Of a stretch of 35,659 nucleotides of DNA, positions 1-35,659 are shown piece by piece (positions within the stretch are counted from its first letter, which is position 1; each line of letters starts with the position of its first letter). The stretch is from positions 1 to 35,659 of the forward strand of contig CALQHT020000028.1 in NCBI GenBank assembly GCA_943330455.2, read 5' to 3'. Below the pieces are notes generated by a model. It did no database searches, was not told the origin of the DNA, and saw nothing but the letters and a program-made list of their open reading frames with translations. The position numbers were made by a program, and so were the translations under genes. Source of the stretch: Nitrosovibrio sp. Nv4. GTDB lineage: Bacteria; Pseudomonadota; Alphaproteobacteria; Acetobacterales; Acetobacteraceae.

Positions 1-84
1 GAGGGGGTTGGGGGGAGGGGTAAATCCACACCGATATTGCGCGAAACCCCTCCCCCCGCCCCCTCCCGCAAGGGGAGGGGGAGA
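1..84. repeat. Family A palindromic repeat, copy 1 (cut by window edge)
   Basis: The first 20 bases are the inner end of a G-rich left arm and bases 47-84 are the matching C-rich then G-rich right arm, ending in a CCGCAAGGGGAGGGGGAG-type sequence. The outer part of the left arm lies before base 1. The right arm matches the short-arm form seen at 4494-4538. The remaining bases to 142 hold no gene; they carry CCAGGATGTGTGA at 139-151, which recurs just after the copy at 4422-4538, so the repeated unit may extend past the palindrome. Confidence 0.8.
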
Positions 85-142
85 AGTTTCTCCAACCACC
101 CTGCCCCGCACCTGATTTTCTCCGGCCCTATCCCATACCAGG

Positions 143-958
143 ATGTGTGATTACCGCGGAGGCATAACGGGCTGGCAACGGATTAGCCTCGCCCTGGTGG
201 TTCGTTCGCTGCTCCTCCTTGCGCTCTCCACCCACCTCACCCCAGCAGCCCAAGCCGCAACCCGCGTCGTGTCGCTGAACCTATGCACCGACCAGATGCT
301 GGTCCTGCTGGCGCCGGAAAAGATCGCCGGGCTCTCCATCCTGGCCCGCGACCCGGCGCTGTCATTCGTCGCGGCGCAGGCAGCGACCCTCCCCATCGTC
401 CGCCCCTCGGCCGAGGCCGTGTTGCGCCTGCGTCCCGACCTGGTCCTCGCCGGCCCATATGGCGCGCAAACGGTGCTGGGATTGCTGGAACAGCACGGTG
501 TCCGCGTGCTCCGCCTGGACCTGCCCAACGATTTCCCCGGCATACGGTCCTTCACCCGGTCCCTGGCCGCGGCACTGGACGCCCCCGACCGCGGGGAGGC
601 CCTGATCGCCGTCATGGACCAGACCCTGGGCGAACCGCCCGTTCGGCCGCATCCGCTGACCGCCGTCGCTTGGCAACCGCGCGGCTATACCGCCGGGCCG
701 GGCTCCCTGATGCAGTCGGTGTTCCAGGCGGCCGAGCTGACCAATGCCTCCCACGGGCGGCGCCTGACGCTGGAGGCTTTGGTGCGCCATCCCCCCGACA
801 TTCTGGCGGTATCGGGCAGGCCCGCGTTTCCGTCCCTGGCGACGGACCTGCTGGACCATCCGTCTTTGGCGGCTATCCCCCGCCGCGTGGTGCCAAGCGC
901 GCTGACGATTTGTGCGGGTCCGTTTACGGCGGGAGCGGTGGAGTTGCTGAGCCGATGA
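143..958 (+). CDS. Periplasmic binding protein of a BtuF/FecB-type ABC transporter
   Basis: A protein of 271 residues, the usual size for the TroA/BtuF helical-backbone binding proteins that hand corrinoid, haem or ferric siderophore to an inner-membrane permease. Residues 15-39 form a hydrophobic signal segment ending in AQA, so export to the periplasm is expected. The mature protein opens with a beta strand and the family-typical VVSLNLCTDQM, followed by the LRPDLVLAG motif near residues 95-105. It is the first gene of a permease, ATPase and TonB series, with a cobalamin adenosyltransferase further downstream, which favours a corrinoid ligand. That ligand is inferred; haem or siderophore cannot be excluded. 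Its TGA stop lies inside the sequence CCGATGATCGG, which is repeated at the start of the permease gene (see 952-1201). Confidence 0.85.
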   Translation: MCDYRGGITGWQRISLALVVRSLLLLALSTHLTPAAQAATRVVSLNLCTDQMLVLLAPEKIAGLSILARDPALSFVAAQAATLPIVRPSAEAVLRLRPDLVLAGPYGAQTVLGLLEQHGVRVLRLDLPNDFPGIRSFTRSLAAALDAPDRGEALIAVMDQTLGEPPVRPHPLTAVAWQPRGYTAGPGSLMQSVFQAAELTNASHGRRLTLEALVRHPPDILAVSGRPAFPSLATDLLDHPSLAAIPRRVVPSALTICAGPFTAGAVELLSR

Positions 959-1201
959 TCGGACACTGGGCAACCATCCGTCAGTCGGTGGCAATGCCAA
1001 CTGGCCGAGAGATTGACGCACCGAGAAACCCAAGTCCGCCGTGGCGGGCGCAGGCCCGCCACCGACGACTTGCGAGACGGCCACAGGTGAAAGTCAAGGA
1101 TGCCGACCTGCGTCGGCATGACGGGATGGCGCCGATTGCCGGCTCCTGGCCGAAGACGTTCGGACAGAACGCCCCGGTCGCTCGGCTCGCCCGATGATCG
1201 G
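952..1201. repeat. Inserted intergenic unit bounded by 11-bp direct repeats, with two hairpins
   Basis: The same 11 bases, CCGATGATCGG, occur at 952-962 and 1191-1201, so the offset is 239 bp. The first copy contains the stop of the binding-protein gene and the second contains the start of the permease gene. Between them lie two palindromes: a 9-bp stem GTGGCGGGC / GCCCGCCAC around a GCAG loop within about 1031-1070, where outer AAGTC/GACTT also pair, and an 8-bp stem ATGCCGAC / GTCGGCAT at 1100-1107 and 1112-1119 with a CTGC loop. No gene is evident. The arrangement looks like a REP-type mobile unit inserted at a former ATGA stop/start overlap. That history is an inference. Confidence 0.6.
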
Positions 1202-2132
1202 GCGGTTGGCGGTGGTGCTAGTCGGAGCCTCGGCCCTGTCGCTGCTGATCGGCGACGGCTTCATCGGGACCGCGCCCTGGCCAGTGATCACCGATATCCG
1301 GCTGCCGCGTATCCTGCTCGCGGTGCTGGTCGGCGGCGGCCTCGGCCTGTCAGGCGCCGTGCTGCAAGGAGTCTTGCGCAATCCGCTGGCCGATCCCGGC
1401 CTGCTGGGAGTGACCGGATCGGCCGGTCTCGGTGCCGTGGTGGTGTTCTATTGGGGGCTCGCCGCCTCCTTCGCCCCAGCCCTGCCACTGGGAGGCCTGG
1501 CCGGCGCCGTGGCCGGGACCGCCTGCCTGATGCTGTTCGCCGGCCGCACCCCATCCGGACCATCGCTGATCCTGGCCGGAGTCGCGGTCTCGGCCGTGGC
1601 GGGCGCGCTGCTGACCCTGGCCCTGACCCTGGCGCCCAACCCGTTCGCCTTGGCCGAGGTAACGTTCTGGCTCCTCGGCGGATTGGAAAATCGCACCCTG
1701 TTCCATGTCGCCCTGGCCGCGCCGCCGATCCTGCTGGGCGCCGCGATCCTGCTGCGCTTGGGTCCCGGCCTGGACGCGCTCAGCCTGGGCGAGGACACCG
1801 CCGCCAGCCTGGGCGTTCCCGTCGCCCGCACCCTGATGCTGGCCGCGGCCGGCACGGCACTGGCCGCCGGGGCCGGAGCATCCGTCGCCGGCGGGATCGG
1901 ATTTGTCGGCCTGGTGGTCCCGCACCTGCTGCGCGCCCGGATGGGAGAACGCCCCAGTGCCATCCTCCCCGCCGCGTTCCTGGCCGGCGCCTGTCTGCTG
2001 CTCGCGGCCGACACCTTGCTCCGCCTGTTGCCCTGGGTGCTGCCCTTGTCGCAATCGCCGCCGCTCGGAGCCCTGACCGCGCTGTTCGGCACGCCCTTCC
2101 TGGTGGCGATCGCGCGCCGGATGGCACCGTGA
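1194..2132 (+). CDS. FecCD/BtuC-type ABC transporter permease
   Basis: A 312-residue, very hydrophobic protein with about nine to ten membrane segments, matching the FecCD/BtuC permease family. These proteins form a homodimeric inner-membrane channel for corrinoid, haem or siderophore. Family-typical sequences are visible: RLPRILLAVLVGGGLGLSGA near residue 35, the segment NPLADPGLLGVTGSAGLGA near residues 62-81, and GGIGFVGLVVPHLLR in the last third, the coupling-helix region that contacts the ATPase. The ATG start is in the second copy of CCGATGATCGG. Its stop overlaps the GTG start of the ATPase gene as GTGA (2129-2132), so the two are probably translationally coupled. At 312 residues it is slightly shorter than many homologues but has no visible internal deletion. 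Confidence 0.9.
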   Translation: MIGRLAVVLVGASALSLLIGDGFIGTAPWPVITDIRLPRILLAVLVGGGLGLSGAVLQGVLRNPLADPGLLGVTGSAGLGAVVVFYWGLAASFAPALPLGGLAGAVAGTACLMLFAGRTPSGPSLILAGVAVSAVAGALLTLALTLAPNPFALAEVTFWLLGGLENRTLFHVALAAPPILLGAAILLRLGPGLDALSLGEDTAASLGVPVARTLMLAAAGTALAAGAGASVAGGIGFVGLVVPHLLRARMGERPSAILPAAFLAGACLLLAADTLLRLLPWVLPLSQSPPLGALTALFGTPFLVAIARRMAP

Positions 2133-2809
2133 TCGGACTGACCCACCACACCGTCACCCTGGGACCGCGCACCATCCTGCGCGACGTGACATTCACACCC
2201 CGCCCCGGCGAGTTGACCGCCCTGTGCGGACCGAACGGCGCCGGCAAGACGACCCTCCTGCGCGCTTTGGCGGGCCTGCTCCCGCATACAATCCACCCCG
2301 ACCCCACCCGCGTCGCCTATCTTCCCCAATCCGCCCGCTCCGCCTGGGGCCTGACGGTGCGCCAGGTCGCCGAACTGGGCCGCATCCCGCATGGCGACCG
2401 CCGCACCGAACCGGTCGATCGTGCCCTGCATCTTTGCGGTGTCGAGGCATTGCGGGACACACGCATCGATCGCATCTCGGGCGGAGAGATGCGACGGGCC
2501 ATGCTCGCCCGCGCCTTCGCCACCGAACCCGAGGTGTTTTTGCTGGATGAGCCAACCGCCGATCTGGACCCCGCCGCGGCCCATGACGTGATGGGCCTGC
2601 TGCGCCGCACCGCCGATACCGGGAAAGCGGTGGTGGTCGTGCTGCATGCGATCGACCTGGCACTGCGCTACGCCGACCGGGTGGTGCTGCTGCGAGACGG
2701 GCGCATCGAGGCCGACCTGCCGGCAAACCAGGCCCTGCCCAACGCCGCCGCCCTGTTCGGCCTGCCCTATGGCCTGGACCCGACACCGCGCCTGTTGCCG
2801 CCGGACTGA
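2129..2809 (+). CDS. ABC transporter ATPase (BtuD/FecE-type)
   Basis: A 226-residue ATP-binding subunit that would power the adjacent permease from the cytoplasmic side. Walker A is GPNGAGKT at residues 34-41. The ABC signature ISGGEMRRAMLARA, Walker B VFLLDEPTADLDP and the H-loop histidine in VVLHAIDLAL follow in the right order. A long open frame extends upstream, but the first sensible start is the GTG at 2129, which overlaps the permease stop (GTGA), after which similarity to ABC ATPases begins at once. The stop overlaps the ATG of the TonB gene by one base. It is a little shorter than the roughly 250 residues usual for BtuD/FhuC; the C-terminal tail is brief. Confidence 0.9.
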   Translation: MIGLTHHTVTLGPRTILRDVTFTPRPGELTALCGPNGAGKTTLLRALAGLLPHTIHPDPTRVAYLPQSARSAWGLTVRQVAELGRIPHGDRRTEPVDRALHLCGVEALRDTRIDRISGGEMRRAMLARAFATEPEVFLLDEPTADLDPAAAHDVMGLLRRTADTGKAVVVVLHAIDLALRYADRVVLLRDGRIEADLPANQALPNAAALFGLPYGLDPTPRLLPPD

Positions 2810-3630
2810 TGCGCCGTTCGCTCGCGATCGCCGTTGTTGCCTCCCTGCTGCTGCATGTCCTGCCGCTGGTGACGTTCCTGCTGTGGCACGAACCGGCGCG
2901 GATCGTCACGGACCAGCCCATCGAACCAGCGCCAACCGAACAAGGCGCGGTGGAACTGATGATGGTCGAGCAGGAAGGCGCCGGCGAACCGCAAGCCGCC
3001 CCTCAGGAACCGTCGCAAGACCCGCCACGGGAGGAGACGACACCGGCGCCTCCGGCCGCCCCTCCACCTGCCCCGATCATCGCCGACTCGCTGCCTTTGC
3101 CGCCACCACCGCCGCCACCGGAATTGTCGGAAATCCCGGAGCCCCCGCCGCCCCCACCGGCTCCGCCGGAACCGGAGCGCCCCGACGCGGCACCGCCGGA
3201 GCAGCCCGATCCCGTGCCCCGCCCCAAGCAGGAACGGCCGGAGTCAACGGCTGTGACCGCCAACACGACGCCGGCCAGGGAAGCGGCGGCGCCGGAGTTC
3301 AACCTGGGAGGGACCGACAGCCCATCCAACGCCATCGTTCTGGGCGACAACGTGATTCCCGCCAGCCCGGACAACCAGTCCCGCAATCGCCCGCCCATCT
3401 ATCCCATAGAGGCGACAAGACGCGGCCAGCAAGGCACGGTCACCTTGCTGATCCACGTGTCGCCGCTGGGGGTGTCGATGGGCGCGGACGTGCTGCAAAG
3501 CTCCGGCTATCCGATGCTGGATCGCGCCGCGCTGGACGCGATCACGACCTGGCGGTTCCGCCCGGCGGTCCGCAATGGCACACCGGTGTCGTTCGACATG
3601 CCGATGCGGTTTACGTTTGCGCTCGAATGA
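2809..3630 (+). CDS. TonB-family energy transducer
   Basis: A 273-residue TonB-like protein. It has a short N-terminal basic stretch, a membrane anchor at about residues 4-26, a long proline-rich spacer (about residues 40-150, with several runs of consecutive prolines) to span the periplasm, and a C-terminal TonB fold. The C-terminal domain shows the family sequence YPIEATRRGQQGTVTL, then a conserved SGYPMLDRAALDAITTWRF block. TonB links the proton motive force to outer-membrane receptors, so here it probably serves a receptor for the same ligand as the upstream transporter. No receptor, exbB or exbD is in the window. The ATG overlaps the ATPase stop by one base, indicating one operon. Confidence 0.9.
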   Translation: MRRSLAIAVVASLLLHVLPLVTFLLWHEPARIVTDQPIEPAPTEQGAVELMMVEQEGAGEPQAAPQEPSQDPPREETTPAPPAAPPPAPIIADSLPLPPPPPPPELSEIPEPPPPPPAPPEPERPDAAPPEQPDPVPRPKQERPESTAVTANTTPAREAAAPEFNLGGTDSPSNAIVLGDNVIPASPDNQSRNRPPIYPIEATRRGQQGTVTLLIHVSPLGVSMGADVLQSSGYPMLDRAALDAITTWRFRPAVRNGTPVSFDMPMRFTFALE

Positions 3631-3655
3631 GGGCTTGGCCCCGCTTGACCGCTAT

Positions 3656-3785
3656 AACAACGGCCCGAATCATGGATCGACGATGCACTGCCCACCGCCC
3701 CCATCTCCCACCGTCATTGCCGGATCAAGCCCGGCAATAACGGTGAGGGGTGGGGCGGTGCACCGGTGCATGGTTCGGGCTGTTG
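3656..3785. repeat. Family B palindromic repeat, copy 1
   Basis: An imperfect palindrome of about 130 bp. The left half starts AACAACGGCCCGAATCATG and the right half reads back as AACAGCCCGAACCATG. The centre pairs CACCGTCATTGCCGG (3709-3723) with CCCGGCAATAACGGTG (3730-3745) around ATCAAG. It fills most of the gap between the TonB gene and the adenosyltransferase gene, so it could fold in the transcript and act as a terminator or mRNA end. Related copies are at 7512-7640, 34549-34629 and 35491-35545. Confidence 0.8.
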
Positions 3786-3807
3786 GCAATACTCAAAGGA
3801 CTAAATC

Positions 3808-4359
3808 ATGGTGCGCATAGACAGGGTGGTGACACGGGGCGGCGACCGCGGGGAAACCTCCCTGGGCGACGGCAGCCGGATCCGTAAGGACAGCACCCGC
3901 ATCGAGGCGATCGGTGCGGTCGATGAAACCAACGCCGTGATCGGCGTGCTGCGGCTGCATACGCAGGGCCTGCCCGACACCGACGCAATGCTCGCCCGCA
4001 TCCAGAACGACCTGTTCGACTGCGGCGCCGATCTCTGCGTCCCCGGAGAAGCCGGCGACCGGCTGCGCCTGACCGACACCCCGGTGGCGCGCCTGGAAGC
4101 CGAGGTCGAGGCCATGAACGAGGCGCTGCCAACCCTGACCAGTTTCGTACTACCCGGCGGCACCGCCGGCGCCGCCCACGCCCACCTCGCCCGCGTCACC
4201 GCTCGGCGGGCGGAACGGGCCGTCGTTGCGATGGAGGATGCCAATCCGGCACTGCTGCGTTACCTCAACCGGCTCTCCGACCACATGTTCGTGCTGTCGC
4301 GCGTGCTGAACGCCAACGGGGCAGGCGATGTGCTCTGGGTGCCGGGGGCCAATCGGTAG
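3808..4359 (+). CDS. pduO: Cob(I)alamin adenosyltransferase, PduO type
   Basis: A 183-residue protein of the PduO/MMAB family, which transfers the 5'-deoxyadenosyl group of ATP to cob(I)alamin to make adenosylcobalamin. The ATP-binding N-terminus TRGGDRGETSLGDGSR is clear, followed by the conserved KDSTRIEAIGAVDETNA segment near residues 30-46. The helical bundle carries NDLFDCGADL and, near the C-terminus, HLARVTARRAERAVV, which contains the conserved Arg residues. The length is usual. AAAGGA precedes the ATG by a good distance. Its position just after an ABC/TonB uptake set supports a corrinoid salvage role: import followed by activation. No cobalamin riboswitch sequence was recognised near it. 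Confidence 0.93.
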   Translation: MVRIDRVVTRGGDRGETSLGDGSRIRKDSTRIEAIGAVDETNAVIGVLRLHTQGLPDTDAMLARIQNDLFDCGADLCVPGEAGDRLRLTDTPVARLEAEVEAMNEALPTLTSFVLPGGTAGAAHAHLARVTARRAERAVVAMEDANPALLRYLNRLSDHMFVLSRVLNANGAGDVLWVPGANR

Positions 4360-4421
4360 GGCACAGATTGGGCCGTACTGCCGCCACGCTCCCATCCGCG
4401 TTCGCACATCTCGGCACCGGG

Positions 4422-4538
4422 AGAAAATTCCCCCCCTCCCCTTGCGGGAGGGGGTTGGGGGGAGGGGAAATCCCGCAATATCCGTGGGGATAACCCCTCC
4501 CCCCGCCCCCTCCCGCAAGGGGAGGGGGAGAATTTTCT
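4422..4538. repeat. Family A palindromic repeat, copy 2 (short arms)
   Basis: Left arm 4422-4467 and right arm 4494-4538 pair over about 45 bases with only a few mismatches, around a 26-base loop. Both arms are of the short type: a CCCCCTCCCCTTGCGGG segment followed by a G-rich run. The element fills the gap between the convergent adenosyltransferase and epimerase genes, where it could end transcription from either side. The rest of the gap contains no gene. Confidence 0.88.
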
Positions 4539-4591
4539 TCAGCCTCGCCCGGTTCCAGGATGTGTGAACGCGGTTGCCCACGCCCCCAGCC

Positions 4592-5122
4592 TCACCCCCC
4601 AAATGCCGGCCATTCGAGATCGCGGGAGGAAATCACCCGCGGCGCCACCGGCCACGCGACACCGAATGCCGGATCGTCGTACCGCGCGCCCCGGGCCGCG
4701 TCCGGGACGAATGGCACATCGATCAGATAGGTGACCTCGGCGTTATCCGTGATGGTCACGAACCCATGCGCGAACCCCGCCGGGATCAGCAGCGCGGTCT
4801 GTTCCGCCGCATCCAGATCCTGGCCGAACCAGCGGCCGAACGTCGCGGACCCCGGTCTCAGATCGACCGCGACGTCGAAGATCCGGCCGCGCGTCGATCT
4901 CACCAATTTCGTTTCGGCATGCGCCCCCGCCTGCCAATGCAGACCGCGCAACGTCCCCGCGCGCCGGTTCGCCGACAGGCTGATTTGGGACGGCCGGAAT
5001 GCCAGGCCTGCGGCGGCGAATTCCTGCTCGCACCAAAGGCGAGCGAAAAAGCCGCGAGGATCGGCCAGTTTTTCAACCCGCACGACGTACAGGCCGGCCA
5101 ACGGGGTCGGTTCGAAGATCAC
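4592..5122 (-). CDS. rfbC: dTDP-4-dehydrorhamnose 3,5-epimerase family protein (RmlC-like)
   Basis: A 176-residue cupin of the RmlC family, which epimerises dTDP-4-keto-6-deoxyglucose on the route to dTDP-rhamnose and related surface sugars. The N-terminal DPRGFFARLW block, the catalytic His62 in GTLRGLHWQ, Lys72 and the active-site Tyr132 in the EVTYLID segment are all present. The conserved ALLIPAGFAHGF strand lies at about 110-121. The length is usual. The start is GTG at 5122, which overlaps the stop of the upstream kinase gene as GTGA, so it is likely translated by coupling with the kinase. No rmlA, rmlB or rmlD gene is in the window. The exact sugar substrate cannot be read from sequence. 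Confidence 0.88.
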   Translation of the reverse strand: MIFEPTPLAGLYVVRVEKLADPRGFFARLWCEQEFAAAGLAFRPSQISLSANRRAGTLRGLHWQAGAHAETKLVRSTRGRIFDVAVDLRPGSATFGRWFGQDLDAAEQTALLIPAGFAHGFVTITDNAEVTYLIDVPFVPDAARGARYDDPAFGVAWPVAPRVISSRDLEWPAFGG

Positions 5123-7249
5123 CCGGCTTGTTCCGGGATGCGTTTCGCGGCGATGGCTGCCTCGATCGCCTCTCGCAGGCGCGCCTGGTCATAGGGTTTG
5201 CGCAGGATCGTCAGCCCCTCCCGGCGGGCGGCGTCCTCGTTGTTGATGTAGCCGGTGGTGAGCAGGACCGGCAATTCGGGCCACAGAACCCGGATTTCAC
5301 GGGCCAGGTCGATCCCACTGATCGATCCCGGCATGATGACATCGGACAAGACGATATCGTAATGGCGGCCGTCTTTGAGCGCAGCCAGCGCCGACTGCCC
5401 GTCCGGGACGCAAGTCACCGAAAGACCCAGATCCCGCAGGAACCCGGCGCCAACTTCCGCGACTTCGTCATTGTCTTCCACCAGCAGGACGCTGTGACCG
5501 TTCGGCAGATGAGTCTCCGTGTAAGGCGCGCGGGTGACGGGTGGCAGAGGCTCCAGCGTGCGAGGAATATACAGGGTGACGGTCGTGGTCTTCCCGACGA
5601 TGCTGTCGATCGTAACGGTGCCGGCCGACTGACGAGCAAAGCCGTAAACCTGGCTGAGCCCCAGGCCGGTGCCACGGCCGACCTCCTTCGTCGTGAAGAA
5701 TGGATCGAAGACCCGGGGCAGGATCTCGGCCGGGATGCCGGTGCCGGTATCGGTGACAGAAACGGCGACGAACGCCCCGGTCAATCCGTCGACCATATCG
5801 TCTGGTATCAACGCCACCCGGCGCAGACGGACGGTCAGAAAGCCGCCCTCCGGCATGGCGTCACGCGCATTCACGGTAATATTGAGCAGCGCCAGTTCGA
5901 ACTCGCCCGGGTCGATCTTGACCGGACAGGGGGGTGGGCGGGATTTCGACAAGCATCTCGATATCGCCGCGCAAGGAGCGCCGCAGCACGTCCTGGAATC
6001 GCCGCAGATGGGCGGACAGATCGACCACTTCCATGGACAAAGGCTGGTCGCGCGAAAATGTCAGCAATTGGCGGGTCAGCGCTTCCCCCCGCCGGATGGC
6101 GCCATCGATCAGCTCCAGGGAGCGGCGATGGCGGTCATCCATCGGCACCGACTCCAGCCGCTCCGCACTGCCTTGGATGACCATCAGCAGGTTGTTGAAA
6201 TCATGGGCGATCCCACCGGTAAGCTGGCCGATCGCTTCCAGCCGCTGGGCCCGCCGCAGGGCGGCTTCGGCGGTTTCCCGCCGTTCTGCCTCCACAAACA
6301 GCATGCGGGTGCGCTGCAAGGCGAACCCCAGCGCGGACAGGATGGCCACGGTGACCGGCAGGCCAACCGCCAGGTGCGAGCCGAGGTCGGCACGCCATCG
6401 TTGCCAGATGGCCGATTCCTCGGTGGCGACCAGGAGGTAGACCGGGAAGCCGGGAACGATCCGATAGCCGACCAGGCGCTCCATCCCGTCCGAGCCCGTC
6501 GCGGTCCGCAATCCCCGGTCGCCGCGTTGTTCGGTTTCGCGCAGCCATGCCGGCTGGGACGGCGCGCTGACGACTCGTGGATCGACGGTCCCCGGATAGC
6601 TGGCCAGGACGACGCCATCGGCCCGCACCATTCGGAAGCGCAGGTCGGCCTCGTCATCGGCGATCCGGGTAAAGAACGCCTCGAAGCTGCTGGGAAGCAG
6701 GGATACATTGAGGACGCCGACAAAGTCCTGGTTCGGCGACGGGCGGCGGCGGCTGGCGGTAAAGAACGGTGCCCCGGTCGGGATTTTCGGCAGCAGCACA
6801 CCCCCGACATAGATGCCGTCCGCCCGATCCTGAAGGACGCGAAAAAAATCGCGGTCGGTCACGTCCATGGCCGGTAACGGAAAGATGTAATTCGTCACCA
6901 GCGGTATGCCACTGGCCGAGAACACCCAGATGGACTGCACCTCGGGCACGATATTCGACATCGACCTGAAGGCGTTGTTCAAGGACCACGCGCGTGCGCG
7001 GATCGTGTCGTCGTCCAGATTTTCGGTGAGCAGGGCGGCGTTGTTCAACAGCAAATCGGCGGTCTGGAACACTTTCAGCGCGTGTTCGACAAGCACATCG
7101 AGCGTGCTGTCGATCCGGTGTTCGACTTCGCGCCGTATCCAGCTGTACTGGCTGAGGCTCGCATAGGACAGCAGCGCCAGGGGAAACAGGACGCAACAGA
7201 TCATCACGCCGATCAAAAGCCGAGCGGCGCGGCTATGCGCGCCTTTCAC
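5119..7249 (-). pseudogene. Hybrid sensor histidine kinase with receiver domain, interrupted by a frameshift
   Basis: The upstream part, from a GTG at 7249, has a membrane segment at about residues 11-31, a periplasmic Cache-like sensor region (about 35-285), a second membrane segment (about 292-312) and a HisKA dimerisation helix with phospho-acceptor His349 in GQLTGGIAHDFNNLL. This frame stops at 5861. The rest continues in the next frame from about 5952: N-box NITVNARDAMP, G-boxes DTGTGIP and GRGTGLGLS, DPFFTTK, then a receiver domain with its Asp in VLSDVIMPG. The break falls at a six-base C run (5929-5934, read on this strand). Removing one C joins the two parts into about 709 residues. 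This is either a genuine mutation, a phase-variable tract or a sequencing error. Its stop overlaps the epimerase start. Confidence 0.82.
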
Positions 7250-7866
7250 CGGGTGAGCCCCATGGTGATGCCGTCCACTCTGTCGCGGGCCTGTTTCATA
7301 TCCGATGCCGCCTCAGAATTCATTAACGTCGGTCGTTTTTGCGCGCGGGGCAACCATTCACGTCGTGACGATGCAGACGATATCCCATGCTGTCGATGGC
7401 GCAACGGACAATGCGCGCGGTTTCGGCCGTCCGGTTCCGCGTCGCCCGGCACGACGGTCGACCACGAGCGGTTGCGTGGGGCGCGGCCTTAAGGCGACGC
7501 CGACGCTTCTAACCATGGATCGACAGGCCGGCCGCATGGGTATTGCCGAGCTGGACCCGGTAACCCACCCGCTGCCGGTGAAGCGCGGGTTGCTGGGCCA
7601 AGCCCGGCAATGCCGGTGAGGCGTTTACTCGATCGCTCAACTTTGGTTCGCAGCCGCCTGGCAGTTGATCCGCCGTCGGAGATCGCTCAGAAAGGGCGCG
7701 AACCACGGCGGATCGCACGCATGAGCACCGACCTTCTTCACGAAGGCTACCGGGTCGGCCAGGCAGCCGGCACCGACTCGAATTTCGTCCCGGACGGCCG
7801 CGGCTCGGCCGAACCGAAACATCGGGGAATCGGACTGGTCCGCCGCTCGCCCGGGTGTGCCGTCTG
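7250..7866. other. Intergenic region without a convincing gene
   Basis: About 600 bases separate the divergent kinase and ribF genes. Both strands have short open frames, but none resembles a known family or has a good ribosome site. Bases 7512-7640 hold a degenerate family B palindrome. Promoters for both flanking genes must lie here, but no box is strong enough to name. Confidence 0.5.
7512..7640. repeat. Family B palindromic repeat, copy 2 (degenerate)
   Basis: The unit begins AACCATGGATCGAC, nearly identical to the start of the copies at 3656-3785 and 35491-35545. The right part, CAAGCCCGGCAATGCCGGTGA, is the reverse complement of the family core. The two halves pair poorly over the outer region, so this copy is worn or rearranged. 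Confidence 0.6.
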
Positions 7867-8799
7867 ATGCGGGTCTTTACCCATTGGCGGGATATCCCCG
7901 CCGACGCGCGCGGCGCCTCGATCGCGATGGGCAATTTCGATGGTGTCCATCTCGGTCACGCCAGCGTCGTCCGCGCCGCCCATGTCGCGCGGCCGGATGC
8001 GCCGCTGGCCGTGCTAACATTCGAACCCCACCCGCGGGAGGAATTTCGGCCGGACGATCCGCCGTTCCGCCTGACCCTGTCGGCCGAACGCGCCGATGCG
8101 CTGGCGGCGCTGGGCGTGGATCTGATTTACGAGCTGCCGTTCGATCACGAATTCAGCCTGATGACGGCGGACGACTTCGTGCAGGGCGTGCTGCACACGG
8201 GCCTCGGTGCCCGCCACATCGTGTCCGGTCAGGATTTCGCTTTCGGGCATCGTCGCGGGGGTGACACGGGGTATCTGGCGGGACGGTGCGAGGCGCTGGG
8301 CATCGGGCTGACCCTGGTGCCGCCGGTGACCGACGCGCGCGGACCGCTGTCGTCCAGCCGGATCAGGCGGGCGTTGCAGGACGGGTATCCGGAACGCGCG
8401 ACGGCGGAGCTCGGGCGACCCTGGGCGATCCGCGGCGTGGTCGCGCATGGCGACAAGCGCGGCCGGACGATCGGGTTCCCGACCGCCAATGTCGCGCTGG
8501 GCCGGCATCTGGAGCCCGCGCGCGGCGTCTATGCGGTGACGATCCGGCTGGCGAACGGACAGACCTATCGCGGCGTGGCCAATATCGGCCGGCGTCCCAC
8601 GGTCAATGCCGGCCCGGAAAGCCGCCTGGAGGTCAATCTGTTCGACTTCTCGGGCGATATCTACGAAACCGAGATTACCGTCGCGCTGCATTTCTACATC
8701 CGGGCGGAGGTGAAATTTTCGGGCCTGGACGCCCTGAAAGCCCAGATCGCCGCCGATGCCGACACGGCCCGGAGGCTGCTTCGGGATATCGCCATCTAA
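7867..8799 (+). CDS. ribF: Bifunctional riboflavin kinase / FAD synthetase
   Basis: A 310-residue RibF, which phosphorylates riboflavin to FMN and then adenylylates FMN to FAD in the cytoplasm. The N-terminal nucleotidyltransferase domain has MGNFDGVHLGH (HxGH class) near residue 21 and the SSRIRRAL motif near 160. The C-terminal kinase domain shows GRTIGFPTANV, typical of the ATP and riboflavin site, followed by GVANIGRRPT. The ATG at 7867 is preferred because the homologous sequence begins there; a GTG or other start four codons upstream is possible. The gene is single-copy housekeeping in most bacteria. Here it lies next to many flavin-dependent monooxygenase genes, though on the opposite strand to them. 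Confidence 0.95.
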   Translation: MRVFTHWRDIPADARGASIAMGNFDGVHLGHASVVRAAHVARPDAPLAVLTFEPHPREEFRPDDPPFRLTLSAERADALAALGVDLIYELPFDHEFSLMTADDFVQGVLHTGLGARHIVSGQDFAFGHRRGGDTGYLAGRCEALGIGLTLVPPVTDARGPLSSSRIRRALQDGYPERATAELGRPWAIRGVVAHGDKRGRTIGFPTANVALGRHLEPARGVYAVTIRLANGQTYRGVANIGRRPTVNAGPESRLEVNLFDFSGDIYETEITVALHFYIRAEVKFSGLDALKAQIAADADTARRLLRDIAI

Positions 8800-8843
8800 T
8801 CGCCCAGCCCATAGGCTCGGCCAAAACAACCCAGGAGGAACCA

Positions 8844-9590
8844 ATGCCGTTTCTGAGCCGCCCCGACGGAGAGATCTATTACGAGGAGTTCGGCCAAGGC
8901 TTCCCGATCCTGCTCTATGCGCCGGGTGGCCTGCGGTCGAACCTGAACATGTGGCACACCCCGGCCGGTGGACCGCCGCGGTCCTGGTGCGACTATACGC
9001 AGGTGCTGGCCGACGGGTACCGCGTGGTGGCGATGGATCAGCGCAACGCCGGACGCTCCAAGACCGCGATCGAGGCCGATCATGGCTGGCACACCTATGC
9101 CGCCGATCACCTGGCCCTGATGGATCACCTGGGGCACCAGCGCTTCCATGTGCTGGGCGGCTGCATCGGCGGCAGTTTCTGCCTGAAAGCGATCGAGGCA
9201 GCGCCGACCCGCGTCGTCTCGGCCGTGTTGCAGAACCCGATCGGCCTGCATCCGGTGGAAACGACCTATTTCCCGGACAGCCATGCCGCCTGGATCAAGG
9301 AAAAGCGCGCCGAACGCCCGGAATTGGACGAGGCCAAGATGCAGGCGTTCGGCCACAACATGTGGGATGCCGACTTCGTGTTCTGCGTCGATCGGGATTT
9401 CGTGCGCAATTGCCCGGTGCCGACGATCCTGCTGCCCGGCACCGACGTGCCGCATCCGGCCGCGACATCCGCGGAACTAGCGGAACTGCTGCCAGGGGTG
9501 GAAGTGGTCACGAACTGGCGCGGCCCGGATCATCTGGACGAGCAGTATCGGCGGGTGCGGAGTTTCCTCGACCGGCATACCCCGCGGTAA
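8844..9590 (+). CDS. Alpha/beta hydrolase with a Cys nucleophile
   Basis: A 248-residue alpha/beta hydrolase fold protein. The early GGLRSN segment (oxyanion region), MDQRNAGRS at 64-72 and the nucleophile elbow GGCIGG at 105-110 are visible. The elbow carries Cys107 where most family members have Ser, as in dienelactone hydrolases. Asp201 in the LPGTD segment and His230 near the C-terminus are plausible remaining triad members. A strong AGGAGGA lies five bases before the ATG. It starts 44 bases after ribF and is followed by a strong terminator at 9668-9719, so it may be the last gene of a ribF transcript. The substrate is unknown; the nearby monooxygenase cluster suggests small-molecule degradation, but this is inference. 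Confidence 0.85.
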   Translation: MPFLSRPDGEIYYEEFGQGFPILLYAPGGLRSNLNMWHTPAGGPPRSWCDYTQVLADGYRVVAMDQRNAGRSKTAIEADHGWHTYAADHLALMDHLGHQRFHVLGGCIGGSFCLKAIEAAPTRVVSAVLQNPIGLHPVETTYFPDSHAAWIKEKRAERPELDEAKMQAFGHNMWDADFVFCVDRDFVRNCPVPTILLPGTDVPHPAATSAELAELLPGVEVVTNWRGPDHLDEQYRRVRSFLDRHTPR

Positions 9591-9614
9591 GAGCCGCTCG
9601 GGCGGGGTCCCGTG

Positions 9615-9641
9615 GGTTGTCTCTGGCAAGGGGAGACAACC
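9615..9641. other. Perfect 9-bp hairpin between convergent genes
   Basis: GGTTGTCTC at 9615-9623 pairs exactly with GAGACAACC at 9633-9641 around a 9-base loop. There is no T run after it on either strand, so it is not a standard terminator by itself. It may support the terminator just downstream or protect a transcript end. Confidence 0.5.
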
Positions 9642-9667
9642 GGCTCGTCCGTTCGGGAAGGATCGTT

Positions 9668-9719
9668 GCCGGACGACATCCCTGCTATGGGGGACGCGGG
9701 TCGTCCGGCGGATTTTTTT
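9668..9719 (+). terminator. Rho-independent terminator after the Cys-type hydrolase
   Basis: GCCGGACGAC (9668-9677) pairs exactly with GTCGTCCGGC (9700-9709), a 10-bp GC-rich stem with a 22-base loop, followed by seven T at 9713-9719. It ends transcription arriving from ribF and the hydrolase and separates it from the convergent Crp/Fnr gene. Confidence 0.85.
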
Positions 9720-9753
9720 CAGTCGGAAGACCGAGCCGCCGTAACGGGCTCGA

Positions 9754-10446
9754 TCAGCGCATGCCAGCCTCGGTCACCATGCGCTGCAGACGGGTGGTAT
9801 CCAACAGCTCGATCGCGCCGCGACGGCGCACGATCAGGCCGGACCGTTCCATCGCATTCAGCTCACGTGTCACCGCCTCCCGATGACTGCCGACCCGACT
9901 CGCCAGTTCGGCGTGGGTCGGCGGTGGCGACAGGATCGCGCTGCCGGGCGTGGCGGGCTTGGAACGGGCAAGACGCAACATCTCCGCCCACATGCGGTGA
10001 CGCGCACTCAGGCCGGCGGTTTCGTTGGCACGATTCGCCAGCATCCTGATCTGACCAACCAGCGTGGCAATGATCTGATCGGACACGTCCGGGTGGTCAT
10101 GAATGGCGTGGCGCAATGTCGCGGCGGGCATGGACGCCAATGTCGAGTCGGTTACGGCCAGAACCCCAGCCGAACGCGGCCGGCCATCGAGCGCGGCAAG
10201 CTCGCCAAAATACTCGCCATCGTGCAGATCCCGCAGGATCGTATCCCGCCCCGCCGTGCCCGTCACCACACGCAAATGCCCGCGGAGCACGACGAACATG
10301 TCGGTGCCGTCCCCGTCATTGTCGATGACCCATTGGCCGGCACCGTATTCCCGCCACGCACACGTCGCCTCAAGTCGCTCCAGATCCGTTTTGGCGAGCG
10401 TGCGAAACAGCGGGATACCGCCCAGCGTTCGTTCGACTTTCGCCAT
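9754..10446 (-). CDS. Crp/Fnr-family transcriptional regulator
   Basis: A protein of about 230 residues with an N-terminal cyclic-nucleotide-binding-like beta barrel (about 10-125, with FGELAALDGRPRSAGVLA in the position of the phosphate-binding cassette) and a C-terminal winged helix. The recognition helix region reads ELASRVGSHREAVTREL. There is no Fnr-type cysteine cluster, so it is not an iron-sulfur oxygen sensor. The cassette has FGELA and PRSA, so cAMP or a related ligand is possible but unproven. The ATG at 10446 is chosen because a GGGGGA precedes it; starts at 10458 (ATG) and 10473 (TTG) are also open. It follows the luciferase-like gene by about 100 bases on the same strand and is a candidate regulator of that operon. 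Confidence 0.87.
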   Translation of the reverse strand: MAKVERTLGGIPLFRTLAKTDLERLEATCAWREYGAGQWVIDNDGDGTDMFVVLRGHLRVVTGTAGRDTILRDLHDGEYFGELAALDGRPRSAGVLAVTDSTLASMPAATLRHAIHDHPDVSDQIIATLVGQIRMLANRANETAGLSARHRMWAEMLRLARSKPATPGSAILSPPPTHAELASRVGSHREAVTRELNAMERSGLIVRRRGAIELLDTTRLQRMVTEAGMR

Positions 10447-10547
10447 ACCGTCCCCCATGCGGCGCAATACCAACCCGCCCGGCAGTGCTTGGCCCTGCTT
10501 TGACCGTACCGCCGGTCTTTACCCGCGGGGTGCGGTTGCGCGGCGCG

Positions 10548-11723
10548 CTAATTCAGTTCGGCCACGCGGGGCAGAACCTCCTGGCTGAACAGCTTCAGAT
10601 TGGCGACTGTGTCCTCGTGGCTGATATGGCCGCCCTGCCCCATCATCAGCAGATGCCCGAAGCCGCCAACCGTGTCGTAGAAATCCTTGATCTGGTCGTA
10701 AACCATGTCGGGCGTGCCGGCGAACATCAGGCCGGCGTCGATGAAATCGTCCACCGTCGCGGTCATCGCGTCGATACGCCTGCCGTCGCGCCCCAGGATG
10801 GTGAAGATCGAGCCGAGTGAGGCGCCTGGCCCGGCCTTGACGCCCTGGGCGCTGATGGGCAGCGGATTATAGCCCGGCGGGCTCCAGAATTGTCGCGCGG
10901 TGCGCGGCGTCGTGCGGCTGTAATCGCCGATCTGATGGGCGCGCCGATAGCCTTCTTCCTTGGTGTCACCGACGCCGATCAGCGCCAGATAGGCGAAGCG
11001 GTCGTTATTGGCGGGCTTGCCCAGGGCGGCGGCACGCTTGCGATAGGCATCGTAAAGCCCGCGCGTGCGGGTGAAGCCGGTGTTAAGGGTGGCGATCACA
11101 TAGCCTTTTTCCGCCACCGTGGCGCAGGTTTCCGGGCTGCTGACGGTGATCCAGACCGGCGGGTGCGGCTGCTGATACGGACGAGGCCAGATATTCACCT
11201 GGCGATACTGGTAATACTTGCCCTCGAAGTTAAACGGGCCGTCGTGACTGGTCATCGCCTGCAGGATCAGGTCGTGCGATTCCCAGAAGCGCTCCATCAG
11301 ATCGACCGGGTTGGAATTCGCCGGATACACCTCAAACGGCGCGCCCTTGACGAAGCCCATTTCCAGCCGCCCGCGAGAGATGACATCGATCATCGCGTAT
11401 TCTTCCGCGATCCGCACCGCGTCCTGGCGATTGGCCAGCGGCATGCCCAGGCACAGCAGGCGGGCCTTCTTGGTCTCCCGCGCCATGATCGACATCGGTA
11501 TGGTAACGACGGAATCGATACAGGTCGCGGTCGCGTGATGCTCGTTCATCATGATGTTCAGGCCGAGCTCGTCGCAGAGCGCCCATTCGTCGAGGTAACG
11601 ATGGTAGAGATCGGCGCCCAGCTTAGGGTCGAAGACGCGGCTGGGAATGACGTTGCGCAGTGAATCGCCCAGTTCTTCCCAGGCCGGGTGGTAGGCGAGC
11701 TCGCTGAAGTGCCAGACTTGCAT
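10548..11723 (-). CDS. Luciferase-like (LLM class) flavin-dependent monooxygenase
   Basis: A 391-residue TIM-barrel flavin monooxygenase of the bacterial luciferase family, which uses reduced FMN from a separate reductase to oxygenate small organic substrates. The N-terminal strand, NEHHATATCIDS near residues 64-75 (the family EHH motif), the LGMPLANRQDAVRIAEEYAM segment and the RGRLEMGFVKG block near residue 128 are typical. The frame is open well upstream, but the ATG at 11723 is preceded by AGGGGA and is where homology begins. It lies 35 bases after an alpha/beta hydrolase gene on the same strand. The substrate cannot be deduced. No dedicated flavin reductase gene is in the window. Confidence 0.88.
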   Translation of the reverse strand: MQVWHFSELAYHPAWEELGDSLRNVIPSRVFDPKLGADLYHRYLDEWALCDELGLNIMMNEHHATATCIDSVVTIPMSIMARETKKARLLCLGMPLANRQDAVRIAEEYAMIDVISRGRLEMGFVKGAPFEVYPANSNPVDLMERFWESHDLILQAMTSHDGPFNFEGKYYQYRQVNIWPRPYQQPHPPVWITVSSPETCATVAEKGYVIATLNTGFTRTRGLYDAYRKRAAALGKPANNDRFAYLALIGVGDTKEEGYRRAHQIGDYSRTTPRTARQFWSPPGYNPLPISAQGVKAGPGASLGSIFTILGRDGRRIDAMTATVDDFIDAGLMFAGTPDMVYDQIKDFYDTVGGFGHLLMMGQGGHISHEDTVANLKLFSQEVLPRVAELN

Positions 11724-11758
11724 GATTCGGTTTCCCCTGGCGTTTCTGTGGCTGCGTG

Positions 11759-12526
11759 TCAGCGTTGCGCGAAGGCGACAATGGCCGCCGCGGTGGCGTC
11801 CGCCTGCTCGATCTGTGGATAATGGCCGGCCTGGGCGATGGCCTGGGTGCTGCCATATGGCAGGGCCTCCGCCAGTTTGGCCGCATGGCCTTGCACCACG
11901 AACCCGTCTTGCGCGCCGGAGATCACCAGGGTTGGCACCCCGATCCGCGGCAACCATTTGCGCAGCGACGGGTTGTGCATGAAGGGCTTCCACAGGAAAT
12001 ACCCGGCGGATTGGCGGTCACGGGCGATTTCCAGAGCGGCTTCGTCGCTGATATCCGAATAATCCGGCAGGTATTTGGCCGGATCGTGGAACAGCAGGTG
12101 CGTCACCTCCTGGGTGGGCAAAGCGTAGATGTCGGCGAAGTCGCGATCCTGTCGTCCGCCGAATTTCACCCCGATAGGGGCCAGCAGCCCGAGGCGGGCG
12201 ATGTGCTGGGTCGATCGCACGCAGGTTTCCAGCGCGATCCAGCCCCCCATGGAGGCGCCAACCAGAGTGATGTCGCGCAGATTCATCACGCTGATCAGGT
12301 CCAGGGTGTGATAGGCGAGGTCGTCGATGGTGCGGTATCCATCCGGCAGGGCCGTCTGCCCGAAGCCGGGATGGCGAGGCGCGATGACGCGAAAATGCCG
12401 GGACAGTTGTTCCAACCACGGCACATGCTGGCCGAAATAGTCTTCCGGATGCAGGAACAGCAAAGTGGGGCCGCTGCCCGCCACGAAAGTCTCGACACTT
12501 CGGCCGTTGATATCGATGCGTTCCAT
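11759..12526 (-). CDS. Alpha/beta hydrolase with Ser-Asp-His triad
   Basis: A 255-residue alpha/beta hydrolase. The oxyanion-region sequence LLFLHPED is near residue 25, the nucleophile elbow GASMGGW places Ser92, the acid is probably the Asp in ISGAQDGF, and the base is the His in QAGHYPQIEQ near the C-terminus. This is the full canonical order, unlike the Cys-type hydrolase at 8844-9590. Such enzymes cleave esters, lactones or C-C bonds in ring-degradation products. The ATG at 12526 is preferred to a GTG two codons upstream. It sits between the CMD-like gene and a luciferase-like monooxygenase gene and could act on the product of a Baeyer-Villiger-like oxygenation, which is inference from context. 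Confidence 0.86.
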   Translation of the reverse strand: MERIDINGRSVETFVAGSGPTLLFLHPEDYFGQHVPWLEQLSRHFRVIAPRHPGFGQTALPDGYRTIDDLAYHTLDLISVMNLRDITLVGASMGGWIALETCVRSTQHIARLGLLAPIGVKFGGRQDRDFADIYALPTQEVTHLLFHDPAKYLPDYSDISDEAALEIARDRQSAGYFLWKPFMHNPSLRKWLPRIGVPTLVISGAQDGFVVQGHAAKLAEALPYGSTQAIAQAGHYPQIEQADATAAAIVAFAQR

Positions 12527-12675
12527 TCCCACCCCACGTTCCCGCTCAGGTCGTCGGTTCTATGTACCCTAGACGGGTGGCGGCTTAGACACAATCTCCG
12601 GCCCGGGCGGGCGGATATCCCGCCGCGCCCCGCCTGACCTATCGGTGGTGACGCATGTCAGCCACCGCGTTGCCG

Positions 12676-13470
12676 TCAGGCCGCCTTTTCCTTGGCCTGT
12701 GCCGCTTCGTGTTTCGCCAGTTCCTCCATCAGGATTGGCACGCTTTCGGTGATCGTATGCACGCCGATGCAGGAGGTCAGCATCAGGACTTCCATGATTT
12801 CCTCGACCGTGGCCCCGTATTTCACGGCGTTGGTCATGTGCGTCCGGGTGCCGGCATTATAAAGATGCGTGGTCGAGGCATCGATCGCCACATACAGCAA
12901 CTCCCTGACCTTCGGTTCCAGTGCGCCCAACTTCCACGGGGCCGAGGAAAGGTCGGTGTAAGCCTTGAAGAAGCCAGGCGAGAAATGCAGGATCGGTTCG
13001 AAGACCGCCGGCCAGAAGCCGCGATTCTTCACGAACTCCTCCTTGATGGCCTGTTGTTCGGCGGACAGCGTGCGCTGGTCCAGCCTGGGGTCCTTGCCGG
13101 CGGCCGCCAATACTTCCGTCATGATCGGCAGGCTGTCGGTCATGGTGTGAATGCCGAGGACGGAGGCGATCATCAGCACCTCCATCAGTTCATCCCGGGT
13201 GGCACCGTGGCGCAGCGCATTGGCGATATGGATGCGGGTGCCGGCGTTGTATAGATGTGTCGTTGCCGCATCGATGGCGATGTAGACGAACTCCTTGACC
13301 TTCGGGGCCAGAGAGCCGTTCTTCCAGGGCTCCGAAGACAGGTTCGTATATGCCTCGAAATAATCGGGCGACAGTTCCAGCACGGCATCCCATAACTCGG
13401 ACCAGTAGCCACGGTGCTCGGTAAACTCGCGCTTCAATTTGGATCGGCGCGGATCGAGAGTCTCGGCCAT
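12676..13470 (-). CDS. Duplicated carboxymuconolactone decarboxylase-like protein
   Basis: A 264-residue protein made of two tandem CMD/AhpD-like domains. The duplication is easy to see: THLYNAGTRIH at residues 71-81 recurs as THLYNAGTRTH at 201-211, exactly 130 residues later, and both are followed by a GAT-x-x-E-x-x-EVLM pattern. The start MAETLD at 13470 has a GGGGAG ribosome site; an upstream in-frame start at 13560 is less likely. AhpD-type proteins use a CxxC pair, but none is present here and the single Cys (234) lies only in the second copy. A disulfide reductase role is therefore unlikely. A decarboxylase, isomerase or binding role in ring degradation is possible. The family name gives no certain reaction. 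Confidence 0.85.
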   Translation of the reverse strand: MAETLDPRRSKLKREFTEHRGYWSELWDAVLELSPDYFEAYTNLSSEPWKNGSLAPKVKEFVYIAIDAATTHLYNAGTRIHIANALRHGATRDELMEVLMIASVLGIHTMTDSLPIMTEVLAAAGKDPRLDQRTLSAEQQAIKEEFVKNRGFWPAVFEPILHFSPGFFKAYTDLSSAPWKLGALEPKVRELLYVAIDASTTHLYNAGTRTHMTNAVKYGATVEEIMEVLMLTSCIGVHTITESVPILMEELAKHEAAQAKEKAA

Positions 13471-13617
13471 GTTCGTCTCCCCTTCTGGCGTGCGGCAACC
13501 CTGTCGCGGTCCGCGGACGACGTCAATCGCGAGGCCCGGATCGGATCGCAGAGGTGCCACTGTCCCCGGACCCGATAATTTTTGGTCATCGCCTTTGTGC
13601 CCAAACGCAGCAGAGGC

Positions 13618-14841
13618 TCAAACCCCCGGCCCGTCCTCTCCACCGACGATCCCGGTGGCACGCAAGCTGGCGATGTCCTGCTCCGAATACCCAGCCTCCC
13701 GCAGGATCGCGTCGGCGTGTACACCAAAATTCGGCGCCTGGGCGACCGGCACTTTCTCGGACCCGGTCAGGGTAAAGGGGCTGTCCACCGTCATCATTCC
13801 GGTATCGGCCAGCGGGCGCAGCATGCCGGCGGCCAGGGCCTGCGGATCCGTGGCGATTTCCGCGACCGTGCCGACGACACCGAAGGTCAGACCCGCCTTG
13901 TCCAGACGGGCGCGCCATTCGGCCAGAGGCTGGGTGGAAAACACGCCATCCAGAATATCCGTCAGAGTAACAGCATTGATCCGCCGATCCTCTCCGGTCA
14001 GAAAGCGCGGGTCGATCACCAGTTCCGGCATGCCGACGGTTCTTGCCAGTACCGGCCATTGGCGCTCACTGGAAAGCGCCAGCATGAACCAGCGATCGTC
14101 CGCGCTGCGGTAAATATTGGTCGTGGCGCTGATCGAATCCGAGCGTGGCGGGCGCGGCGGAAAGATCGTACCACACAGGCGCGCCTGGATCAGGTAGCCA
14201 TTGGCCCACATGCCACTGGCCATCAGCGAGGCTCTCACCTCCCCGCCGCGTCCGGTCTTCTCCCGTCGGTACAATGCCGTTACGATGGCACCGTACAGCG
14301 CCATCGCGGTCGGACGATCGCCCATCCCGGCAACCGAGCGGGCCGGGATCGACCGGTGGTCCGGCCGCACCTCATCCATCAATCCGGATCGGGCCCAGTA
14401 GGCGGTGGCGTCGAAGCCGGTTTTCCCGGCCTCCTCACCCACCTCCCCATAGGCGGTCAGGGAAGCGTAGATCAGGCGCGGATGCTTCTCGACGAAGTCC
14501 TCATACCGGATGCGCAACCGCTCCCGGGCCGGCAGCGGCGTGTTGGTGATGAACACGTCGGTCTGGGCGATCAGCCGTTCCAGAACCGCGCGTCCGGCCT
14601 CGGCCTTCAGGTCCAGCACCAGGCTCCGCTTGTTGCGGTCGTCCATCAGCCAGGGGTGATTGTGGTCCGATGCCGGCATGCCTGGACGTTTGTATTGCGT
14701 CCGCCAGGGATCGCCTTCCCCCGGCGGCTCGATCTTGATGACGTCCGCGCCGAAATCGGCCAGCACGGTCGCCGCCGCGGGTGCGGCGACGTAGCTGGCG
14801 CAGTCGATGACCTTCAATCCGGCGAACAAGGCTTGGGTCAT
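13618..14841 (-). CDS. CaiB/BaiF-type (family III) CoA-transferase
   Basis: A 407-residue protein of the class III CoA-transferases, which move CoA between carboxylic acids without a ping-pong release of free intermediates. The N-terminal block GLKVIDCASYVAAPAAATVL, ADFGADVIKIEPPGEGDPWR and the DLK segment near residue 77 are typical. The expected catalytic Asp is Asp175 in the GMGDRPTAM segment, aligned with the GD-x-x-T motif of formyl-CoA transferase. The length is usual. The gene lies 46 bases after the limonene-monooxygenase-like gene on the same strand and would activate a carboxylic acid intermediate for beta-oxidation-like breakdown. The acid itself is unknown. Confidence 0.92.
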   Translation of the reverse strand: MTQALFAGLKVIDCASYVAAPAAATVLADFGADVIKIEPPGEGDPWRTQYKRPGMPASDHNHPWLMDDRNKRSLVLDLKAEAGRAVLERLIAQTDVFITNTPLPARERLRIRYEDFVEKHPRLIYASLTAYGEVGEEAGKTGFDATAYWARSGLMDEVRPDHRSIPARSVAGMGDRPTAMALYGAIVTALYRREKTGRGGEVRASLMASGMWANGYLIQARLCGTIFPPRPPRSDSISATTNIYRSADDRWFMLALSSERQWPVLARTVGMPELVIDPRFLTGEDRRINAVTLTDILDGVFSTQPLAEWRARLDKAGLTFGVVGTVAEIATDPQALAAGMLRPLADTGMMTVDSPFTLTGSEKVPVAQAPNFGVHADAILREAGYSEQDIASLRATGIVGGEDGPGV

Positions 14842-14887
14842 GACGATTCAACTCGCCTCCGTACCGTTCATGTTGTCCTGGCTCGCA

Positions 14888-16132
14888 TTATCCGCGTTTG
14901 GCGCGGGCACGCGCGGCATCCAGATCCGGCATGCTACCCGACGCGGCGGCCAGCATCGGCGATTTGGTGACCGAGAGCGCCGCGGCGGCGGTCTCGTTTT
15001 CGTTGATCTTGGCCATCACCGCCTGGCGAGCACGGTCGAAATACTCGCGGTTGGAAGCGACGAATTCCCGCGATTTCCGCAAGCCGGCCAGGTAGCCGTT
15101 GATTTCCGGCACCACATAGCGCGCCACCATGTCCCAACTGCGCATGGTGTTTTCCGGGTTGGCCCAATCATGGACGAAACCGACGACGGTGCCGAAACCG
15201 CCGGAGATTTCCAGGACTGATTTGATGCGCTCCACCAGATCGTCGGGCGTGCCGATCGTTGCGGCGGTGCCGGTCGAAAAAGCGGTCTTGTCCACGGCCT
15301 CGTCAGGGGTCTTGAACGGCCGAGCGCCAGGGCGTTGCAGGGTGGCGGTGATGTATTCGTTATGGTGACGGAATAGGCCGTCGCGGGCCTCGGCGCGGGC
15401 CTTTTCCCGGGTCTCCGCAATATGCCAGCTCAGCAGCACACGCCAGTTCTTGCGGTCGACGATCTGCCCGTGTTTCGCGGCGGCGGCCTCGGCAAAGCCC
15501 CATTGGGTGGGCAGCGCGTTCAGCCCTTCATCGGACAGCGAACCGATGGAGATGATGCCAATCCCGTGCTTGCCGGCCAAGGTCATGCCGGATGGGCTGA
15601 TCTGCGAGGCGACGGCAAATGGCATCTCCTCCTGCAATGGCAGCAATTGCAGGGCGGCGTCCTGCATGGTGAACCAGTCCGATTTCGCGGTTACACGTTC
15701 GCCGGAGAACAGGCGTCTGATGACACCGATCGCCTCATCCTGGCGATCGCGCAGCAGCATCGGATCGACGCCCAACGTGTGAGCATCGGATGCCAGCGCG
15801 CCGGGCCCGGACCCGAAGATCGCCCGCCCGCCGGTCATGTAGTCCAGTTGTACCATGCGTTGGGCGACATGGAACGGATGGTGATAGGGCAGCGAGACCA
15901 CCCCGGTCGCCAGCTTGATCCGCTTTGAGCGTTCCCCGGCGGCGGCCAGGAACATCTCCGGCGAGGCGATCATCTCCCACCCGCTGGAGTGATGTTCACC
16001 GCACCAGAATTCGTCGTAGCCCAGTTTGTCCAGGTGTTCGACCAGATCGAGGTCGCGGCGGAACTGCAACATCGGGTGCTCCCCGATGGGATGGTGCGGC
16101 GCCAGGAAGGCGCCAAATCCGAGGCGTTTCAT
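14888..16132 (-). CDS. Limonene 1,2-monooxygenase-like flavin monooxygenase (LLM class)
   Basis: A 414-residue luciferase-like monooxygenase. The N-terminus GFGAFLAPHHPIGEHP, the CGEHHSSGWEMIASPE segment near residues 44-59, the stretch LATGVVSLPYHHPF and GGRAIFGSGPGALASDA are the pattern of the limonene 1,2-monooxygenase subgroup, which epoxidises the cyclic monoterpene limonene using reduced flavin. Many homologues act on other or unknown substrates, so the limonene label is a subgroup name, not a proven activity. AGGAGAG lies ahead of the ATG. It is the first gene of the minus-strand run that continues to the Crp/Fnr gene. A 690-base region with its promoter separates it from the divergent pyruvyl transferase gene. 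Confidence 0.88.
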   Translation of the reverse strand: MKRLGFGAFLAPHHPIGEHPMLQFRRDLDLVEHLDKLGYDEFWCGEHHSSGWEMIASPEMFLAAAGERSKRIKLATGVVSLPYHHPFHVAQRMVQLDYMTGGRAIFGSGPGALASDAHTLGVDPMLLRDRQDEAIGVIRRLFSGERVTAKSDWFTMQDAALQLLPLQEEMPFAVASQISPSGMTLAGKHGIGIISIGSLSDEGLNALPTQWGFAEAAAAKHGQIVDRKNWRVLLSWHIAETREKARAEARDGLFRHHNEYITATLQRPGARPFKTPDEAVDKTAFSTGTAATIGTPDDLVERIKSVLEISGGFGTVVGFVHDWANPENTMRSWDMVARYVVPEINGYLAGLRKSREFVASNREYFDRARQAVMAKINENETAAAALSVTKSPMLAAASGSMPDLDAARARAKRG

Positions 16133-16822
16133 GCAGGGGACTCTCCTGTGTTCCCCGGCATCGTCGTGTGATCCGGGGTGACTGTCCAGCCGGACCCGTT
16201 TCCTGTGTCGGCGTGCCGGGCGTCACTGTTCGACTGGCGGTCCGATGCGCCGAACGTCGGAACGCGCCGCCCGGTTCGATCCGAAGAAGCCTGAGACCGC
16301 CAGGAATACAATCATTTCAATGGGATATGCTGACCGAGACAAGCCCTGGCAAGACGAGGATGATACCTGATTCGGCCATAACGAGCATCGCAGGGGAAAA
16401 CAGTGGCGGGTCGATCCACCAGGATGGCATCCAGGATCGTCCGCATCAGGCGGTGCGGGTGATGGCGCGTTCAACGTTTCGGCGGTTTGTCACGTACTCC
16501 TCCGCCTGATAGCCCCGTCCCGGCAATCCGCACGCGTCGCCAATTGATAAATATTGGGCCACGATGCCATTATTTCTTGAGAGAGGCCCTGTTGTTGCTG
16601 TACCAAGGGTGCATCGTTTCGAGTCCTTTCGACGATTTGGCCGTGACGACTGACGTCAGCACTCCACAAGCGATGACTTGATCCATCTGTTCAATCGGAC
16701 TATAGACTGGACTGTCATTCGCCACCGCCGTCCTTGCTCGGAAGTCGGCCTGTCGGATGGCGCGAAGCGGTCAAACCGACCGCACGTGCCCATGTGACGG
16801 GCGGAAACGACGGAGACCGGTC
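16133..16822. other. Long divergent intergenic region, relatively AT-rich in its second half
   Basis: No gene with family similarity is visible on either strand in these 690 bases. The part from about 16300 to 16700 is more AT-rich than its surroundings, as expected for promoters or for old inserted DNA. Promoters for the catabolic operon (leftward) and for the pyruvyl transferase gene (rightward) should lie here. Confidence 0.45.
16544..16573 (+). promoter_or_regulatory. Possible sigma70-type promoter for the pyruvyl transferase gene
   Basis: TTGATA at 16544-16549 and CATTAT at 16568-16573 are separated by 18 bases, close to housekeeping-promoter spacing. The start of the downstream gene is about 250 bases away, so the leader would be long. 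This is a weak, pattern-only call. Confidence 0.3.
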
Positions 16823-18280
16823 ATGAGCACGAACACCAGTGCGGGACGCGTGCTGTCATTTGACGAGAACGAGGTTTCGTTCGTTGTGCCCGAGTCGACC
16901 CTGCCGGCCTGCCGAGCGGGGATTGAGATCCTGTTGAATGGCGAGCCGGCGGCGCGAGCGTATCCAGCGCCGCTCAATTACGAGAAACTGCCGGATAGCG
17001 GCGTGCCGTCGTGCAGCCTCACATTCCGCTTCCCCCCCTCGACCTTTCGTCGCGGCGCCGCTCGGCGGGCGATCTCCCTGAAGCGCGTGTCCGATGGGGT
17101 GATGCTGGATGGTGGCGGGATTTTCCCGAAAACCAACAAACGCAAGCCGCGCATCCTGGTGTTCATCCCGTCCGGCGCGATCTGGAAGCACGCGTCGGTG
17201 GAACTGTATCAGAGCGACTGGGACACTCTGGTGGGCCAGTATTTCAATGTCGGCGACATGATGGTCTACGACTCGACGTTGAAGTTGTTGGATTACGATA
17301 ATCTCGACGTTGCCCGAATCACCAACTATTCGGAAGACGATGTGCGTCGATACAATTCCGATTTCGACTACTGTTTTCTGCGCGGCTCCAACTACATCCA
17401 TGAGCATATGCAATGGGATGGCGCCAAGAAGCTGTTGGAACGCCTGCAACTGCCTGTCTATGCCATCGGTGTCGGGGCGCAGGCCGAAACGACCCGGAAG
17501 CTGAACCTGAGCCAGGAGTCGATTGATATCTGGAAACTGATCGCGGAGCGGTCGGGGGCCATCGGCGTGCGTGGGCAGTATTCCGCCGAATGCCTGAACG
17601 ATATCGGCATCAAGAACGTGTCGGTGGTCGGCTGCCCGTCGCTATTCCGGGCGCGCGATCAGTACCGGAGCATCACCGCCAAGCCGATGCGAGACGTTCG
17701 CAAGATCGCGTTCAGCCTGCGGCGGGAGGTCAATGCGGTCTACTCGGCCGATCCGGTGGGTTACCTGGCGGTGCAGCGGGAGATGATGCTGCGGCTGGCG
17801 GATGAGAGCGAGATGACGGTGACCATCCATGGGGAACCGGAAGAAAAGGCGTTCTTTTTCAAGGACCGCGATCGGATGCAAGCGGCCACGAAGGCGCTGA
17901 CCGCCAGCGGATGGCTGACCCCGCAAACGCGGGAGGCCATCCTGCGCATCTACCGCAACCAGCTTTACATGTACACACGCGCCGACGATTACGACGCCTT
18001 CATCAAGGGCATGGATTTTGCGTTCGGGTATCGCGTTCACGGCATCCTGCCGGCGTTGGCGAACGGGGTTCCAGGGGCGATCGTGAATTACGACACCCGC
18101 AGCGCGGAACTGGCCAAGACGCACGCAATCCCGTTGGTGGAAGAACAGGACCTGAAGGACCGAAGTTGGCGCGATATTTACAGTTCGCTCAACTTTACAG
18201 CCTACAACACGGCATTCCGGTCGGGCTACGACCGGATGAAGGACTTCCTGACCATGAACGGGATTCCGACGACGATGTGA
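16823..18280 (+). CDS. Polysaccharide pyruvyl transferase family protein
   Basis: A 485-residue protein whose central and C-terminal parts match the polysaccharide pyruvyl transferase domain, a GT-B-like fold that adds pyruvate ketals to surface glycans from phosphoenolpyruvate. Recognisable elements are YFNVGDMMVYDSTLKLL near residue 135, the stretch YAIGVGAQAETTRKLN, GVRGQYSAECLNDIGI, the SVVGCPSLF motif, and FAFGYRVHGILPALANGVPG near the C-terminus, where the Arg-x-His is conserved in the family. The first 110 residues are an extra N-terminal region of unknown role. The ATG at 16823 has GGAG ahead of it; a start at 16757 is less likely. The convergent kdsD gene ends only 18 bases away. Confidence 0.85.
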   Translation: MSTNTSAGRVLSFDENEVSFVVPESTLPACRAGIEILLNGEPAARAYPAPLNYEKLPDSGVPSCSLTFRFPPSTFRRGAARRAISLKRVSDGVMLDGGGIFPKTNKRKPRILVFIPSGAIWKHASVELYQSDWDTLVGQYFNVGDMMVYDSTLKLLDYDNLDVARITNYSEDDVRRYNSDFDYCFLRGSNYIHEHMQWDGAKKLLERLQLPVYAIGVGAQAETTRKLNLSQESIDIWKLIAERSGAIGVRGQYSAECLNDIGIKNVSVVGCPSLFRARDQYRSITAKPMRDVRKIAFSLRREVNAVYSADPVGYLAVQREMMLRLADESEMTVTIHGEPEEKAFFFKDRDRMQAATKALTASGWLTPQTREAILRIYRNQLYMYTRADDYDAFIKGMDFAFGYRVHGILPALANGVPGAIVNYDTRSAELAKTHAIPLVEEQDLKDRSWRDIYSSLNFTAYNTAFRSGYDRMKDFLTMNGIPTTM

Positions 18281-18298
18281 TTTGGGGTTGGGAGCCCT

Positions 18299-19321
18299 CT
18301 ACACGACCCCGATGGCCAGCAGGTCGTGCAGGTGGATCAGACCGATCGGCTTCTGATCCTCGACCACGAAAATACTCGTGATGCGGGCCTCATTCATGAA
18401 CGCCATGACCTCCACGGCCAATGCGGCGGGCCCGATGCTGCGCGGATGGCGGCCCATGACGTCGATGACCGGCCCGTTGACGAACCCACGCGCGAAGGCA
18501 CGCCGCAGGTCGCCGTCGGTCAGCACGCCGACCAAAGTCCCCGCCTCATCGACGATGCCGGTGATGCCGAAGCGCTTCGACGTCATTTCGATGATCGCTT
18601 CGGACAAAGCGACGGTGGCGGGGACGACCGGAAGCTCCGTGCCGCGATGCATCACGTCCTGCGCCTTCGACAGGCGCGCGCCGAGCTTGCCGCCGGGATG
18701 GAAGCGTTGGAAGTCGAAGGCGGTGAAGCCGCGGCGTTCCAGCAGACAGACCGCGAGCGCATCGCCCATCACCATCTGCATGGTGGTCGAGGTGGTCGGC
18801 GCCAGCCCATTCGGGCAGGCTTCGGCGGCCGGCGGCAGGAACAAGCCGACATCGGCGGCATTGCCGAGTGCGCTGTCCGGCTTGGAGGTGATCGCGATCA
18901 GCCCGACATCGAACCGGCGTGTGTAGGCAATGATGCTGGCCAGTTCCGGGGTTTCGCCCGACCAGGACAGCGCCAGGACAACGTCATTGGCGCGGATCAT
19001 CCCCAGATCGCCATGGCTGGCCTCGGCCGGGTGGACGAAATGGCTGGGAGTGCCGGTGGAGGCGAATGTCGCCGCGATCTTGTGTCCGACATGGCCGGAT
19101 TTGCCCATTCCGGTGACGATGACGTGACCGCTGGATGTGGCGATCAGGTCCGCGGCGGCGGCGAAGGCCAGCCCGAGATCGCCCAGAAGTGCCTGTCGCA
19201 GGGCGTCCAGGCCCTGTTGCTCGACCCCCAGCGCCCGGATGGCGCTTTCGCGGGCCGTTTCGATGCTCGACGGGTCCGACGCGGCGGTGGCCGTGTCGTG
19301 AGAGGACAACTGTTCCGGCAT
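18299..19321 (-). CDS. kdsD: Arabinose-5-phosphate isomerase (KdsD/KpsF/GutQ family)
   Basis: A 340-residue protein that interconverts ribulose 5-phosphate and arabinose 5-phosphate, the first step toward Kdo for lipopolysaccharide or capsule. A SIS sugar-phosphate domain covers about residues 50-195 with the motifs VIVTGMGKSGHVGHKIAATF, SHFVHPAEASHGDLG and LSWSGETPE. Two CBS domains follow (about 215-340), including a TDGDLRRAF block. The order and length are usual. The ATG at 19321 follows AGAAAGG and gives the normal N-terminus; the frame is open to 19369. Kdo synthase and transferase genes are not in the window. Its neighbour, the pyruvyl transferase-like gene, also points to surface glycans. 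Confidence 0.94.
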   Translation of the reverse strand: MPEQLSSHDTATAASDPSSIETARESAIRALGVEQQGLDALRQALLGDLGLAFAAAADLIATSSGHVIVTGMGKSGHVGHKIAATFASTGTPSHFVHPAEASHGDLGMIRANDVVLALSWSGETPELASIIAYTRRFDVGLIAITSKPDSALGNAADVGLFLPPAAEACPNGLAPTTSTTMQMVMGDALAVCLLERRGFTAFDFQRFHPGGKLGARLSKAQDVMHRGTELPVVPATVALSEAIIEMTSKRFGITGIVDEAGTLVGVLTDGDLRRAFARGFVNGPVIDVMGRHPRSIGPAALAVEVMAFMNEARITSIFVVEDQKPIGLIHLHDLLAIGVV

Positions 19322-19402
19322 GGGGACCTTTCTTGCGGTTGCTGGCTCAAGGTGTCCCGATAACACCATGCCCCAGGGCGGTCGGGGGTAGCCGTGCGGC
19401 GC

Positions 19403-20479
19403 TCAGATCAGGCCCTGCTTCAGGAACTGCGTCGACGGAAACCCCAGGCAGGCGAACAGCGATCCATCCTGTTTCGCCACCCTGTAACTGGGGTCGCGCC
19501 ATTGGCCGGTTGCCGCATGATGCGCGGTTTCCAGCCAGACCAGACAGGCGCGCGCCAGTGACGCCGACAAGATCAGTTCATTGGACGAATAGAAATTGCC
19601 GAACCGCCAGACCGCGGCGGCACTGTGGAAAGTGCCCTTGGCGGAGAGCAGGATTTCCTCCGCTTCTTCCAGCCGGCCCTGTTTCCAAAGGGTGGTGCCG
19701 AGGTGAAACGTCGCTTTCAGCATGTTCGTCGCCTGCGCCGGGGAGGTCGGGAGCAGGTCGCGGCGCGCATATACCTGGCGCAGACGCGGAAGCCCGCCCG
19801 TGGAATCACCGAGGGTCAGGTATAAATACTGGCAAACCAGGCTGAGCGAGAGGAACCAGCGGAAATCCAATTCCAGTTCCATCTCGGCGAGGGCGTCGAA
19901 GACCGGCTCCGCATCGGCCAGGCACCGCGCGGCGGCGCCCTCTTCCGTCCAGCTCAGGTCCAATATGCGATGGCCCAGCACGGTCAGCGCCGCCGCCCGC
20001 ACCCGAGGACGGTGAGCATTGGCGGCAAAAAATTTCCGCGCGTGAAAGATCAGCGATTCCTTGTCTTTCGGCCGAACCGATGGGCCCTGCACGTGCCGGG
20101 TGAAGGAACGCTCTTCCAAATAGTCCAGGGCAAGGGGTGCCTGGCCGGCCGCCACGGGCAGTAAGGCCCACCGTCCATCGGCAGCGATCAGACCCAACTG
20201 CGGCGTCACGCGCCGAGGCACGACAGGCGGCCATGGTGGCTGGCCGGTTACGCTGAATTCAATCTTGCCATCGTCCGCGGGCGCACCGTCCACCGCACCG
20301 AGTTCGGTGATTTTGTCGCCAATCGCCAGCCCCAGGACATAGGGTGGCGGGAAATCCGGTGTCACGATCACATGGCCGCTCACCATTGGCCGTTCGTCAC
20401 GGATGACCGCGATGTGGGCCAAGGCCGGGATCGGCTCCTCATGCAATGCGAGTGGCCGCCCATCAAGCTCCAACGTCAC
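19403..20479 (-). CDS. Uncharacterised protein, alpha-helical C-terminal half
   Basis: A 358-residue protein that I do not recognise. It starts at a GTG (20479) preceded by CGGAG. The N-terminal 100 residues are strand-like, with many prolines in the middle. From about residue 140 it is mainly helical, and the segment around FHLGTTLWKQGRLEEAEEILLSAKG (split across about 245-275) resembles a tetratricopeptide repeat. There is no signal peptide or membrane segment, so it is probably cytoplasmic. It lies 81 bases upstream of kdsD on the same strand and is probably co-transcribed with it. The pairing with kdsD and a pyruvyl transferase-like gene suggests a glycan-related role, but nothing in the sequence proves this. 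Confidence 0.72.
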   Translation of the reverse strand: MTLELDGRPLALHEEPIPALAHIAVIRDERPMVSGHVIVTPDFPPPYVLGLAIGDKITELGAVDGAPADDGKIEFSVTGQPPWPPVVPRRVTPQLGLIAADGRWALLPVAAGQAPLALDYLEERSFTRHVQGPSVRPKDKESLIFHARKFFAANAHRPRVRAAALTVLGHRILDLSWTEEGAAARCLADAEPVFDALAEMELELDFRWFLSLSLVCQYLYLTLGDSTGGLPRLRQVYARRDLLPTSPAQATNMLKATFHLGTTLWKQGRLEEAEEILLSAKGTFHSAAAVWRFGNFYSSNELILSASLARACLVWLETAHHAATGQWRDPSYRVAKQDGSLFACLGFPSTQFLKQGLI

Positions 20480-21018
20480 GAGTGTCTCCGTCCTGAATCA
20501 TATGCCGCGGGACGCAGACCGCGGGATCGATGCGTCGGGGTGAGAGCAGTCGGTTGAATCGCCAACAACCTGCTCCTTCCTTCGTGCCATGGGTGGGAAC
20601 CTGGCCCGCATTTTTCGGACTGGGTTTGCACGCCGAGAACCCGTCTGCCGGCGTCATGCGGGAACCTCGCCGTCGACCTAGCGTTTCCGATCATAATCCC
20701 TGGGCCGGAAATCTACACCACCGCGGCCTGGTTCGGAAGAATAATCGGACCTGATCGGGGGTGCCGGGGTGGGTGCACTACATCGCAATATCAAGGATGT
20801 GGCCACAGCGGCGCGAGGGTTCCCGCGCCACTTGCCACACGCCCTGCGAACCGGAGCCTAAGGCGCCGGGTGCCAATAATGCACATTTCGTGCGTGGCCA
20901 ATCCGCGCCGTCATGGCAAGCGGAGGCGGGCCGTCCATGGCATTGCCTAGACCAGCACTGCCCGTCGTGGAGCGACCCTTTCCCAACACCCGATGTGGCG
21001 AAACTTGCCGAGGGTCGC
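20480..21018. other. Intergenic region without a recognisable gene
   Basis: About 540 bases between the unknown protein gene and the SDR gene. The open frames on either strand are short and resemble no known family. A GC-rich hairpin with GGCGC and GCGCC arms around a GGG-TT-CCC core lies at about 20811-20831; no T run follows. The promoter of the leftward unknown protein gene should be near 20480-20600. Confidence 0.4.
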
Positions 21019-21780
21019 CTAGCCGCCGCCGTCGATCGTCAGCACCGTGCCGGTCGTGTAGCCCGACATCGGGCTCGCCAGGAACGCCACGGCATTGCCG
21101 ATTTCGGCCGGAGTCGCGGCCCGTCCGAACGGCATGTTGGAGGTCAGTTCGCGCCACCGGTCCGGATCGCCGAACTTCTCCTGCGCTTCCGCCCGCCGCA
21201 GCATCACCAGCCGGTCGGTTTCCACCGGGCCCGGGTTGATCGCCACCACACGCAGACCGTCCGCCGGAGCGCCCTTGCCCAGCGCCCGAGTGAACGCCAT
21301 CAGGGACGCATTGCCCGCCGCGCCGGCGATGTAGTTGGTCGGGAATTTCTCCCCCGCCGCGCCGATCACGTTGATGATCACGCCGGCCTTGCGCGCTTTC
21401 ATCTGCGCGTAGATCACCCGGCAGAACGAGATATAGCCGAACACTTTCAGGTCCCACGCTTGGCGCCAGCGCGTGTCGTCCACCGACAGCACGTCGCCCG
21501 GCGGAATCGCCCCGGCGTTGTTCACCAGGATGTCCAGCGCGCCGGCTTCGTCGGCCACGCGGCGGACGGCGGCATCGCTCGACAGGTCGGCGGCAATAGT
21601 GCGGACATTCACCTGATGGCGCGCGCGGATGGCGGCGGCGGCTTCATCCAACATGCCCTGCTCGCGCGCAACCAGAATGACATTGCACCCCTCGCCCGCC
21701 AGCACTTCCCCCGTCGCTCGGCCGATCCCTTTCGAGCCACCGGTGATAAGGGCCGTCTTGCCCGCCAGTTTCAGATCCAT
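21019..21780 (-). CDS. Short-chain dehydrogenase/reductase with atypical active site
   Basis: A 253-residue SDR Rossmann-fold protein. The cofactor site TGGSKGIG (13-20) and the NNAG motif (87-90) are normal, and the C-terminus has the usual NPGPVETD and TGTVLTIDGGG blocks. The catalytic part is not: Tyr150 is kept, but the Lys expected four residues later is Ala154 (NYIAGAAGN) and the Ser expected near 139-140 is Ile/Gly (INVIGAAG). It should bind NAD(P) but may not use the classical Ser-Tyr-Lys mechanism. It starts immediately after the stop of the hydrolase gene (TAA then ATG), so the two are co-expressed. The substrate is unknown. Confidence 0.9.
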   Translation of the reverse strand: MDLKLAGKTALITGGSKGIGRATGEVLAGEGCNVILVAREQGMLDEAAAAIRARHQVNVRTIAADLSSDAAVRRVADEAGALDILVNNAGAIPPGDVLSVDDTRWRQAWDLKVFGYISFCRVIYAQMKARKAGVIINVIGAAGEKFPTNYIAGAAGNASLMAFTRALGKGAPADGLRVVAINPGPVETDRLVMLRRAEAQEKFGDPDRWRELTSNMPFGRAATPAEIGNAVAFLASPMSGYTTGTVLTIDGGG

Positions 21781-22524
21781 TTATGCAGCCTTTCCATAGG
21801 GTTTTGCTCGCGCGCGGCATGCTTCGCCGAATGCGCGGAAAATGGCAACGCTGGCGGGAAGCTCCGACCAGCGCCATTCCGGGTGCCATTGCAGGCCCAG
21901 CACGAAGCCGGGCGCGCCGGGAAGCGACACTGCCTCGATCGTGCCATCGGGGGCGTGGGCTTCGACGACCAGCCCTTCGCCGGGGCGGTCGATCGCCTGG
22001 CCGTGCAGGGAGTTCACCATGATCTCGGTCGCGCCGACGATGCGAGCCAGCCGGCCGGTCGCGGTGATGCTGTGTTTCGGGCCGTATCTGACGTCCAGGG
22101 TGCCCTGGCCGCCGCGATGGTCCATGCGCCCGGGCTGTTCATGCACACGCTGGATCAGGCTGCCGCCGAGGGCGACGTTCAGTTCCTGGATGCCGCGACA
22201 GATGGCCAGCACCGGGATGCCGCGCTCGATGGCGGCGCGGATCAGCGGCAGGGTGGTGGCGTCGCGGTCATGGTCGTGGCGGTCGGGGGTTTCGCTGTCG
22301 CCGCCGTCATAATGGCGGGGATGCACGTTGCTGGGACTGCCCGGCACCAGCAGCCCGTCGATCCGGTCCAAAAGGCCGAGCTGAAGCTGGCCCATGGGGG
22401 GGATCATGATGGGCAGGCCCTCGATCCCGCCGATGACGGCGTCGGCGTAGCGGGACGGGGTCACATGGACCGGCCGCTCATTCTTCTCGGACGCACAGGC
22501 CGGTATGCCGATAACCAGAGTCAT
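21781..22524 (-). CDS. Class I glutamine amidotransferase-like hydrolase (peptidase C26, PuuD-like)
   Basis: A 247-residue protein of the gamma-glutamyl-GABA hydrolase family (peptidase C26). The catalytic triad is readable: Cys109 in ILAICRGIQELNV (the sequence here is VLAICRGIQ), with His214 and Glu216 in LQWHPEW. The early GLLVPGSPSNVHPRHY loop near 57-72 is also typical. PuuD cleaves gamma-glutamyl-GABA in putrescine breakdown, but no other puu genes are nearby, so the substrate may be a different gamma-glutamyl amide. The ATG at 22524 is chosen because conserved sequence begins there; the frame is open to 22584, which would overlap the upstream exporter gene. Its stop abuts the SDR start. 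Confidence 0.88.
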   Translation of the reverse strand: MTLVIGIPACASEKNERPVHVTPSRYADAVIGGIEGLPIMIPPMGQLQLGLLDRIDGLLVPGSPSNVHPRHYDGGDSETPDRHDHDRDATTLPLIRAAIERGIPVLAICRGIQELNVALGGSLIQRVHEQPGRMDHRGGQGTLDVRYGPKHSITATGRLARIVGATEIMVNSLHGQAIDRPGEGLVVEAHAPDGTIEAVSLPGAPGFVLGLQWHPEWRWSELPASVAIFRAFGEACRARAKPYGKAA

Positions 22525-22555
22525 CCCTTGCAACCTCGATTCCAACGAAGCGCCA

Positions 22556-23752
22556 CTATGAACGCGGCCGCCACGAATTCGCAATCGCCCCGCCGAGGGA
22601 ACCGCACAGCATCAGCGCCGCCATGCCGCGTGGCGTGCCGTCGGTCAGCAACCCGACCAACAGGCCGCTGGATGCGCCGAGCGAGAATTGTCCCAAGCCC
22701 ATCAGGGCGGAAGCACTGCCGGCATGCTGGGCGTGGCGGGACAGGGCGCCCACCGAGGTGTTGCCGTTGCTGAATCCCTGGCAACTCAGGGCGACGAAGA
22801 TGGGGGCGACGATCAGCGGCAAGTTTTGCACGCCGCTGAAGGCCAGGACCGCCAGGGTGGCGGTGGCGGCGAGGGACACGCACGAAATCAGGGTCAGCAT
22901 GAAGGACAGGCCGACGCGCGGCAGCAGGCGGGCGTTGATCTGCGATCCGGCGATCAGGCCGCAGGAGCACAGGCCGAAGATCAGCGCGAAGCCGGACGGG
23001 GACATCCCGTAGCCCTGGATGAACACCGGCGCCGATCCCGCCAGATAGGCGAACATGCAGAACGTCCCCGAAGCGCCCATGATCGCATGCGTCAGGAAGG
23101 TCTTCTCGCGCAGGATCGACCCGTAGCGACTGAGTTGCTGGGCCAGGCCCAGACGGATCCGCCGATCGGGTGGCAGGGTTTCCGGCAGCACCTTCCAGGC
23201 CAGCAGGCTGCAGGTGGCGCCGTAAATCGCCAGCACCCAGAAGATCGCGCGCCAATGGCCGAAGATCAGGATGGCGCCGCCGATGGTGGGGGCGAGGATG
23301 GGGGCTACTCCCATCACCAGCATCAGGCGGGACATCAGGACCGCGGCGGCCTGCCCGTCCGCGAGGTCTCGGACCATCGCCCGCGCGATGACCATGCCGG
23401 CGGAGGCCCCGACGGCGGATAACGCCCGGAAGATGGCGAGCCAGGTCAAGGACGGTGCCAAGGCGCACCCCATGGTCGCCAGCGCGAATACGGCGGTGCC
23501 GACGATCAGCGGCCGGCGGCGGCCGAAGCGGTCGGATAGGGTGCCCTGGGTGATCTGGCCGATGCCGAGACCGGCGAACCAGGCCGCGAGCGTTAGCTGG
23601 GCGGTCCCGGACGCGGTGCCAAAGGTTGCCTCCACCGCGGGGAAGGCGGGGAGGTACATGTCGGTGGCGGCGGGGCCGGCCGCGATGAAAAACCCCAGCA
23701 GGCCGGGGAGCCAGCGCGGAATGGAGGTCGGGACGCGAGGGGGCGTGCTCAT
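22556..23752 (-). CDS. MFS multidrug exporter, Bcr/CflA type
   Basis: A 398-residue major facilitator with about twelve membrane segments. The first helix contains the Bcr/CflA hallmark AATDMYLPAFPAV near residues 28-40, and the loop after helix 2 has the MFS motif GTLSDRFGRRRP. Helix 4 carries RALSAVGASAGMVIARAMVRDL, also typical of this drug and small-molecule exporter group. The length is usual. It is the first gene of a leftward trio with the C26 hydrolase (about 31 bases away) and the SDR, so it may export a compound that those enzymes make or modify, or protect against their substrate. The transported molecule is unknown. Confidence 0.93.
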   Translation of the reverse strand: MSTPPRVPTSIPRWLPGLLGFFIAAGPAATDMYLPAFPAVEATFGTASGTAQLTLAAWFAGLGIGQITQGTLSDRFGRRRPLIVGTAVFALATMGCALAPSLTWLAIFRALSAVGASAGMVIARAMVRDLADGQAAAVLMSRLMLVMGVAPILAPTIGGAILIFGHWRAIFWVLAIYGATCSLLAWKVLPETLPPDRRIRLGLAQQLSRYGSILREKTFLTHAIMGASGTFCMFAYLAGSAPVFIQGYGMSPSGFALIFGLCSCGLIAGSQINARLLPRVGLSFMLTLISCVSLAATATLAVLAFSGVQNLPLIVAPIFVALSCQGFSNGNTSVGALSRHAQHAGSASALMGLGQFSLGASSGLLVGLLTDGTPRGMAALMLCGSLGGAIANSWRPRS

Positions 23753-23936
23753 GGGGATCGAGGCCTGGGAACGACTGCTTGGGGGACGCGATTGGCGGCT
23801 CCCTCCCCTGGGGCCAAGTCTGGCTTGCTTGAGGCTGGCCAGTTGGGTGGGGCTTTGCGAGGGTTTCGCGGTTGGGTCAAGGGGGTGGGGCGGTGTGGGT
23901 GGATTGGAGTGGATGGCGGCCTGGGGTCATTCGTCG

Positions 23937-23970
23937 TTGCAAATCATACCGAATATGGTATATATCGCCA
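23937..23970 (+). promoter_or_regulatory. Promoter and operator-like repeat of the toxin-antitoxin pair
   Basis: TTGCAA at 23937-23942 and TATATA at 23959-23964 are 16 bases apart. The inverted repeat ATACC-N6-GGTAT (23946-23961) lies in the spacer and overlaps the -10 box, an ideal place for an antitoxin repressor. A start of transcription about six bases past the -10 box would fall at or next to the toxin ATG (23970), so the message may be leaderless. No Shine-Dalgarno sequence is present. This is a pattern-based call. Confidence 0.55.
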
Positions 23971-24293
23971 TGGCCTGGACCGTGGAATTCCTGGATGATC
24001 GCGTGGAAGCCTCGCTCGCTTCCCTTCCAGCCGACATTCGAGCCAGCTTCGAGCGTATCGTGGGGTTGATCGAATCAAGCGGGCTTGAGCAGGTCCGCGA
24101 ACCCTACGTGAAGCACCTGGAAGGACCGATCTGGGAAATGCGCATGAAGGGCAAGGATGGGATCGCCCGCGCGGCTTACGTCACGGCGACTGGGCGCCGC
24201 GTTGTTGTTGTTCATGTGTTTCCCAAGAAGACCCAGAAAACCCCGCGCCGGGAAATCGAAACAGCTCTGAGGCGAGCCAAGGAGGTACGATGA
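23970..24293 (+). CDS. RelE/HigB-like toxin (phage Gp49-like)
   Basis: A 107-residue protein of the type II toxin family related to RelE/HigB, commonly annotated as phage-derived Gp49-like. The stretch LEGPIWEMRMKGKDGIARAAYV (split at about 52-73) has the conserved W-E-(M/L)-R core with basic residues. The VVVVHVFPKKTQKTP segment near 78-92 is the usual toxin C-terminal strand and basic loop. Toxins of this type cut mRNA on the ribosome. The frame is open far upstream, but 23970 is the start that gives the normal N-terminus and overlaps a promoter that could make a leaderless message. Its stop overlaps the antitoxin start as ATGA. The toxin-first order is that of higBA. Confidence 0.88.
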   Translation: MAWTVEFLDDRVEASLASLPADIRASFERIVGLIESSGLEQVREPYVKHLEGPIWEMRMKGKDGIARAAYVTATGRRVVVVHVFPKKTQKTPRREIETALRRAKEVR

Positions 24294-24607
24294 CGCGCAA
24301 ATTCATACCCGTCAAAGAGGCGTTTGCCCGGTGGCGGCAGGATCCAGACTATGTCGCTGCCTATGACGCCCTGGAAGAAGAGTTCGCTCTTGCCTCGGCA
24401 CTGATCGAGGCGCGGGCCAAAGCCGACATGACGCAGGAGCAGGTGGCGCAGGCGATGGGCACGACTCAGGCCGTGATCGCGCGCCTGGAGAGCGGGCGTG
24501 TGATGCCGTCGACCCGGACATTGAAGCGCTTCGCCGAGGCGACCGGCACCAGGCTGCGTGTCAGCTTTGAGCCCGGCCCCGCCAAATCCGACCAGGTTCC
24601 CGCCTGA
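24290..24607 (+). CDS. HigA-like antitoxin, XRE-family helix-turn-helix
   Basis: A 105-residue protein with a central helix-turn-helix of the XRE type: ADMTQEQVAQAMGTTQAVIA at about residues 45-64, followed by RLESGRVMPSTRTLKRFAEA. The first 40 residues (VKEAFARWRQDPDYVAAYDALEEEF) form the toxin-binding helix region usual in HigA-like antitoxins. It would bind the toxin and repress the pair from the operator-like repeat at 23946-23961. Its ATG overlaps the toxin stop by four bases, so the two are translated together. It is followed by about 100 gene-free bases and the convergent flhG gene. Confidence 0.9.
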   Translation: MTRKFIPVKEAFARWRQDPDYVAAYDALEEEFALASALIEARAKADMTQEQVAQAMGTTQAVIARLESGRVMPSTRTLKRFAEATGTRLRVSFEPGPAKSDQVPA

Positions 24608-24712
24608 CCTGCGCTTGCCATCGCCACAAACCTTCGTGTCCCGACCAATCGAAACCGATGCCATAACGTCAATGGACGGGATGGTGGTCCCTGGCCAGGA
24701 CCGTCGTCTCCC

Positions 24713-25498
24713 TCAACCAACGGCCTCGTGTTCACGCGCCCACGTCTCCACCAACGCCCCCGCCACTGCTTCCACGTCCACCGCGGCCGCACACGAGGGG
24801 TGCCGGGTCAGCAGCAATGTCTGCCGACGGATCGCGTCCCGCACGCGGTCGTCCCGCCGCACAATCCCCGCCAGCGCCGGTTCCGCGCGCAGGAATGTCC
24901 CGCACGCTCGGCGTAACGTCGCGAAGGTGCGTTCCCCGGCACCTCGATTGCTTGCCTGGTTGACCAAGACCCGGGCATCGCCGCCCACCCGGTCGGTCGC
25001 GTATAACTTCAGCACGGCGTAAGCGTCGGTCAGGCTGGTTGGCTCCTCGGTCGCCAGCACGATCAACGTGTCGGCGAACGCCGCCATCCGGCGCACCCCG
25101 CGTTCCACCCCCGCCCCCAGATCCAGCAGGACCACGTCGTACATGTCCGCCTCCGTCCGCAATCGCGGCAGGGTGCGGTCCAGATGTGCGGGGTCCAGCG
25201 CCGACAGCGCGCCCGAGCCGGACTGGCCGGCCAGCACGTCGAACCCGGCTTCCTCGTGCCGGGTCACCGCCTCGGCCAAGCTGACCCGCCCGGACACCAC
25301 CGAGCCCAGGTCGTATCGCGGCATCATCCCCAACTGGACATCGACATTGGCCAGCCCGAGATCGCCGTCGAACAGCAACACCCGCAGCCCCAGACGGGTC
25401 AGCGCATGCGCCAAGGTGATGGCGAACCAGGTCTTGCCCACCCCGCCCTTGCCGGAGGCGATTGCGATCAGGCGGGGCTTAGGCGGCATGGCGTTCAT
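24713..25498 (-). CDS. flhG: FlhG-like MinD/ParA-type ATPase for flagellar number control
   Basis: A 261-residue ATPase of the MinD/FlhG (FleN/YlxH) family, which works with FlhF to set flagellar number and place. The deviant Walker A SGKGGVGKT is at about residues 15-23, the Walker B-like switch LFDGDLGLANVDVQLG is at 42-57, and VVLLDLGAGV is near 125. Family order and length are normal. It overlaps the upstream flhF stop by 20 bases from the ATG at 25498 (11 bases if the second ATG at 25489 is used). It is the last gene of the flagellar operon in this window and is convergent with the toxin-antitoxin pair. Confidence 0.92.
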   Translation of the reverse strand: MNAMPPKPRLIAIASGKGGVGKTWFAITLAHALTRLGLRVLLFDGDLGLANVDVQLGMMPRYDLGSVVSGRVSLAEAVTRHEEAGFDVLAGQSGSGALSALDPAHLDRTLPRLRTEADMYDVVLLDLGAGVERGVRRMAAFADTLIVLATEEPTSLTDAYAVLKLYATDRVGGDARVLVNQASNRGAGERTFATLRRACGTFLRAEPALAGIVRRDDRVRDAIRRQTLLLTRHPSCAAAVDVEAVAGALVETWAREHEAVG

Positions 25499-26774
25499 GG
25501 CGGGGTTTTCCGGTCTGCATCATTCGGGCGGCAAGGGAGGCAGGGGTCAGGCGTTCCAGCCCATCCGCCGCGCCGGGACCGATCCCAGCCTCGGTCAGCG
25601 GCAGACGAGCGGCGGCGGCGGCGGCCAGCAAACCGCCCAGACGGCGGGTGAGGTCCAGGCGGGTCACGATCAGGCGGCTGGCCCCGGCGGCCGCGAAGGC
25701 AACCGCGAGATCGGCGGCCTCGGCTGGATCGAGGCCGGCGGGTAGCACCAGCGCGATGATTCCATCCACGGATGCCGTTAGCGCCCGCAATTCGTCGGTT
25801 TGGGCGGGGTCGAACGGGTCGATCCCGGCCGCGTCGATCAGGACTGGTGCTCCGTCTTCTCGGCGCGCGAGTGCTCGACCCAGGGTCACCGGATGGTTGG
25901 CGACGACCAGGGTTACGCCGAGCAGTCGGGTGAAGGCGGCCAGTTGCTCGGTTGCGCCGGCGCGTTTGCCGTCGGCGGTCATCACCATCGGGGTGATCCC
26001 GGCCATTACAAGGCGGGTTGCCAGGCGTGCGGTGGTCAGCGTTTTGCCGGCGCCGGGTGGGCCGGTCAGCAGCAGCGGGCGTCCGCCTCGTTCCAATGGC
26101 AGGTCCGCGAAGGCCAGGGTGCGGCCGAGCGCGGTGTCGAGGGGGCCGGCGTCCAGGGAGGCGTGTAGGGATGGTGGGACGCCGTGGTAGTGCAGCATCG
26201 AACGGCGCACTGGGTCCGGTGGGGGTGTAGAGGCGGCATGCACACTTTTTGGCGCAGATTCTGGGCGGCGCAAGCTCTCCCCCTCCCCTTGTGGGCTTGG
26301 GCCGTGAAGCGGACCAAGGCTGGGGGGAGGGGTTTGAGGCAACGTTTGTGCGCGAAACCCCTCCCCCCAACCCCCTCCCACAAGGGGAGGGGGAGAGCTT
26401 GCACCATTGCCGCGCTGTGTGAATTCAGAACGGGAAACCGACGCGGGCGATGCCGGTTCCACCTGGTTTTGCCGCACCGCCGCACCCGGCGACCATGCCG
26501 GCAGCCCCGACCGTGCATACCCGGCCAACCCGCTCGACTCCCGCGACGCCGGCGCCCCACCACCCCCCGGCGTCCAAGCCGCGACCGGCGCCGCCCGCTC
26601 GACCGGAGGCAGCAGCGGCGGCGGCGCATCGTCCGAAGGCTCCAGCGCCGCGGTCAGCTCAACCCCGTCACCGACCCGGCGGGACCCAAGGATCAGCGCG
26701 TCGACCCCGAGTTCGGCGCGGACCTGGGCCATCGCCTCGGCGGTCGTGGCAGCACGGAACAGCTTCAGGCGCAT
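25479..26774 (-). CDS. flhF: FlhF, signal-recognition-type GTPase, with an in-frame palindromic repeat
   Basis: A protein of about 431 residues that directs flagellar assembly to the cell pole. The N-terminal B domain starts MRLKLFRAATTAEAM, and the NG GTPase domain covers about residues 225-431. G1 is LTGPPGAGKT. The G3-like motif is DAAG rather than the usual DTAG, and the guanine-specificity motif is TRLD rather than TKLD, so nucleotide handling may be slightly altered. Between the B and NG domains lies a long Pro/Gly-rich linker. About 44 residues of it are encoded by the palindrome at 26270-26402, which keeps the frame open. The ATG at 26774 is preferred because FlhF proteins usually begin MRLKLF; a GTG at 26792 is also possible. 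It follows flhA by 85 bases. Confidence 0.92.
   Translation of the reverse strand: MRLKLFRAATTAEAMAQVRAELGVDALILGSRRVGDGVELTAALEPSDDAPPPLLPPVERAAPVAAWTPGGGGAPASRESSGLAGYARSGLPAWSPGAAVRQNQVEPASPASVSRSEFTQRGNGASSPPPLVGGGWGEGFRAQTLPQTPPPSLGPLHGPSPQGEGESLRRPESAPKSVHAASTPPPDPVRRSMLHYHGVPPSLHASLDAGPLDTALGRTLAFADLPLERGGRPLLLTGPPGAGKTLTTARLATRLVMAGITPMVMTADGKRAGATEQLAAFTRLLGVTLVVANHPVTLGRALARREDGAPVLIDAAGIDPFDPAQTDELRALTASVDGIIALVLPAGLDPAEAADLAVAFAAAGASRLIVTRLDLTRRLGGLLAAAAAARLPLTEAGIGPGAADGLERLTPASLAARMMQTGKPRHERHAA
26270..26402. repeat. Family A palindromic repeat, copy 3, inside flhF
   Basis: The outer arms, 26270-26295 and 26377-26402, are exact 26-bp inverse copies. Further in, the left arm has the long form (with a CTTGGGCC-type insert) and the right arm the short form, so this is a chimera of the two arm types. 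The whole element lies within the flhF coding strand without causing a stop and encodes roughly FlhF residues 125-169 (counted from 26774), a segment rich in Pro, Gly and Ser. Confidence 0.9.
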
Positions 26775-26859
26775 GCGAACACCCAGGGGCACGAAGCGAC
26801 GCCAAACGGCGGATGCCGGCCACGCGGGTGTCCCATCAGTCGATCACGGGAACTGCCCA

Positions 26860-28944
26860 TCAGATCGTACCGACGGTGCGAATGCGGGCACGCGGGAAAA
26901 TCTCGGTCTGCGCCAGAACGGCGGTGTTGGGGCGGATACGCTCGACGATGGCGCGGACATGGAAGCGGATGCCGCTGCTGGTCAGCAGCACCGGGGCCTC
27001 CCCATTATTCGCCGCCGCATCGAAACTCGCGCGCAGCTTCAGCATGAAATCCTGCAACTGGCTGGGGGCCATGGCCAGTTGCCGATCCTCGGCCGGCCCG
27101 ACCAGGGACTCCGCGAACGCCGTCTCCCATTCCGACGACAGGGTGATCAGCGGCACATAGCCGCCCGGACCGTTATGCGAATCGCTGATCTGGCGCGCCA
27201 GACGCGCCCGCACATGCCCGACCAGAGCCGGGATGGACCGGTTGGGACCGCCACAGGCCTCCTGGATCCCTTCCAGGATCGTCGGCAGATCGCGGATCGA
27301 CACCCGTTCGGCCAGCAAGGATTGCAGCACCCGTTGCACGCCACCCACGGTGATCTGCGACGGAATGAGGTCGGACACCAGTTTCTGCTGGTCCCGAGGC
27401 AGCTCATCCAGCAGCTTCTGCGTCTCCACATAGGACAGCAGCTCCGCCACATTCTGCCGCACCACCTCGGTCAGATGCGTCGTCAGCACGCTCGGCGGAT
27501 CGACGACGGTGCAGCCGAGGAACATGGCTTCCTCCTTCGCCGTCGGCTCGATCCACAAGGCGGGCAGGCCGAACGCGGGTTCGCGAGTCTGCTCGCCCGG
27601 CAAAGTGGGCACGCCGCCGGTCGGGTCCATCGCCAGCAGCATGGCCGGGCGCAATTCCCCCTTGCCGGCGTCGATTTCCTTCACCCGAATCACGTAGCTG
27701 TCGGCGTCCAGCTCCATGTTGTCCTGGATCCGGACAGGGGGGAGGACAAAGCCCATCTCGGCCGCGATGGACCGACGCAGCCCCTTGATCTGCTCGGTCA
27801 GCCGCGGTGCGTCGCCGCCCGCCAGGCTCAGCAGCCCGTAGCCGAGTTCCAGGCGGATCAGGTCGATGCGCAACGTGTCGGAAATGGGCGGATCGCCCAC
27901 CGGCGCCGGCGGCGGCAGGGCATCTTCCGGCTCGTGCGGGGATTTGTGCCGCAGCCATGCGCCACCGCCGGCCAGACCGGCCAGCGCCAGGAACGGCAAC
28001 GCCGGCAGGCCGGGCATCAGGGCCAACACCGCCGCGGCGCCGGCCGCCATGGCCAGCGGCTTTGGACTGCCGCTGAGCTGTCGGACCAGCGCGACATCCG
28101 CCGTGCCCTCGACGCCACCCTTGGTCACGACGATACCGGCGGCGGTGGACACCAACAACGCGGGAATTTGGGACACCAGGCCATCGCCGGCGGTCAGGGT
28201 GGTGAAGGTCGCGGCGGCGTCGGCGAATGCCATGTGATGGCGCATCAGGCCGATCGCCAGGCCGCCGACGATGTTGATGACGGTGATGATCAGGCCGGCG
28301 ATGGCGTCACCGCGCACGAATTTCGCGGCACCGTCCATGGCGCCGTAGAAGCCGCTTTCCTCCTCCAGTTCGCGCCGGCGCTTGCGAGCGGTTTTCTCGT
28401 CGATCAGGCCGGACGAAAGGTCGGAATCGATCGCCATCTGCTTGCCGGGCATCGCATCCAGGCTGAATCGTGCGGCCACCTCGGCGATGCGGCCGGAGCC
28501 CTTGGTGATGACCATGAAGTTCACCACCAGCAGGATGCAGAACAGGATCAGGCCGATGACGACGTCACCGCCCATCAGGAAGCCGCCGAAGGCCGCGACG
28601 ACATGGCCGGCGGCGGCCGGGCCTTCGTGCCCATGCGACAGGATCAGCCGCGTGGTGGCGACGTTCAGTGACAGCCGCAACAGCGTGGTCAGCAGCAGCA
28701 AGGTCGGGAAACTGGTGAAATCCAGCGGCCGGTTCAGGAACAACGCCACCATCAGCACCAGGACGGAACTGGTCACCGACAAGGCCAGGCCCAGATCCAG
28801 CAGAAAGGTCGGCAGCGGGATCACCAGCACCGACAGCAGGATCACCACGCCCAGCGCCAGCCCGACATCGCTGCCCGGCATGTATTTTCGCAACGGCGCC
28901 AGTAGCGGCGACAAAACACCCGCGATGTCGGAGGACCCAGACAT
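26860..28944 (-). CDS. flhA: FlhA, flagellar type III export gate protein
   Basis: A 694-residue FlhA, the large export-gate component that binds flagellar chaperones and substrates. The N-terminal half has about eight membrane segments starting near residue 25. The conserved cytoplasmic loop follows PLDFTSFPTLLLLTTLLRLS, TTRLILSHG and KGSGRIAEVAARFSLDAMPGKQ, all diagnostic of the FHIPEP family. The C-terminal half, from about residue 350, is the soluble nonameric ring domain. The length is usual. The start lies six bases after the flbD stop, so the genes are tightly linked. It is followed by flhF. No flhB is in the window. Confidence 0.96.
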   Translation of the reverse strand: MSGSSDIAGVLSPLLAPLRKYMPGSDVGLALGVVILLSVLVIPLPTFLLDLGLALSVTSSVLVLMVALFLNRPLDFTSFPTLLLLTTLLRLSLNVATTRLILSHGHEGPAAAGHVVAAFGGFLMGGDVVIGLILFCILLVVNFMVITKGSGRIAEVAARFSLDAMPGKQMAIDSDLSSGLIDEKTARKRRRELEEESGFYGAMDGAAKFVRGDAIAGLIITVINIVGGLAIGLMRHHMAFADAAATFTTLTAGDGLVSQIPALLVSTAAGIVVTKGGVEGTADVALVRQLSGSPKPLAMAAGAAAVLALMPGLPALPFLALAGLAGGGAWLRHKSPHEPEDALPPPAPVGDPPISDTLRIDLIRLELGYGLLSLAGGDAPRLTEQIKGLRRSIAAEMGFVLPPVRIQDNMELDADSYVIRVKEIDAGKGELRPAMLLAMDPTGGVPTLPGEQTREPAFGLPALWIEPTAKEEAMFLGCTVVDPPSVLTTHLTEVVRQNVAELLSYVETQKLLDELPRDQQKLVSDLIPSQITVGGVQRVLQSLLAERVSIRDLPTILEGIQEACGGPNRSIPALVGHVRARLARQISDSHNGPGGYVPLITLSSEWETAFAESLVGPAEDRQLAMAPSQLQDFMLKLRASFDAAANNGEAPVLLTSSGIRFHVRAIVERIRPNTAVLAQTEIFPRARIRTVGTI

Positions 28945-28950
28945 GACCGA

Positions 28951-30306
28951 TCAGGCCGCCATGCCAGAAGGCCGCGGCACCGCCGAACCCTGCGCCGCGT
29001 AATCCCGCAATTTGTTCCGCAACGCCCGGATCGAAATCCCCAGGATCGTCGCCGCATGGGTCCGGTTGCCCAGGGTATGGCCCAGGGTTTCCAGGATCAG
29101 GTCGCGCTCCACCTCCTCCATCCGCCGCCCGACCAGACTGGCGATGCCGCTGGCCGCCGACCCGTCGCCGTTCGCCTGTGGTTTCGCCGGTCCCAGGGAT
29201 GACCCGCCTTGTGGCCCAAGTTCGATGGCGTCGAGGCCGATCTCCGGCCCCTCCGCCAGCAGGACCGCGCGATGGATGGTGTTTTCCAATTCCCGCACAT
29301 TGCCCCGCCAGCCATGCGAGGTCAGCCGCAGCAGCGCGGCCGAGGACAGGGTGCGATAGGGCAGCCCGTTCACGTCGGCATATTTGCGGGCAAAATAATC
29401 GCCCAGTGCCGCGATGTCGCCCGGCCGTTCCCGCAACGACGGGATGCGCAACGACACCACGTTCAGGCGGAAATACAGATCCTCGCGGAACGTACCGCGC
29501 TGGATCTCGACTTCCATGTCACGGTTGGTGGTCGCCAGGATGCGCACGTCGATTTTGACGGGGGCCGAGCCGCCGATCCGGTCGATTTCGCGTTCCTGCA
29601 CCGCGCGCAGCAGCTTGGCTTGCAGGCGGATATCCATCTCGCTGATTTCGTCCAGCAGCAAGGTGCCGCGATGCGCCGCCTCGAACTTCCCGGCCCTCCG
29701 AGCGATGGCACCGGAAAAGGCGCCCTTTTCGTGGCCGAACAGTTCGGATTCCAGCAGGTTTTCCGGGATGGCAGCGCAGTTCAGTGCCACGAATGGCCCG
29801 CCCGCTCGCCGGGATTTGCGGTGGATGTGATGGGCGAGGATCTCCTTGCCGGTGCCGGATTCGCCCCGGATCAGCACGGAGGCCTCCGATTTCGCGACCT
29901 GTTCGGCGCGGTGCACGGTCGCGGCCATGATCGGATCGCGCACCACCAAGGCGTGGGTTTCGCCGGACGCCGCTTCCAGGATCGCCGCGATCAGGTCGGG
30001 GTCGGGCGGCAGCGGCAGGAATTCGCGGGCGCCGTCGCGGATGGCCTGCACCGCCGCGTCCGGATCGTCGCCGGTGCCGCAGGCGACCACCGGCACGGCG
30101 ATGCGTTCGGCCGCCAGAGCGCGCACCACCGCGCCCACGTCATGCACGAGGTCGCACAGCACCAGGTCGATCTTGGCATCCGACCGCAGCCTTTGCATCG
30201 CGCTGTCGAGCGTGTCGGCCTGATCCAGCTTGGCACCGCGGAGCATGGCGATCCGGGCCGCCTGGCCCAGGTCGCCGCTCAACGAGCCGATGATCAACAC
30301 CCTCAT
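28951..30306 (-). CDS. flbD: FlbD-like sigma54-dependent flagellar activator
   Basis: A 451-residue enhancer-binding protein. The receiver-like N-terminus keeps an Asp at residue 52 but has Pro-Leu-Pro where a Lys-Pro motif is expected, so normal phosphorylation may be lost, as is known for FlbD proteins. The AAA+ domain has Walker A GESGTGKE (148-155), the sigma54 contact loop GAFSGA (195-200, Ser in place of the common Thr) and Walker B GTLLLDE (214-220). A Fis-like helix-turn-helix is at the C-terminus (RTHAATILGISIRALRNKL). It would turn on late, sigma54-dependent flagellar genes and can repress early ones such as fliF. The ATG at 30306 is well supported. Confidence 0.93.
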   Translation of the reverse strand: MRVLIIGSLSGDLGQAARIAMLRGAKLDQADTLDSAMQRLRSDAKIDLVLCDLVHDVGAVVRALAAERIAVPVVACGTGDDPDAAVQAIRDGAREFLPLPPDPDLIAAILEAASGETHALVVRDPIMAATVHRAEQVAKSEASVLIRGESGTGKEILAHHIHRKSRRAGGPFVALNCAAIPENLLESELFGHEKGAFSGAIARRAGKFEAAHRGTLLLDEISEMDIRLQAKLLRAVQEREIDRIGGSAPVKIDVRILATTNRDMEVEIQRGTFREDLYFRLNVVSLRIPSLRERPGDIAALGDYFARKYADVNGLPYRTLSSAALLRLTSHGWRGNVRELENTIHRAVLLAEGPEIGLDAIELGPQGGSSLGPAKPQANGDGSAASGIASLVGRRMEEVERDLILETLGHTLGNRTHAATILGISIRALRNKLRDYAAQGSAVPRPSGMAA

Positions 30307-30330
30307 GGCGAGATCCTCATGATGCGTTCT

Positions 30331-30648
30331 TCAGGACTGCGCGCGATCGGCTTTGACGATTTCCGTCATCGTCACGCCCAGGCGGGTTTCGTCGACCATG
30401 ACCACCTCGCCACGCGCGACCAGGCGGTTGTTGACGTAGATGTCGATCGCCTCCCCCAGCTTGCGATCCAGTTCAACCACCGCGCCACGACCGAGTTTCA
30501 GCAACTGGCTGACCTGCATCGTGGTCTTGCCGAGAACGGCGCTGACGGTGACGGGAATGTCGTAGACCGCCTCCAGTTCGCGGGCCGATCGTGGTCCTGT
30601 GGCCTCACCGGGTTCGGTCAGTTCGGTGAGTTCCATGTCAGTCGACAT
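30331..30648 (-). CDS. fliN: FliN, flagellar motor switch C-ring protein
   Basis: A 105-residue FliN, of usual size, which forms the base of the cytoplasmic C-ring with FliG and FliM and also binds FliH for export. The SpoA domain, about residues 28-98, has the pattern YDIPVTVSAVLGKT, LKLGRGAVVELDRKLGE and VYVNNRLVARGEVVMVD (here IYVNNR), typical of FliN. The ATG at 30648 has AAGGA at a good distance; a TTG two codons upstream is open but less likely. The start lies inside the end of fliH, giving an 11-base overlap and likely translational coupling. Confidence 0.94.
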   Translation of the reverse strand: MSTDMELTELTEPGEATGPRSARELEAVYDIPVTVSAVLGKTTMQVSQLLKLGRGAVVELDRKLGEAIDIYVNNRLVARGEVVMVDETRLGVTMTEIVKADRAQS

Positions 30649-31354
30649 GTTCAATTTCCTTGGTTGCGGAACGCGATGACATAGGGTCGGGGGACATAGG
30701 GTCGGGGGACATAGGGTCGGGGGACATAAGCCCCGCGGGGCTCAGGATTGCGGTGATCTCCTCCCAAAGGGTGGTGGTGTCGCGGATGGCGGCCCCGTTG
30801 CGCCAGGCGATGCGGATATCGCCCGGGAGCACGGCGTTGCTGGCCTGCACCTCGATTTTCGGCAGCAGGTCGGGGTCGAGGCGCTCGATTTCGTCGCGCA
30901 CGACCTGGACGGCGTTGCCGTCGATGCGGACCGTGACCGCCAGTTCCTGGTGCAAGGCGGGCAGGATCGTGCGGATGATGGCGCGGAGTTCGGCCGCACC
31001 GTGCTTGCGGGACAAAGCCGGGAAGGCGGCGGCGAACCCATCCATCAACAGGCGAGCTATGGTCTCGGCCGAACGTTCAACGAGGTCCGCGGCCTCGGCC
31101 TGGGTCGCTTCAAGGCGTTCGGCGATCCGTGTCAGGGTCTGGCGGGCCACGGTCCGGGCGGTGGTTTCCGCTTCGGCCATGGCAGCGTCATGGCCTTCCC
31201 GCCACGCTTCGGTGCGAGCTTCTTGCAAATCGGCGACGGAGTAGACGGGTTCGATGATTTCCGGTTCGGGCGGCGCGGGAGGGGCGGGCGGCAGGTCGAA
31301 GTCTTCCTCGAACAGGACCCCGCCGGGCGGCATGCCGCGGAAGGCGGCGCTCAT
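30638..31354 (-). CDS. fliH: FliH/FlbE-like flagellar export regulator with C-terminal repeat tail
   Basis: A 238-residue protein in the fliH/flbE position between fliG and fliN. FliH binds the export ATPase FliI and holds it at the C-ring through FliN. The start is rich in Pro and Glu. The middle (about 40-110) is a long helix rich in Ala, Glu and Gln, probably coiled coil. The C-terminal part (about 125-205) has the VRIDGNAVQVVRDEIERLDPD pattern seen in FliH. After that, residues 210-224 are three copies of MSPDP encoded by a 15-bp tandem repeat, a lineage-specific tail. The identity rests mainly on position and general shape, because FliH is poorly conserved. It starts 38 bases after the large palindrome. 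Confidence 0.85.
   Translation of the reverse strand: MSAAFRGMPPGGVLFEEDFDLPPAPPAPPEPEIIEPVYSVADLQEARTEAWREGHDAAMAEAETTARTVARQTLTRIAERLEATQAEAADLVERSAETIARLLMDGFAAAFPALSRKHGAAELRAIIRTILPALHQELAVTVRIDGNAVQVVRDEIERLDPDLLPKIEVQASNAVLPGDIRIAWRNGAAIRDTTTLWEEITAILSPAGLMSPDPMSPDPMSPDPMSSRSATKEIEHVD
30678..30728. repeat. 15-bp tandem repeat at the 3' end of fliH
   Basis: Three complete copies of GACATAGGGTCGGGG at 30678-30692, 30693-30707 and 30708-30722, plus six more bases. The unit length keeps the reading frame and encodes MSPDP on the minus strand. The number of copies could change by slippage without breaking the gene. Confidence 0.95.
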
Positions 31355-31392
31355 GGGTGGGATCCGAGGGGTGTCGGGTTCCGATATCGCTG

Positions 31393-31559
31393 CGGCCGGC
31401 GGCCATACTCCCCCTCCCCTTGCGGGCTTGGGCCGCGAAGCGGACCAAGGTTGGGGGGAGGGGGTGCCCCCACGGACCTTGCCTCACACCCCTCCCCCCA
31501 ACCTTGGTCCGCTTCGCGGCCCAAGCCCGCAAGGGGAGGGGGAGTATGGTCGCCGGCCG
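31393..31559. repeat. Family A palindromic repeat, copy 4: 71-bp near-perfect inverted repeat
   Basis: Left arm 31393-31463 and right arm 31489-31559 are inverse copies over all 71 positions except 31402/31550, which would form a G.T wobble. The loop is 25 bases. Both arms are of the long type and contain an inner hairpin (CTTGG...CCAAG). It lies between fliG, which stops at 31587, and fliH, which starts at 31354, in an apparently single transcript, so the mRNA would fold into a very stable hairpin that may limit or process expression downstream. Confidence 0.96.
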
Positions 31560-31586
31560 ACGCCGAATTCACAGGCCGGGTTACCA

Positions 31587-32606
31587 TCACTGGATCACCT
31601 CCTCGTCCTTGCCGGTGCTGATTTCGATCTGGCCTTGCGCGGCCAGTTCCTTTGCCAGCATCACGATGCCGGCCTGCGCCTCGTCCACGTCGCGGAGCTT
31701 GACGGGGCCGAGGGATTCCATGTCCTCGCGCAGCATCTTGGCGGCGCGTTCGGACAGGTTGGTGAGGAACAGCTCCTTGATCTTGTCGGAGGCGCCTTTC
31801 AAGGCGACCGGCAGCTTGTCCTTTTCGATCGCGCGCAAAAGGATCTGGATCGCCTGGCCGGACAGGCGTTGCAGGTCGTCGAAGGTGAACATCAGCGACT
31901 TGATGCGTTCGGCGGCCTCTCGGTTGCGTTCTTCCAGTCCGGTCAGGAAACGGGTTTCCGCCTGGCGGTCCAGGTTGTTGAAGATTTCCGCCATCAGTTC
32001 GTGCGCATCGCGCCGCGTGCTGCGCGCCAGATTCGACATGAACTCCGAGCGCAACGTCCGCTCCACGCCGTCCAGCACGTCCTTCTGCACGGTTTCCATC
32101 CGCAGCATCCGCATGACGACTTCCATGGCGAAGCTGTCCGGCAACAACGACAGCACCCGCGCGGCGTGGTCGGGCTTCACCTTCGACAGCACCACGGCCA
32201 CGGTCTGCGGGTATTCGTTCTTCAGATAGTTCGCGAGCACGTCCTCGCTGACATTGCCCAGCTTGTCCCACATGGTGCGTCCGGCCGGACCGCGGATTTC
32301 CTCCATGATCTGGGTCACGCGATCGCGGGGAAGCGCCTTCATCAGCAGGTGTTCGGTGCTTTCGAAGCTGCCGACCAGATTGCCCGACGTGCCCATGGTG
32401 TCCATGAACTCGGAGCAGACCCGTTCCACCATGTCCGACCGCACGGCGCCCAACTGCGCCATGGCGGAGGAAATGTCCTTGATCTCGTCCTCGTGCATCA
32501 TGGCGAACAGGCGGGAGCAATGCTCCTCCCCCAAGGCCAGCATCAGCACCGCCGCCTTCTGCGCGCCCTTCAGGTTCGGGCCTTCGTATTTGACGAGATC
32601 AGACAT
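31587..32606 (-). CDS. fliG: FliG, flagellar motor switch protein
   Basis: A 339-residue FliG, which converts stator movement into rotor torque. The N-terminal domain binds FliF, and the middle domain has EYPQT at residues 131-135, the counterpart of the EHPQ motif that contacts FliM, with Tyr in place of His. The hinge leads to the C-terminal domain with MFTFDD at 239-244 and the charged torque helix region ([15 protein letters not shown], then [20 protein letters not shown]). The length is usual. The ATG overlaps the fliF stop by eight bases, consistent with coupled synthesis of the MS ring and rotor proteins. The next gene, fliH, is separated by the large palindrome. Confidence 0.97.
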
Positions 32607-34284
32607 TTTCCTGTGCCATCCAGCCGCGCATGATGTTCAGCGTCTCGTCGGGGTGTTTTTCGACCAGTTCCGAGAGTTTTTTCAGGGCGGAGGCGCGCAT
32701 CTGGCCCTCGATCTGCGCCAGACTGACCAAGCTGTCGTCTTCGATCAGGCCGCTCCCCTCGCCACCGCCGCCCTGACCGGCATAGGTGCCGCCGGGCCCG
32801 GCAATGGCCTGCAGGCCGCTGCCCCCCGGTCCCGCGAAGGCGGCCGATGCACCGGCGGGCAGGCCCAGCAACCCGCCGCCCGGCCCAGCCGCACTCGGCG
32901 CCAGCGCGGTCAGGCGCATGATCATCGGCCGCAGTACCAGCAACAGCGCGAGCAGACCGATCAGACCGAACAATCCGGTTTGCACCAGGCGCATCACGTC
33001 GGGCTTGTCCAGCTTGATGCCCAGCAGACCGCCGGATTCCGGGGCCTCGGTGGGTTCGCCGGCGAAGCGCATGCTGACGACCTCGACCACGTCGCCGCGC
33101 TTTTCGTCGTAGCCGATGGCGCTTTTCACCAGGCTGGTGATGCGAGCCATTTCTTCCTGACCGCGCGGTGCCCAGGTGCGGGTGCCGTCGGCTGCCACGG
33201 TGTCCACGCCGTCGATCATGACGGCGATGCTGACCCGGTCCAGTTGCGGCTGCTCGCGGATCAGGGTGCGGACGGTTTTGCCGATCTCGAAATTGGTGGT
33301 CTCTTCCTGCCGGGATTCCTGCGATCCCGCGCCCGTGCTGCCGGCGTCGGCATTCGGCAGGTTGTTCTGCACCGACACCGTGCCGTTCTGCTCGGTGGTC
33401 TTGTTGTTCGACGTCACGCTCTGCTGGCTGCGGGTGACCTGGCCGTCGGGATCGAATTTTTCCTGAGTTTCGTTCACGCGGTCGAAATTCATGCGCACCG
33501 CGGCCTCCGCGCGCACCCGTCCCGGCCCCAGGCTGCGCTCCAGCATTTCCTCGACAGCGCGCGACAGGCGCAGTTCGGTGGAGCGGCGCACTTCGTCGGC
33601 CGACACCGCGGCGGTCATCTGCCCGACCGGCTGGCCGGCGCGGGCCAGCAGATCGCCGCGTGAATCGACGACCGAGATATTGGGTTGCCGCAGCCCCGGC
33701 ACGGCGGCGCCGACCAGGTTCAGGATCGCCTGCACGCCTTCCCGGTCCAGCCGCTGCGCGCCGGCCATGGTCAGCAGCACGCTGGCCTGGGCGTCCTGGC
33801 GGTCGCGGGCAAAGGGCTCTCGGCGGGGCAGCACCAGATGCACGCGCGCCTGCTTGATGCCGCGAATGGCGCGGATCGAACGCGCGATCTCCCCTTCCAG
33901 GGCGCGGGTTTCGTTGATCTTCTGCTGGAATTCGGTGAAGGCGAGCCCGTCGCCGCGGTCGAACAGCTCATACCCGACCGACCCGCCGGAGGGCAGGCCG
34001 TCCCGCGCCAGCAGCAGCCGGGTGTCGGGGATCTGATCGGCCGGCACCAGGATCTGGGTGCCGCCACCGGCCAGGCGATAGGGGATGCGGCGGCGGGTCA
34101 GTTGTTCCACCACCTGGGCGGATTCCCGCAGGTCCAGGTCGGCATACAGCAACGCCATCTGGTCGTTGCTGCCGCCCCGCATGATCAGCATGGCCAGCAT
34201 CGCCAGCATGCCCAGCCCCACCGCCCCCATGGCAGCGAGACGCGCGACCCCAAGGGCCTTCAGACCCTCCAGAAGCGCGTTCAT
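32599..34284 (-). CDS. fliF: FliF, flagellar MS-ring protein
   Basis: A 561-residue FliF, which builds the membrane ring that starts flagellar assembly. The first membrane segment is at about residues 16-36 and the second at about 433-460. The periplasmic part has the ring-building motifs [21 protein letters not shown] and [24 protein letters not shown] (split here), then [12 protein letters not shown]. The C-terminal tail, ending near [22 protein letters not shown], binds FliG. The ATG at 34284 is chosen because the first conserved residues follow it at once and a GGGGCGG is upstream; the frame is open to 34401. It is the first gene of the flagellar operon seen here. Confidence 0.96.
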
Positions 34285-34408
34285 GCACCGCCCCCTGGGT
34301 TGGCCCCGGGGCGCGGGCGCGTCGGTTGATGTCGCGATCCAATTCGCATCTACGAGCCGATCCCTGGCTGTTCGGCGTCCTGCCTGCGGGCACATAACCA
34401 TGCAGGGG

Positions 34409-34423
34409 CTAACGGTCCGTTAA
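34409..34423 (-). promoter_or_regulatory. Possible CtrA-binding site upstream of fliF
   Basis: On the minus strand this is TTAACGGACCGTTAG, which fits the CtrA half-site pattern TTAA-N7-TTAA with one change in the last base. It lies about 125 bases ahead of the fliF start, where CtrA boxes control early flagellar genes in many Alphaproteobacteria. No convincing sigma54 box was found in the same stretch. One site and one mismatch make this a moderate call at best. Confidence 0.45.
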
Positions 34424-34548
34424 CCGCCGGGCAGATTCTGCCGGGTTCGTGGCCAGGGATCAGCGATGAGAGGGATCGGTGTGGCTTTCGCGCGACCGCG
34501 CTATGATAATCGCCTGATACCAACGGTCGTGACCCCAAAGTTCGTCAC

Positions 34549-34629
34549 CATTGACCGATATCGTCCTCTTACCGTCATCGCCGGACTTGATCAGGCGATG
34601 ACGGTAAGGCGACGGTGCATCGGTCAATG
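34549..34629. repeat. Family B palindromic repeat, copy 3
   Basis: The inner stem TTACCGTCATCGCC (34569-34582) pairs exactly with GGCGATGACGGTAA (34594-34607) around GGACTTGATCA. The outer parts, CATTGACCGAT and ATCGGTCAATG, are also inverse copies with a small mismatch between them and the core. It lies between fliF and the cupin gene and is close to the cupin promoter region. Confidence 0.88.
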
Positions 34630-34680
34630 ATTCGGCCGGTTCGTATGAGACGGCAGACCAACCTGACGGGAGACCATGGG

Positions 34681-35250
34681 ATGTTCGAAAAAGATCGCTT
34701 CATCGCCGAGTGCGAAGCCGCCACCGCGGAAGGCGGCCAACGCGCGGTACGGGAACTGATGGCCCGCACCGTCGCCGACCGCGCCAGTGTGCTCACCGGA
34801 TTGGGGGAGCCGACGCGCGCGGGCATCGAAGTGCTGCACCGTTCCAAGACCACCACCATCCTGAACCTGGTCTGGGGACCGCACATGACGGTCATGCCGC
34901 ATAATCATCATATGTGGGCGGTGATCGGCATCTATGGCGGGCGGGAGGACAATATCTTCTGGCGCGTTTTGCCGCCGGACGCGCGCTGGACGCTGGAAGC
35001 CGCCGGCGCCGTCTCTCTCATGGCCGGCGATGCGTCTCCGTTGGGGCGCGACATCATCCACTCGGTCACCAATCCGTTGGGCAAGCTGACCGGCGCGATC
35101 CATGTCTATGGCGGCGACTTCCTGAAGCAGGAACGCAGCGAATGGCACGAGGAGACCTTGCTGGAAGCCCCCTACGACACGGCAAAGGCGCGCCGGTTGT
35201 TCGAGGAGTCCAATCGGGCCCTGGAAGCGGCCGGCCACGGCAGCGCCTGA
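34681..35250 (+). CDS. Cysteine dioxygenase-like cupin protein
   Basis: A 189-residue single-domain cupin. Sequence around residues 70-90, PHMTVMPHNHHMWAVIGIYGG followed by REDN, gives the two metal-binding His residues and the Glu-containing turn of the cysteine-dioxygenase-like family, and the third His is in the GRDIIHSVTNP segment. Such proteins hold iron and oxidise thiol or small organic substrates; some are simply called predicted metal-dependent enzymes. The ATG at 34681 follows GGGAG; a start at 34615 is open but would overlap the palindrome. It is transcribed away from the flagellar operon. The substrate is not clear from the sequence alone. Confidence 0.8.
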   Translation: MFEKDRFIAECEAATAEGGQRAVRELMARTVADRASVLTGLGEPTRAGIEVLHRSKTTTILNLVWGPHMTVMPHNHHMWAVIGIYGGREDNIFWRVLPPDARWTLEAAGAVSLMAGDASPLGRDIIHSVTNPLGKLTGAIHVYGGDFLKQERSEWHEETLLEAPYDTAKARRLFEESNRALEAAGHGSA

Positions 35251-35659
35251 GCCGTCCCCGCCGTTGGGCGACGCGCAAGAATAAGGGCTGCATCTGGTGT
35301 TAAGCGCGCATCCCTCCAGGTCATGACGGGCCCGCGCCCACCACGACGGGGTTTGCAGCGCCCGCGCCAAATGGAGCCGTGAGTATTTTGTGCGTCGCCT
35401 TACCGGGACCAGGCCCCGCGTCCCAGGCCTGTGGGGTGCGGGGGGTGCGATTCGACATTGTGCGGAGTAACATCGACCGCTCTAACCATGAACCGACAGC
35501 CTCAGCTCACTGTCATTGCCGGGCTTGACCCACGGCTGTCCGGTTTAAATTCGCCCTCCTGCCGCCATAGGAATATCCCCCCACCTGGGTCCTCGCCCCG
35601 GCGCCCCGCATTCACGCCGCGGCCGCTCAATCGGGATCGTGCCGACCGGTTGCACCTGC
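35251..35659. other. Gene-free end of the window
   Basis: About 400 bases with no recognisable gene on either strand. The only structure seen is the partial family B palindrome at 35491-35545. A gene starting or ending just beyond the window edge cannot be excluded. Confidence 0.4.
35491..35545. repeat. Family B palindromic repeat, copy 4 (right half deleted)
   Basis: AACCGACAGCC (35491-35501) pairs with GGCTGTCCGGTT (35534-35545, one extra base), but the core TGTCATTGCCGGGCTTGACCC is present only once, without the mirror half found at 3656-3785 and 34549-34629. The sequence just ahead, TAACCATG, matches the start of the copy at 7512. Confidence 0.65.

Follow-up and report, generated by a model that had tools for sequence, protein, structure and literature searches.

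An apparently mobile palindrome within the open reading frame of flhF in a member of the Acetobacteraceae

Rickettsia palindromic elements (RPEs), of about 105-146 bp, have been described in frame within unrelated proteins, and the product of an RPE-containing gmk was reported to be translated and active. In the extracts of these accounts used here, RPE target-site duplication is marked '?' in a table (PMC2229807) and the RPEs of R. conorii are said to end in CGTC. As far as the extracted sections go, in-frame palindromes occur in Wolbachia in addA, addB and priA, those in addB lying at nucleotides 778-1023 (codons about 260-341) and 2452-2655 (PMC4224334). Intragenic GTAG/CGTC REPs are given in frame, many of them in genes for the synthesis and repair of DNA (uvrA, dnaE2, recB), with different REPs at about the same recB site in two Xanthomonas (extract of PMC3733652). 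Translated palindromes beyond Rickettsia are thus listed, in the same partial sources, for Wolbachia, Xanthomonas, Thauera and enterobacteria; the sequence-only reading of this DNA, which had named Rickettsia, was correct but too narrow. ERIC/RU-1, Correia and QMITE1 are summarised in extracts as small and non-autonomous; terminal repeats and target-site duplications are ascribed to some of them, and in-frame fusion to some. Because in-frame palindromes are reported in Rickettsia, in Wolbachia and as intragenic REPs, the phenomenon itself is already known. No description of translated palindromes in Acetobacteraceae was found in our literature search, which is not proof of absence.

The element described here was found in flhF within the window, the whole stretch of 35,659 nucleotides that was analysed. 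It resembles RPEs as a palindrome in frame within protein genes, here FlhF, AddB and ImuB, but differs in host group and in its clear ~9-bp duplications, and it is set apart from RPEs by description, not by sequence. As in Wolbachia addB, AddB is entered by in-frame palindromes, here near residue 288 (counted from the likely start); the element is a different one, and the shared position, taken from the coordinates in a partial source, is no more than a lead. GTAG REPs are 20-40 bp units tied to RAYTs, whereas the copies here are mostly 165-205 bp, have ~9-bp duplications and are accompanied by no Y1_Tnp match. Short length, multiple copies, terminal inverted repeats and target-site duplications are all present in the family, as in MITEs; no parent transposase was found for it in the draft genome, and the likeness to other bacterial MITEs is one of description, not of sequence. 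This is a new element family of an already described phenomenon. New are its duplications, its presence in FlhF and ImuB and the recurrent insertion into the AddB linker, and one more family of the Alphaproteobacteria now has palindromes within coding sequence. The most informative parts are the family duplications, the recurrent insertion at a single AddB linker and the history probably shared with the sister genome G017.

The palindrome and its host gene

The host gene flhF, which encodes a protein for placing flagella and was identified from its ORF, a Pfam SRP54-type GTPase match and its relatives, lies at 25479..26774 on the minus strand. Two starts are possible within the ORF, ATG at 26774 (MRLKLF, shared with relatives) and GTG at 26792; the N-terminus RLKLFRAA... 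is conserved in relatives in the same frame as the element, so the ATG is the likely start. The GTPase domain (PF00448, Pfam) covers FlhF residues 240-425, downstream of the element.

Exact outer arms of 26 bp (26270..26295, plus strand; 26377..26402, minus strand) are reverse complements of each other and, as had been claimed, lie wholly within flhF inside one ORF. The further claim that the frame stays open held as well, since the minus-strand ORF (25479-26792) runs all through the element. Extended to 26267-26295 and 26377-26405, the outer arms span 29 nt and are 97% complementary. The inner arms, at 26318..26335 (plus strand, 18 nt) and 26355..26372 (minus strand), are 94% complementary, and an extra small palindrome of the long-half form, recognised from sequence and core classes, occupies 26296..26319 on the plus strand. 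The flhF copy is a short/long hybrid with a 115 bp core (26279-26393), in which one half has the long form and the other the short form. With end motifs on both sides, at spacers of 23 and 5 bp, the full MITE-like element measures 201 bp (26231..26431), and its tips at 26235..26252 (plus strand) and 26410..26427 (minus strand) each match the consensus tip at 14/18 positions. As 201 bp is a multiple of 3, about 67 codons were added to flhF; the earlier figure of about 44 residues took in the 133-bp core only. The coding-strand RNA had a predicted fold of -125 kcal/mol, compared with -77 +/- 4.7 for 200 dinucleotide shuffles, of which none was as good. The outer arms differ from the family consensus at 4/12 positions on each side, and despite this drift the palindrome is near perfect and open in frame. 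The in-frame presence of a mobile palindromic element in flhF is real.

For the flhF pair of the present genome (G000) and G017, dN/dS was calculated by the method of Nei-Gojobori and was 0.16, 0.57 and 0.055 for the N part (52 codons), the linker before the GTPase (61 codons) and the GTPase part (259 codons), respectively. The gene is under purifying selection in this pair and the element sits in a poorly conserved linker, which bears out the suggestion that an insertion at this position would be tolerable. AlphaFold, run on a two-sequence alignment, gave a poor model (mean pLDDT 41), so the label 'disordered linker' is poorly founded.

A multicopy family with target-site duplications

The genome is a 6.48-Mb draft of 470 contigs. 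The arm pattern CCCCCTCCCCTTGYGGG, with up to 2 mismatches, gave 210+188 matches genome-wide, compared with 6+6 for the mirror control. A profile made from 40 copies and searched over 80 genome stretches, the window and the loci from the first genome search gave 114 distinct matches. In the 40 copies, cores were mostly 97-99, 115-117 or 133-138 bp long, with three of 90-96 bp, the class being set by the short or long form of each half. Outside the core lie GGAGAAAATTCT and then the end motif CTAC(G/C)GCATTCACACATC; the family end motif is CTACGGCATTCACACATC, and a GC-rich nested palindrome lies between the ends. At the tolerance set, the end motif was recognised on both sides of 23 of the 97 copies with enough flank, on a single side of 29 and on neither side of 45. 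Two-ended copies ranged from 99 to 271 bp, 20/23 of them falling within 165-205 bp, and the copies are short, multicopy and without a transposase gene. A full copy has 2.5/6 frames open, compared with 1.6/6 in shuffles (n=23); part of this surplus may come from self-complementarity, which shuffling destroys.

The window holds a full copy whose ends are bordered by an 8/9 direct repeat (4393..4576), a copy with two long halves (31393..31559) and a partial copy at the contig end (1..97). The outer arms of the copy at 31393..31559 are off consensus yet nearly match each other (11/12). The repeat family that the sequence-only reading had placed between genes is real genome-wide, and these three window copies are probably intergenic as judged by the ORF list. 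Several contigs begin or end in the element (e.g., window 1-97, C72:7-23 and C93:3-19); the assembly may therefore be interrupted at copies, and their number is an approximation. Among 59 genomes, arm matches numbered 398 in G000, 251 in G024 and 199 in G027, and amplification is patchy among congeners. The arm was amplified in G024, G027, G019, G032, G014, G017 and G031, and also in G034, while many others were near the control. Rfam returned 24 weak matches to the element, none reaching the gathering score, and one copy (L062) had no match among plasmids at E 1e-5.

The family leaves ~9-bp target-site duplications. Direct repeats of 8/9 or better just outside the ends were found in 12/23 two-ended copies versus 3/506 mismatched left-right pairings, and perfect 9-mers in 5/23 versus 0/506, with small offsets allowed alike in data and control. 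The flhF copy ranked last of these 23, with a best end repeat of 4/9, and shows no recognisable duplication of its own; the 23 scored do not include the copies in AddB and ImuB. Four screened copies could be aligned by their flanks to G017, namely those in flhF and ImuB, L102 and L104 (diverged). At L102, G017 is without about 218 bp that include the element. With the end motifs and duplications defined, the movement of translated palindromes becomes testable.

A parent element was sought as a pair of end motifs 600-3500 bp apart, and none was found in the window, L062-L141 or L202-L221, by eye in the genome-wide end-motif list of the 470-contig draft, or among the matches listed from eight relatives. 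No transposase with matching ends was found in the draft either. On contig C63 (L101), two arms are separated by about 2.9 kb, a stretch examined at the level of ORFs.

The two outer arms within a copy deviate together from the consensus. In 80 two-armed copies of the genome, which include window 26279-26393 and 31410-31542, 42 of the 149 left-arm deviations were mirrored on the right arm, compared with 13.2 +/- 3.7 expected (maximum 32) when right arms were shuffled among copies in 2000 rounds. Subfamilies could account for part of this co-deviation, and it also suggests, as alternatives, hairpin-templated correction or a constraint on pairing.

History of the flhF insert and competing explanations

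FlhF was searched in 59 genomes including the present one, of which 27 matched at E<=1e-10. Frames were compared for 17 of the others: G017, 14 more of the same genus and two members of the family, G034 and G033. The nine matches outside this comparison are more distant. The inserted segment was absent from FlhF of all relatives compared besides G017 (16/16). The comparison proposed earlier thus gave absence at the same point in 16 relatives, while G017 appears to be a probable partial loss, not an empty site. In the FlhF of G017 the core is gone and tip-like sequences are kept in the same order and orientation, matching the consensus tip at 14/18 and 13/18. Matches of at least 13/18 occurred at 6/47,530 background positions, a background that includes true copies. 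Probably, the insertion is older and shared, predating the split from G017, which then would have lost the core, about 144 bp, in frame; we infer this order, gain and then loss in G017.

The explanation that we favour, with a probability of roughly 0.85, is that a non-autonomous MITE-like element spread in an Acetobacteraceae lineage and survived in frame in the flhF linker, with translation, transposition in trans and a near-neutral effect as its inferred parts. Such an element would leave ~9-bp target-site duplications as it spreads, moved by a putative, unseen transposase acting in trans. Landing in a dispensable linker at a frame-keeping length, its stop-poor arms would be read through, and the gene would survive with a presumably translated insert rich in Pro, Gly, Ser and Glu. 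The effect of the insert, a longer flexible linker, would be near-neutral. The earlier proposal that the repeat can enter a gene and survive as protein agrees with the transposition marks of the family and with the purifying selection; survival as protein is predicted from the frame. In these bacteria, linkers of proteins seem to grow through selfish DNA, and the cases here may represent stages of one process, from insertion through survival under purifying selection and apparent in-frame shrinkage to repeated use of the AddB linker, a route by which such DNA lengthens linkers.

Selection for a changed function is an improbable account of the insert. Under co-option, it would alter the function of FlhF (or of AddB or ImuB) and be held for that reason, as persistence of the palindrome and frame with outer arms off consensus at 4/12 on each side, together with repeated entry into the AddB linker, might suggest; however, G017 is without the core and purifying selection on the gene pair persists, the preceding linker has a dN/dS of 0.57 and arm matching is seen family-wide. 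We regard it as very improbable that the family is of the REP type, moved by a RAYT (a Y1 tyrosine transposase), rather than a MITE. The copies are palindromic, are mostly outside genes and have ends with CTAC/GTAG, and intragenic GTAG REPs are on record, but PF01797 (Y1_Tnp) had 0 matches in this genome, where a missing gene is possible in 470 contigs, compared with 5/14 control genomes that matched. The ~9-bp duplications and the length of 165-205 bp in 20/23 copies also misfit REPs of 20-40 bp.

Doubts about the gene itself weigh less still. The absence of an FlhF match in 17/32 other genomes of the genus means that flhF can be lost in this genus, and the copy in G000 might then be a decaying pseudogene; this is hard to reconcile with an open frame, a recognisable GTPase domain, a dN/dS of 0.055 with G017 and an adjoining flhA that has a near full-length FHIPEP match (Pfam), and we give it very little credence. 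Scarcely credible is a wrong gene model, in which translation begins downstream and the element is outside the protein. An in-frame ATG at codon 26196-26198 (M199), between the element and the GTPase domain, would allow it, but relatives share the first ~50 residues, read in that same frame, and dN/dS there is 0.16 (52 codons).

Copies in ImuB and AddB

A search of the genome for other genes encoding the segment, as had been proposed, found those of two DNA-repair proteins, AddB and ImuB. In an in-frame screen by codon-usage score, applied to 96 copies flanked on either side by 150 bp or more, 3/96 were full in-frame copies in genes with homologues, namely FlhF, AddB (L017) and ImuB (L119), so most copies are outside genes. 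The element is read in more than one frame, as LPLPLREG... in AddB and ImuB and as SPPPLVGG... in FlhF. The L119 frame has IMS domains (Pfam), beyond which we presume the name ImuB; the L017 frame, with no Pfam match, is one that we take to be AddB. Three further candidates were rejected: at L112 and L090, higher-scoring ORFs on the opposite strand make the element intergenic or place it close to where a gene begins, and L106 has a 43-bp fragment only, the frame around it being 551 aa long with no Pfam match.

The flanks of the ImuB insert had dN/dS values of 0.16 and 0.23. No such insert was present in 26/29 aligned loci of the genus (one, G016, has a truncated frame), and at this place G017 shows a short stretch that lacks the element. 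The ImuB of G032 carries a palindromic insert of its own, with 17-nt exact arms (L143). The ImuB of G014 (L160) has a shorter form that reads like the G032 insert minus its middle and looks like a collapsed in-frame remnant.

AddB was aligned over 28 loci (G034 plus 27 from the genus); 25/28 were without a comparable segment, although G004 carries a small additional stretch rich in Ala/Gly, and the G017 fragment stops short of the linker region. In G014 (L173) and G032 (L174), a different in-frame palindrome lies a few residues from the same point, with exact arms of 16 bp in G014 and 26 bp (CCGTCATGGCCGGGCTTGACCCGGCC) in G032. A family-wide search matched AddB in 125/150 genomes, and 90 of the 125 were examined as 30 loci and 60 fetched stretches. 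With 29 from the genus search, 119 loci were surveyed, including the present genome, G010 twice, the G017 fragment short of the linker and some truncated stretches; 33 of the 125 matching genomes fall outside this survey. The linker had a median of 19 residues, and seven were of at least 48. In 6/7 of these long linkers the DNA holds an inverted repeat that exceeds all 100 simple shuffles, by a modest margin in G134 (14 vs 11); in G127 it does not (7 vs 11). Palindromic inserts at the same linker were found in G070, G113 and G134, of other genera. Palindromic linkers make up 6/119 loci surveyed, a proportion biased upward because 30 loci were ranked by match to an insert-containing query. Counting G014 and G032 once, the linker was apparently entered five times independently, a number obtained from lineage and sequence.

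A bolder reading, which we consider unlikely, is that palindromes enter preferentially at addB and other repair genes and are the main route by which the AddB linker grows. In its favour are about five entries into this linker by at least two palindrome families, in a region also reported for Wolbachia addB, and the palindromes in 6/7 of the long linkers. If true, this linker would grow by selfish palindromes via targeting or via selection on repair enzymes. A second small repeat, TTGCCGGATCAAGCCCGGCAAT, and a variant of it occur in the window at 3717-3751 and 7590-7624, and by eye resemble the AddB palindrome of G032.
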